Of a stretch of DNA of 64,000 nt, positions 1-64,000 are shown in pieces. The DNA lies in NCBI GenBank assembly GCA_003313425.1, contig NHZP01000002.1:1426001-1490000 (forward strand), given 5' to 3'. The translations under genes and the position numbers were made by a program. Source of the DNA: Pseudopyrenochaeta lycopersici (Eukaryota > Ascomycota > Dothideomycetes > Pleosporales > Pseudopyrenochaetaceae). The stretch's first letter is position 1, and each line of letters opens with the position of its first letter. Under the pieces are notes generated by a model. That model made no database searches. It saw only the letters and a list, made by a program, of their open reading frames with translations, and had not been told where the DNA came from.

Positions 1-695
1 AGTGGTGGGCGGATCTCAATACTGTTCATAGGGTGACTGAAACGCTCCGAGGCGATCCACGTTCACACTCTTTAATTGACTGGTTGGGCAGTCTATCCAC
101 AGAACTCCACCAGTTTGTCCTCCAGCTCGTCCGCCAGATACTAGAAACTCTTAAAGACACGGGTCTAAGTCCGGACGGGACATACTTCTCGGTTGCGTGG
201 CCGTGGGATGGTTATATCAATCGGTGTTTCCGAATCCCACTCGACGAGTACAACAATTGGATGCCAATGCTGGCAGATTCGGATGACTGCGCGACATTCG
301 CCTACATGTCGAACGCTTGCCTGCGAACCCGAGTCATTAAATGTCGCGGCCCAAATCCGACCTGGCACCACCGAATCCACTTACTCGAAACAGCCGTGTT
401 CTGTCCAGCAAGCACGGACTCGTGGGACTTGTGTCATGGGCAGACCTATTTCTTCCGTAAATTGGACAATAATCTATTTTGGGTCAAGGCTCAGCTAGGG
501 ACAGGCAATGGGAGAATGCCGACAACGCTAGTTAGGCTCATTACCATAAAGTCTCTCCCCCAAGATGTCAAGTATAGGTTACTTTTCAAGGGAGAATGGA
601 AGAACAAAAGAAGGCTGCGAGAAAAAGACCTTGGGTCTCATACTGCGAAGATCGTTTCTGTTCTGTCCAGGGTAATCCATAGCTACTTGCCGTAG
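1..695 (+). CDS. Unknown protein, 3' part (gene cut by window edge)
   Basis: An open frame runs from the left edge (first codon at base 3) to a TAG at 693-695. The first plausible start in this frame is a GTG at 33, not an ATG, and the residues before it also look coding, so the true start and probably upstream exons lie outside the window. About 230 residues are visible. The N-terminal part is helical and hydrophobic (around the Leu/Val-rich stretch encoded near 100-160). The middle has several Cys and Trp residues, and the C-terminus is Lys/Arg-rich. I recognise no domain and no signal peptide is visible. It borders the AT-rich gene-poor tract, so it could be a lineage-specific or decaying gene. 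Confidence 0.4.
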   Translation, partial: WWADLNTVHRVTETLRGDPRSHSLIDWLGSLSTELHQFVLQLVRQILETLKDTGLSPDGTYFSVAWPWDGYINRCFRIPLDEYNNWMPMLADSDDCATFAYMSNACLRTRVIKCRGPNPTWHHRIHLLETAVFCPASTDSWDLCHGQTYFFRKLDNNLFWVKAQLGTGNGRMPTTLVRLITIKSLPQDVKYRLLFKGEWKNKRRLREKDLGSHTAKIVSVLSRVIHSYLP

Positions 696-3600
696 AGTTG
701 CACCGTTGGTAGGGCCTTTGACTGTGGGTCCTCGTACTTTTACGAATGACGAACAGTGACTTGTTACTGTGAGGGAACGATCACGTGACTTTCATACTTT
801 ATGAATAGTTTCACATTATGAATATTGTGTAAATAGCTTAAGTCAGAGTTCTCCTTAGGAATCTCTTCCTCTCCTTGTAAACAATCACTTTATCCAAGTC
901 GCACTCGACCTCGTTCGTGCTCTTGTACCGTCACAGTTACAGCCCCTTCAGCTCGTTAAGTTCCAACATCCTTTCAATCAACTCCTAGATCACACCGTTC
1001 GCATTTTGAATCCACTCTGGCGGCTTTATCAACTGCTAATCTCCATCCTCTCATGTTACATGCTCCTCTGCCTATCAATCCGACATAGTACTGTAGACGT
1101 CAAGTTGCTCTAAAGGGCTTTGTATGGACAATGCAATCCCTTTAATTCATATCATTTAGCTAATCGCTCAAACTGCACGAAACGGTATAGGATCAGCAAA
1201 AGGCTGGAACGAAGAGTGAAGAGCTGAAGCAGGACATACTGAGCGCTCGCGAGGTATCTCAGGCCCACCACTCGAGGGCGAATTGCATACCTCTCAGCCT
1301 GCTCAACCGTGGAGAATGATGCAGAAGGCTTCCAGATAAAGTGCTCCACGATTTTAAGTGGGTCTCAAGCAGCTGGATTTAGATATGCAGTTGGGTGCGT
1401 GTGGTGTGAAAGCCGCTTCGACGCTGGAAACACGTTAGCTAACTGACAAGCGCCGTGGCCGTGTGGGTCTTGGCACTGCTCGCATTAGCTAGAATTAGGG
1501 ATTCGCTTCCGTAGAAGTACCAATCAACATAGCAGCCCTGCATAAATTTGCCTGCGACAGCGCGCACTAGGCTAATAATAGCTTCTAAGCATTAGAGGGA
1601 GGTTCTAAGGCTTAGGTAAGGCTATTCTATAAAAATTTAGAGTAATAAAGACTTAACGTTAGCGCTATAGAGAGGAAAGTCTGCTACGCTATAAAAAAAG
1701 GTGCTATATAAATTTAGTTTAGAGGTAATAATATAATTATAAATTATAGGATAGAGTATATTATAGATATTTAGGATTAGCTACAGCAGATTATTCTTAT
1801 TAAATTATAGCAATATTCTTTGCGCGCATGAGTTTTCAAGTTGCTGAAAGTTAAAGTACCCCTGAATTGTCTCGCTACACTGTATGTCTCGCTACGCAGT
1901 GGGTGATGTTAAGTCTCTTCCTGACGATTTTATTAAATTGCTGTAATAATATTATTGTTCATCTAGAATTTCTCCTTGGGAAACCAGCCTGCAGCGGGGG
2001 AAAATGACTGGCTTGGTTATGCTCTCGATTGTGCCTGTTTACAGCAACGAGAACAACTCTGACTTTGACACCCTGCTCTACTACGACTGTCTGTGTATTT
2101 TTGAATTTCGAAGCAATAGCATAGTTATTCAGCGAAAGAAGAAACTATACCCCAACTTTCAAAATGTCCAGCTTTACAAACTGTATACACTTTATTTTCA
2201 CTCCTTGCCGAGGGGATTGTTCGTGTTCTAGGCTAGGGTTCGGCGCGCTTACATTGAATATTTAGCTGGCTGTATTATTCTTGCACCTTTGCCATACCCT
2301 TATCCAAGTGTGTCTCTCTCCTAGATCCTTCTTTGAGTCGTTACGGGTCCGCTGTTTTCAATTCTCAAGACTGTGAAGTCGTTATTCGTCTCCAACCTGT
2401 CCAATCGCAATAAAGATGACTACTAATATGGACCGAGCCAGCTAGGTACTGGCGCAAGAGTTCCCTCTCAACGCAATCCGAAATCATATTACTATAGCAG
2501 AACAGGGTGATATTCCTCTCTTAATTCTCTACTATCGTAGAAATGGTCGATGCTCGAATGAGGAAAAAGTCCAAAGCCAGCAATACCTCATCCACAAGAA
2601 GAGAAAGCTCTTCTTAATTCATAGCTGACATTCGATACTGGCCAACCTGCTCGAATCAAGCTTTTGTCCTCTCTTACCCTTATTAGTGCCAGAGAGTGGT
2701 CTCTACTAGAGACAACCTAATTAGGCCTCCGAGCAAGAACTGGCCTTGGGCCTTCGAAAATGGCCATCCACAACTTGAATCGAAATAATTTAAAGCTATA
2801 GACTGGTAACTTCGCGATACTGATCTACGAGATAAGATTATGTACTGGTTTGAGGTCATCCGAAAGGTGTTTCAGGATCTGGCCATCACGTGAAATAGCT
2901 ACTGTGTATCGTATTGTTGCCCAGGAAAATATGTAACTGTTAAGCCTGTGGGTGTGTGCATCATGTGGGATGGTCGAGTCGGAAACTAAATGAAGCCGCT
3001 CATCAACACTTTATTCGTATAAGGTCCATCCTTAAGTCGCGGAACGCACCCTGAGATGTGACACATCCAAAGATTAAGTATCACAGGTCGTCTTTCTATG
3101 GGCCTACACCTTTTTCACTTAAGGGTCACTATTCTTTAGCAATTTATCCCCTAAATTACCTTGTAGGAAAGAAAATCACTGTAAATAGTTGGGCTACGCT
3201 AGTGTCACTCCTATCTCATCCAAGATCCTAGTGTATTCAAGTCTTAAAGCTATATAGTGATAGCTTGAATAGAGGGAAATACGTTTTAGGGATTTAGGAA
3301 GAAGTCCTGCCTACCCAGATCGAAATCTAGGCAGTGTTCACGGTGCGGGCATGGGCATTAAAATAGCGTGAACCTTGGCTCGTGTCGGTACGAATTTGCC
3401 GCACAGTAGTATGCTTATATCGGCTAGTATTTAAAGACTCTCGATAGTTCTTCTGTGCCTTATAATTTAAGGTTTGAGATCGCTACCTCAGGCGTAAATT
3501 ATGACGTGTCTGTTTATCTTAGCTCCAACCTTGCTCGTTATTGCGGCGGTAAGCCTCATGTTGAACATCACAAACAGCGAGGACTCTAATGACTGTGGCT

Positions 3601-3796
3601 CCATTTGCCGCCATAGAGACTCTCTTTAATGGGCACAGAACCTAACTGATGTAGCGGCAATTAACGATACCTACGCTATACGAGAACTTTAACACCTGCT
3701 GCCACCCAAGGTCCTGCAAGTGACTAAACGCCCAAAACTATCTTCTTCCACACGAAAAGGCTCGGCAGACTCGGCGGGTCTCCAAGGCTCAACGCT
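696..3796. repeat. Gene-free tract with AT-rich, RIP-like relic sequence
   Basis: No open frame here looks coding; the longest (for example 2004-2231) have no recognisable composition. Bases about 1560-1830 are strikingly TpA-rich with many short TATA/CTATA/TTAG words. This is the look of repeats mutated C-to-T by repeat-induced point mutation in Pezizomycotina. The flanks (about 2240-3500) have a more normal base mix but many in-frame stops in all frames, consistent with an old transposon remnant, though I could not identify the family. No terminal inverted repeats were found by eye. Confidence 0.45.
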
Positions 3797-5074
3797 CTAG
3801 GTTGACGCGGAAGGCACAGCGCAATCAGCCGACAGCAAAGGCTCCACATCCACCTTCTCCCAACCTTTGACAATAGCATCCTTCAAATGTGGGTATCGTT
3901 TCTCTGCCCAGTCGATCGTAAGAGCAGCGAAATGAGGGAAATCGCTGTCTGGCCCCAGCCTCGGATCAGTCATTGCTTGAAACCAGACTTGGCCTACCCC
4001 TTGCAAAGGCACGCCGCCAGCATTCATGGCAGCCGTGTAAAATGCCAGGTTAGGAATGCCCGAGTAGTGATGTACGCCGCCATTGTCGTACTTGAGTTTC
4101 GCCAGTTTTCGAGGGGGGCGTGGGTAACGAACGGCTTGCGGCGGGTTTGTCGACCTTGGGTCTGCAAGGGAGCGTAGAAAGGGTTGAATCGAGTCTGTTT
4201 CTTCGAGTTCGAAGACAATATTATCAGGACGTTCGGCAGGACGAATGGGATATTGGTTAGGTTGTTTCGTTATCTTTCTGTTGTAGTAGTCACGTGCGTC
4301 GGGGTGTACTGCCATCCTTCTGCTGAAGTAGTCTTGTTCCTCGGGGCGAGTCTTTCCTGAGAAGATTGATTCACCAATAGTCCACGACTGGGTTTTTTGG
4401 ACGTTGGACTTGGTTACATATTGATTGTAGAGCACGCCAAAGACATCTGCAAGGTGTTCACCAAGTGCACCTGGTTCATCGCGGTACCGCAAACCGCTTG
4501 TTTGCGAGATGATTCCATGTGTTAGCTCATGCGCAAGTACGTCGCCGGCAATGTTGAAAGAAATCATGTCGTTCAACTCCCCCCAAAGCCCCGACCCCGA
4601 TCCCGATCCCGATCCTAGTATGACCTGTGAGCCATTCCAATATGCATTCAGGCATTTCCGTCCATATCTAAGGGTTACATGTAGCTGGTTTCCATTATTA
4701 TCCAAGAGCTTCCAGTTGAAGGCTTCTTCGAAGAAACGGTAGATACCTCGCAATTCATGGTCGACCCAATTTCTCGGCTCATCGAATGCTGGCCCACCTG
4801 GCAGATCGTAACTGTCAAGCGCATTCCAGATGAAGCATTCGAAGCCATGAGCGGGTGGTGGCTTGCCATTGAATGTGACTGGGACCGACTTGCCATTGAT
4901 TGTTCCAGTGATATTGTTGTTGATTACAGATTTCTCCAACAAATCCCTTCCTTCCTCAATAGTATTTTTAGCGGCCTCGCGGAGCTCGGAGCTTACCTCT
5001 TCGTTTTCAGCAATGCTGTGAAGATAGTATTCCGGGACGATGGAGCACCAGGAAGAAGCTTGGCCTGATTCCAT
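3797..5074 (-). CDS. Thermolysin-family (M4) metallopeptidase, protealysin-like
   Basis: Single exon, 425 aa, ATG at 5074. A zinc endopeptidase of family M4: HELTH at residues 182-186 gives two zinc ligands and the general base Glu183, Glu206 in GALGEH is the third ligand, and His335 in DNGGVHH (330-336) matches the catalytic histidine. The N-terminus has no signal peptide. It carries a short Ile-Val-Pro-x-x-x-Leu segment (12-18) like the small propeptide of bacterial protealysins, not the long FTP/PepSY propeptide of secreted thermolysins. Oddities: Gly205 replaces the usual Asn before the third ligand; a (Gly-Ser)n run at 154-162 comes from a hexanucleotide repeat; a Pro-rich insertion lies at about 270-328. 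It is head-to-head with a metzincin gene. The family is mainly bacterial and sporadic in fungi, so horizontal origin is an inference. Confidence 0.88.
   Translation of the reverse strand: MESGQASSWCSIVPEYYLHSIAENEEVSSELREAAKNTIEEGRDLLEKSVINNNITGTINGKSVPVTFNGKPPPAHGFECFIWNALDSYDLPGGPAFDEPRNWVDHELRGIYRFFEEAFNWKLLDNNGNQLHVTLRYGRKCLNAYWNGSQVILGSGSGSGSGLWGELNDMISFNIAGDVLAHELTHGIISQTSGLRYRDEPGALGEHLADVFGVLYNQYVTKSNVQKTQSWTIGESIFSGKTRPEEQDYFSRRMAVHPDARDYYNRKITKQPNQYPIRPAERPDNIVFELEETDSIQPFLRSLADPRSTNPPQAVRYPRPPRKLAKLKYDNGGVHHYSGIPNLAFYTAAMNAGGVPLQGVGQVWFQAMTDPRLGPDSDFPHFAALTIDWAEKRYPHLKDAIVKGWEKVDVEPLLSADCAVPSAST
4591..4616. repeat. CCGATC hexanucleotide microsatellite inside the M4 gene
   Basis: Four to five near-perfect copies of a 6-bp unit. 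Read on the minus strand they encode the alternating Gly-Ser run at residues 154-162 of the M4 peptidase. The unit length is a multiple of three, so copy-number change would keep the frame. Confidence 0.8.
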
Positions 5075-5494
5075 GATTCAAGAGAGATTACATAGACAGC
5101 CTCGGTCGGCAAGTAGAAGCAAATGGAGGACAAATAGAGATCATAGGACACCCATTTTAATGTAAGTAATCCACAAGGCTAAGATTACACGGCCTGCGCT
5201 GGTCCTAATACAGAAGACAATGCATCTTCGAAGTGATAAGTCTCAGCTTACGTGTAAATCTGCGCGTCTTGACCGGTCGACGCAAGGCTGAGTTTTTCTC
5301 GCTTCCCTGCCCCAGATGCGGAAGGGAGTATTCATGGTGGAAGTGATAAGGCTCACCTTAAACACGTGGAACTCAATTACCCAACCACTCGACATGTTTG
5401 AAAATCTAGTGGTGTGAGTCCCCAGCAACAATACGGCTCCGCTTTGAGCTTAGGGCTGACTATCTTCTAAGTACAAAATTGTTGGTGAGCACCA
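5075..5494. promoter_or_regulatory. Shared intergenic promoter of the two metallopeptidase genes
   Basis: A 420-bp gap between the divergent starts of the M4 peptidase (left, minus) and the metzincin (right, plus). No coding frame is evident. Because the metzincin frame lacks a nearby ATG, a small first exon of that gene may be hidden here. No clear TATA element was identified. Confidence 0.4.
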
Positions 5495-6355
5495 TTGAAA
5501 GGATTAATCAAATCTGATTCTACCTTGAAGTTCAATCTGGATCAATTACCTGAAGGCTGGTGTGGCACTAGCGTCAAGCGGGCAGTTCAAGCTCTGAGCG
5601 AAGGTAGAACGAATCCACGAGCGACCATGATGGCTGGAAACAACCAAGGACGCAACGGCACATACATATGCATCACGCAGGAAGACAATCGACCGGTCTG
5701 GTGGGGACCTGAGGAAGACTCAGACGCACCGCCTGCCATCGTCACGGGCTTGGGACCAATCGTGCCACGCTGGGATATATCCCAGGCAAACACCACGCTC
5801 CAATACTTTGTTGACATTAGCACTTTCACAGCACCAGAAGAAGCCGAGTTCGCTGCTCAGGAACTACAGCAAGCCGCCGACAAGTGGAACAGTCTTGGCC
5901 TCGGTCTCAGCATCTCACGGGCTGCCTCGCGAGCAAGCGCCAATTTCGCCCTGATATATGAAGTCAACAAAGGAAACATGGTGGGACGCCGCTATGCCGA
6001 AGCCTTCTTTCCGCACGAAGTGGACCAGCATCTAATTGTCACCGACTTTGCCCTAAGCACACAACAGAGGGGTATTTTGAAGAATGTGTTTCTGCACGAG
6101 CTAGGCCATGTGCTCGGTCTCAGACATGAATTCGCGCTTGATGCGCATCAGCAGCTCCAGATGGGAGTTCAGGAGGACGCCGACGGTGCGGTACAATTCA
6201 TGCAGAGAAATCCCATCTCGGTGATGTCTTATGCTTCGCCGCCGACTATCCAGCAAACGGATATAGATGGGGTTCAGGCATTTTACAAATTGAAGCTCGG
6301 CGACAAGATCGATGGAAGTCCAGTCACGGACTTTAAACCACAACTTTTGCCATAG
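5495..6355 (+). CDS. Metzincin metallopeptidase (matrixin-like), start unresolved
   Basis: The open frame encodes 286 residues. HELGHVLGLRH at 201-211 is the full metzincin zinc motif (His201, Glu202, His205, His211), and Ser-Val-Met-Ser-Tyr at 242-246 is the Met-turn. The downstream Asp-Ile-Asp-Gly-Val-Gln segment (256-261) resembles matrixins, so I place it near M10/M12 rather than M4. Start problem: the frame opens right after a TGA at 5486 and its first start-like codon is TTG (5495). The first ATG is at 5627 (codon 45). The residues before that ATG look coding, so an upstream exon is likely. No signal peptide is visible in what can be read. It shares its promoter region with the M4 gene, suggesting joint expression. 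Confidence 0.8.
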   Translation: MKGLIKSDSTLKFNLDQLPEGWCGTSVKRAVQALSEGRTNPRATMMAGNNQGRNGTYICITQEDNRPVWWGPEEDSDAPPAIVTGLGPIVPRWDISQANTTLQYFVDISTFTAPEEAEFAAQELQQAADKWNSLGLGLSISRAASRASANFALIYEVNKGNMVGRRYAEAFFPHEVDQHLIVTDFALSTQQRGILKNVFLHELGHVLGLRHEFALDAHQQLQMGVQEDADGAVQFMQRNPISVMSYASPPTIQQTDIDGVQAFYKLKLGDKIDGSPVTDFKPQLLP

Positions 6356-6743
6356 AATTGAGGTTACTAGGATAAGTACATGGAGAGGTCTATAGTTATC
6401 AATACCTATCGTTCGTTACTGCCGCTCGTAATGACCCGAGATCCTCAAAGCTTCTTAGTATATCCGACCTAATCGATCGTCGGACTTTAGCTTCGTCATC
6501 AATTCTAAGCAAGGATTGAATATGATCGTGCGAGAGAACGGCCCTAAAAAACAATGTTAAGGCTGCGTTGACGAACTTCTATACGTCCTTCTGCAGGCAT
6601 TATTACTCGCCTCATCGAGTGCATAAGCAGCTTGTTCAATGATTAGATTCTCACGCATCCTCTTAAGTAGACCCTGATATTCAGAAAAGAAACCTGCCTC
6701 AAATCGTGTATTCGGCGTTAAAGAGTCATTATATGCTACACTT
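6356..6743. other. Intergenic, no feature seen
   Basis: 388 bp between the 3' ends of the metzincin and aminotransferase genes (convergent). Presumably both 3' UTRs. Nothing else recognised. Confidence 0.5.
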
Positions 6744-8590
6744 TCAACACATGCCAGTCAATACAGCCATGCCAGCGACGTGATCTGCACCAGCTTCTTC
6801 CTCTTCCTCGAGCAACTTGTCAATCTTCTCCTTCTTCTTGATTCTCCAGAAAGCCTGTGCACCATCCGCAAATCTCTTACTGACACTGCCAACTTCCTCC
6901 GCCGGACAAGCCGCAAAGCACAAGCGGTAGCAGTTGAAGCTGTCTTTCTCGCGAATTTCTGGTGTAGCGGCGAACATGGCACCCGGAGCAACCAAGCAGA
7001 GGTATGGCTTGAGAGTCCAAAGCACCCAGAGTGCTTGTGCGAGGCGTGGTGCTGGGACAACCTTGGCGAGAGGATGGGAGGTAAAGTCGAAACGTACCCA
7101 AACGAACATGCCACCAAGTGGGCGGACAAAGGAGTAGATTTGTGTCTTCTCGACAACAGCCCATTCATCCTCTTCGTCGACGAGCGACCTGCGACGCCCG
7201 GCTTTCACAAGTTCTTTGCCCGCGTCGAGCGCATCACACATGGTCTGCATTCGGCGCTCGTAGTTACCCCTCAAGCCTTCAAGCCAGCGCACCCAGCCGT
7301 CAACTTTCCAGCCACTTCCATCTGCAGCTCCGCCTCGTCCTGGATCTTGCGAGCCTTGCGGACCCATGATTAATTCAGCGATCATCGACTGCACAAAACC
7401 AGAGGGTTGTTGTGTTGACGTTTCTGTGATACGAAGAATGCGCTCCACGAGGGCGGGCTGCGCAGTAATCCAGCCCAGACGGCATCCTGGTGCTACTGTC
7501 TTGGAAAAAGTATCGAGGCGGACGACGCGTCCTTGGTAGTCGACGCTGAGATAGGAGGGGATCAGGCTGTCGAGGAATTCGAAGCCCGAGCCTTTGGTGT
7601 TGCGTGTTGTGACTGTGCTGGTTGACGATGAAGGATATTGGAGGTACCAGTATGGATCATCTTCGACAATGACAACGTCGTACTTTACGCAGAGAGCGTA
7701 GATTTCAATTCTTCGTGCCACGGACAGGGTGCCTGATGTGGGGTTCTGACCAATGGTGACGGTATACATGAGATGGGGTCGTCGACCCTTGGTGAAGTCC
7801 CAGTTCTCCAAGACGTCTTCGAGGCCACCTGGGCCCTTTGCCAGCATGCCTTCGTCGTCAATTGCTACGGGTGCAATGTTGAAGCCGCGTGGAGTCGCAG
7901 TCTGTATGGCGTTCATGTAGGCATAAGTCTCACAAAGCAGTCCTGGTCTCTCGTCGACGGGGTCATGGTCGGCTGACCACTCATTGCTGAGTGCCTGCAA
8001 CGTCTTGGAAAAGCCATCTGTCGAGCCACATGTCAAGATGATTTCGGGGCCGTCTTTGTAGGGCACGAATGGATGCAGATTTTCCCTTGTAAATTGCCGA
8101 ATGAACCAGTACAGCGCGGGGTATCCCTGGGCCTGTCCATACTGCAGCGCCGACTTCAGGTCAATCATGCGCAGCGGATCCGGCACGCTGGAGTCTTTTG
8201 GTACTACGAGGCGCGAGGCGGGCAATTGGTCATCTTTTTTCTTTGAGAGGGAAACATTTGCAAGTTGCGCTGTCGGAGGGTCGTCGACAGGTGGGTCGAG
8301 GGGCTTGTTGGGCGTTGGCTGCCATCGATTTGGGTGTGCGACTTTGGCTTCGAGGGTGTCGTAGGGAAAGTACTTGTCGTTAGGCAGCCCTTATCTGGGG
8401 TAAGCGATGGCAAGAAAGCCGAAACGGAATCAGGCTCACCTCCAGCAAGTTGGGCGATGCCGGGGATCTGGAAATACTTGTAGAACTTCTTTACGCTTGA
8501 CGCCTCTCGTGCTTTGGTGCTACGTGACAGATAGTGGGAGAGATCAATCGGGTCTGGCAAGGAACTGGTGTCGGTGGTACAAGGCGCCAT
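6744..8590 (-). CDS. Aromatic amino acid / 2-aminoadipate aminotransferase (ARO8-like)
   Basis: Two exons: 8440-8590 and 6744-8389, with a 50-nt intron at 8390-8439 (GT-AG). The joined frame gives 598 aa. Removing the intron restores the family segment LAGGLPN followed by YFPYDT, which supports the splice. It is a PLP-dependent fold-type I class I/II aminotransferase. The N-terminal SHYLSR-type start is typical of fungal ARO8 relatives. The PLP lysine is Lys347 in the TFSKTVAPG segment, and the DDPYWYLQYP segment is the conserved cofactor-pocket region. ARO8 enzymes transaminate aromatic amino acids and 2-aminoadipate (lysine pathway); exact substrate is not readable. It is longer than yeast Aro8 because of a Ser/Thr-rich insert and an acidic C-terminal helix (Glu-rich near residue 580). 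Confidence 0.9.
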
Positions 8591-9295
8591 TGCGTCGAAT
8601 CAGAAAAGGCAATTCGATAGGCCCTATTCTTCCAAATATCTGGTAGCTACAACTTGCACGATAAATTCCGCGGTGACTGCAAACAACTTAGAGATTGTGG
8701 ATAATCGAAGAGATGAAGCCGTCGTCTTCGGTGCGGCACTGGTCCGCCCTGCCTCGTATCGATAGCTATCGGGGATGAACAGGGCTGATTAGAAATGCCT
8801 GTCGGATAGTGACGACACAAGCGGGAAGGCTCCACGACCATTGCGACTAGACCACATCAAGCCGCATAGAATGCCGGGGTAGCTCTCCCTCGACGACCTC
8901 CTACAGTGCCCAAGCAACAATCGTTGTATTCGAGCATCTTATGGCCATTCCAGCTGTTTGGCCGTCTGGCAGTCACGTCTGCCACCGCTCGGCAATGGGT
9001 CCTGCTGATCTCTTAGCGCGTCGCGAGGCCGGCAACGTGGTGCACCCACGGCCCGCATGACGCAGGTCCCGGAGTTTACCAGAGCTCTTTCCTCGACGCC
9101 ATATATACAGACCATGCATTTCCTCACTCCGTCTTCCCCTGTTCATCTCATCTCTCTTGGGATCATTGACTCTATCCTGCTCTAGCCGTCTCTCCCCGCA
9201 GTATCCTATCGATAAGTACCATCTAGCCCCCACGCCCTACAGCCACCACGCTGTCGTCGCCCACCTCCCGCCACGAACTCTCCTCGCTCTCAGAG
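8591..9295. promoter_or_regulatory. Divergent promoter region, aminotransferase / LCCL protein
   Basis: 705 bp between two divergent starts. A TATATATA-like element at about 9101-9108 lies roughly 190 bp upstream of the LCCL gene ATG. The 3' third is C/T-rich, as in many fungal 5' leaders. No coding frame is convincing. Confidence 0.45.
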
Positions 9296-11191
9296 ATGAG
9301 ACTAGAGGATGAGCTTGATGATGAGGGTGCGCCTCCGCAAATCTACCGCGACGACGAGAATGCCAGCACGTGTTCCGCCGAGTCCGCCGTCTTGATCGCT
9401 CCTTCCGAGGCTTCCGACGAGGAAGACTACGCTGCCCAGGAGCCCTACTATGCTAGCAAATACATCCCACCGCGGTTGCAGAGCATTTGGAGTAATCTTG
9501 TCACGTGGGTCAAAGGCCCACAGCCTCCCCGACCCTGGAAGATCCGCCCGATTTTCCCCAAAGTTCAGGCCGCGCCAATACAGTTCATAAATAACTACTT
9601 TCCGACGCGGAAGCACAAGGTGCTGCTGCTGATATTCTTCTACGGCTGCTGGCTGTTGAGCTTTGGCCTGGTGCTGCATCGTAGTGCCTTTGCGGCGGAT
9701 ATACCAGGGTACGGCAGTCCAGTACGGATACGCTGCACCGACCGCTTTTGGAACGATGGGAATGGCTGCGGCCTTAATGGGGACCTCTGTCGACCTTTTG
9801 AGAACAGCTCTATGCCATTTCGATGCCCCGCGAATTGCAAGCGCGTGCAGGTGCTGAATCCACATGCCGTTGGAGATCAGCTGGTGAACTACCGGCCACT
9901 GGTCATTGGAGGGCCCACCGACGAGGAAGAGACGCTTGCGAAGACGTACTATCGTGCCGACTCTTTCATCTGCGGCGCAGCCATTCACGCTGGTTTCATC
10001 AACGACGCCTCTGGTGGCTGCGGAGTCGTCGCTCAGATAGGCGAGAAGAGTGAATATCCCAGCGTCAACAGGAAGCACATCAAGAGCATCAGTTTCGACT
10101 CCTATTTTCCAAAGTCCTTTGCCTTCCTCCCTGGCACAGCTGCCAGATGCCGAGACCTACGCTGGCCGTTATTGGGCGTCTCCCTCACTTTCACCATACT
10201 TTTGTCCCTTTTTACGACTTCACCCTCTGTCTTCTTCTCATCCATATTTGTAGGCATCTTCTTCCATGTTGCACTTGCATCCGATCCTCCAAATTTGACC
10301 GACTACTACGCTATTGTCAGTATCGCACTCGGACGGTTCTTGCCAGCAAGTTTCTGCATGTATGCGGTATACAGATTTGCAGTGAAACGCCAACTGCAGG
10401 GTCTCCACGCACAAATCGAGAAGACAATACTTTGGCTTGGTGGCTGCTGGGTTGGGGCTCTCAACAACTACACTTTTGACAAAATTCCCATTGAACGCTT
10501 GACCCCTCACGACATCAAAAACCAGCCAGGCGCCATTCCAGCACTCATCATTGTTGTCCTGACGTTGTTTTTCATCGCTCTCGGCCAGGCATGGGCATTC
10601 CGAATTGAAGGTCGGCTCCCGCGCTATCTTGCCATATACGGCATCTTAGTTGCTGGTATTCTCGCCCTCGTTGCCATTCCGAAGATGAACGTCCGTATTC
10701 ATCACTACATCCTTGGCTTGCTTCTTGTCTCCGGCACTTCTATGCAGACTCGACCAAGTCTACTTTATCAAGGCATTCTCATTGGTCTTTTCATCAACGG
10801 CATCGCGCGCTGGGGTTTCGACTCAATTCTCCAAACGCCCAGCGAGCTCCGTGGCGACGCTCCAGTCGGTTCTCTTATCCCTCTTGTCACCGCCCCTATC
10901 ATCCACAACAATCTTCATGTTCATAACCTCAAACCGAACATCACCTTCGAATGGCATTTGCCGTTTCCAAAGTACCACGATGGTATCAGCGTTTTGGTCA
11001 ACGATGTTGAGAGGTATCACGAATATGAAGAAAGAATGACGGACAGTTGGACTTGGGTTCGACATATGGAGGGCGTGAATGAGTACTTCAGATTTGGATA
11101 CCTGAAAGGCAGCGGGAGGGGTGATTATACGAGAGCCGGTGTTTGGAGGGCTGATGGCGGATGGACTGAGATGGAGCCTGGGCCATCGTAA
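9296..11191 (+). CDS. LCCL-domain multi-pass membrane protein
   Basis: Single exon, 631 aa. Order: acidic cytosolic N-terminus (1-60); a conserved segment before membrane helix 1 (about 109-127); an LCCL domain at about 147-270 with its Cys pattern (Cys147, Cys158, Cys165, Cys177, Cys181, Cys226, Cys242) and the Gly-Gly-Cys-Gly core; then a run of about seven further hydrophobic helices (290-520); and a soluble C-terminal domain rich in Trp and charged residues. LCCL domains are extracellular or lumenal folds. Fungi carry a family of LCCL proteins with this helix-LCCL-polytopic layout, function unknown. The topology suggests the LCCL domain faces the lumen or outside. Start chosen at the first ATG of the frame. 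Confidence 0.85.
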   Translation: MRLEDELDDEGAPPQIYRDDENASTCSAESAVLIAPSEASDEEDYAAQEPYYASKYIPPRLQSIWSNLVTWVKGPQPPRPWKIRPIFPKVQAAPIQFINNYFPTRKHKVLLLIFFYGCWLLSFGLVLHRSAFAADIPGYGSPVRIRCTDRFWNDGNGCGLNGDLCRPFENSSMPFRCPANCKRVQVLNPHAVGDQLVNYRPLVIGGPTDEEETLAKTYYRADSFICGAAIHAGFINDASGGCGVVAQIGEKSEYPSVNRKHIKSISFDSYFPKSFAFLPGTAARCRDLRWPLLGVSLTFTILLSLFTTSPSVFFSSIFVGIFFHVALASDPPNLTDYYAIVSIALGRFLPASFCMYAVYRFAVKRQLQGLHAQIEKTILWLGGCWVGALNNYTFDKIPIERLTPHDIKNQPGAIPALIIVVLTLFFIALGQAWAFRIEGRLPRYLAIYGILVAGILALVAIPKMNVRIHHYILGLLLVSGTSMQTRPSLLYQGILIGLFINGIARWGFDSILQTPSELRGDAPVGSLIPLVTAPIIHNNLHVHNLKPNITFEWHLPFPKYHDGISVLVNDVERYHEYEERMTDSWTWVRHMEGVNEYFRFGYLKGSGRGDYTRAGVWRADGGWTEMEPGPS

Positions 11192-11527
11192 GTTACATTG
11201 TATCATAAGTTTCATGTAATTAAATGCTTTTGGATACCACTTGCATATTAAAGACATGTACAGAGCGAGCGTCGTATCTAGCAAAGGAGAATTCAACTAT
11301 CAGCATTACGTTCGGGATTTTCAAGAAAAATGGATCCAATTTTAATTCGCCGTTTAATTAATATGATGCAATGACACAGCGAAGAAAAATGAACTATTCC
11401 TCTGCTCGTACTTCGCTTTCCCGATCGAAGATCTGAGAAGCGGGGTAAGTTGCCCGTTAAGACGAAGAGGTAAAATAAGAAGTTAGCCATCATCAATTTC
11501 GACTTTCGAATAAATCCCCCCAAAAGT
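11192..11527. other. Intergenic, no feature seen
   Basis: 336 bp of AT-rich sequence between two same-strand genes. It must hold the 3' UTR of the LCCL gene and the promoter of the GFA gene. No specific element recognised. Confidence 0.5.
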
Positions 11528-12718
11528 ATGACGACCAAAGATCTCACAGTGTCTTGCCATTGCGGTACCGCAACACACACCTTCACCGTACCGCTTTCTT
11601 CCCTCCCACTCCCTACACACCTATGCAGCTGCGACATCTCGCGCCGCATATCAGGCTCTCTCTTAACATCCTACATCAACATCACCCATAAAACTGTGTC
11701 CAATCCCAGTCCCCCAAAGCCAGACACGAGCACACTTACAGCCTATGATTCGTCGTCCATTCTGAAAAGATGGTTTTGCAGCACGTGTGGGACACACATG
11801 TACTTGGAGTATAATCATGATGGCCACTTTGAAGCAGCGACAGGGACATTGCAGGGTGAGAGTACCAATGAGATTGTGCAGGTGGAGAGTTGCATGTGGG
11901 TAGGAGATACGAAAGACGGTGGTGCGAGTCGATTTGTCAGGGAAATTAGGGGGAGAGAATTGCAGAGGTGGATGCAAGAGGCAGGGAAGAGTGAAGAGAT
12001 AGACTTGGACTGGACATCTAACCCATCTACAAGTACTACTGGTGAATCGAATGAAGAGACCGGGATTCCATGGAAGGATGGAGATGCAGTGCATGCACAT
12101 TGCCACTGCCGCGGCGTAGAATTCTGGATCTCCCCACCGACCAAAGACTCGAAAAACGCCCGTTCATCATGGCCAGACCTAGTAATCCCAGACTACCTGA
12201 ACCAATCCCAGAATCCAAACAACCACCCCTGGTGGCTCCCCGCTGAAAACAGGTACCTAGCAGGAACATGTGCATGCCACTCCTGCCGGCGCGCCTCCGG
12301 CTTCGACATCACCTTCTGGGCCTTCATCCCCACCGCCAACATCTCCCCGGACGCTTCCCTTACGAACCCCTTTCCCACGTCAGCGCGCTGGGGCACAATG
12401 AAAACGTACACGTCCAGCCCCGGCGTGACCCGCACCTTCTGTTCCACGTGCGGCGCAAACGTGTTCTGGAGCGGCCGCGAGGACACGCATGGGCGCAGGG
12501 ACTTGATTGATGTAGCGGTGGGGTTGCTGGATGCGCCGTCTGGTGCGCGCGCGGAGGAGCTGCTGGCGTGGTGGGCGGGAAGGGTCAGCTTTGAGGAGGA
12601 TGCGGTGAATCGGGGGTTGATTAGCGGGTTGGAGAGCGGGTTGAGGGAGTGGGGGGTGAGGAATGGGGAGAGGGTGTGTGTGGCGAGGTTTGGGGAGGAT
12701 GTGTTGAGGAGGGGGTAG
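11528..12718 (+). CDS. Tandem GFA/CENP-V-domain zinc protein
   Basis: Single exon, 396 aa. It contains two copies of the glutathione-dependent formaldehyde-activating (GFA, Mss4-like) fold. Copy 1 (about 8-140) has CHCG near the start and CSTCGTH later. Copy 2 (about 185-345) has HCHCRG, then CACHSCRRASG and CSTCGAN. These Cys clusters bind two zinc ions per domain in characterised relatives. The name is historical: most fungal members have no shown formaldehyde activity, so substrate is unknown. Copy 1 has a weaker middle Cys cluster (CSCDISRR) than copy 2 and may be structurally, not catalytically, important. GC content rises sharply toward the 3' end (G-rich from about 12480). Confidence 0.85.
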   Translation: MTTKDLTVSCHCGTATHTFTVPLSSLPLPTHLCSCDISRRISGSLLTSYINITHKTVSNPSPPKPDTSTLTAYDSSSILKRWFCSTCGTHMYLEYNHDGHFEAATGTLQGESTNEIVQVESCMWVGDTKDGGASRFVREIRGRELQRWMQEAGKSEEIDLDWTSNPSTSTTGESNEETGIPWKDGDAVHAHCHCRGVEFWISPPTKDSKNARSSWPDLVIPDYLNQSQNPNNHPWWLPAENRYLAGTCACHSCRRASGFDITFWAFIPTANISPDASLTNPFPTSARWGTMKTYTSSPGVTRTFCSTCGANVFWSGREDTHGRRDLIDVAVGLLDAPSGARAEELLAWWAGRVSFEEDAVNRGLISGLESGLREWGVRNGERVCVARFGEDVLRRG

Positions 12719-13166
12719 GATGGATGTGGGATGGGTGGGTTGCTGGGAAGGGGAAGTCAAGTGAATGCTGGTTTGGAGGAGCAGCTGAGATGAAATGGTA
12801 AGGAAATGACTGGATTCTGCAATATTGGTTCAATTTATATTATGGTGCGCGCATGGAATGATACCAGTTGAAAATAATGCTTCATCTGGGTTTCGGTTTA
12901 CGAGATTTTCACAAAATTTGCCTTGTACGCCTGACTCTGTTCTATCTTACCACGTGTTTCATACCGGGAGCAAAGAGATCTCTAAATTGCATGAGACTGA
13001 GATAGATGCAAAGAGCCAGTCAAAGGCCACACTGCGTGAATCACTTCTCAACTTATCAGGAGCGCTACTTTTGATATTGGTGGGTTACAATGTCACTCAA
13101 AACCGGTAGATCTTCAAAACTGAACATGTCATAGAATACTTCAACTATAAATCTCGCTGATGTGTT
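12719..13166. other. Intergenic, no gene seen
   Basis: 448 bp between convergent genes. A 94-codon open frame at 12825-13109 has no domain and no coding-like composition. Treated as 3' UTR and spacer. Confidence 0.5.
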
Positions 13167-13988
13167 CTATCTCGATGTATACCCCCCATCAACCGCCAGT
13201 GCACTCCCCGTCACAAAGCTACTCCGGCCACCCGCCAGATAAAGCACCGCATCAGCAATCTCCTCTGGCCGGCCCATCCTCTGCATCGGCACAGCAGTCT
13301 GAACCCTCTCCTCCATCGCTTTCAGTACATCCGGATTCCGCGTCGTCATCGGCGTCTCCGTGTATCCTGGACACACAGCATTGATTCTCAGCCCATCTTT
13401 TGCATAGTCTTCACTCGCGCTCCTCGTTAGACCTAGAATACCATGCTTGGACGCGGTGTACGCGGTAGACAGTGTGATGCCGACGACGCCTTGGATGGAG
13501 CTAAAGTTTACGATTGACCCGCGGGACAGCGGGCGGGAGTCGATGGAAGAGAGTATGGGTGTTTGGGTAAGCATTATCCGTGCTGCAGCGCGCAGGACGA
13601 AGAATGTTCCTGTGAGATTTACGTCGAGTACGCGCTTCCAGGATTCTGTCGTTGCATATGCGGCACCGCCTGTATGTTTGAGAGCAATACCTGCAGCGTT
13701 GACGACGTAATCTAGGCGGCCAAAGGCAGTTGCTGCTGCTTCTACAGATCGCGTGACTTGGTCCTCGGTCGTCACATCTGTGGGATAGGTTTCGATGCGG
13801 CACGTGGACTTTCCGCCTGTGCTTTTCTGGAGAGAATTTCGGATATCATTGCACACGGATTCCAATGCGTCGCCATTGAGGTCGAGGAGGGCGATTCCTG
13901 CACAGCCTTCACGAGCGAATGCCTGGGCACAGGCTTTTCCGATCCCGGAAGCGGCGCCGGTGATGAGAACAAATCCGGGGACGTCCAT
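13167..13988 (-). CDS. Short-chain dehydrogenase/reductase (classical SDR)
   Basis: Single exon, 273 aa, ATG at 13988. An NAD(P)-dependent Rossmann oxidoreductase: TGAASGIG at 10-17 is the cofactor loop, NAAG at 97-100 stabilises the core, Ser163/Ser164, Tyr177 and Lys181 form the active site (YTASK), and a typical C-terminal VDGGY closes the protein. Asp36 after the second strand (LLDLNG) favours NAD(H) over NADP(H). Substrate cannot be inferred. It lies immediately downstream of, and on the same strand as, the flavin monooxygenase, with a 328-bp gap, as in a tailoring-enzyme pair in a secondary-metabolite locus. Confidence 0.9.
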   Translation of the reverse strand: MDVPGFVLITGAASGIGKACAQAFAREGCAGIALLDLNGDALESVCNDIRNSLQKSTGGKSTCRIETYPTDVTTEDQVTRSVEAAATAFGRLDYVVNAAGIALKHTGGAAYATTESWKRVLDVNLTGTFFVLRAAARIMLTQTPILSSIDSRPLSRGSIVNFSSIQGVVGITLSTAYTASKHGILGLTRSASEDYAKDGLRINAVCPGYTETPMTTRNPDVLKAMEERVQTAVPMQRMGRPEEIADAVLYLAGGRSSFVTGSALAVDGGYTSR

Positions 13989-14316
13989 TGTAGTGTTTGG
14001 GAGGGTGGTTTGAGAGTGTATGATTCAAGGCTTGAGCATCTTCCTGTCAGTAGTGGAAGCCAAGGGTAAATATATGGTGGGTATAGTCATGATCTGCGAC
14101 TTCGGGATCGCATCCGTGATTCAGACAGCTCGGGATAGCTTGCCTCATATACGAGAACGCGTGCCATCTCTAATTCTCTCCTTCTGAAATGAGCTGATCT
14201 GCATATGATCTCTAGAAGAGCAGTACAGGAGAAAGATATTATTCATGTCGGTTTTGCGAAATTATTCATAGGCTATCAAGAATGACAAAACTATTCCATC
14301 TAAGTACACAGGTCCA
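13989..14316. other. Promoter of the first SDR gene
   Basis: 328 bp between the stop of the monooxygenase and the start of the SDR, both on the minus strand. No element recognised. Confidence 0.4.
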
Positions 14317-15984
14317 CTATGCAAAAATGAACCCCTCATACCCTTTCTCTTTGCATTCCTCGCATCGCTTACGGAAGTCAATTGCACTGCCAGCATACCT
14401 TGCCACAGTTCGTTCAGTTTTCCCCTCCACATTCTTGTTAATACCTGTCATCCAACTATCCACCTCGTTGACCAGTCCCGTCTTTCCGCACTCGAAGACA
14501 TGCTCGGTCCATGCGTCCACAGCTTCTGCCGTTGGCTCGAAGTATGTGTACCCATTGTCCTGGCAGTAGGCAAGCATGCTACAGATAACATCGCTCGCGT
14601 GTTCGATGCTGCGCGTTGCATTCCCGAAAGGCTGATGTGGCCCGAGAACCATGAGCATATTTGGCATCGCAGGCGCAGAGAGTCCGAGGTAGGTCTTGGG
14701 TCGGTGATCTGGCCAGATGGCGCTCTTATATCGCTCAGAGCCACGGCTCGCTATCAAGGGACGGCCGTCTTTTGCGTGCCAATCAATGGCACTGAATGCA
14801 CCGGTAATGGCATCAAAGCCGGTCGCGAAGATAAGAACGTCAAGTTCATACAACTGGCCATCGTTTGTCTTTATCCCGTTTTTTGTGACTCTTGAGATTG
14901 GTGTCTTTTGTAGATCGACTAAATGGACGTTGTTTTTATTGAACGCCTCAAAGTAGCCGCTTTCAAGCGGTACGCGTCTTGTACCAAAACCATGATTCTT
15001 CGGAATCAAACTCTCTGCAATCGTAGGATCATGCACGCGTTGGCGGATCTTTTCCGCTATGAACGCAGAGTACATGGCATTAGCCTCACGATCTGTGTAT
15101 GTGTCGCTGAACACCCCGAGCCACTTCCCGAATCCGGAGGATTTATACAATTTTTCCCAGTGCTCGACGCGCTCTTCTGGCGTTACTTCCATGCACTTGC
15201 GGGGATCGGCTTCATGCAGGAAGCATGTCGGTGTTGTAGCACATCGCTGGAATATTGCATCATATTCTTCCTTTGCCTTGACCATATCTTCCGACGTGAT
15301 TTGTGTGTTGCGAAGTGGGGCGGACCAGTTTGCTGTTCGCTGGAACACACTGAGTGATCCAATACTCGGCTCTTTGGATAGTGCAGTAATAGTTTGAATT
15401 CCAGTCGCTCCAGTTCCTACGACGCCAATTCGTTTGCCGGCAAAGTCGCGACTGATTTCGAGATTCGATGGCCAGCGTGAGGTATGAAAGGCCTGGCCCG
15501 CGAACTCTTGAATACCAGGAACATTTGGCAATGTTGGCGAGGACAGAAAACCCAAGCAGCTAACAAAAAATCGTGTCACGTATTCTTCACCCTTTTCGTC
15601 GGTGAACGTCCAAGTATGGCCACTCTCGTCCCAGCGTGCAGCCTTGATTCGTGTATTGAATTTAATATCCTTTTCCATATCATGCTTTTCTGCAACTCGC
15701 TTGATATAGCGAAGCGTTTCCGGTTGCTTCGCAAAGCTCTCTGTCCACTCCCATTCTTGTAACAGGTCCTTATCGAATGAGAAACAGTATGAGAGGGACT
15801 CGGTGTCAATTTGGCATCCAGGATAGCGATTCCAGTACCATGTGCCGCCAACGTCTGTGCCTGCTTCGAGGACCTTGACGCGCCAATTTGGAAAGCGTTT
15901 GCGGATGTGGTAGAGACTGCAGAGGCCGGAGAGGCCGGCACCGATGATCAAAACGTCATGGCTCTGCGATGTTGCGTGCGGCAT
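14317..15984 (-). CDS. Flavin monooxygenase, type I Baeyer-Villiger family
   Basis: Single exon, 555 aa, ATG at 15984. FAD site GAGLSG at 15-20; the BVMO fingerprint F-x-G-x-x-x-H-x-x-x-W-P is present at 161-172; NADPH site GTGATG at 190-195. GGTWYWNRYPG (47-57) is also characteristic of cyclohexanone/phenylacetone-monooxygenase relatives. Such enzymes insert oxygen next to ketones or oxidise heteroatoms, using NADPH and O2; the substrate is not readable. It is divergent from the Zn2Cys6 regulator across a 525-bp promoter and is followed by an SDR on the same strand. Flavin monooxygenases also occur in fungal RiPP clusters such as ustiloxin, which matters for the neighbouring UstYa gene. Confidence 0.92.
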   Translation of the reverse strand: MPHATSQSHDVLIIGAGLSGLCSLYHIRKRFPNWRVKVLEAGTDVGGTWYWNRYPGCQIDTESLSYCFSFDKDLLQEWEWTESFAKQPETLRYIKRVAEKHDMEKDIKFNTRIKAARWDESGHTWTFTDEKGEEYVTRFFVSCLGFLSSPTLPNVPGIQEFAGQAFHTSRWPSNLEISRDFAGKRIGVVGTGATGIQTITALSKEPSIGSLSVFQRTANWSAPLRNTQITSEDMVKAKEEYDAIFQRCATTPTCFLHEADPRKCMEVTPEERVEHWEKLYKSSGFGKWLGVFSDTYTDREANAMYSAFIAEKIRQRVHDPTIAESLIPKNHGFGTRRVPLESGYFEAFNKNNVHLVDLQKTPISRVTKNGIKTNDGQLYELDVLIFATGFDAITGAFSAIDWHAKDGRPLIASRGSERYKSAIWPDHRPKTYLGLSAPAMPNMLMVLGPHQPFGNATRSIEHASDVICSMLAYCQDNGYTYFEPTAEAVDAWTEHVFECGKTGLVNEVDSWMTGINKNVEGKTERTVARYAGSAIDFRKRCEECKEKGYEGFIFA

Positions 15985-16509
15985 CTTTGCGGTTTCAAGA
16001 AGAAATGTAATGTAGGGGCCTTGTGATGAATGCTAGGTGCACTGTTGATAGTGACGACAAACCTTTGTACTCTATACAGGGACGAAAATAGTATTAATGT
16101 TGCCCATGTTGGTCGAATGGAACAATAGAAGGCTCAGTAGAAGCCTTCCTGTTTCGACGCTTCCGAAGAATGGCAGCCGGAGACTCAACATTGCCTCGAT
16201 ATGCATCGGCTCATGACCCGATAAATGCGGGGTGCTGCGGCGATGCGAGGAGATGTCCCCATGCCATTCTGTGTCCCGGCAAACCAAAGACGTGGTTGCC
16301 ATGAAGTCTGATAAGAGCGTTTGCACTTGCCACTTGTGGGAAGAGGAAGGTGTCCCCGGCCGCCTAACCTAATCGAGCAGCGACCCTCGGAGAGGTCAAC
16401 GTCGCTTGCATTACGACACTTCCTGCACTTCCCCCTTGATGCTTCTGCAGGGCTTTGCTCGAAATGCTCAGCAAGCAGGCTCTTTCGATGAAATATCATC
16501 TGTACCAAC
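15985..16509. promoter_or_regulatory. Divergent promoter, monooxygenase / Zn2Cys6 regulator
   Basis: 525 bp between the monooxygenase and regulator starts. Zn2Cys6 proteins often bind CGG triplets in such shared promoters. CGG/CCG triplets occur (for example around 16175 and 16356), but I cannot define an operator. Confidence 0.35.
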
Positions 16510-18700
16510 ATGGCGGGCTCAAAGCGCAAAAGTACAGAAAAGGGCAACCGCGGCCGATCCTTCGGCGGATGCGCGACTGTACGTGAGCACATTCCAGTGC
16601 CCTTCTGGTCGTGCTAACAGGGCGCAGTGTCGGAGCAGACACATGAAATGTGATGAAGCGCGGCCGACCTGCACATCATGCAAGGATGCAGGTTTGAGCT
16701 GCGGCGGCTACGAAAAGACCGTTTTCTTCAGCACCGGGGCCACTTCATCTGATGGCATAGTTCGCTTTCGCCGGCCCTTACTCACTGAGTGTGAGCGTAT
16801 CTGCATGAGTGAGGCGTTGACATCTAGTATACCACCAAGTCTGGCTTTGTGGCACATAGAACAAATCGAAGAAAGAGGCGAAGCAGCATCCCGTACTGAA
16901 GATTTTGAGTTTTATCACGGCTGCTTCGGAGCTTTCAGGTTGGCACAAAACCAAAGCTGTATTGTGACCAATAACGGTACCACTGATGCGGACGAAGGAG
17001 AGTTCTATCCTCAAGGATTTGCCTTCTCCAGTGAAGATAGCCTATTGTCCTCGGACGACCTGGCCTTGACACCAAGGACCCGGCAGCTATACCATTCTAT
17101 TCTTGAAGATCCCATGCCTATGCATGATCTATTTTCCACGGCATTTGAACAGTGGGATTTCACAAACAACTCGAATCGGATCGAGGAAATCTTTGACATC
17201 GATTTCCCGCTGTCATCTACGGAACAACCTTCACAGTTCTCAGCACAAACGCAGGATTTCTACTTTCCGTTCACACTTGCCCAGACGACTGCCGCTCAAA
17301 TGAGCCAATCAGAATCGCCTGACTCAGTCCAAATCAATCCTACTACAGATAGCAGCTTGCCCCGGGACGCTGTGCACTTAGTCAAGCATTACTCGACTAC
17401 CGTGCTCAAGCTGCTGACTCCTTTCCGCCATAGCAAAACGCCTTGGCATGTTCTTTTTGTTCCACATGCCAAAAACTGTTTGGCTGCCCTCACTCTTGGA
17501 GAGAATCTGGATCATGCAAGCTTGTGTGCATTTTACGCCATACTAGCGGTCAGCGCCTTCAGCTTGAATGGGGTTTCCGGGTCCCTCACATGGCTGGATA
17601 CAGGCAGAAAATATAAACAAAAAGCTCGAGAACACGCTCGCCAAATGCTGTATACGGCGTACGATATTCCAAAGACAGCCAAGTACAAATCAATTCTTAT
17701 GGCTCTCCTCACTATGGTGCAGGTGGCAATGGTTACAGGCGATGTTGAACAGACTGACTGCTATTTTCTAGAGGCTGAGAAATTTATACGAGTCAAGGGG
17801 TTGAATCGCAAGAAATCTCGTAAAGTACGCTTACTTCATCACTGTTACGTATTCGAACGCATGTTCCACGAGAGCACTTTCGTGGCCAACATCAATTCCA
17901 ACCACCGCCGTCACGTTCGTAAAGCCATTGAATCGAGCGGCGCTGTTGTCCATAGTCACGACAGTCTCACCTTCCGTTTAGCCAACTGGAGTAATCTTGA
18001 GCAAGAGATGATGAAGGTCAAAGGGAAAGAAGAGGGCGAGAATGATCTGCATCTACAACTACCAGGAACCTGGTCCGCAACTCTCTATCCGGAGATATTC
18101 GGTGTCCCTGAAGTCTATATGTTCTTGCTATCACTCACCATCAGGCTTGGTGAACAGAAGTATGCAGCCGAAAAGCAAGATACGGCGGATACACTTGGGT
18201 TGAAAGATTTTTTGAGCCGCGCAAAAGCCGTGGAACGATGCATCAACCAGCTGCAACGCTCTCAGCAAAACCATGGTGATCCTCTCACTGAGTCATCAGA
18301 TCCACCGCTGGACATCATGTTGAAAGCCATGCAAAACGCTCTAGCAATCTACTTTTACCGGCGCATTTATGATGTAGATGCTTCGATGTTACAGTCAAAG
18401 GTGGAGGCGGTGCGGGACTGCCTCTTGCGCGTTGAGCCTGCCGGATCAGATATGGTTTACGGCTCTGCCAGATTGATATGGCCGGCATTCATCGCGGGTT
18501 GCGAAGCAGAAGATCCCGCTGTTCGCAGCACGATCCTGGACTGGTTTGATAAACTAGCACTGTGTAGCGGCTCCCGCCTTTTCGCCGACACAAGAGCTAA
18601 TATTGAGCGAATATGGATACAAAAGGATCAGGCCCTAGGAAGCAACATTGCGTGGGCTGACTTGATGAGGAGCACCTCTGTATATGTTGATGTAGCATGA
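16510..18700 (+). CDS. Zn2Cys6 fungal transcription factor
   Basis: Two exons: 16510-16578 and 16628-18700, with a 49-nt intron (16579-16627) inside the DNA-binding domain. The product is 713 aa. I chose the ATG at 16510 because splicing then yields a perfect binuclear cluster, C-x2-C-x6-C-x6-C-x2-C-x6-C, starting at Cys21, preceded by a basic stretch (KRKSTEKGNRGR). Reading through the intron would destroy the first two cysteines. The rest has the helical middle-homology region of fungal-specific regulators (roughly 290-600). It sits between the monooxygenase/SDR pair and the SDR/UstYa/repeat-peptide genes and is the obvious pathway-specific regulator candidate for this block. Confidence 0.9.
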
Positions 18701-19056
18701 TCGGTATTGTACATTGAACCGAGACCTCGAGTGCAACATTCTGTACAGGATAATTGTTGTCCAAACCTGCAAGGAGTCTGTCGACAATCAAGGACCATCG
18801 AAGCAGAAGGACCCCAATGATCGTTGCAAAGACGCAGGTAAGTCATCACGTGCCGGGAATACTTTCCTAAAAGACAACGCATCATGACTAATATGTACGA
18901 CTTACAGTCTTTCGCTACAGGCTCCGTTCTCCTCGGATCGCTTTTGCGATTTCGGTATACGTTCCGAAGATGACACTGACCTTCAGGTTCTGTGGTAACC
19001 AACACACTACATGTGAACACCCCGCGCACGACTGTAGTATCACGTAGAGATCTAAT
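18701..19056. other. Intergenic, promoter of second SDR
   Basis: 356 bp between two plus-strand genes. No motif assigned. Confidence 0.4.
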
Positions 19057-19950
19057 ATGGCTTCCTTCTCAGGAAAAGTTGTAAGTCAATAGTCCGCGTT
19101 TCGTATGTCATCTTGCCTGGACTTACAAGTTTCTAGATTGCCATTACCGGCGCTGCATCTGGCATGGGCCTAGCAACAGCAAAGCTTCTTGCTTCCCAAG
19201 GGGCACATGTATCTCTGGCAGATGTCAACTCGGAAGCTGCCAAAGCAGCAGCAGAGTCGCTTCATGATGGTCTTGATAATCATATGTACAAGGTCGTGGA
19301 CGTCAGAGTTGGTAATGCTGTAACTGCTTGGATAGAAGCTACCCTGGAAAGATTCGGAAAACTGGACGGTGCAGTAAATATGGCAGGCATAATTGCAAAA
19401 GCGAAGCCAGTTGTCGATGTTGAAGATGAGGACTGGGACCTGATGTTTGCCGTTAATACAAGGGGCGTTTTTAACTGCTTGAAGGCGCAAATCAAAGCTA
19501 TGACTGGAAGTGGATGCAGTATTGTGAGTTCATCTTGACCAGCTAAAAAATTTGAACTAACAGACAGCAGGTCTCTGCTGCAAGTGTTTTTGGACAATTT
19601 GGCGCACCAGGAAACGCAGCTTATTGCGCAAGCAAAGCCGCTGTTGCAGCGTTGAGCAAGACTGCAGCGAAGGAAAATCCACATATCAGAATCAACTGTG
19701 TAGCACCAGGTAAGAATTCAGTCTTCTCGTACTCGGTATACTCTGGCTGATGATAACTCAAGGCTCGGTGAATACTCCTATGTCCCAAGGGGAAGATCCT
19801 GAACATGTAAAAGAAGGTCTGCAAGTGACCGTCATGAAAAGGAGGGCTGAGCCTGTAGAAATAGCCAACGTCATTGCTTTCTTACTGAGCGAACAAGCTT
19901 CATTCATAACAGGGGCAGTGTATAATGTTGATGGTGGATGGGTTTGCTAG
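19057..19950 (+). CDS. Short-chain dehydrogenase/reductase, four exons
   Basis: Exons 19057-19080, 19137-19523, 19571-19709 and 19763-19950; introns of 56, 47 and 53 nt, all GT-AG. The joined frame gives 245 aa, the normal classical SDR length. TGAASGMG at 12-19 binds the cofactor; NMAG at 89-92; Tyr155 and Lys159 (YCASK) are catalytic; the C-terminus ends in a VDGGW motif. Asp37 after the second strand suggests NAD(H). The tiny first exon (8 codons) is needed to supply a start and the first strand. The 3' end is only 53 bp from the convergent UstYa-like gene. Substrate unknown. Confidence 0.88.
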
Positions 19951-20003
19951 ATAATGGTACAAGATTTAATGCTATCAAAGGGGTATCAAAGGAAAATACA
20001 ACA

Positions 20004-20875
20004 CTACAAAGTTGACTCCTTTTTCGGACGGTGAAACTCTGGATTCAGTCCCACACTTCTCTCGCTCGCCCACTCATGTATAGGCTCCCAGCTAACGCAC
20101 TGCCGCTTCGCTTTACTTGTAAGGTGCTGCTTCTTCCTCGTATTCTCATCCCATTCAAACGTGTACAAAGCTGTATTTGCCTGGCACATCAAGCTCATAC
20201 GTATTGTTTCGATACAATGCCTTGCGTGGCCTCTCTCGTACTCGCGATCCTGTGACGTCAGATTCGCAAAGTACACATCGTCGTACATATGCCAATATAG
20301 ACGACGCAGGCAATGTAGTTCATGGAACACGCCGAGACTGGCGAGATAGCCACCCTGAACGAGTTCGAGGCGTTCAGAGGGGTCTTCGTTTGTTTGTTTT
20401 AATTCGGCGGAGGAGGCATGGATGAGCATTGGAGCAACGAGCTCTGCCCATGCTGCGTTCACCTCAGTAGATGGTTCCTTGGAGAACACGGAGTGTCCTT
20501 TGGGGTAGACATTCTGGATGGTAGGATACATGAGCTGTGATATTGGGGCTACAATAATCTTTAGTCTTAGTTCTGCTAATAGCGAAGTTGGAATTGTAGT
20601 GGCTTACAGTACGGTAAGTGTAGTCTTGAAGCAGTGGAGAGTCGAGGTATTATGAGAAGAGCGGTCACTACCAAGCTGTATAGAACTAGCACAGCAGGAA
20701 GCCAGCTTCGCTTCAATACTTCTGGTCTGCAAATTGACTCTCCTCCACTTTGTTGAGATTCTGTGTCTTTGTCGTCGTCACACTCCTCGCTGAGCAAGCG
20801 CTTCTGCTCCATTACCATTGTGGGTTCGCGACCAAAATCGCTGCCATGCGATCGAGTTGCAAGAATACTATTCAT
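20004..20875 (-). CDS. UstYa-like oxidase (DUF3328)
   Basis: Exons 20608-20875 and 20004-20548, with a 59-nt intron (20549-20607); 270 aa. A cytosolic N-terminus is followed by one membrane helix (about 58-77) and a lumenal domain with the two diagnostic HxxHC motifs: HELHC at 165-169 and HARHC at 197-201. The Glu-Val-Asn-x-Ala-Trp segment (118-123) before them is also family-typical. UstYa proteins carry out oxidative cyclisation or related oxidations of ribosomal peptides in the ustiloxin, asperipin-2a, phomopsin and related pathways, and also occur in cyclochlorotine synthesis. Splicing joins an RLHLPY end to a SPISQ start, matching the Tyr-Ser-Pro segment common after the helix in this family. 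It is divergent from a Kex2-repeat precursor-like gene 800 bp away. Confidence 0.93.
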
Positions 20876-21673
20876 TGTGTTGAATTCTCACAGCAGGTTC
20901 TTGACCAGCGGAGTTGTGGAAACTCGGATCCGAAATCCGGAGAGGCGAGGTTGAGGCGGTGCTGTTGTCGGGCTAAGCCTACGACACAGTAGAGAGAATG
21001 CGTAGACACGTACGCCTACGCTGGTGACACACAGCCTGTTAAATAACCTGTACTCGTTCTCCGAGGAAGTCACTTCATGCACCAATTGATGCTTTCGCGA
21101 GCTGAAGGTAATACAAATGTCTTGGACCAAAAGTGGTCAGGTCGGCGTCAATATGAACACACCATGTTCCTCATTGCCACGGTACTTGTTGACTCGTGTT
21201 GGCCAACTTACTCGTCTAGAACGGTCGCCGAATGGACAGGCCAGTCTAAAGCTCGTATGATTCCATGCCAGATCTTAGCGCGATCTTAGGCTGTTCGGAC
21301 ACCGACGAGCTGTGTTGCCTAATGAGGAATGCGGCACGTGTACGCTACATCCCGTACGAAGGGCCGAAATTACTAGGCCTGCTACCTACTTTGACGGTAT
21401 ATACTGTTTTTGGTAGTAGAGTCTGTCATGAATATTGAGTACTTCGCGGAGCCGGCGCGAAGAAGTAAGATTGCACCGCTGGGCTCAACATATATCTACA
21501 CCCAGAAGTCACAACGGTCTGTATTCAGAAGCCGTCTGCAAAATCCAATCATTGTTCTCACCTTGAAAGGCATATATTCAAGTCAAGTTCATTGCCTCTA
21601 CCATCAATTCGTGTTCTCAAACAACGCCTCTTCGCTACACAGCTCCAATTTCGTGTTAGCCACATCTGCCACC
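20876..21673. promoter_or_regulatory. Divergent promoter, UstYa-like gene / repeat-peptide precursor
   Basis: 798 bp between the two starts. TATA-like elements lie at 21398-21403 and about 21491-21495, roughly 270 and 180 bp before the precursor ATG. The sequence just before that ATG is C/A/T-rich leader. A frame open through this leader (from about 21410) would add an N-terminus that hides the signal peptide, so I treat it as untranslated. Confidence 0.5.
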
Positions 21674-22087
21674 ATGCGCGCCTCAACGTTCGCCATCGCA
21701 TCTTTCCTCTTCGCAGCGTCTGTAATCGCACTTCCTGTTCGTAAGTCACTTCTGCTACCTCAATTAACCAATCAGTGCAAATACTTATCCAAAATAGCCG
21801 GAGATAAATGCACCCTCGACATTGGTGCAAATAAAGCCGTCAAGACAACTGACGATACTTTCGACACAGCTTGCTTCAAGACGAAGCGCGGTGATCCAGA
21901 AGAAGAAATTGCTGTGTGCCCAACAAGTGTTGACGGCAGCGTTGATCCAGATATCATGGACACTGCATGCTTCAAGGTCAAGCGTCGTGATGTTCCACCA
22001 GAGAAGATTGATGCGTGCGAGGTAGCTACAGCAGGAAGTGCGAGCATTCTTGACACCGCCTGTTTCAAGAGGCATGTCAAGGTGTAG
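21674..22087 (+). CDS. Secreted three-repeat Kex2-processed protein, candidate RiPP precursor
   Basis: Exons 21674-21740 and 21798-22087 (57-nt intron), 118 aa. A signal peptide covers about residues 1-20. Then come three units, each with one upstream Cys and a conserved end: DTACFKTKR (45-53), DTACFKVKRR (77-86) and DTACFKRHVKV (108-118). Lys-Arg after units 1 and 2 is a Kex2 site. Each unit has exactly two cysteines (27/48, 63/80, 96/111). Signal peptide, near-identical short repeats and KR sites define fungal KEP proteins, which include the precursors of ustiloxin, phomopsin, asperipin and epichloecyclin. With a UstYa gene next door I infer a dikaritin-type RiPP precursor; Phe would be the only aromatic residue for crosslinking. 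An alternative is a set of disulfide-closed secreted peptides. No known core with this sequence comes to mind. Confidence 0.82.
   Translation: MRASTFAIASFLFAASVIALPVRKSLLLPQLTNQCKYLSKIAGDKCTLDIGANKAVKTTDDTFDTACFKTKRGDPEEEIAVCPTSVDGSVDPDIMDTACFKVKRRDVPPEKIDACEVATAGSASILDTACFKRHVKV
21800..22084 (+). repeat. Three coding repeats of the KEP precursor
   Basis: Unit 1 is 21800-21889, unit 2 is 21890-21985 and unit 3 is 21986-22084 (about 90-99 nt each). The repeats are diverged except for the hexapeptide DTACFK. Its three DNA copies differ only at third codon positions (Thr ACA/ACT/ACC, Ala GCT/GCA/GCC, Cys TGC/TGC/TGT). So the peptide, not the DNA, is conserved. Confidence 0.85.
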
Positions 22088-22955
22088 GACACTTTGTATT
22101 CAGCAACATAGAAAAGTTTTGACTGTTGTTCTGTTATATGGAAATTCTTTTCTTGAGCGTGGCGTTTAGCTAGATAGAGTTCGCATAGGTACCAACGCTA
22201 GATTACACGTCTCGACGACAATTAGATGTTTTGTCGCGAATTCAATAGAAAAAAAAATTCTTCTTCGTTGATCGAAACTGCTATAACTTGCATGAGCTCT
22301 TAGTCACGGTGTACTTTGAATCTTGACCAAAACGCTCAGCTACGCGCATGTGTATTGAACCATTGTGTTGCTGTCCAACGAAGGCATCTCCCATTGCTAT
22401 TTTTGCACGTCACGTGTCAATGTATTGATATCCGGGCATTTCCCCATCAAGAGGCGCGCACTGTGCTAATGCTAGTTCATCCATTGCAAAATTTAGCCTA
22501 CGAAAACGTACATCGTATCGAGGCCTTATCATGCCGGCAGCTGGCGAGATGAAACAAGCCATCCATGCGCAACGGGGACCACTTGCTTGTGAGATTTTAG
22601 TTCCCGGCGTGTTGCTGATGTTCCTGCATCAACTACTGGAAGTGGAAAGTGCACGGATGGTGAACTGATAACCAGGTTGCAACCAACATATCTACCCGCG
22701 ATGTAACATCCGTAGGTCATGGTACAAAGCATTCAAATGTTGTTGCTGACTGCATTGAAACCTGGTGATTTGGTGCAGAGTGGATTCAAGAACAAGTGCA
22801 AAATCGACAATCTAGTGTATAGAGATTTGACTATGTTCAATTCTAAGTATCTGTCTAAGCACATACAAGTTGTCCTGAACTTCAGAGATAAGCTTTCTAA
22901 GTAAAAGGATGTTGGGCGCTGTCATGTATCCCAGCATGTCAGTTCCATTCCTTTC
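22088..22955. other. Intergenic, no gene seen
   Basis: 868 bp between the 3' ends of the precursor and the GNAT gene (convergent). An A-rich run at about 22250-22258. Open frames (22316-22552, 22719-22904) lack coding character and repeats. Confidence 0.5.
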
Positions 22956-23709
22956 TTACGGCTGTTCTGACACTCTCGGCCTGATCATAAAGAACAATCG
23001 CTGCTTCGGTCTGTCCGAGAACTTCTTCGGCACATCCAAAGTCCAGTGTTCTTGCAACTTGAACCCACTCTTCTCGTACAACCAGCGGCCTTCAACTGTT
23101 GATTCGACAATGCACTGCAGTGTCATTAGCTCGTGGTCAATTCAACGGCAAATAGACTTACAGCAGCTCCAATTGAATCAGCAAGTTTTGTACCCCACTG
23201 CATCATCAGTGTACCTGCACCCCGGTATTGATGCTTTGGCGCGACTGTCATGATGTTGAGACCTGAGAGACATAGTCAGGGTCATTGTTCTCCATTCTCA
23301 ATGTGAACTTACAGATCAGCGGCAACTCATTCTCTCGAATGAATTTCCATCTTTTTTGCATATAACTCTTAAATAACTCCTGCGCATACTCCTTTTCGGT
23401 ATCATTTTCCCAAGTTCCAGGCGGTCCATCGACAACCATTTCCGGCGGCTTCTGTCCTTCATATATATTCCATTGTGCAACCCCGATAATCTCATTGGTG
23501 TCTGTGTCTGTGATTTTGACCCATTTGCATGAAGGGTCAATGCTTTTCAGGTAGAGGAAGCCCAACCTTGCTTTCTCCTGTCCTTCTTTAGTCAAGCCGC
23601 CAGGCCAGACGGTGTTGACGAACTCGCTGCGGCCACCCATGGCTTCAAAAGTCATAGGAACGAAGGACACAAATTCATCTTCGGTAGGGAAACCGAATTC
23701 AAGAGGCAT
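22956..23709 (-). CDS. GNAT-family N-acetyltransferase
   Basis: Exons 23313-23709, 23162-23262 and 22956-23114; introns of 50 and 47 nt. The joined frame gives 218 aa. The acetyl-CoA loop Q-x-x-G-x-G is at 144-149 (QYRGAG), preceded by the strand with Val-Ala-Pro (139-141) and followed by the second conserved helix and strand with VEGRWLYEKSGF. The N-terminal half matches the fungal GNAT group that begins with a Phe-x-Pro segment and an acidic helix. The acceptor is unknown: a small molecule or a peptide amine are both possible. Its position beside the repeat-peptide gene makes N-acylation of a processed peptide a reasonable but untested idea. Confidence 0.88.
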
Positions 23710-24208
23710 GGTGGGTGAATGTGAGGGTGATATTGAAGATTGTTCTTATTGTGTGCGGAGAATTTCAGAATGTCAAAACGGGCTACAGTTTCTTATATGT
23801 TTTCTACATGGCTACAAAACCATATCGCCGGTTCTTTGCAAGCTCATGTTGTATCTGTAGTGACCCAGAGAGCTGGAATAATTGCAGCAAGGGTTGCAGA
23901 TAGTACGCTGTGATCTACTGGGAGGGACAAGGGCGGTCTCATTTCGGAGACCGATAGGCGTGATCAAGCTAAACGCAACTTTCGACATTATTCCACGTAA
24001 TCATACCCTCATAACGGCTGTAGCTCTCTAATTCATCGATTAGACATTTTCATGCTTATCAATGCATAACCATATTAAGCCCAACGTTCGGTAGGTATTG
24101 ATGAAGTCCGAAACCAAACACATTGAATATATTTTTCTCTACTTCAGAGCACAGAGTGATCTTTCCAATCATGTTATACATAATATCTAATAAGATGAGT
24201 CTCATTAT
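23710..24208. other. Intergenic, promoter of GNAT gene
   Basis: 499 bp, AT-rich, between two minus-strand genes. Nothing specific recognised. Confidence 0.4.
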
Positions 24209-25461
24209 TCATACTGCTGCGGATGCATCCAATTCCTGTGAGTTTCTATCGTTCCTTGACTCAAGCTCGAAAGTTTCCGTATGCACGATGACCTTGGATT
24301 TGCTCTTACTTCCAACAGTTTGCCCACCGATGACACTGCCCAAAGGATATTTTCCGGAAGATACCCCAACTTTCCCGTACATGAAATTATATCCTACTCC
24401 CTGCACAAGATCGCTCGTTGACCAGCCTGGTTGCAAGGCCTCCATTAGCGGTTTAAGGAAGGGAACGCATGTCAAAACCAGACTGGTATTCATCAAGACT
24501 GCGGTAGCGATGGCTACTTCCGTTTCTTTGTAAGACGGATCCCAAGATGGCGAGCTATGCGAGATGTCGGTTTTGTATATGTGGACTAGACGGAACACAA
24601 TGGGTGCAATGATACTTACCAACGATTAGCAGTCGACTCGGACCAAGTGAAGTGAAAGAACCTACAGTGCACGTGCTGCAAAAACACACAGCAGCATGAC
24701 TTTGGATTTTGCTTGCAATATCCAAACGATGCTACACAGCAATATGGCAAGTGATATATCTGTCAAGCCATTGAAGACTTCCACAAATGTCCAGAAAGCG
24801 GGCTGGTTGAAGCATTGAGTCGATGTCAAATTCCAAGTGTATGGGATCTTGCACTGAAATGCAATACCGAAGACAGAGACTCTGCAATGGTGTTATTATA
24901 AGCCAGTTGAAATGGTACATGTAACCTACAGTGTCCAGATTCCCATCGCACCCATCAATCCGTGAATGATACTTTGGCTCCTAGAATGCGGCTGCAAGTT
25001 CAGCGCAAAGAGACATGCTGCGGTTTTTGCAGCTGCGAGAGCGCATATGTACAATATTTGACTTGAGAAACCTGCCTGCTGAATGTCAGTAATATTCGGA
25101 TATTCGTTTTCTGAACGTACCTTCTCATAGGCCTGGAGTCGGTGCGGGCTCAAAGTCTTTATGTGGTCTCCAAGCCCCGCGTGTACCTGTCGTGATACTG
25201 CGATACTCTGTCCTGTCGCAAAAATCTGGTGTCTCAGCATATTTATTATCCATTTCCTAGGCCTTGTATACTCACCAAAGAAGCGAATAGTACAAAGTCA
25301 TCGGATTCCAGGTTCGCAAGCCGAATGTGCTTCTGCGATCGGCCTAACTTTGTGAGTAACTTTGCTGTCACTGCGAGACCCGAAATAACAAAGCAGACCC
25401 AAACTGCGATATCTACTCTCGGGCCCTGATGATCAGGAGTTACGAGAGGACCTGGCGCCAT
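24209..25461 (-). CDS. Fungal rhodopsin-fold integral membrane protein
   Basis: Five exons: 25276-25461, 25121-25225, 24930-25075, 24666-24891 trimmed to 24666-24881, and 24209-24614. Introns are 45-51 nt. The joined frame gives 352 aa. About seven hydrophobic helices fill residues 15-270, with the Asp-Asp at the start of helix 2 (ESDDFVLF), a Cys-containing loop between helices (FQCKIPYTW...QC) and charged termini. This matches the fungal-specific rhodopsin-like domain family related to the membrane part of PTH11-type receptors; no CFEM domain is present. Function is unknown: sensing or a membrane-associated enzyme role has been suggested for relatives. The cytosolic tail is Ser/Lys-rich. 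It is divergent from the APC permease across 1 kb. Confidence 0.82.
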
Positions 25462-26496
25462 CGGAAAGAATTCAATGTTATTGAAAGCAGTGACTGAACG
25501 TGGCGTAAACTGAGTGATCGGTCGAGCTCAAAGACGAGTCTTCCCAACGATTCTCGAAGTGAGGCGGCGCTGGTCTGGATCTGAGGCCTACGTGCATAGA
25601 TGAACTTGCCTCCAGTGCAGCTACTAATGCAACAGCCAAGGTGCAGGCCTACCGCGACGCCACCGGGGTTGGCACTTCTCGTCCCGTCCATGGCTATTCA
25701 CAGATACGTACTATCTCCAGCAGTTCTACCGAGTGCGTTAGTCATATGATGGCCCGGCGGCCTGGTGCCAAGAGGCGGATCCAGGAGCGGGTGGTTGGGT
25801 CATGCTAAGGTTGTCAAATACCGACAAGCACCATCTCAAAGCTTGATTGGTGGTGGCCTAATAGCTTTCTCCAGGTTGCATTGTAAATGCATAAGCGAGG
25901 CCATTGGTTAAATCTGTGGTATGGTACCAATTAGTGTGCGTGTGGGGAATACGAGATACCCAAGCGTGGAGGTTCTGTGCAGTTTCTAACTTCGGACTCC
26001 GAAATAAGCGAAAAGAGTGCGCAGCAAAAAGAGCCAATAACACCGAATAGCATGTCCTCGGCGTGCAGCACGTTTTTGGGCAATGCGGCTGGACTTTGGT
26101 AATATCAAAAAGTATACACCGGCATATGCGAAGTACGACAGTGGGTACCCGGTTGAAATAGTGTCCATGAAAGTACAGACGATGCGGTACAACGGAAGCC
26201 ATTGACCCGTCAAATCACTGATGGTGCATTCGACTAGGAATTTCGGGGACCGTAGTGGAACCATGCAGGGTACTTAGCGGTTGCGTCTAGTCGTAGATTC
26301 GTGTTGCCGAGAAGTCATAACTCATGCATTGCCTGGGACGGACCCGGTGGATCTGATGGGTGATTGCAGAATGAAACATTGTCGGCAATTCGTCTCAGAG
26401 AAGGAACAGTAATTTTCCTTTCCTAGAATTTCAGCTTAACATCCACTGTGTTGGGTTCTCTGTTTGACTTTGCGACCAAAATTACAACCGCACACC
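25462..26496. promoter_or_regulatory. Divergent spacer, rhodopsin-fold protein / permease
   Basis: 1,035 bp between the two starts. Several short open frames overlap here (for example 25858-26202 minus) but none has recognisable features. The region must contain both promoters. Confidence 0.4.
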
Positions 26497-28253
26497 ATGG
26501 GAAGCTCAATGGCACACGAAGCCGGCCAGGCGCATATCGGCTCCCCTGATGTTGAAGCGAAGGCCAGCAGTAGGAATTCATGGAATGATGAGCAAATTTT
26601 GGCACACTTTGGGAAGAGACAGCAATTCAGACGCAATTTTGGTCTTGTGTCGATTCTTGGTCTTGGATGCACACTCAGTACAGTACTGCGCCACCGCTCC
26701 ACAAACATTATTTCTGACTCATCGCAGTGCTCACATGGGAAGGTTCTGTCGCCAATCTTCTCCCACCCCTAATCAATGGAGGTCCAACGGGCGCCATAGC
26801 AGCATATCCTTTCGTAATGCTTGGAGTGCTCTGCCAGGTCCTAGTCATGGCTGAAATGGCATCTATGATGCCACTATCAGGAGGCCAGTACAACTATGTG
26901 GCTATCTTAGCACCGGAAAGCTCTTCCAACTTCCTCTCCTACACCACGGGCTGGATCACCGTTATCGCCTGGCAAGCCGCCTGCGCATCAGTTGCTTGGA
27001 TTAACTGCACGCTCATTATCGGCATTGTATCTCTCAACTATCCGCAGTATACCATGCAGATGTGGCACGCCGTACTTGTATTTTGGGCCGTTATCCTCCT
27101 TGCTGTGTTTGTGAACACGTACTTGGGACGAATATTCCCAAGCATTGAGGCGATGATGCTCATTCTCCACATTGTTGGGTTCTTCGCAATTCTGATTGTG
27201 CTTGTGTATCTGGCGCCGAAGAACTCGACTAATGCAGTCTTTAAAACTTTTTTGAATGGTGGAGGATTTACTAGTAACGCGCAATCGGTCTTGGTGGGTG
27301 CGGTAACTTTGATGTACAGCTTTAACGGTGTTGACGCTGCTACACACATGGGTCAGTAGAACATTTTGCCCTGGCACTGGTATTTGATCGTGCTGACAAG
27401 TGGTACAGCTGAGGAAATCGAGAATTCAGCCGTTGTTATTCCACGAGCGATGATCTTGACAGTATTCATCAACGGAATAACTGGATTTGGCATGTTGATT
27501 GCATTGTGCTTTTGCATGGGGCCGCTAGAGGAAGTCCTATCAACCCAGTTCCCTTATCCGTTCATGATTATCCTCGCGAATATCACAAACTCCATGCCTG
27601 CCACCACCATCTTAGTAAGTCGCATCTACCACCAAAGTATGTTAGTAGTGCTAATGTATATGAAGGCAGCCATTATCATCGTGACTGGTATTTCTGGCTC
27701 CATCGGCCTAATGGCATCTGCCTCGCGCATGCTTTGGGCGTTCGCTCGCGAAGATGGCGTCCCTTTGTCGCGTTTCGTATCGCGTATTGAACCTCGAACT
27801 GCGCTTCCAATTTACTCTATCGCAATCACTGCAACCATTTCGATTTTACTCGCACTTATTCCGCTCGGAAGTACGACGGCTTTTTACGCACTCACTGGAC
27901 TGACTGTTGGCGGTTTCTATTCGGCTTTCATGGTTTCCGCGTGTGTCATGCTGTGGAGACGCCTCATCACACCCTCCTCCAATATCGCATGGGGACCATT
28001 TCGCTTAGGGAAATTTGGCTTACCTATCACTCTTGTTGCTCTTTTGTACAGCTTTATTGGGTGGTTCTTCAGCTTCTGGCCGCCAACTGCCATGGTTACT
28101 GTCAGGACGTTCAACTGGTCTCTGGTAGTGTATTTTGGTGTGATGTTTCTAAGCATGGCATATTATGGACTGAGAGCTCGACATACATACACAGGACCGA
28201 AAATGGAGATTGGTGAGATCGTGAGGAAAGACACGGATTCAGGGGGCTCTTGA
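26497..28253 (+). CDS. APC-superfamily amino acid / GABA / choline permease
   Basis: Exons 26497-26677, 26728-27351, 27409-27614 and 27666-28253; introns of 50, 57 and 51 nt. Product 532 aa with about 12 membrane helices. The first intron splices to GCTLMLTWEG, restoring the conserved end of helix 1 seen in fungal GABA/choline permeases. SGGQYNYVA after helix 2 and the HMAEEIENSA segment after helix 6 are diagnostic of the amino acid/choline transporter family. Intron 3 is a multiple of three and stop-free, so retention would add 17 residues. Substrate cannot be fixed from sequence. It closes the accessory block and could take up precursors or move products. Confidence 0.9.
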
Positions 28254-28868
28254 GGCAACAACGGCAAGCTTACAACGAATTCATTTTCCATTTCAAGAAC
28301 ACACCACGATCATAGTATGTGTCGCCTACCTCGCAAGTGGAGCTTTTGCATCAATTCTCCTTCACTACATTCTCCGATTCAATGATGAGACGCCAGGTGC
28401 CCACATCGTTCTTCACAAGCGATCCACTTGCAACTCCCTTGGTTACTTATCGAGCTACCGTACAAAGTCCGCAACCTACGATCTGCTTCATTTGTTTAGG
28501 TCAGACTAGGCTTGCGAAGGTGATGGGAAGGGCGTATGAGTTATGCGTCTGCAGTGGAAAAGGATGGTAAAAAGCGTGTCCTTCAATCGCAACAGAGTCT
28601 CAAAGGCCCTGCGTAATTGTATGGTATTTGTGAGACTTACTGTAACGCCAAATATTCGAATGTCAGTTTACCTACAGTAAAACTAAAGAGTTTGGCAATT
28701 TTACCACCTAGTCTCCGCACTTCTTGACATCACACTCCCTAGTGGACTGCAATCCCACTATGTGAACTATTACGTTGCTTTCTGTATTCCTTAAATAGCG
28801 GCCTTGTCCAATTCCATCGCATTTCAATTCAATTATTTTGCATTAAGGTTCTGAACATAATTGCAGGC
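28254..28868. other. Intergenic, no gene seen
   Basis: 615 bp. The open frame at 28319-28570 has no coding-like features. Probably the permease 3' UTR plus spacer. Confidence 0.45.
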
Positions 28869-29840
28869 TCAAAGAAGCGGGGCGGAGAATCGCGTGCTTT
28901 TAGACATATGGACGTGCCGCTTTTTCTCTTCGTTTCTAAGTTGGTATTTTTGTGGTTGCTTCTTGGATTTTTGGAAATTTTTGACCGATGTGAGATAGTT
29001 TGGGTCTTGAGTAATCCAATTTTGGGCTTGTATTTCTCCAGACTCTTGATCGAGTTTGCTGCTTTTGAGATTTTCTGACCGTGAATTCGCTGTTGGACTT
29101 TCTGTTCTTTCACAACTTCCAAGGCCGCTCTTGGTACCCTTTTTTCTTCGTATCTGGGCTCTATGTCTAGATATTGAAGGACGGTCCCCTGAGCTCAGTT
29201 GTTCCCAAAGTGCTCTACTGCGCTCCCTCTCTTCCTTCGAAAAGCTTTTCGGATATTTATCAATTCTGTAATATCGCAAGGCGGCTAGATCATTATTAAG
29301 GCTCAAAATATCCGATCCACACATAATAGCAGAGGACAGCATGCTCTGGGCGCTCATCCACCCTCCTCGGAAGAGCCTGTGCGTAGTCGATTTGGACAAG
29401 TTTTCGTAAAGTTGCAATGCTCTCTTCAAACGTATCATTGTGATGATAACAAATGAAACGAACGGTTCGATCACCTTGGCTACGGAGGACGGTTTGTAGT
29501 CGTTCCGATGAGAAACTGCTGAACGTCTGAATTTGTTTTGAATCATCTGGCGATGCTGTCGGTCATACTCTATATCACTCCATCGCTGGCCTAGACTATT
29601 TTTATACTGATATCGATACGCCTTTTGTGTAAATTTCAGGCTCGGTCTGGCGTTTCGGGCAACAACATCTTGCCTATATCTCTCTGCTTGGCCCAGGAAG
29701 AACAGAGGGTTGTGTGGTAAGTGAGCCAGCATTCCTTGAATGAAGCACAAGTTCTTCAGGTCCTCATACACTCGTAGAGAGAGTTCATCTAGCGCTTCAA
29801 GTGCATGGTGACTAGGTTGAAGTTTTCTTGCCCTTGAGCC
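28869..29840 (-). CDS. Unknown protein, 5' end unresolved (possible gene fragment)
   Basis: A frame of about 324 codons is open from just after a stop at 29841-29843 to a stop at 28869. It contains no ATG until 29732. Earlier residues (for example ALDELSLRVYEDLKNL) look coding, so an upstream exon or a decayed 5' end is likely. The N-terminal half is helical. The middle has a hydrophobic Val/Ile-rich stretch (about 29440-29480), and the C-terminal third is Lys/Ser/Gln-rich and probably disordered. I recognise no domain. Base composition is more AT-rich than neighbouring housekeeping genes. Confidence 0.4.
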   Translation of the reverse strand, partial: GSRARKLQPSHHALEALDELSLRVYEDLKNLCFIQGMLAHLPHNPLFFLGQAERYRQDVVARNARPSLKFTQKAYRYQYKNSLGQRWSDIEYDRQHRQMIQNKFRRSAVSHRNDYKPSSVAKVIEPFVSFVIITMIRLKRALQLYENLSKSTTHRLFRGGWMSAQSMLSSAIMCGSDILSLNNDLAALRYYRIDKYPKSFSKEERERSRALWEQLSSGDRPSISRHRAQIRRKKGTKSGLGSCERTESPTANSRSENLKSSKLDQESGEIQAQNWITQDPNYLTSVKNFQKSKKQPQKYQLRNEEKKRHVHMSKSTRFSAPLL

Positions 29841-30095
29841 TTAATTGACTATATCGATAAAAATGGGAATCGCTCACATCAGCATTTCACAATGAAGATA
29901 TGAAAACGGATATGGTAAACATGTAAAAGCTGACAGGGAACCATTAAAAATGTCCCAGAACCTACGAACTTTCAAGAGTGTAGACATGTAGCGGTGGCAG
30001 ATGGACCGAAAACGGCTAGCCTTCCTTGGCTCCTCCGAGTCTCCGACCGAAATCTTGAGAGGAACGCGACATTCATCAAGCACCGCATATCCTCA

Positions 30096-31092
30096 ATGGC
30101 GCACCCACGATCGCTAATAGCTCCATTGAGCAGACTCGCGACATGCTCAATCGCTCCTGCAAGATCTGAGATACCGCGATTTGCCGCATTACCGTACCAG
30201 TCGATACGATGTGCTACCACCAAAGCACAACCCAAAAAGAAGAAGAAGGCCAGGAATACGTTCATACAACATGACCTAAAGAAGGCAGAGCAGTTTTCAT
30301 TGATTGATGCGATGCAGTGCGTCTCCCTGCAAATTTTATGAAGCTGTTGAAAACGGCGCTGACGGGGCGATAGTTATATTCGCGCTTTCGAAGTTGGCCG
30401 CAACCCATCCTCTTCCAAATATGAAATGCACGTCCGCCTACGCACGCTCAAGAACGGGCCTGTGGTTCGAAACCGACTACGACTCCCCCACCCCGTGAAG
30501 ACTGACATACGGATCTGTGTCATCGCGCCCCCAGACTCGAAAGCCGCAGCCGAAGCACGGGCAGCAGGCGCCACTCTGGTTGGCGAAGACGAAATTTTTG
30601 CGCAGATTAAGGAGGGGATTGTCGAATTTGAGCGCTGCATCTGTCACATTGACTCACTGCAGAAGCTAAACAAGGCTGGGTTGGGCAGGGTGCTGGGTCC
30701 CAAGGGCTTGATGCCGAGCACAAAGACGGGGACGGTGGTTACATCTGTGGGGACTAGTGTGCGGAACATGGTGGGCGCCAGTGAATACAGAGAGAGGCTA
30801 GGCGTGATCAGAATGGCGGTTGGACAGTTGGGCTTCACGCCTGAGGAGATGCAGAGGAATGTCAAGGCATTCATGGATGCACTGAAGAAGGACATTGCAC
30901 AGATGAGCGATCGGATAAGTAAGGAGATTCATGAGGTGGTAAGTTGATTTCACAAACGCATGATCAGCTGTGGACGAGTGACTGACAGTGATACAGGTCC
31001 TGAGCTCAACGAACGCGCCAGGTTTCTCGTTGAATGGCGAGTTCAAAGGGCCAAATTCAATAGCGGCCAAGGAGTTGTCTGGTCCTTTATAG
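30096..31092 (+). CDS. MRPL1: Mitochondrial large ribosomal subunit protein uL1m
   Basis: Exons 30096-30316, 30374-30938 and 30997-31092; introns of 57 and 58 nt; 293 aa. Removing intron 1 restores DAMHYIRAFEVGR, the conserved start of the L1 domain in fungal mitochondrial proteins. VLGPKGLMPSTKTGTV is the L1 signature. The N-terminus (Arg/Ser/Ala-rich, no acidic residues before residue 20) is a mitochondrial presequence. L1 binds 23S-type rRNA at the stalk next to the E site. The last exon encodes the terminal SLNGEF-type strand. Convergent with COG2, 79 bp apart. Confidence 0.93.
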
Positions 31093-31171
31093 ATTCTTGC
31101 TTGTAGCATATTTGCTGTACAAACAATGTACCATATCTAACGCCGTCGCTATGCTGGTATCATGTTGCTTG

Positions 31172-32130
31172 TCAAGTAGTCTTCAACGATGCGAGAACTT
31201 TGACTGCTTCTGCCGACTCCTCCATATCCGCGTAGATTGTCATGACCTTCATAATGCGTCCAGAACCTGAGGGCCCCGCACTCTTCGCTTGCTGTAGTGC
31301 CGTGCTCAGATCCATCAACAGCGTGCCTCTAATTTTCGCCATTCGTGGCGCTTGTGCTGCAATGAATGGATGTTCGTTCATTCCCTTCTCAAGCTCCTGA
31401 ATGAGCCGATATTGCATGACGGTTCTCTTCAACTTCGCAATCGACACTCCGTAGCTGCCTTCATCTTCTTCATCGTCATCATCCTCGTCTTCATCGCTAT
31501 CTGAAACGTCTTCGCCGAGTATTATCGTTTCCCTTTCTTGGATCTCAATGACCAGCTCACTTTCTAGCTCCCTCAGCCTAGCATCATAATCCACCAGTCG
31601 CCGGCCCATCTCAATCTTGGTCCGGGCTTCCCTCCGTTCCTTCACTAGGCCCTCAACCTCATTTTCTCTCTCCTCCACAACACCCCGCAGTCCATGAACT
31701 TCCTTTCTAAACCCAAGTAATCCGACTCTGACCTCCTCAACTTTCTCCTCGCCGCCATGCAAGCTGTTTCCCAGGTTCAAGAAATCCTGATAATTGCTGT
31801 TGACGAGGTCGAGCAACTCTTTGGAAAGCAGCTGCGAGCGAGATCGAAGTTCGGAGCGCAGGTCCTCGAGGGTTTGGTGACGATTGGAAAGCGTGGAGAG
31901 GTATGTTGAGGGCGAAAAAGAAGGGTTTAGAAAGTCGCTACGCTGCAGTGGTGTAGCGAAGGGGAGAGTGCCTAAATCATCATCATCATCATCCTCTGAT
32001 CCTGATCTGGAGTCTCCAAACTATCGATACATGCGCTGTCAGCTATTGATTGGTTTTGGGGCTGGCAATATCTGTGATGGAGACTGTTGAGAGGTGCTAG
32101 GATGTATTCACGTACATAGAACCGACTCAT
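31172..32130 (-). CDS. COG2: Conserved oligomeric Golgi complex subunit 2, fungal short form
   Basis: Exons 32116-32130 (5 codons) and 31172-32020, with a 95-nt intron (32021-32115); 287 aa. The first exon gives MSRFY, joined to FGDSRSGSEDD, matching the conserved fungal COG2 start. QTLEDLRSEL and SKELLDLVNSNYQDFLNLG are the COG2 N-terminal helices. Coiled-coil follows to about residue 180. An acidic run (Asp/Glu near 182-196) and a short (GAT)n tract encoding six Asp near residue 14 are low-complexity. COG tethers vesicles in retrograde Golgi traffic and affects glycosylation. It is head-to-head with the NADH pyrophosphatase gene. Confidence 0.9.
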
Positions 32131-32483
32131 GGCGGTGAGGTTATCGCCATATGCAATGGATGGGCGAATGTCGGTGCGCCAGGTGTTCGTAGAAGGTCCA
32201 AATAACCTTTATCGATAAGCTCGCCCTGCGTGTCGATGCGAGGCGTCGCTCGGAAAGCGAACCGAGGCTTCGGAAATATGGTGACGGGAAGAGAGTCATT
32301 ATTAATCGCGTGCTGGGCTAGTAATCATACCCCTCCGTGGACCGCCGTGGGGCATGCGAGACGTCAGTTGGATGTTTTCCCCATTCCTGACGACTGCCAA
32401 TTTTGGGTTTACGATTTGCCTTCCTTCTTTTGTCTTTTTGTGTACACTGGTGGTTTGAACACCAAGAAAGATAGAGCCATACA
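32131..32483. promoter_or_regulatory. Bidirectional promoter, COG2 / NADH pyrophosphatase
   Basis: 353 bp between two divergent starts. C/T-rich just before the plus-strand gene. No TATA element is obvious. Confidence 0.5.
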
Positions 32484-33848
32484 ATGCCAAAGCTTCCTCA
32501 ACCCGAGCTTCCCGAGCCTGCGCATCCAAACGTCGACTCGATGCTTAGCCGCAAGTTTGGGAAGGAGGTGGCCAATTACTTCTCCGGTACATCTATCCAC
32601 CCTCACTTTGCGCTCCCAAATCTTATCGAATCGCTTGATACTGACATACACTACAGGCTCTCCTTTGAATCGCGTCTCATTTCTGCGACCCGACCATGCC
32701 TTCCTCTCCGCCGCTCTTAAACACCCAACAACAACATTCCTCCTCTTCAATAAACTCGAGCCTCTCCTGAAGTCCCCCTCAGAGCTAGCCCAGCAAAAGT
32801 TTGATGATGTCAAGGCCATCATTGGCGACGATCCATTCTCAAAATCCGAGGCAGACACGATTGCGCAGTATAACTCTTCGTTGTATGTTCCGCAGATAGT
32901 ATTCCTCGGCTTGTACGAAAAGACAGAGGGTTTCATTTACAAGGAGCATTATAAGGGCCAGCCGTGGTTCGCGGTCGATGTCACGCCAAAGGAGAGCGTG
33001 AAGGACGAGGCCGAGAAATTGATCGAGAGGTTAAAGGGCGAGGGTATGGATTTCGGTAAAGGGAGAATGAACCTGACCCTAGCAGCAGAGCAAGGTATGC
33101 TAACCATCACCGATTGAATCACGTCCGTGTGACATATTAATCTGTGATAGCCGCCATCTACGCCGAAGCTCGCCACCTTCTCGATTGGAACGAACGAAAC
33201 CCCTTCTGCGCATCCTGTGGCTACAAAACTCTTTCTGTAAACGCTGGATTCAAACGCACATGTCCACCAAAGGATGTTGCTGCCCAAGTTCAAGAGCAAA
33301 CCCCAGGTGATCGGCCACCCTGCGCTACGCGAACAGGTATCTCGAACCTCTCATTTCCTAGAACAGATCCAACAGTCATTATGGCGGTCGTGTCTGCGGA
33401 TGGAAAGAAGATTTTGTTAGGCAGACAGAAACGATGGCCGCCGTATTGGTATAGTACGCTAGCCGGTTTCCTTGAGCCGGCTGAATCTGTCGAAGAGGCT
33501 GTCAGGCGTGAGGTGTGGGAGGAGTCCGGAATTCATCTTGGCCGTGTGGTCATTCATTCAACGCAACCCTGGCCATATCCTGCCAACCTCATGATCGGCG
33601 CAATCGGCCAGGCAATTCCAGACGGAGAAACAGTTCACTTAGGTCACGACGCTGAGTTGGAGGATGCGAAGTGGTTCACTGCTGATGAAGTCAGAGAGGC
33701 GTTGAGGGTCGGGACGAGTGGTTTGGGTGAAGATGCTGGACCAGAGTACAAGGAGGGTGGGCTTAGGCTGCCACCTAAGACGGCAATTGCAAATCAACTC
33801 ATGACCGCTGTTGTGAACGGGTTTGCGTCTGGGACGCCCATGATTTAG
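32484..33848 (+). CDS. NPY1: NADH pyrophosphatase (NudC/Npy1-type Nudix hydrolase)
   Basis: Exons 32484-32586, 32657-33094 and 33151-33848; introns of 70 and 56 nt; 412 aa. The enzyme splits NADH into NMNH and AMP and may remove NAD caps from RNA. A complete Nudix box is at 286-308 (Gly286, Glu292, Arg300-Glu301, Glu304-Glu305, Gly307). The SQPWPYP-type specificity motif that marks the NADH pyrophosphatase subgroup is present as TQPWPYPANLM. A zinc ribbon precedes it (Cys200, Cys203, Cys218, Cys238). There is no mitochondrial presequence. The C-terminal PPKTAIANQL segment is standard. A peroxisomal signal is not obvious: the end is Pro-Met-Ile. Confidence 0.93.
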
Positions 33849-34125
33849 CCGGAGTTTATAGAGGTTTAGATGTAGACCTGGGGTACTGTAAACGAAGACT
33901 CGCGTAATAGACTTCTAGAATCACATTTCCAAACAATACTCTGAGGAATTGGTGAGCGATAGCCCGGCTATGATATAGTAATGAAGTCTGGAGATCTTCC
34001 CAGCGTTCTAGAATTAGCAGAAAGGCCATATGAGAGCAACCAGGAGGTATTATCACAAATTCTCAAGTAAGTTGCCTGTAAAGTAGGACGCTAACATTTA
34101 CAAGCTGTTATATCTTCTTGATAAT

Positions 34126-35322
34126 CTACGGTAGTACAATGTACTTTGTCAACCGTTCGGGTATCGCACCAAGTAGTTTCTTCTCCTCTAGCCATTTCTT
34201 CGAAAACAGTCGGTCGGCGTATCGGTATGCACCATCACACAGAAGGGTAACAACGGTATGTCCTTTGCCCAACTTCTCAGCCACCTCCTTAGCCGCAACA
34301 ACGTTCAGACACGAACTTGCGCCTAGGTATAGGCCCTCTTCGTCTAGACATCTGTACACCATCTCAATCGTCTTCTCGTCGCTGATATGTAACGAGCCGT
34401 CTAGGAGGTCAATGTCTGGCTGGAGATTGTCCGTTACGCGGCCCTGGCCAATGCCTTCTGTTATCGACCCGCCAGCTCTTTCGGCCAATTTCCCTCCGCT
34501 CTGAATGTAGGAGTGCAGAACCGACCCAGGTGGGTCTGCGAGGAAGCTCTTCACTCTCCCATCACTCTTCTCCTTCAAGTACCTTGTTACTCCCGCTAAA
34601 CTCCCTCCAGTACCCGTAGCACAGGTAAAGGCATCAATCTTTCCCTCCGTTTGATACCAAATCTCCGGGCCGGTAGTCTCGATATGCGCCTGGCGATTTG
34701 CGGTGTTATCGAATTGGTTCGTCCATACTGCATTGTCCAAGCGCTCGGCGTGGCGTTTCGCTTGATGATTGTAGTTCTCCGGATTGTCGAATGCAACTGC
34801 AGGAACAGGATAGACCTCCGCGCCTAATAACCGAAGTAGATCAATCTTGCCTTGCGATTGTGTATTCGGCATGTAGATTACCAATTTATAGCCTTTCGAG
34901 CGGCAGACGTGAGCAAGACCTATTCCAGTGTTCCCTGCGGTGCCTTCGATGACGGTGCCGCCGGGCTTAAGGAGGCCGGCCTTTTCAGCATGTTCAACGA
35001 CAAAGAGGGCTGCGCGGTCCTTCACAGAGCCTCCAGGGTTTTGAAACTCGGCTTTGCCGAGAACATTGCAGCCAGTTTCCTCAGAGAGCTTCTTGAGGCG
35101 GATGAGGGGAGTCTTGCCGATTGCTATACAAGTTTAGCATGGAGCATGTTGGTAGCAAGAATCAACAAGAGAAGAGGCTATACCGTCAAGAAAGCCCCGC
35201 TGACCAATGCCTTGAGCTTTCGAAATATTTATGGCGGTCTGATGAGCAGCTTCCAATTGGCTGGTGCTCCCAGCTCTCCGCCAAGCGGAAGCTGAAAAGC
35301 TTCGCGCTGCTGTCTTCAACAT
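34126..35322 (-). CDS. Cysteine synthase / O-acetylserine sulfhydrylase-like, mitochondrial type
   Basis: Exons 35184-35322 and 34126-35123 with a 60-nt intron; 378 aa. A fold-type II PLP enzyme: Lys81 in NPGGSVKDR binds [14 protein letters not shown] is the substrate loop, and GTGGSLAG binds the cofactor phosphate. The Arg/Ser/Ala-rich first 18 residues look like a mitochondrial targeting sequence. The splice joins FLD to [10 protein letters not shown], the conserved N-terminal segment. Fungi have several paralogues (Cys A/B, Cys12-like); this one resembles the mitochondrial Cys12-type. It makes cysteine from O-acetylserine and sulfide, though some paralogues differ in activity. Convergent with NPY1 and divergent from the condensin gene (271 bp). 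Confidence 0.9.
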
Positions 35323-35593
35323 AATTGCTACGTAAGGGAGAAAATGAGAAGAAAGTATTCACCATGCCAAAGCTTTGCGATGATGTCGTCGGCTCATCGG
35401 CGAATCAGACGCGCTTTCGCCCGATGTCGCAATATCGCGCGGGCATCCCTGCTTTCACGTGCTCACGCTTCGTTGCCCAATGTGCGCACGGACGCCAAAC
35501 AAACATGACAGGGCAGCCGTATCAACAACACCAAGAGCAGGACGAGACCAAGACCAGACGACACAACAGCCCAAGACTGACGACACCATCAAC
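35323..35593. promoter_or_regulatory. Bidirectional promoter, cysteine synthase / condensin CAP-G
   Basis: 271 bp between two divergent starts. The plus-strand frame remains open upstream of the chosen condensin ATG (an in-frame start-like codon at 35459), so part of this gap could be coding if an earlier start is used. Confidence 0.45.
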
Positions 35594-38500
35594 ATGCCCG
35601 GACGCACTTCGACGCGCTCAACGCGCACGTCTACTGCATCAGTAGCCCGTAAATCCAGTACTGGGACTCTCAAATCAACACGCGCTTCCTCCGCACGGCA
35701 GTCCGCAAATGCAGTCGAGATACCGGACGAAGGCCCCATAACATCGCTGCGTACGCAGGTGGCGCAGGTGTTTGGTGATGCACAGAAGACAACGGCTACA
35801 CAGCGGAAATTAGTGGTCAATTTAAGGAAAATACAAGAGGCCTGCTGCTTCGAGCCGCCAGACACGGGCAAAAAGGGCGGAAAGAAAGGCAAAGAAGAGG
35901 CGCAGGAAGACTTTGACGAGGAAGAATTCAATAATGAAATCGTCAGGTGTGTACTCAGAATTCTCGGCGTTAAGAAGAGTGAGCCGGTGGGAGACAGAGT
36001 AATTAGGTTCCTGGGTGTTTTCTTGAAGCACGCTTCAGAGAAAGGTATGCGCCATGGTGATGAGTTTGCGTGTATAAATGGCTGAATCCATACAGACCAA
36101 GCAATCTTCGCGGTAGAGACGGAAGAAGAAGCAACCGCCTTCCACGAGACGCCCAGCAGTCGTCTTACATCACACATACTCACTACGGTTCTGGCTTTCC
36201 TCACAGCAAAGGATAAGACAATCCGCTTCCGAGCAACGCAGACGGTCGCACATATCGTGAACAGCCTCACAACAATTGATGACGACATCTTCAACCTAAT
36301 CAGACTTGGTTTCTTGAAACGTCTGCGAGACAAAGAGCCATCGGTCCGCGTGCAGGCCATCCTTGGTCTCGGCCGGCTTGCGGGCAATGATGATGAAGAG
36401 CAAGACGAAGAAGACAGTGACGACGATGATGCTGCAGGTGGAATTCTGGATAAGCTATTAGATATCATGATCAATGATCCGAGCGCAGAGGTTCGACGCG
36501 CTGTTCTACTGAATCTGCCGTTGTGGCCTTCGACTCTACGATATATCTTGGAACGAGCCCGCGACATGGACGCGACGACAAGACGACTGGTGTATGGCAA
36601 GATTCTGCCCGCCTTAGGAGACTTCCGACATATGTCGCTTGTTGAGCGAGAAAAGCTAATCCGTTGGGGTCTTCGAGATCGAGATGATATAGTCCGAAAG
36701 GCTGCCGCACGCCTCTTCCGCGAACGATGGCTAGAGGATTGTGCTTCATCGCGTGACAACCGGCCTGAGGAAGAAAAGAAGCCTGGCGATGTTGCTCCAC
36801 CTAATTTAGAGGCGTTGTGTGAGCTGCTTGAGCGTATCGATGTCACCCGGTCGGGTGAAGAAGACGGTATGGCGCATGAAGCTATGCGTGAATTCTGGGA
36901 TGGTCGACCTGACTATCGTGAATACATCGCTTTCGACCACGAATTCTGGAACAACCTGGATTCGCAGACCGCGTTCGTTGCCCGCACTCTGAACGACTAT
37001 TGCCAAAGTGCTCAAGACGACAGAGTCCAAGGCATGATTGAGGATAAGATGCCCGAGGTCACAATGTTTGCATTCGTTCTACAAAGAGAACTCAACTCCC
37101 TCATGGAGCTCGTCGACAAAGTTGCAGTCATGGAAGAAACCGATCCAGAAGCCGAGGAAGCTCAAGAAGATGTAGAAGAGCAGGACTTCATCGTCCAGCA
37201 ATTGCTTCACATTGCCCACACGCTCGACTATACTGACGAGATGGGTCGAAGGCAAATGTACAACATCATGCGCGAAGCTATTGCCAAAGCTCAGCTGCCA
37301 GAAGAATGCACAAAACTTGCTATCGAGGTCTTGCGCACCGTTTGCGGCAACCGTGGCGAGTCAGACTTCTGCGCTCTGATCGTTGAGGCTATTGCTGAGG
37401 TTCGCGATAGTCTGCTCGACGCAGATGATGCAACGGTGAAGGCTGAGGACGATGCTGAGGAGAGCTTCCACTCTGCTCAATCAGAGGTTGACGAGGGTGC
37501 TCCTATGATCAAGCAAAGGAGCGCGAGAGCTACAAAAGACCTTAGTCCGGAAGAAGAGGAAGAGCAGCGTATTCGAGAGGTCATGGTATACTCGAAATGT
37601 CTGCACATCGCTCAATGCACATTACAGAACGTGCATTGCGACCTGGAGTCGGACAATTCTCTAACTAACATCCTTAACACCTTGATCATTCCGGCAGTCC
37701 AAGCACATGAGGCGATGATTCGAGAGCGCGGGGTTATCTGCCTGGGTTTGGCTGCACTCCTGAGCAAGGTAATCTATCACACCTTTCAACAAATATTGAC
37801 AAAGCTAACACTATGAAGGATCTCGCTCTGAACAACCTGGACCTCTTCTTCCACTGCTTCACCAAGGGACATGATGCCTTGAAGGAGATTGTCATCCAAG
37901 TGCTGACTGATACTATCATAACACACCCTCAATTACTTGCGCCTCCCGCTGTAGACCCAGATGCTACAGCCGAAGATGCAGAGCCAAAACCAAATCCTCT
38001 CATCAAACCAATCACCAAGGTTTTGCTCAAGGCTTTCTGCTCAGACAGTAAGCGCATCAGCCTCATCGCCTGCACCGCCGCATCAAAGCTTCTCCTCCTC
38101 GGCATTCTTCCCCCTGCACCAACCGCAGAGATCTTAAAGGCTTTCACACTCACTTATTTCGACCCCGAGACTGCCTCGAACCCTGCTTTAAGACAAGCAC
38201 TGAGCTACTTCCTGCCAGTCTTCTGCCACTCGAAACTCAAAAATGCACAACTCATGGCACAAATCGCTGTGCCCGTCATGTCCAAGCTTCTGCTTATGCG
38301 CGAGGAAAATGTTGAAGAAGAAGAGACTGACGAAATGGTTGGCTGGCCCGTCATCACAGCTCATTTATCTGAGTGGACAGACGGACGCAAGGTTGTCGGC
38401 GCTACGGAGCTGGGCCTTGATGGGAAAACAAGCACTACCGCGGAGGCTGAAGAACCGCATATTCATCTCGCCTCTGAAATATTGGAGCGTGCTTTAACAA

Positions 38501-39072
38501 GCACCTGTTCGAAGGATGAGCGTAAACCGCTGCTCTCTCTGTTGGGTAAACTGTACATCGCTCCATCGTCAACAAGCCGAAAGGGTGAAGAGACTCAAGC
38601 GGATGAAGAGAGCCTCCGCACCTTGCATGGTCTTGTCACCGAGGCTGTGGAAGGAAAGATCGGCACAGATGCGACACAACGTAACGCCCTGTCCAAACTG
38701 GAGATTAGTCTTACCAAGCGCTTGGGTGAGGTGGAACACGTAACACAAGTCCAAGACCAGACTTCTGTCTCACCCGACACCACTGTCGCGGACGCAAACG
38801 AAGGAGAGACTGAAGCTGAAGTTGATGCGACTGAAGTCCCCGAGACACGGGCCAAGGGCGCCGATGAAACTATGATGGATGTTGATGGATCGGAAATTGG
38901 AGATGAGGAAGAAGATACCATGTTCGCCGGCATGCAAGGCGAGGGGACGCGTATGCCGCTTGAAAATGATAGCGATGAAGAGGACACGACCATGACCATT
39001 GGGAGAGGAAGGACTGCGGTGACTGAGGACGACATCATGGAAAGTCTGCTAAGGGACGATGACTCCGCATGA
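35594..39072 (+). CDS. YCG1: Condensin complex subunit 3 (CAP-G / Ycg1, HEAT repeats)
   Basis: Exons 35594-36044, 36096-37768 and 37819-39072; introns of 51 and 50 nt; 1,125 aa. A nuclear non-SMC condensin subunit that grips DNA together with the kleisin Brn1 during mitotic chromosome compaction. HEAT-type helices recur from about residue 60 (for example KEPSVRVQAILGLGRLAG and DPSAEVRRAVLLNLPLWP). The C-terminal condensin-G domain (Cnd3) starts before the last intron (GVICLGLAALLSK). Acidic, probably disordered stretches lie near residues 265-280, in the middle, and in the C-terminal 120 residues. Start chosen at MPGRTSTRS because the N-terminus is then basic and Ser/Thr-rich as in relatives. 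Confidence 0.92.
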
Positions 39073-40064
39073 CCGATTTAGTTTAATGTCTCGTATACAT
39101 TCTACGATTTTTTGCTTTCGGCGTTCCTGGATGCTTGGTCTTGCATAGAGGACCTAGCTTGGGAGGGAGGGTGGGTTGGCTGAATATAACGAGCCCATGG
39201 TCTATGAGATATCCATACTTTCTCTTCATCTTGAACATTTGCCTGGCTTAAGCAACAGTAAATCACGCTTTGTTAGTTGTAAAGAGTATCTGATCATCAT
39301 TATGGTCTCCATCAGCAGCCAGCTATGGCAAACATCAGATGTGTAACACACTTGCCCGCCCTCGATAATCATCAACCAATGCACAACATCAATTCAGACT
39401 TCTAAAGACTCATTTCCGGAAGACAGACCGAGCCGCCTCCTCCTTAATTACAAAATTGATCCTCCTTTATTTGAGTCAGTCACGCAAAACCAAGCAGGGG
39501 GAGTCTAGTGCCTGAGTTCGTACCACCGCAACCCCCTTTAGCAACGTCTTGCACGTACACGAAGCCAAGGCATTTCACATCTCACAGTCCGTGCGATTCA
39601 GCCTGATCTGCACAAAAAGGACCTCTCACCAGCCGGAGTTTTGTACGCTAATTTTCAGCCTCGCTTCCGATTAGACTTGCGTGCAAGTGAGAAAGGGAGC
39701 GTGTAAGGTGAAACATGTGTAATGGTATTTTGTGATGCGGTCCTACGGCGTTAGGCAATCGTGTATCTGTATGAAACGCTGAAATAAATGGAAAAACCGT
39801 GGAATTATGTAGGATATCGTCATGCTGAGGGTAACGCCTGAACGTCCGCACGCTATGAATCCGTTGCGCCACCGTATGCGTGGACCTGAACTCCGTTGCG
39901 CCGCCGTTATTGTTTCTCGATGTAAAATAAACCAGATTGCGGATCTTGTGTCCGTGTGGAATTGGTGTGACGTAGTGGAAGCGGCGTGATAGTACGGCCA
40001 GGGTGGCATTCTTTGTCCACCCATTTTGAGAAGCTGTTCTTTTTGCCAATCCTGACATCGCCAA
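39073..40064. other. Intergenic between convergent genes
   Basis: 992 bp. Minus-strand open frames here (39648-40064, 39743-40099) overlap each other and the 3' end of the mannosyltransferase, with no domain. Taken as 3' UTRs and spacer. Confidence 0.45.
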
Positions 40065-41621
40065 TCACCAGGGTCGATCGATACTGTCCATCCACCCAAA
40101 CACCTCCCCTATGTGCGCTCGAATATCTCCACACGCCTTGCTTTCTTGATCTTCCCTGCATCCCTCTTCAGCAATGATATCCCACAATCTCCTCTCCACG
40201 TCATAACCTAGCATCTTGACCATGTCTTCTTTAGAACCCCATATCCTATGATGCGTCCCATCCATCTCATACGTCGGCTGACTTTGGTCTTCCAAAACCT
40301 TCGCGGGATCCAGCTTCAGCATGTTCTGGTGGAGGAAGACTATCCGCGGTTTGGGGGGTGCTTTGCGTGTTCGGTTCAGCGCTTTTTCGACGGCCGACTT
40401 GGGATGTTCGAGGTCGGCGTCTTGCCAGTGTTCGGCAGGGTGGATGTGACTGCGCATGGGAATGAGGTATTCGTAGTCGAGGCCAGGGTCTGCTTGGGCA
40501 ATGCCAGTCCCTCGGTAGGTACCATTCTTTGAGCGTCCTAGAACACTTGGCCCAGTTCTAACCTGGTAGTATGGTAGACCAACAGCTAACGCCGCCTGTA
40601 CGAATGTCTCCTTGTCTCCTGCACCAGGGCTGCCTTGGGACAGCAAGATGTAATAGTAGTCAGGGCCGTAGTAATTGTAATACACCATCATGAGTAGTGA
40701 CTCGCGATGAATGTCCTTGTTGAGCATCAGCTGTCCGCTTTCGGTCGAGTACCGCGATTGTGAGGGCACTTCTGGAATAGCAGCAATGTGGTAGAAGTGT
40801 GCAGAGACAGTAAGAGCCCAGAAATCGGGCCAAGTCACCAGGCCATGGGTGGTATATGGGGCAGTCGAGAATAGAATTGTGGGATCGTATGCCGGAAATG
40901 CATCGCTGTCTAGGAAAAGAACGTGCTGGAAGGAGGAGAACAGGAGCGCAAATATCTTGTACTGATAATGGTCCGGTTGCCGGGCATACTGGGCAGTGTC
41001 GTATATGTTTGATAGGACAACACAGCGAGCATTCAAGGACGGGAGGACAGTATCACATATTGTCGGTTCATATTTTGTCCAATCATCGATGAAAACCTCA
41101 ACCGGTAGATTGCATCCAGTTCTCCGCAACATTCTCAACGATACCAAGAAAATTGGCATGTATCTCGCATTGGCAGTCGTTACGATACCAGTGGTTCCTT
41201 TCAAGAATTGCAGTTTCGGCGCCAGATGCTGCGCTGATCTCCGCATTGCATAGTGTGCTCGAAACAAAGCCGTCTCATCCTCGTCGGTAAAGCCAACCAG
41301 TCGATCCGGGTGTTTCCTTGTTTGTTCGAGCGGTCGCCAATCGATCAGGGGCCCTGTTCCCCCTTCTTCAAGTTGTAAAGGTTTGCATTGTGGCTCAGCT
41401 TCGAGGAGCGCGGATGCAAGATCTTGCCAAAATTGTTGTATCGAAACGTTGAACTTGGAGCCGGCCTCGGTAATATTCAAACCAGGGAGATTGATGATGT
41501 TGAACGCTGGCGGGACATCATACCGCCGGGGTAAGAAGAAGAGGCTAAATGTGAGCAGGAATAGCGGGATAACTACAAGTCGGGGTATTGTTGAAATGAT
41601 ATGCGGCGTGTTTATGAGCAT
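40065..41621 (-). CDS. Alpha-mannosyltransferase, GT71 (MNN2-like), Golgi
   Basis: Single exon, 518 aa, ATG at 41621. Type II membrane protein: short cytosolic tail, one helix at about 12-30 (VIPLFLLTFSLFFLP), then a lumenal catalytic domain. TTGIVTTANARYMPIFLVSL opens the GT71 domain, and LDSDAFP contains the DxD metal/GDP-mannose motif (about residues 237-243). The Tyr-Gln-Tyr-Lys segment before it is typical of MNN2/MNN5-type alpha-1,2-mannosyltransferases, which branch outer-chain N-glycans. Exact linkage is inference. The COG2 gene elsewhere in the window acts on the same organelle, but the two are not neighbours. Confidence 0.88.
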   Translation of the reverse strand: MLINTPHIISTIPRLVVIPLFLLTFSLFFLPRRYDVPPAFNIINLPGLNITEAGSKFNVSIQQFWQDLASALLEAEPQCKPLQLEEGGTGPLIDWRPLEQTRKHPDRLVGFTDEDETALFRAHYAMRRSAQHLAPKLQFLKGTTGIVTTANARYMPIFLVSLRMLRRTGCNLPVEVFIDDWTKYEPTICDTVLPSLNARCVVLSNIYDTAQYARQPDHYQYKIFALLFSSFQHVLFLDSDAFPAYDPTILFSTAPYTTHGLVTWPDFWALTVSAHFYHIAAIPEVPSQSRYSTESGQLMLNKDIHRESLLMMVYYNYYGPDYYYILLSQGSPGAGDKETFVQAALAVGLPYYQVRTGPSVLGRSKNGTYRGTGIAQADPGLDYEYLIPMRSHIHPAEHWQDADLEHPKSAVEKALNRTRKAPPKPRIVFLHQNMLKLDPAKVLEDQSQPTYEMDGTHHRIWGSKEDMVKMLGYDVERRLWDIIAEEGCREDQESKACGDIRAHIGEVFGWMDSIDRPW

Positions 41622-44245
41622 GTTGGGCGAGAGTCGTTATCGACAACAAGAATCCATAGGAATGGGCATCAAGAGGGAAAATGTAGTAACGACAGTTCAG
41701 AGGACTGATGCGACGTGGGAGTCTGTACACAACATCCAGAAGAAAAAAGTGCTGGTAGCAGGAGCCGAAACAAATGGGATCACTCGCGTATTACAATGTT
41801 TGCCAACATTTGGACCCCAGCACCGTCAGTGGCGGAATGTTGGAACTAGGATGAAAACGTCCCTAACATGATCCGCAACAGCGATTGTAGGCTGCTTACG
41901 GCACTAATACGGCAAGTGTGCTAACCTAGACCCTATCACACCAGCTTCCAAAAACAACATGGCAATGGGACAGCGTGCGGGGTGATCGTTCGGTTTGCTG
42001 CGAAGTGTGAGATCTCCAACCTCCAGCGCGAAATGCGTAAGGCTGACATGGAAACACTTCTGTTCGAACTATTCATTATGCAATGGTGCGTGAGAACGCA
42101 GCCGGCGCAGGATGATCCGCTTGCATCATTGACTGCGAAGCTTATCTTGGTTCAGCCTCGTGCGTTACCGTATGCAGACTGGCGTTCCTTCGAGCACTGG
42201 GCATGGGAATCTCGGCAGTCCTTTCGTGTAGCCTGGGGTTTGGTTCCTTGTATGCGGACATGCGAAAATACTGGACCCTTAAAGACATCAAGTCGCCCAG
42301 TCTCGGTCTTGTGCGCGGGTAGTTCCCAAACCATTGTTAGAAGTATATGGTACGCTTAATTGTTTGGTGGTGGCGCCACATCTTTGGGGATATGTGGTTC
42401 ATTCCTTAGCCGAAAGCGGTCTGAACCATCCGACTAGCGAACTGTACGCCTGTAGCTACCGTCGACTAGTATCCGGAAGCGTCATTTGGAACCTGATCGC
42501 AGTTCACTGACGACTCGAGATACTGTGTCGCTTGTGTTGCAAGTGAAGCGCTGTACCCAAAATTCCGAGTAGTGCGACTGAGATGTTAGTAAACATAAAC
42601 AACCATTTCTGATAGCCTAGGAAGCTTGATAATTTGCAGGCTCGCTAAGATGTTCACGCAAGTGTGGGGCTGCCCTAATATCTTGAAAAGGGAGTTACTG
42701 CAGCATGAAGGTCAGCCTGGTGGCCGAAATAATTCCTCTGTCAGGGTACGAGCAAAGCGTCGCCGCTGAAAAGTTGCGAACATTGTACTTACCACCTCAA
42801 AGCCAGCCACAGCAACACAAATTTGGTGTCATGTCTCCTCACTGGCTATTACACCGTTAGGTAGTGTACCCTCAGAATAGACCCAAGGCCGCCCACAGCA
42901 GCCGCATCAGATGGAAGTGGGGTTGCCGCGACCAAGATTAGTGTCGTAGGAATAAGCTACGTCCGAACAAGGGTTAGCCGAGTCATTAGCGTGGGGCGTC
43001 GCGGACTTTCTTGTGCTCTCATGCCTGTCTTCAGGCCAGCCTTGCTAGCATTTGCTTGCATTAGTTCGAACCGGAAAGTTGCTCCATAAACTTCCTTGTA
43101 GATATTTGTTTCGTTAAGCTTTGAGAGGTTTCAACTCCTTGTGGAGCGTTACTGACTCTCTTTACTGTGGCCCCGTTGCAAACAGTCTGACATTCCCTTC
43201 CATGTGCGACTCTGAACCTGAGTCAGCAGGAAAGACTTCGGAGTGAAAGTGAAATCGTGGAAAGACATGTTTAGGATCTCGGCAAGGCAATACAATGATG
43301 TGCATCCCTAGCTGACGAAATTTGACGTTATCTAGAGTCTCGAATCAGGCAGGCGCTGAGGGGTTGTTAGACAATGGAGACACCCTAAACCGTAGGAGAA
43401 GACGCCATGTTGATCTGAAATACCATTTTGAGAGCGGATACGTCCTTGTGGATCTCCACGTAATGCACAAAAGTGCTTTCGACAATCCTGAGAGCCGTTT
43501 AGAAGCAGGCACTAATGCCGAATTCGATCCTATCGGTGTCAAACGCGAAACACGAGGGAAATCGGTACGAACGACGTTATGGTGAATACAGAATTTGTTG
43601 GGACTTCAATTTATACATTCGTCTATGGACTTTGCTTTTCAATTTGAGTGAGCAGTGGGACTAAAAATGACAAGGAGCAGAGAAGAGTAGGAAAAAGGTT
43701 CAAGGAGAGCGTATTAGTTACAAGCGGCCATGGAACTATGCGGCACTCATCTGCGCCCCGTCCACCACCACGCTATGCTAAGCGACTCAATTTGTGTCGA
43801 AAGAAAAAAAAGGCAGAAGCAAGGAAGAAACGCAAGGCATATGTCGAAGAGAAGACGCTGGCTGGCTAGACATCAAGGAAGAGATCTTCCGGAAGATCCA
43901 AAACGCTCCGATAGGCCGTGTAAGCAAGTCCGTGTTGCTGCCTGTTCCTATTGTACTTTTATCCGTCCTGTCCATCTTTTTTGAAAGGCTCAAGTCGATC
44001 CCAAACACCACCAAACCCCAAAGGTATCGAACTCCTCGCCAAATGGGTTTCCGTCTATAAGCAATCCGACCCCGTTTCCATGCCAGATAGCCAGCAGCAA
44101 ATGCTACGAAATCTTAATCATTCTGAATGACGACAAACTCCTCCAAATCCAATCTTACCCACGCCAGCCTGTCCAAGATAACCGTCCCATATCAAATCGC
44201 TCAAGATCAGGCGCCAGAAGATCGATACCTTATATACGAGTGTGT
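41622..44245. other. Long gene-free interval
   Basis: 2.6 kb with no convincing gene. Longest frames (41383-41871 plus, 41982-42359 plus, 43322-43585 plus) lack domains. A purine-rich A/G tract occurs at about 43640-43860. It may hold an unannotated non-coding RNA, but nothing supports one. Confidence 0.45.
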
Positions 44246-46272
44246 TTACGCTGGTGACTTGTTGGCCGGGTTAGCGACGTTGCGGCGGTCGTCATTCATC
44301 GATAGCGAACCGAAGCCAGTCGAGAGAAATGAGAAGGGGTCGTTGCGTCCGTCGCCACCATTAATGGCACCCTGGTTTGGGTAGGGGTCTGCAGAGGAGA
44401 AGGCAGCCTCAGCAGAGCGACTATCAAAAGGAGTCGCATGCATGCCACCGTTTGGGACGTACTGGGCGCCCATGGGAGGATAGGGGCTGGCGGCACCCAT
44501 GCCAGAAGGAAGAGCGTATTGACTGGGTGGACCTCCATATTGCTGTGCAGGGTATCCACCGGCCGCATAACCAGCTGGTCCGTAGGGACCAGCGCCTGGG
44601 GTACCGCCCATAGAAGGAGGACCCATACCAAAACCGGATGGCGTATCCATAGGAGATGGGAACGCAGAATCAGCGACGACAGCCGCGCCGGCGCGGCTGG
44701 CTCCGCAGCGCAGACAAGCAGTGTTCTTTGCAAAGTTGTGATAACCACATCCGTTCTCACCGCACTTCCAGTCACCTGCACGGAAGGGCACAACGCCAGT
44801 GCCTCCACGCATATGGCCCCCACCACCGCCCATACCATGACCATGGCCGTGGCCCATGTGGTGCTGTGGAGGACCCATCATGCCAGGGTGGCCACCATAG
44901 CCATAGCCGCCGCCGCTGCCATAGCCCATGGGGTCACCGCCGGGTGGGCCTTGCTGCATAGCAGGGAACGAGCAGCGGAAACAAGCAGTACGACGCTGAA
45001 AGTTGGAGAAGCCGCATGAGGGGCAGTTCCAGTCGCCAGGACGGGGGCGGTTCTTGCTGGGAGGGAAAGGTGTAATGATGTCCGCGGCACGGTCAAGAAC
45101 ACGGCTTGAAGAAGGTGAGACCTCGATAGCCTTTTCGTTGAGGGCACGGCCATTCATGCAGAGGGATTCGGCCGCCTGTACTTGTCAGTATTACATCGTC
45201 TCGTTGGATCACAGGAGCAGAACATACCTCTTCATGAGATGAGAAGATGGCGAAACCAGTGCCAGTTGGCTTGTGCTGATCAGGGGTTCTGAGCGTCCAG
45301 AAGGCAATTGGTCGACCGCCAAACTGGGTAAACCAGCTCTCAAGCTCGGATTGGGTAGTGTCGTGGGGCAGGCCGCTCATGTGGAGGACTTTGCTGCGCT
45401 CCGAGAGGAAGGCGCGGACGTCCGCTCGGGCATCCATAGGCTTGGTGAGGACGTCGGGATGGTCCTGTGGTGGTTGAGATTTGCGAATCAGACCTCTGAG
45501 GACTCTAGCAAGGGTGACGGCCTCTTCCATGGCCCGCCTGGGCGAGGCTGGTGCGAGAGCTTGCAGGTGGAAGGGTAGGTTGTGCTTGATGGGGGCAGAC
45601 GACTGCACAGGCTCCACTTCCAGAGCGGCGCAGATGTTGGTCAGGGCACTCGAGCCAAAGGGCAGCGACTCGGGGTGGTGAGCTTGCCAGCGTTGATACT
45701 CTGTGCGCAGATCGAATGTGCGAGAATGTTGGAGGTATGGGGGAAGCACGACGGCCTTATCACGGGCCTCGCGGGGCAGCTGGACGCGGAGATCCCACGA
45801 ATCGAGGGTGACAAAGGCAAACTCGTAGTTCTTGGGGACAATGTGCTCCTGTGCAAAAGCGTTGAATCGGTCAATCGCATCACGGAAGGAGCCGGCGTTC
45901 CGGACCTGGTCCCAGGTAAGGGTTGTCAAACTCGCTGTGAAGACATCAAAATCAGCCAAAGAGCCCGGTGCATGGCTTGTAGAGAGATTGGCTTACTGCA
46001 CAGTGCGGTGATGGGTGTGTTGACCGGCTTCACCAAAACGCTCTCACGGTGAAGCTGGCGAGTTTTGTCAGCAATTGCGAGGGCAATGGAGAGGGTCATG
46101 GGCTCACCTCCTCGCAGGATTTGGCATCGAGCAAAATCCAGCCAAGCTCAATGACCTCTGCAGAGTCTTTTGTGACGTATACGCCATGTTCGTCACAGGT
46201 TGTGGCTACGTGAATTACTAGGTAGCGGTCGAGGTTTGGGGCCTGGGGGCTTGGGGTGGGTTGCGAGGCCAT
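44246..46272 (-). CDS. Nrp1-like RNA-binding protein: exonuclease-like fold, RRM, two RanBP2 zinc fingers
   Basis: Exons 46108-46272, 45997-46054, 45228-45934 and 44246-45175; introns of 53, 62 and 52 nt; 619 aa. The N-terminus (about 12-170) resembles a DEDDh exonuclease fold, but the first motif reads VIHVATTC where active enzymes have Asp-x-Glu, so it is probably inactive. An RRM follows (about 225-320: KVLHMSGLPHDTT, then GFAIFSSHEEAAESL). Two RanBP2-type fingers, GDWNCPSCGF...CFRC and GDWKCGENGCGY...CLRC, lie at about 350-440. The C-terminus is Gly/Pro/Met/Tyr-rich and disordered. Yeast Nrp1 (RRM plus two such fingers) goes to stress granules. A role in mRNA control is inferred from that. 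Confidence 0.85.
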
Positions 46273-47890
46273 ATCTATGCTGTGCACGGGTGCCGGGGCA
46301 GTCGTCGCGAATTTTGGCGGTGGCCGAGGGGCGGTACGATGGGACTGGCGGCTGGGGTCGAGGAGATGCGAGGCAGCAGCGGCCGAGGGCGCAGGATGGA
46401 GAGGGAAGCAGCGAGGACGTCAGCGGCAGGTGAAGGGGAGGGAGCACCTGATGAGGGGGGTGAGCTGTCGAAGCTTCGAAGCGAGTGAAGGTAAACGGAG
46501 CCTCGAGGACAGAGACGAGACAAGGTGAAGGTGTCTCCGGGTGAGATGAGACCAGGTGATTCGAGATGCGGTCGGGGAGACTGAGGCTCCGTGCAATGCT
46601 CCCAGGAAGATTTCTTGACGTGGATTGAAGAGCTAAGACGCACCTTGAGGCGCTTGGCGGACGTTCCGAGCATCAGTGCGTCTGCAGCTGGCCATGTCAT
46701 CGCCCTTCGAGTGGGATAAATTCTACACATGGGAACCACGGTTACGCCCACTCCCGGTACCAGACCTGCCCGCGCTGCCCTACACGTCCAACGAGCGCTT
46801 TTGCAATCGCCCTGATTTGCCCGACTGGGGCGCGCCTGCAGCGTGGCCATGCCGTGAGCACAGCGGCCACCAGCTCGCTCCCGCTCGGCAAAGCTGCTGC
46901 TATTGCTTCTGTGCCATCTGAAACATGTCGATGCCCTCTCATGGAGTGTTCCACGCGTCTGTTGAACGCTCTCGCGTGTGCTCCGCCCCCGCCGTCCCAC
47001 CCTGTGCATCCCTCTGCTTATTGACTGATGCAGCATGCAAAGGCCCAATTGTCGCTCCCCGACCTCAGCTCTCGCGCGGGCAACGCCGCACCGGGGGCAC
47101 CACCATTGACAGGGTTCATCGCAGACGAGTCGTGCAGACTCACCGCGCGGTAGCCAGACGGCGTGCTGGCCCATTGCCAACCTACCAAAGCGCTCGCTCA
47201 ACCGCTAACTGAGGCTGCACATCCAGCGGCCGTCTCCCGCCTTGCCATGCCATAGCCTCCATTCCTCCCAGCGCCTCTCCAGTGTTCCGCCCCTTCCGCT
47301 CCCTCACCAGGCGCGTTGTGGCTGCCCAGGTACCCCTGGCGATCGTGCCTTCCCCGCGGAGATTGGCACGTGATATCGCCATAGTGGACGGCTCACCTCG
47401 CTGTTTCGCTGCGCCGGGATAGGGAGTCGGAGGGCAGGGCGATCAAGCCCTCAGACGGGTCTTGCTGACATGTACAACGGGCACTAGACCGCCAGCAGGC
47501 CCTTGGATTCGTTGCGCTGCACAAGTGTGGCTCTTTTAGAAGTGAACCCCCTTAAACGCGTCCCTCCCTCTCCGCCTTTTAGAACAGGAGCACGAGCTTC
47601 GCTGTCTGCCTTGCAATAATTTATGCTCTTTGTTTCCGGCACAAAGCCGTGACCCAGTGCCTGGGACTTTGCATTGCGGCTTTATCCATTGTTAGGCCTG
47701 TCGTTGGCCAACAGGCATGTCTCGGCATCGGGGATATTCTTCTTCCCCGCAAGCACCAGAGCGACGCGAGTAAGTACTCCCCAGCCCACGTCGCAGCAAA
47801 CACTCTTCAACAACCCCCACTCGCCGGCGCAATGCCTCTGCGTGCAACATGCGCAAATTCTAATTGACTGCTAGCTCATCTCGAGGCATC
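46273..47890. promoter_or_regulatory. Long GC-rich divergent promoter, Nrp1-like / F-box gene
   Basis: 1.6 kb between divergent starts. The left 900 bp is GC-rich and produces long antisense open frames with no domains. A likely 5' UTR intron of the F-box gene runs from about 47770 (GTAAGT) to 47874 (CTAG), with an intact branch-like CTAAT near its end. It leaves the ATG 16 nt after the acceptor. Confidence 0.45.
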
Positions 47891-49646
47891 ATGGGCTTCT
47901 TTAAGCGCTTCCGGCGTCAGAAGAGCCCCAAGAAGAGCGCTTCCCTGCCGCGCAACGACTTCTACTCGCCCGCAACATATGCTTACCACGGGCCCGACCA
48001 GACCCAGCGCCTTCCCGATAACATCCTTCGCCGTATTTTTGAGGAAGTCTGTCCGCATTCGGCCGACGAAACACTGCATGGCAGTGAAGACAGCGGGAAT
48101 GATGGCTGCATGAGCTGTGACATGCGCGATCTCGCACATTGCGCGCTAACAAAGCGACAATGGTATGGCGTTGCAGCAGGCCTGCTGTACGTGCACAAAA
48201 TCCTATGCAGCTCACGCAGGGTAGCTGACCTAGAGCAGATACAACAGCATCCGTATCGATGCTGTCCACTACTGCGAGCTCGAAGAAGTCTACGCTGACC
48301 AGCGACGGCGCAAATCCCGCAATGGTGACGAGATAGACCGCCCGACAACACGCCTACAGCAACTATGCCAGAGTGTGCGCGGTAACCAGTACCTTGGCCA
48401 GCGTGTGCGCTTCATTAAGCTGCCCTACATGACCCGCGAGGCCTGCAAGGCTGACATTGCACGAGTTGTCTCTGGCTGTCCCAATCTGGAATTCATCGAT
48501 CTTCCTGACGGCTTCTACAACGGCGACTCGTCATGTCAGCTGCTGCGGCAAGAACTCCAAGCCCGTTGTCCACATATCCGGAAGATGAAATATAACGAGG
48601 GCGGAGAGCAGTCGCTTGAGTCGCTTCTCCACGGCTACTGGCAAGAACTGCATGTCCTCGAGCTCAATAAGATACACATTGAGCCGAGCATTCTAAGGCA
48701 GGTACTTGGCATGCTCCCACGCCTGAACGAGCTCATCATCTGCGGCGGCTCATGGATGAACGACGGGACTTTCCACAACGCACCAGGCCTTCCCAATTTT
48801 CCGGCGCTGGAGACGCTGAAGCTGGACAAGGTCCACGGCCTCACTGCGGCAGGATTGACACAATACCTCTCCAGCCCCATGTGCGGTAACAGACTCCGCA
48901 CTCTCAATATTAAAGACTGTTCTGCCATTCCGGTATCCTCGTTGCCTTACATTTTGAAAACAGCAGCGAATCTACGTACATTGGAGTATATTGTGACAGT
49001 CACCGCTGCCCTCCCTCTAGATCCTTTGCCCCCAATGGCGTCCATGACCTTGCGAAAGCTCAACTTTGAGATTATCTCGAGCTCGTCCAACCAAATGTAC
49101 CCACCAGGCGCCTCATACTACCAATATCTCGCCAGATCCTTAATGTCCAACAGCTTGCCCGCCCTGCGGCAGCTCTACGTCCGCGACCCGGAGTTCCCAG
49201 AGATTCTTACCTTAGCACCACCAATACGTCCTTTCAGCGAAGCACCTCCACCCATGTTCAATCAGCCTCTGGAAGTCTACTCCAAGGGCCTTGATGAGCT
49301 CGAATGGATCTTCACTTCTATAATTCCTCCAGAATCAGGCGGTCGCCGACCCTCGCTATCAGGCGGACGCCCAGTGAGCAGCTACTCTGCCCACAAAGGG
49401 CTAGGACCGCAATGGGGTGGGGATGCGAGAAAGAGCGTTGTAGTTCCGAATGGATTTGGTGGCTTTTTGGCTGTTCCTGCAGACGATGCGAGACCCAGGA
49501 GTGCAGGAAATCCGACTCCTAGTGGTGGCTTTGGCCACGGTTACTCGAACTCTCTCGGTGGTGGCAATGGCAATGGCCCGCGTGCGAGCTGGATGAGCCA
49601 TGTTGGACGAGAGAAGAGGGCTTCAAGAGCCGATTTGTGGCGCTAA
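47891..49646 (+). CDS. F-box / leucine-rich-repeat protein
   Basis: Exons 47891-48186 and 48248-49646, 61-nt intron; 564 aa. A basic N-terminus (MGFFKRFRRQKSPKK) is followed by an F-box-like segment at about 36-85 (RLPDNILRRIFEEVCP, then the Trp-containing WYGVAAGLL). Leucine-rich repeat-like helices and strands run from about 140 to 400 (for example LEFIDLPDGF and LNELIICGGSW). The C-terminal 130 residues are Gly/Ser/Pro-rich and disordered. F-box proteins link substrates to the SCF ubiquitin ligase through Skp1, and the LRR part would choose the substrate. The splice site (CT then GTACGT) was chosen because it keeps the frame; the exact junction residue is less sure. Confidence 0.78.
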
Positions 49647-50871
49647 GCCGTGTGACAGCTCTCAACATCCATCGCATTGGCTTGACATGTCCTCTTCGTC
49701 ATTCTTCTTTTCCATCTACCATTCGCTTCTGAATACCCCTCTTTACCATGTACAATATAGATTGGATTGGAGAACGCTTTTAGCCACATTCTCACAGTTG
49801 GCAAGGGAGAGAGATACCACAGTATGAGCAGGCAGTGAGGGGCGGACATTTGCTGTACATATGCGTGAACATAAAATTTTTGCAAGTCCCACTTCGCGTG
49901 TCATCCTCCTATGCTTATGTATACACCTAAGGCTACTAAGCTATGGACAGAGCTTTACCAGCTTCAAGTAGCATGCTTAATGACTATTCGGTGTTGTCAT
50001 TCTGTGAGTTCAGGGAGGTGGCATTTTCGAGGGAAAGGCGTACCGCTGCGGCAAGGAATGGGATTTTCGAGTGGGATTTTCGAGTGTCGAGTGGAGAGCA
50101 TCTGAAAAAACACATGCTTGCCATATTCCAGTGTGAAAGCGACGATGGTTTGATAGGCCAGAGACGCTCAATATTGGGTGGAAGTAGGGCGAATGTTGTG
50201 CAAACAGTAGTCAAGGTGAATAAAGCTTCATTTCCTTTTATTCAGACCCAAGTTTTATGCTTGCTTGCTTGATACTATCAACGCTCTTCGTTCTGTCAAG
50301 GTGTACAGTGAATCTTACCAAGTCTAATTACATGAATATATCGCAAGTGTTGGTGGCCAAAAAGGTACAACTACTTGCATGCGATGGCGTTCGGATGAAT
50401 TGTGCCGGGTAAGGCTGATCAGCATAATCAGGGTTCACCGGGTTCTGGTCTGGGGTAGCTGGGAGTGGCTGAAACATACCGTTGTAGTATGACGATTAAA
50501 ATTGCAGGGCTCCTTCAAGCACCAATATTGGGAAATTCTACTCGTCACCGCGCTAATTATGTGTTTGTCGAACGCGTCTTCAGCTCATGGCTATAGTTAG
50601 CGTATGGAACTATCGGCTACGGTTCAAATTAGGTCGCAACCAACCATCCCCTGAAAGAGTCCAGCTGCATTGGAGCAATTTTCGGTCCCCGTGAGCCAGG
50701 TGCTTGGTATTGGAGTACTTAATTCCAAGAAATGCGACGCCGTTGTATCCGCGTGAACCTGCCATTCCCCAACTCCCCTGCTGCGCTCCCCCTCACGTCC
50801 ATGGGTGCGTCGTCCCTTACATCAACTCGCGCCGGAACGCAGCGCATGGTAGCACAACATACACGCACAAC
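49647..50871. other. Intergenic, promoter of RA-PH gene
   Basis: 1.2 kb between two plus-strand genes. A short direct duplication of GGATTTTCGAGTG occurs near 50060-50090. The frame of the RA-PH gene is open upstream of its chosen ATG to about 50704, but there it reads as Pro/Cys-rich leader. No gene recognised. Confidence 0.45.
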
Positions 50872-53755
50872 ATGGCCACCGAGACCGTCCCGCCCTCAAC
50901 AGCGCAGTCGCAGAAAATGTCCCGCTACAGAAGTGTGAGACGCGCACAGGAACAGCAGTCGCAGCAACAGTGTTCGGCGCCGACAGCACCACCGGTGCCC
51001 CCAATGCCTGCAGTCCCTGAGATGCAGTCGCAAGCCGCTGCCCCAGTTAGTAGAAGCATGAGCCGCTATCATCGTCGACCGACTGTATCGCACGCGACTA
51101 GCCCAAATCACCCTCCGCCTTCCCCCAACACACTGCAGTCGCAGCCACCGCCTCAAATCCCTCAGGTCCCACAAACGCCATCCTCTGCTGTGCGAAGCCG
51201 CGCCACGAGCTCTCCACAGCACGCCTCGCATTCTGCAAACATCGGCCAACATCGCCCAAAAACCGCAAAGCAGCGCTCGGAAGCATCGCCGCCTGTGTCC
51301 GTCTCGGCGCGACAGCAATCATTGCGAGGCGATGATTCAGCAAGGCAGCTCATGCAAAAGGAGCGCGAGCGCCAGCGGGCCTTGAAGGAGAAATATGACG
51401 CTGAGGCGCGCGCACAGAGGGAAGCGAAGCAGGCAGAGATTGACAGACTGGAGAGGCTGCGTCTTGAAGAGGAGGAAGCAGCGCGTTTGAAGATCCAGCA
51501 AGAGGCTGAGGAAGCAGAGGCGTTGCGGCTACAAAAAGAAGAACAAAAGGCAGAGCATGAACGCGGCAAGCGACTGCGAAAAGCTGAGGCTCAGCAAGTG
51601 CTGCAGCAGAGGGAGGAAGAAGCGCGCAGGGCGAAGCTGGAGGAGAAGGCGCGCAAAGCCAGATTGGAGGAGAGAGCTCGCCAGGCCCCCTCCTCGTCCC
51701 CTCCGGTATCGCCGCCACGACAAGACACATCTTTTGGACTTTTCAAACGACGGAAGGATGACGGTCTTACAGCAGAAGCTCCCGTGAAGTCATCGAGCCC
51801 ACCGCGGCTAAGCCTCAGTTTTGGCGACCGGGAGGCGGAGACTATCAGACCTGGCGGGGGAGGTGCTGTGCTGGGCATTGACGCTCCTACCTCAGCCGTA
51901 AATGCTGGCGATCGGGTACGTCCATTGTTCTTCGTATTGTAATTGCTACTGACAGGCATGATAGCGTGTGACCGTCGTGTGCAACAGGAAGCGTATTCAA
52001 CTCCCAGTCACCCCATCGACTACGCCCCTTGATCTCATCAAATCCGCTGCCAATATTCTTACCGAGTCCATTGATGTCCGAACAGCTGCTGTTTCGGAGC
52101 TCTTCACCAAAGTCAGTATAACACGTCCACTACGTAACTACGAGTACGTCCGAGATGTGATGAACTCTTGGGATTATGACCAGCAAAACGAGCTCACCAT
52201 CATCGATTCGCAACTTGATGGCATCGATCAGGATGACTTGCTTTCCTACAAGGTCCCAGACAGCAGGCCAGAGGGCATGTCGTGCTTCATTCAGTATTCT
52301 TCGAGACCGGGCAAATGGACCAAGAAATACCTGACACTTCGTCCTGATGGTCAATTGGTCATGGCAAAGAACGAGAAGGCAAAAGACAAGGATCAGGAGA
52401 ACATCTGCACGCTCACGGACTACGACATCTACTCCATTACCCAGCAGAAACTGAACAAGGTGAGGCCACCAAAAAAGATATGCTATGCTGTGAAGAGCAT
52501 GCAAAAGTCCAACATTTTTGCGGATGAATCGCAATATGTCCACTTCTTCTGCACCAACGACAGGGGTACTGCAACCACTTTCTACAAAGCTCTACAAAGC
52601 TGGCGAAGTTGGTACTTGAAGCACCAAAAGGGCGAAGGATTGAAGAGGAAACCACCTACATCGCGAAATGTATCAGGGACTGCGGAATCAGGACAGATGA
52701 CATCCTCGCACACTCGGGGCGAATCTGTAGGCTCGCATTACCAACTAGGGGCTTTCTCAACACTCCTTGACATGGACGACTTCAATAAGACACTGGATGC
52801 GATTGAAGTACACAGGCCCGGTGAATTCCCTGACGACAAACCGCTTTCAAAACTCAATTCCCAAGCAATGCATGTCAGGAAGAGGTCCTTGCGTATCAAG
52901 CAGAATCCCCCTGTGGCCTTTAACAGGAGCGCACTCGGCTCGGAAAACACGTCGCAGACTATCACTCGTCAAAGCTCCGTACGCCGAAGTCTGGAACAGC
53001 AAGAGGGAGACGATACCTTTGCTGCTGGAGGTCTTCTTGGTCGGGGTTATACGCAGCGCCAGGCAGCCGCACAGTCGCGTGAACAAGCTCAAGCAGGGCC
53101 CTTCACAGAAGGTCCTTCACTGCTCAATAACATGGGTCGCATGACACAAACGTCAGCAAACGATTCTGGCCTCAAGCGAAACTCCTCGGTCCGAAGCACT
53201 CGACAACAGAACTCAGGTGATCTTCAAAGAAGCGGCTCGAGACGCCTTCCAGGTATGCCAGAGCCACTCATCGATTTGACGCCACAGTACCGTCCTCCAC
53301 CGCAACACGCAAATAAAGGCAAAGGTTTCACTCCTGGACTAGCGGCAGGGCCACTCGTTGAGAGTGCTACGTCAATTGAAGAAGCTATCAAGATACCATC
53401 TTCAACGGACTGGCGAGCTCGTCCAGCAACATCGCGTGCACATGGCTCCTATGGCACGGGCACACATGAACGAACGAAGTCGCTGAAAGGTCGCGGTGAG
53501 CCATTAGCCGCGTATACACAGAACAATCATTCTGGTGCTCCAGAAGACGACAGGAATGCCTTTACCGGGGGCGGTCTCCTTTCACAGGCCGGCTACTCTC
53601 AAGGCAACGCACCCGTGGGACGGGGAGTGATGGATGGGTCCAAGGCGAAGGGCCCTATGATAAACCTCAACGAGAACAATCGGTTTGTCTCTGGCAGTTT
53701 GCTCTCAGCGCTGCCCAACTCTAACGGACCTATTATTGATAGATCTGGCAAGTAG
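50872..53755 (+). CDS. RA and PH domain protein with coiled coil (MRL/lamellipodin-like layout)
   Basis: Exons 50872-51915 and 51965-53755, 49-nt intron; 944 aa. Residues 1-150 are Pro/Gln/Ser-rich and disordered. A long charged coiled coil runs about 165-285 (Glu/Arg/Lys/Ala). An RA-like ubiquitin fold spans about 349-430 (VTVVCNRKRIQLPV...). A PH domain covers about 445-565 (MSCFIQYSSRPGKWTKKYLTLR, ending in FYKALQSWRSWYL). The remaining C-terminus is Ser/Arg-rich and disordered. RA next to PH is the core of Ras/Rap effectors that control actin in animals (RIAM, lamellipodin, Grb7/10/14). A role in polarity or cortical actin in hyphae is inference. The splice joins GDR to RVTVV. Confidence 0.82.
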
Positions 53756-55101
53756 GGCTTGCCAGGGAACGAGTAGATACGAAACGGGCGAGTGATGAAT
53801 GGGTAATGAGGTGATGGTATTGTTAGCATTTTTGGTGTTTGATATCCCGCTGGGGCTGCTTTGGTTTAGTCATATGCCTGTATACCTTTTTTTCTTTGCC
53901 TTTCTTTGCGCTGTTTGTCTCATGTTTTCATGTTTGCTTTTTCACGGTCGACTTTGCTGTGTGGCTCAAGGTAGCATGTATAGCTTGCCTGAGGGGCTGT
54001 ATTGAGCTCTCTAATCTACGCTACTTCCATGATGGTTTAATAGGAAAATAAAGCAGCCATCTATACTAATACGATTAAAACGATGTGTACTCGGACCGTG
54101 TATCGTCTCCAGCCTAGCATACAAATTTTTGATTGTACACACGACATGCAATCCTCCGGCTATCCTCCCGAAGCACACCACGAGAGGTCACCCCTCTAGT
54201 ATGTGGCTGCCGCTGGCGTTCACGTGTCCAGTTAATCTCCACTCAGGGCCCACAAGTTTAGAAGCGGAGAGCGTGGCGTACTGTTAATGCCCCCCAACGG
54301 CAACCCCGCATTCGCCGGCGTAATGACGGAACAATGCAGACAATATGCAGCCCCTCGGCATTGGCTACTTGAGAGCTTGAGTTTGCTCTTCCCTCTTTGT
54401 GTGCCCTGATGCGGTCGAAGAGGATTATCGAGCAAAGAGAAAAAGCGTTTGCGTTTTCTCGGCTCCTGGAAAACCGGACGAGGCTCCGCTTTCATTTCCA
54501 CAAGCAGACTGTTGAGCTGTTGACCTCGACCCCGGCCCGTTGCGACAGAGAACTCAATAAATGACGCCGGCTACGGAGCAAAAATTCAGACATTGGCCTT
54601 GGTGTTTGTGCATCATGAAAGTACATGCTGTGGTCGCAGCAAATCGAGCGCGTGAACATGAGCAGACAAATGAGCAGATAGCAGAGATCAAGTGATCCAA
54701 GACGCTGCATTCGCCTACGTCATTTCACTCCATCGAAGCTCTGACCTTTCCGGCCCAACCTCTCCACGCTCTAGCAGCGCTCGTGCGCCAAACACAAGCG
54801 GCACAAGGAATAGAAATCTCACGGCCCGGTGGTCGACTTCTTCTTCAATATCGAGGTCTTGTCGCCGCAGGCCCGTCCCTACAGATCCAATTGCGGCATT
54901 ATCCAACCACATTGTTGGCCAGAACTCGTACTCAACCCTAGAGTCCTACACAAGCTTGTCTAGCGCGGCCACCGGCATTAGCTCAACCAAGTCTAAGCTC
55001 GAGCTCCTTCGTCCCTCCTTCAGCTTCCCCTCAAAAGAGCTCTCGAGTCTGCCATTGCGCGACAGCATCACACATCGGAAGCACCTCGACACACATACAC
55101 A
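53756..55101. other. Intergenic, promoter and leader of glycogen synthase
   Basis: 1.35 kb. T-rich 3' flank of the RA-PH gene (53800-53950), then a GC-richer glycogen synthase promoter. A 145-codon frame (54692-55129) overlaps the glycogen synthase start in another frame and is Ser/Arg-rich without a domain. I treat it as leader. Confidence 0.45.
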
Positions 55102-57428
55102 ATGGCCGAGTCGACACAAAGAGACGTAAAGAACCATGCGCTGTTCGAGGTAGCCACTGAAGTCGCGAACAGAGGTACGTTTCATCCCAATTGAGCCTGG
55201 AAATTCCAATTGCTAACCTGGTGCAGTTGGTGGTATCTACTCAGTCCTCAAGTCCAAAGCTCAGGTGACCACGGCCGAGTATGGCGCCGCATACACTCTT
55301 TTGGGTCCGTGGAACAGGGCATCGGTAGGCATTATTGAGTAGAGAAAAACTGGAATTTCACAGACTAACAAGCAACCAGGCCGCTGTCGAGGTAGAACCC
55401 ATTGAGCCCAAGGACCCTGCTTTGGCTGCTACCATGAAGTCCATGGGCGACCGCGGCATCAAGATGCTGTACGGACGATGGCTGATTGACGGTGCTCCTC
55501 GCGTTCTGCTCTTCGACACTGGTACCGCCTACGGATGGCTTGACGAGTGGAAGGGTGATCTGTGGTCATCTGCTGGCATTCCATCGCCGCCGGGCGACTC
55601 TGAGACCAATGAGGCCATTGTCTTCGGTTACCTGATTGCATGGTTTTTGGGCGAGGTAAGCGAAGCTAGTGTCGCATCTAGTCCTGCTCGCGCTAACTAG
55701 AGGCAGTATGTTTTCCACGAGAAGAAGCGAGCCGTCATCGTCCAGTTCCACGAATGGCTGGCAGGTGTAGCAGTACCGCTCTGCAAGAAGCGCCGCATCG
55801 ACGTTACCACCATCTTCACCACCCACGCCACCCTCCTTGGTCGCTATCTGTGCGCTGGCTCCGTTGATTTCTACAACAATCTCCAATACTTTGATGTGGA
55901 CGCTGAGGCTGGAAAGCGTGGTATCTACCACCGCTACTGCATCGAGCGCGCCGCCACGCACGCCGCCGATGTCTTCACAACTGTCTCCCACATCACCGCA
56001 TACGAGAGTGAGCATCTTCTCAAGCGAAAGCCAGACGGTGTCCTGCCCAACGGTCTGAACGTGAAGAAATTCTCGGCTACGCACGAGTTTCAGAACTTGC
56101 ATCAACAAGCCAAGGTCAAGATCAACGACTTCGTACGAGGACATTTCTACGGACACAACGACTTCGACCCCGAGAACACTCTCTACTTCTTCACCGCTGG
56201 CCGTTATGAGTACCGGAATAAGGGTGTTGATATGTTCATAGAGTCTTTGGCTCGGTTGAACCACAAGATGAAGAGCGAGAATTCGAACATGACAGTCGTC
56301 GCTTTCATCATTCTACCCGCGCAAACGACATCTCTTTCAGTCGACTCGCTGAAGGGACAAGCTGTTATCAAATCGCTACACGATACCGTCAACAACATCG
56401 CAGAGAACGTGGCCAAGAAGCTGTTCGAGCGCTCTTTGACCTGGTCTGAGGGCCAAGACCTCCCTGAGGACAAGGACTTGATTTCGCCTGCAGACAAGAT
56501 CTTGCTCCGCCGACGGTTGTTTGCTATGAAGAGGCACAATTTGCCACCTATCGTTACCCACAACATGGCCAACGACTCAGAGGACCCAGTCCTGAACCAG
56601 CTTCGCCGTTGCCAGCTGTTCAACCACCCCTCGGATCGCGTCAAGGTCGTTTTCCATCCCGAGTTCTTGAACTCAGCGAATCCTGTATTGCCCTTGGATT
56701 ACGACGACTTCGTTCGAGGAACCCATTTGGGTGTGTTCTCCTCGTACTACGAGCCATGGGGCTACACACCGGCCGAGTGTACGGTTATGGGTGTTCCCAG
56801 CATTACCACCAACTTGTCAGGTTTCGGATGCTACATGGAGGAATTAATCGAGAACGCCCAAGACTACGGTATCTACATTGTCGACCGAAGAATGAAGGGT
56901 GTTGATGATTCAGTCAACCAGCTCGTGGATTACATGTTCGACTTCACCAAGAAGAGCAAGCGTCAACGTATCAATCAGCGTAACCGTACTGAGCGCCTCA
57001 GCGACTTGCTTGACTGGAAGCGGATGGGCTTGGAGTACGTCAAGGCACGACAATTGGCACTTCGACGCGCATATCCCTCATCGTACGAGGACGATAGCGA
57101 GCCGGATTTCTTCGGCTCCCAAGAAGTCAAAATTTCGCGGCCGCTGTCTGAGCCTGGGTCGCCGCGAGAGCGATCGGGTATGATGACCCCGGGTGACTTT
57201 GCCTCTCTGCAAGAAGGCCGCGAAGGACTGAGCACTGAGGATTACATTGCGTGGAAGCTTCCGTAAGTCTCGCAGTCACTACAGCAACATGGATTTCTGC
57301 TAACAGTTCACAGTGAGGAGGAAGAGCCCGATGACTTCTCGTTCCCGCTCACGCTTAAGACGAAGAGCAAGGCAGGATCAGGAACCAACACCCCCACTCT
57401 ACCAAGTGCGGTTAATGGTACTGACTAG
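55102..57428 (+). CDS. GSY1: Glycogen synthase
   Basis: Exons 55102-55174, 55227-55324, 55380-55655, 55707-57262 and 57314-57428; introns of 52, 55, 51 and 51 nt; 705 aa, the usual length for fungal Gsy. A GT3 enzyme that extends glycogen from UDP-glucose in the cytosol. [17 protein letters not shown] near residue 22 is the sugar-nucleotide loop, FHEWLAG follows, and [13 protein letters not shown] contains the catalytic glutamate region. The Arg-rich helix [15 protein letters not shown] (about 585-600) is the glucose-6-phosphate regulatory segment. [19 protein letters not shown] near the C-terminus holds the Ser/Thr sites that are phosphorylated for inactivation in yeast. Confidence 0.96.
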
Positions 57429-58643
57429 ATGATCCAGGGTGAGTACGACTGGATATGTAGAAGGGAAGATGAGGAAGAGGGGGATTTAAATTGCATGCAC
57501 GGTTTCATTCATTTTTTAGTTGGACTCTACTTGGTCCTCGACACGCGACACTGCACCAGTACGAAGATGAGATGAGTGAAGACGAGTCCCCTGCTTCGGC
57601 GGTGAGGCAGATGTACCTATAAGATGTGAATATCACTATGTCATTGGCGCTTTCCATCCATGACTATCACTCATTAATTTTCAGCATAGCAAAGTGTGGT
57701 GTTTAAAGGATTTATTCGCCTGATTGAGCATGCATATGTGAATAGTGGTACGGACAACTACGAAGTACATTCTTGGTTCTCGTGTTCAAAGTGTTCAGTA
57801 AATCCAGCAGGTTCCGGACATTTCCGGCTAGAAGATGCAGGGAATTAGAATAGTTGCTTCTGAGGCAGGCAGTGCTCGGCTAGTGACATTAAGTTTCAGT
57901 CTTGGTGGTTGCTCATAATCTAGGAGTATGGACTGAATCAGACGCACAAATCTCAGTCATCGACTTATTCATGGCCCGTCTCCCGCTGACAATTGGAAGA
58001 TGATACTAATAGGGACCACAAGAAAAGCTGATGTGGGAATTCGGACAATGTGTTGTCCAAGTGGCTGCATAGGCGAAGAGGCGCAGCCGCAAAAAGATAA
58101 CGGAAATGAAGACTACAACAGCAAAGACCGCCGTCCGTCCCCGATGCTGGCGGGGGGGCCGTGCTTGTGTGGGTAAAGGGTGTTTCAGGGCACAATGCTT
58201 ATTTCGGCTTCGTTATTGGCGAGCCCTGTCGGCTGGAAAGAAAAAAGACAGGGGGCACCAAATCGCATAAGTTTCCGAGGCGTCGACTCTAGCTTGGCGT
58301 CATCGACAGTCGACATCCCGGGCTCGCGCGACACGGCTTCCACCAACAGATACTAGACCCGAGTCGATTCAATTCATCCGCAACCCTCCTTCGCCTCTCT
58401 CCCTCCACCCTCCAACATGAACCCAGACGGAGCCTTCACGCGACGCGCTACCGGCTCGGTCCGTTAACTCAACGCTTGGCCGCTGATTCTGTCAAAAGAC
58501 CAAGGATATCTCAGCTCCACACCGTCGCCCTTGACGTGGCTACGCACATCCTCGATCCCCCCGTGCGCACACGACCAGAGACACACCCAACAACCCGGTG
58601 TAGGCCTGCCTGAGCGGGCGGAGAGGAGTCGTCTGAGTCCATC
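57429..58643. promoter_or_regulatory. Intergenic, TRK1 promoter with a uORF
   Basis: 1.2 kb. The last 300 bp are C/T-rich leader. A 16-codon upstream frame starts with ATG at 58417 and ends at TAA 58465-58467, about 180 nt before the TRK1 ATG. No other gene is visible; the minus-strand frame at 58464-58742 is a shadow. Confidence 0.5.
58417..58467 (+). promoter_or_regulatory. Candidate uORF in TRK1 leader
   Basis: A 16-residue frame (MNPDGAFTRRATGSVR) with a reasonable start context (CAACATGAA), lying in pyrimidine-rich leader. Whether it is in the mRNA depends on the unknown transcription start. Confidence 0.35.
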
Positions 58644-61423
58644 ATGTTCGGACCCTGGCTTTCGGCTTTCGCATGGCTGAGGGAGCGCTTGCCAAAGGGC
58701 TTCTCGGCACTCGTTCCCAACCTTAATTTCATAACGCTTCACTGTATGTTTGGAGGGTATTGGCCTCGTGGGATTGACTAACGATTGGGCAGACTGCTAT
58801 ATCATCGCATGGACGCTCGCCGGTTCCGTTATCCTCTATGGCAACGGCCGCCTCCACTATATCGATGCCCTCTTCTTCGCCAGTGGGGCTGCGACACAGA
58901 GCGGCTTGAATACGTAGGATTGCACGTTGGGTGTAGGGAATTATAGCTGACTAGATCTAGGGTCGATGTCAACAAGCTAGCATTGTTCCAGCAGGTATGC
59001 AACTATGACGACAGTGCTGGAGGACGTTTGGCTAACGACATTTAGGTCGCCATCATGCTAATTGCCTGCATGTGTACTCCTATATTCATCAACACCTCGG
59101 TTGTCTTCATCCGCTTATATTGGTTCGAGAAGCGCTTCCAAAATGTTGTGATCGAGTCTCGATCCAGGAGTGGCCGCACCCGAACAATGTCGAAGAGGAA
59201 GAGTGAAATGAACCCTGAACTGGAACGCCAACTAGGAGAAGAGGAAAGAGGAGTCGGTGACCGTGAGATTCGAGTCATGCGGGCGCCGAATGGCCATGCA
59301 GAGGGCGGGACGATTGAAGACGAGAACGCTTTCCAGACTGGGCAAAATGGGGCGGGCATTCGTAAGGCCTCAAGCTTAGATGAGGATGACTTGTCCCCTT
59401 TCGATCAGTCTTCAACCCCTGTCCACCAGGTTACATCGAATGTGGTGTGGGCAGAAAACTTGAGCACGCCTGCAGAGCGTGAGCGCCAGCGCCTACGCGA
59501 CTCGGTCGAATCGCCAATCGACCGCCTCCCTCAGGTGGACAAGGAGAAAAGCATTGCCTTTGTAGAGAGCCAAAGAAACCCAACCGAAAAGGGCAAGCTG
59601 CGCATTCCTGGCCCGCGCGACTTTGATCGAGGCTTGATTCCAGAACAAGTTGGAGAACATGACGAAAATCTTAACAGAATGATGAGCAGAGTATCTCAAG
59701 AGTCTTATGGTAGGCGGGAACGCTCAAACTCGGTTCCGGCTGCAATGGCCGGAGAAGACCGGACGTTCAGGCAGCACATCACTATTGACGTCTCGGCTCG
59801 ACCACGCCCTACGACGGGTGCCTCTGTGTACAACCGAGCGAAGACAGCAGATGCAGAGCTATCTGCCCCTACTGCCGAGATGCACCTTCGTAGCAGGTCC
59901 AAGTCGAGAACCCTAGCCAGTTTCCTTACGAGGAACAGGGAAGAAGACGAGGATCCGATGCCCTATCTCAGCTGGGCTCCTACGATCGGACGAAACTCCA
60001 ACTTTGTGGATCTCAGCGAGGAGCAACGAGAGGAGCTCGGCGGCATCGAGTATCGAGCGCTAAAGTTACTCGCCATAATCTTGGTGTGCTATTTCATCGG
60101 CTTCCACTTACTGGGCGCGGTATGCCTAGCCCCTTGGATCACCCATGATGCTCGCTACCGCGCTGTGGTAGATGCAGTCGGCGTAAGTGCCACGTGGTGG
60201 GGTTTGTTTACACCGGCGTCTATGTTCAACGATTTGGGCTTTACGCTCACTCCAGACTCGATGATTTCCTTCCAATATGCCGTCCTGCCTCTAGTCCTCG
60301 GCACCTTCCTCATTATCATCGGAAACACCGGCTTTCCATGCATGCTGCGGTTTTTGATCTGGTTGATCTCCAAGGTGGTTCCGAGAAATAGTGGTATATG
60401 GGAAGAACTCCGTTTCTTGCTCGATCATCCACGTCGTTGCTTCACTTTGCTGTTCCCTAGCAAAGCTAACTGGTGGCTTTTTTGGGTCCTCATCCTTCTC
60501 AACGGTGTTGACTTGATCTTTTTCATCATTCTCGATGTAAGTTTATCCTTCTCGAGTGTTATTTTACGTCCATGGCTAATTGAATGCAGCTTAACGACCC
60601 AACCGTCACCTCCCTTCCTGGCGGCTTCCGTTTCCTCGCTGGTCTCTTCCAGGCCGCGGCAACACGAACTGCCGGTTTTGCTGTTGTCAACATTGCTGAC
60701 CTCCATCCCGCCATCCAAGTGAGCTACCTAATCATGATGTACATTTCCATCTTCCCCATCGCGATGAGTATGCGTCAGACAAATGTCTATGAGGAAAAGT
60801 CACTAGGCGTCTGGGCCGACGATGATGACGACTCTCACTCGAGCTATCTGTCTCACCATCTCCGCCGCCAGTTATCCTTTGATTTATGGTTCGTCTTCTT
60901 GGGCTTCTTCCTCATTGCTATTATCGAGGGCGCAAGACTTGAGAACACAAATGAATATGCCTTCAGCTTATTCTCTGTTCTCTTCGAGATCGTCTCCGCA
61001 TACGGTACAGTTGGTCTCAGTCTTGGTTTCCCAGGCACCAACGCTTCCTTCTCCGGCGAGTTCCGCACCCTCTCGAAACTCATCATCATTGCCATGCAAA
61101 TCCGTGGCCGGCATCGTGGCCTGCCATATGCCCTCGATCGCGCTATCCTACTCCCGTCTGAATCACTCCACCAGAAAGAGAACGAAGATGCAACGAGGCG
61201 TGCGAGACGCGGTAGCACTGCGATACAAGACTTAGGTCCCGAAGGTCTCATCAGGGAGAACCTCACTAGGACAGGCACAGGCCTTAGCAGAAGAAGCAGC
61301 ATGTCTGGCGAGCAGGGACGGCCCACTGCAGCTGATCGGTTCAAACCTCAGCAGCTCAAGAGGATACTCTCTGGGGCCTTTAGTGCAGGCCCCTCTGCCC
61401 CCATTCGGGAGAAACGAGCTTAG
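58644..61423 (+). CDS. TRK1: High-affinity potassium transporter, TRK family
   Basis: Exons 58644-58743, 58793-58913, 58961-58994, 59046-60536 and 60590-61423; introns of 49, 47, 51 and 53 nt; 859 aa. A plasma-membrane K+ uptake protein with four M-P-M units. FFASGAATQSGLNTVDVN is the first pore loop, with its selectivity glycine at SGLNT. WGLFTPASMFNDLGFTL is the second, FLAGLFQAAATRTAGFAV the third and VSAYGTVGLSLG the fourth. A long hydrophilic loop (about 130-460) separates units 1 and 2, as in fungal Trk proteins, and the C-terminus is Arg/Ser-rich. Exon 3 codes for only 11 residues inside the first pore region, yet the frame and family fit require it. Confidence 0.95.
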
Positions 61424-62198
61424 GAGCCTCTTCTTACGAATTAAAGGCGTTCCATGGTGCAGTCTACGGTCAAATTGGATGCCACCGCCATTTACATTGT
61501 TTTTGCTTTGCGGGGGAATCATAGATCTGTAGCGTTCACGTTTTGGGAGGGTGTCGGCGTTCAACCTTCATTACCATGCTATTTGTTTCACGGCTTTTCC
61601 ATGTATATCTTTGTTTATATTGCATTCTTGACGCGAGATATCACACACTTGTCAATGCAATATGTATTGCTGCCTTCTACATGTGGAGCGGGGTCAGATG
61701 CAAGTACATATACGTTTTCTTGGTCGCAAGTGTTGGTCTCTAGTTCAGCGTGTACAGAGTGTTGATTTATTGCATAAAGAAAGTTCCTTCTAACTTTTTA
61801 GAGGATGTAAGCCAGCATTCAGCGCAGCTTTAAGCGTTACGAAATGAAGACGAGCTCCTTCGCCTATTCCGCTTCCGAAGCCACCTATGGGTGAGCAGTA
61901 GTTCCCGAGTGCATGACATTTGCTTGTGCATATCATGACGTCCTGTGGCATGCTTATCCCTTGCACCTGTCACTAACTTCCAGGTTATCTCTATCCCCGG
62001 CCTGTCACTGCCTCACATGGCATCCTTGCGCCGGTCACTATCTCCTATAGTATCCTTATCCCTTGTGTCTGTCACCACTTAATATGGCGTGCTCTATCCT
62101 AGCAATCCATCTGCAATTCCTGGTTGACCCTCCTCAGGCCTTGGCGAGTGCATCCGTCGTGCAAGCGCAAAGTCACCCCAGGAGTGACGATGACCAGT
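61424..62198. other. Intergenic with degenerate tandem repeat
   Basis: 775 bp between the TRK1 stop and the stop of the next (convergent) gene. The first 500 bp are T-rich 3' flank. The tandem repeat is listed separately. Confidence 0.5.
61950..62090. repeat. Degenerate minisatellite, about four units of 30-38 bp
   Basis: Units begin near 61950, 61987, 62022 and 62052. Shared words are an ATCCTTATCCC-like start, a CTGTCAC (or GGTCAC) middle and an ATGGC/ATAGT end. Unit lengths differ and identity is partial, so this is an old array. Confidence 0.6.
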
Positions 62199-63350
62199 CT
62201 ACTGCAAAGTGTGTAATATATATCTCCTGCCCGCAATATTCCCATCAGTTGATAGCTCGGCCAGCACCCGCTGTAGCGGGGCAATTAGCATATCCTCTTT
62301 GTGGCTAGCTCTGCAGCCTGCTGCTGCCTTTGTAGCGGCATCCATGCACTGGATCAGAATAAGAGTGGCAGTCAGAACTACGGGGAGAACCGTGTTGACG
62401 TGCAAATCGTCGTGCTTGAAATACATCCAAGCACATAAGGCGACTGCAAGCGCTGCTCCCATTCCCAATAGAGGCCTCTGGAATACGCTCCCCCTATTAT
62501 GATGGTATTGTACGGCGACGAGCGTTCCGAAGGCGAGGCTGGCGAGGACATATGTCGAAGCGGATGGGTTCGTAATAAATGTAACGAATGATAGGGGAAC
62601 TGCCTGAAGCGTTTGGTACGTGTCAGCATACGTAACAGCGAGATTGCGACTACTCACATGCTCTATCCGCCGTGCCAGCGTCTCCTGCAGACGCAGAATA
62701 CTATTTCGATATACAGTGTGGTTTCCATTGTTCGTAGACCCATATTGATCGGTTTTTGGTCTGTAGAGGAATACTGGGATCCCAGCCATTATCTGTACCA
62801 ATGTTAAGGCTGTATTCAGCAGTCCATGCCATCTTCGACTTTGCCCAGTTTCAAAAACGATGAGTGTTTTCTCCCGTAGATCCATAGAGCCTTCATCTCC
62901 CGCTAATGCGGAGCCCTTCAGAAATTCCAAGGCCTCACTCATGCTGAGGAGCTTATCGCTATTCCCCGAAAGCATGATATGATGTAGCGTAGATGTTAGG
63001 TCCAATATGCCCAGCTCAGTCGTTAATATTTCTTTCCTCGGGGCGTCTCCAAACCTGTTAAAACGTATTAGTTTCCCAGTAAAGACTTCCGACTCGTCCT
63101 TTTTGTTTCTACCCATAGGGGAGCTGGGACATTGGGAATATCGACTCTCCAGACCTGAGTGATCGTTTGATCTCTGCTGTATTTGCCCTGTCATCCGTGC
63201 GACTGGGATTGTCGTTGTTGCAACTACAAGAAGTCTTGCCATATCTTCTGCCAATGGTGCACCTTGTTCGAGCGCAGCGAGCGTTTGCTCTGTTGAGAAA
63301 CTAGGAAAGCCTGTGGGCCGGTAGTGTGCGAAGCCTCGATTAAATGTAAT
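62199..63350 (-). CDS. Unknown multi-pass membrane protein, 5' end unresolved
   Basis: A frame is open from just after a TGA (63351-63353) to the stop at 62199, about 383 codons. The first ATG in it is at 63242, but the residues before it (for example FAHYRPTGFPSFSTEQ) look coding, so a 5' exon is likely. The N-terminal half is soluble. Three hydrophobic helices lie in the C-terminal 170 residues (around VLASLAFGTLVAVQ, MGAALAVALCAWMYF and VLPVVLTATLILIQ), and a weaker one is nearer the middle (GLLNTALTLVQIMAGIPVFL). I recognise no family. No introns are needed in the visible part. Confidence 0.5.
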   Translation of the reverse strand: MTFNRGFAHYRPTGFPSFSTEQTLAALEQGAPLAEDMARLLVVATTTIPVARMTGQIQQRSNDHSGLESRYSQCPSSPMGRNKKDESEVFTGKLIRFNRFGDAPRKEILTTELGILDLTSTLHHIMLSGNSDKLLSMSEALEFLKGSALAGDEGSMDLREKTLIVFETGQSRRWHGLLNTALTLVQIMAGIPVFLYRPKTDQYGSTNNGNHTVYRNSILRLQETLARRIEHVSSRNLAVTYADTYQTLQAVPLSFVTFITNPSASTYVLASLAFGTLVAVQYHHNRGSVFQRPLLGMGAALAVALCAWMYFKHDDLHVNTVLPVVLTATLILIQCMDAATKAAAGCRASHKEDMLIAPLQRVLAELSTDGNIAGRRYILHTLQ

Positions 63351-63684
63351 TCACAGTAAGAAGGCTGATTATTTGAGGAAATTTTTAGGCAACGTCCTTG
63401 TTTTCTAGCATTATGGACAGAATAGTTTAGATGAGAGAGAAGAAGCATAAGATGATGTATAGACGGCTGAAAGAACAACGTGCGAGGCTGAGTTGGGCAG
63501 CGATGAGTTGACGCTGTGTCACTACAACATGTAGCCCAATCTGTCTGAGCTGACATCGGCTGCTAGGTAGACTCCATCGATCCTCGACTCAGCAAGTTTG
63601 AAACAAAGCGCTGTTCGAAAGCAAAATCCTATTGCCTTGTTGTTTTACTTGATCATTGTTAACGCTGAGACGCGCGACTTGACT
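63351..63684. other. Intergenic between divergent genes
   Basis: 334 bp. It may contain the missing 5' exon of the minus-strand membrane protein and the promoter of the secreted-protein gene. No element assigned. Confidence 0.35.
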
Positions 63685-64000
63685 ATGAAGTTTTTTGGAA
63701 TACTGGCGTATAGTATCGTCGCCACTGCTACCACTGTAGCCCTTTCGATACCACGAGATATACATACTTCTGGCAGTGTCAGTTTCGTGTTGAAAAGACC
63801 AGTTCATACAGAGATGCCTCGAAGCAACAAAACAGCTCGAAAAGCAAATGGCATGGGTGTTGACATTGAACAGAGAATAGGTAGGCTTGACGCAACTCAA
63901 CAGCTTGACGAGAAACCATAGCCAACCAATGTTTAGATGCGGTTTCAACTCCATTTTCGACGAAACATGGTCTGTCTCTGACAGCTACAGGAGAAATCTC
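63685..64000 (+). CDS. Secreted protein, 5' end only (gene runs off window)
   Basis: Exon 1 is 63685-63880; a 56-nt intron (63881-63936) and an open second exon from 63937 continue past the edge. The ATG at 63685 starts a clear signal peptide (MKFFGILAYSIVATATTVALS, cleavage near residue 19-21). A basic propeptide-like region follows, with Lys-Arg at about 37-38 and many Lys/Arg. The splice gives EQRIDAVSTPFSTKHG in frame. This arrangement resembles the pro-region of secreted aspartic proteases, but the catalytic part is not in the window, so the identity is a guess. Confidence 0.5.

Follow-up and report, generated by a model that had tools for sequence, protein, structure and literature searches.

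A putative precursor gene and its three cores

The 64,000-nucleotide stretch of Pseudopyrenochaeta lycopersici DNA analyzed here, referred to as the window, contains a small gene whose product carries the hexapeptide DTACFK three times. This raises the question of whether the gene encodes the precursor of a fungal RiPP and, if so, which residues of the core could be joined. An initial annotation had proposed such a precursor on the basis of three DTACFK units, and all three copies were recovered at the positions given below.

21674-22087, + strand: precursor gene, 118 aa, two exons (splice model)
21674..21740, + strand: exon 1, with a signal-peptide-like N terminus (MRASTFAIASFLFAASVIALPV) (splice model; hydropathy; Pyrenochaeta relative of the same length and frame)
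21741..21797, + strand: intron, 57 bases, GT..AG (splice model; the relative aligns gaplessly over the junction)
21798..22087, + strand: exon 2, three spacer-core units and the stop codon (splice model)
21863..21880, + strand: core copy 1, DTACFK, then T-KR (DNA pattern and translation)
21884..21889, + strand: Lys-Arg pair 1, residues 52-53, predicted Kex2 site (sequence; cleavage predicted)
21959..21976, + strand: core copy 2, DTACFK, then V-KR (DNA pattern and translation)
21980..21985, + strand: Lys-Arg pair 2, residues 84-85, with one more Arg behind it, predicted Kex2 site (sequence; cleavage predicted)
22052..22069, + strand: core copy 3, DTACFK (DNA pattern and translation)
22067..22072, + strand: Lys-Arg pair 3, residues 113-114, overlapping core copy 3 at its final Lys (sequence; cleavage predicted)

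After Arg2, the N terminus of the precursor contains an uncharged hydrophobic run of 22 residues, as judged from hydropathy only. From its sequence, the precursor is probably a secreted protein from which short peptides are cut. A homologue search with the 118-aa protein was run against approximately 5.8 billion proteins with a method that depends on 5-residue words in common. It returned a single relative, namely, a hypothetical protein of Pyrenochaeta sp. MPI-SDFR-AT-0127 (118 aa, 87% identity, no gaps). Its equal length and its gapless alignment across the exon junction support the start, the intron, and the end of the gene model. The relative also contains three repeats, and all three of its cores are identical to those of the window precursor. 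A second search, with residues 128-225 of the 225-aa reading frame, was aimed at relatives of greater length and at metagenome frames that retain the intron; none of its 92 candidates reached E <= 10. Neither search yielded a precursor relative in the genera that have UstYa relatives, among them Clathrospora, Westerdykella, Sporormia, and Amniculicola, although small genes often are unannotated.

The threefold occurrence of DTACFK is not a matter of chance. The DNA pattern GACACNGCNTGYTTCAAG, which does not cover other Asp, Phe, and Lys codons, matched the three cores and no other site in the 62.7-Mb genome. Of the window's stop-to-stop segments, 645 have 50 aa or more, and within these DTACFK was the sole hexamer present three times, and none of 200,000 shuffles of the precursor's mature part contained any hexamer three times. 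Three of the six core codons vary between the copies without changing the amino acid (ACA/ACT/ACC, GCT/GCA/GCC, and TGC/TGC/TGT), and the units share 1/23, 1/22, and 2/22 positions beyond the core. Because the copies differ in synonymous codons and their spacers are unrelated, we infer that the core has been kept by selection on the peptide and not by recent DNA duplication.

The tails behind the core Phe read K-T-KR, K-V-KR, and KR (the first tail of the Pyrenochaeta relative is K-L-KR), and cuts at the Lys-Arg pairs would divide the precursor into four fragments, the last of which is HVKV. The initial annotation was right about the Lys-Arg sites that follow units 1 and 2 but missed the third pair. 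Since this third pair takes its Lys from the end of the third DTACFK, the common core product probably ends at Phe (DTACF), and an ACF end generated by a cut at the third pair appears more likely than the third product ending in ACFKRHVKV that had been put forward. The residue that precedes the core Asp is Phe, Met, or Leu. Besides the core Cys, each unit has one Cys in its spacer (C27, C63, and C96) and thus two in total. The core had also been described as containing Cys and Phe but no Tyr, and this extends further, as the whole precursor is devoid of both Tyr and Trp.

A signal-like N terminus, a repeated peptide, and Lys-Arg sites are common to alpha-type mating pheromone precursors as well. 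That the gene is such a precursor is nevertheless extremely improbable: the pheromone motif is absent from its core, its Lys-Arg pairs are not followed by the XA/XP Ste13 signature, and the identity is contradicted by the genome's own gene of this type on another contig, C6. The product of the latter gene (L045, G000:C6, ~1178176-1178195) is a precursor of the Pleosporales type and carries PYG(L/V)PIG seven times, together with KRDA/KREA signatures. The two-Cys-type pheromone pattern gave no match. The available excerpt of PMC6339444 gives PYG(L/M)P(I/V)G as the Pleosporales alpha-pheromone peptide motif, and that of PMC7329392 states that DUF3328 genes, to which the UstYa genes belong, accompany almost no pheromone genes, which also argues against a pheromone in view of the gene described below.

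An adjacent, divergent UstYa-family gene

The start of a UstYa-family gene lies approximately 0.8 kb from the precursor gene, and the two genes are adjacent and divergent (head-to-head).

20004..20875, - strand: UstYa-family (DUF3328) gene, exons 20875-20608 and 20548-20004, 270 aa from the first ATG (PF11807; splice model)
20310..20324, - strand: HxxHC motif 1, HELHC, residues 165-169 (alignment)
20214..20228, - strand: HxxHC motif 2, HARHC, residues 197-201 (alignment)

The encoded protein matched Pfam PF11807 with an E value of 1.1e-41. The proposal of a RiPP precursor, which had been made without citing this gene, receives strong support from this neighbor. In the 62.7-Mb genome, the gene ranked at the top of at least 28 family matches listed, which, as a lower bound, were grouped into 19 loci. 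With these 19 loci, and the match count being a lower bound, a randomly chosen place would be expected to have 0.0018 UstYa loci within 3 kb.

The His and Cys residues of both HxxHC motifs were invariant in 9/9 aligned UstYa sequences, comprising 8 of the 12 matches and the window's own sequence; fragments, partial frames, and near-duplicates were left out. A hydrophobic stretch, read by eye, is located close to the N terminus of the protein. Since the relatives begin at Met20, the true start of the gene may lie near 20818. No Pyrenochaeta protein was present among the 12 UstYa homologue matches, and the Pyrenochaeta UstYa gene may be mis-annotated or absent. The AlphaFold model of exon 2, for which 10 of the 12 matches were used in the alignment, was poor (mean pLDDT 54.7) and placed the two HxxHC motifs in predicted helices 66-82 and 93-113 (block mean pLDDT 61-75 and 72). 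The search for a solved relative of the UstYa protein gave a best E value of 0.31 by sequence and none at E <= 0.1 in a profile search. As candidate shared regulator sites, CGGNNCCG palindromes were uninformative: 17 are present in the window, of which those at 20925 and 21447 are located between the two genes.

Taken together, a UstYa/DUF3328 gene is found beside the precursor gene and repeated cores are found beside Kex2-type sites, both of which are features of dikaritins. We consider it likely that the locus is a dikaritin-type RiPP locus composed of a Tyr-free, triple-DTACFK precursor and one divergent UstYa gene.

Conservation between the two species bears on a different explanation, namely, that the three ~30-residue two-Cys peptides act as secreted signals or effectors, either linear or closed by a disulfide, and that the UstYa gene serves another pathway. 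The two species differ at one position over residues 54-118, and spacers 2 and 3, which are nearly invariant, may thus serve for recognition or belong to the product. Within residues 24-53 (window 21801-21889), the unit 1 spacer shows many interspecies differences. The comparison of the cores with the rest of the protein did not reveal a significant excess of conservation (Fisher p of 0.12 for the whole protein and 0.074 for unit 1). That spacers 2 and 3 are conserved like the cores and that each unit contains exactly two Cys is what such secreted peptides would show; furthermore, according to the available excerpt of PMC7329392, 22% of the KEP genes have a DUF3328 gene nearby and 78% have none. 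However, the gene adjacent to this precursor does belong to the UstYa family, and the units have just six residues in common. In addition, the two Cys are spaced differently in each unit (21, 17, and 15 residues apart), so that a single disulfide fold is not suggested. We thus regard unmodified peptides as unlikely and retain the dikaritin-type reading.

Genes flanking the precursor-UstYa pair

The segment 13167-19950 of the window, contiguous with the UstYa gene, encodes an SDR, an OTEMO-like Baeyer-Villiger monooxygenase, a Zn2Cys6 regulator, and a second SDR. These proteins could tailor the crosslinked peptide or control its production as members of a larger RiPP cluster, which would widen the dikaritin-type reading and not be its opposite, and flavin monooxygenases are indeed contained in the ustiloxin cluster. 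However, the closest solved structure of the monooxygenase is OTEMO, a Baeyer-Villiger monooxygenase (E 1e-145), and the SDR at 19057-19950, the one of the two that was compared, is nearest to levodione reductase and cyclohexanol dehydrogenase. The combination of a dehydrogenase and a Baeyer-Villiger enzyme fits ring-ketone catabolism. On sequence similarity, the gene set is likely ring-ketone catabolic, and its membership in a RiPP cluster appears improbable. Because the neighboring genes look like ring-ketone catabolism, the RiPP unit was taken as the precursor and the UstYa gene. At a greater distance, the window encodes a thermolysin-type (M4) metallopeptidase (3797-5074, - strand) and, as its divergent neighbor, a weaker M57/matrixin-like metallopeptidase (5495-6355, + strand).

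Repeat proteins at other UstYa loci

The 19 UstYa loci (approximately 10 kb each) and the rest of the window were scanned for repeat proteins. Repeat proteins with dibasic sites were detected at 4 of the 19 loci, namely, the window locus, L029, L037, and L043, and the same scan did not detect any in the rest of the window. L040, a simple repeat of GERR, was left out of this count; the four rows of L029, which represent one repeat region in several frames, were counted once. At L029 (G000:C15:321900-331700), the repeat protein encoded at ~6879-7760 near a UstYa gene contains about nine HHRGRGKKNNRRE units and is likely another KEP, belonging to the di-histidine kind (excerpt of PMC7329392). L037 (G000:C3:723600-733500) contains, beside UstYa matches, five GVDLLAPRIG units at ~6204-6740, four of them followed by YKR, and is likely a Tyr-containing KEP. 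Another likely KEP is found at L043 (G000:C1:2253300-2263100), where three MKADY units, two of them followed by RR, are located at ~3672-3905 beside a UstYa match. The Kex2-type P domain is present in one gene of the genome.

Proposed maturation and core chemistry

In the dikaritin-type reading, Kex2 would cut the precursor after the three Lys-Arg pairs, and a carboxypeptidase would remove the basic tails, so that the remaining core, (F/M/L)DTACF, would have Phe at its C-terminal end. The UstYa protein is predicted to carry a dicopper center in the secretory lumen and to crosslink each core by an oxidative bond; the Baeyer-Villiger monooxygenase, the SDRs, and the regulator would not be required. 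Because the precursor is without Tyr and Trp, the most plausible positions for this bond would be Phe, which victorin also uses, or the Cys sulfur, and, in the absence of Tyr, the crosslink would have to differ from the Tyr bonds of most known relatives. In the available excerpt of PMC12435403, the DUF3328 enzyme CctR is described as a dicopper, oxygen-dependent membrane enzyme with its catalytic part placed in the lumen, and UstYa enzymes are described as dicopper oxidases recently shown to act on inert C-H bonds. DUF3328 proteins also work in polyketide and nonribosomal pathways (excerpt of PMC12048977).

The case for a new chemistry, which the initial annotation had deduced from the Tyr-free core, is weaker than stated there. 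Victorin is closed through Phe, from its C-terminal Phe to an internal Leu (excerpt of PMC9233826), and Tyr is present in 65.6% of the repeats located near DUF3328 genes, so that the 34.4% without it form a sizeable minority beside UstYa genes (excerpt of PMC7329392). The unusual part is the Cys-containing core. A limited literature search, which is a weak test, did not yield a Cys-core dikaritin by title or abstract, and DTACFK was absent from the searched literature, in which only ACFKR occurs, in papers unrelated by title. To our knowledge, there is no characterized dikaritin with Cys in its core. As a speculative proposal, which we hold with considerable doubt, one UstYa copper oxidase would close the Tyr- and Trp-free core, either by a thioether between the Cys sulfur and an unactivated core carbon or by coupling of Phe to a neighboring side chain. 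The product would then be the first Cys-core UstYa RiPP, and its precursor would represent a core-only-repeat class that repeat-based surveys would miss. A Cys-Phe core without Tyr and Trp, accompanied by apparently one UstYa gene, would constitute a two-gene system for directly testing which residues UstYa enzymes can join. More generally, precursors with diverged spacers could escape repeat-based RiPP surveys.

Comparison with known fungal RiPPs and KEPs

The window precursor resembles KEPs in that it is a small protein with a signal-like N terminus and three repeated cores beside dibasic sites. According to the available excerpt of PMC7329392, KEPs were required to have three or more tandem repeats, each 8 aa or longer, between Kex2 sites, and DUF3328 genes were most frequent at the position next to KEP genes in 1,461 fungal strains. 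The longest word common to the three units is DTACFK, and its 6 aa fall short of this length, a comparison that refers to the final rule only.

Asperipin-2a likewise combines a precursor with a single DUF3328 protein (excerpt of PMC7329392), but its ether between Tyr-O and Phe C-beta, which is made by UstY enzymes (excerpt of PMC12186524), needs a Tyr partner that the window precursor does not offer. Ustiloxin and phomopsin share with the locus the repeated cores, the dibasic sites, and the nearby UstYa gene, and the counterpart of their signal peptide is a signal-like N terminus. In their cores (YAIG/YVIG/YVIP), ring closure joins Tyr to Ile and involves a tyrosinase (excerpt of PMC7329392). 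This junction of a core Tyr to Ile has no counterpart in the Tyr-free window precursor. Among the scanned proteins around the precursor gene, which represent part of the window's frames, there was no match to a tyrosinase.

The victorin core is Tyr-free with Phe at its end, and the victorin cluster contains several UstYa genes and other enzymes. The precursor of victorin, from Cochliobolus victoriae, is comparable to the window precursor in having multiple cores and in being likely processed by Kex2, and its product is closed via Phe and not Tyr (excerpt of PMC9233826). Victorin is, however, chlorinated and heavily modified according to the same excerpt, whereas the locus described here has one UstYa gene and a core in which Cys is located next to Phe.
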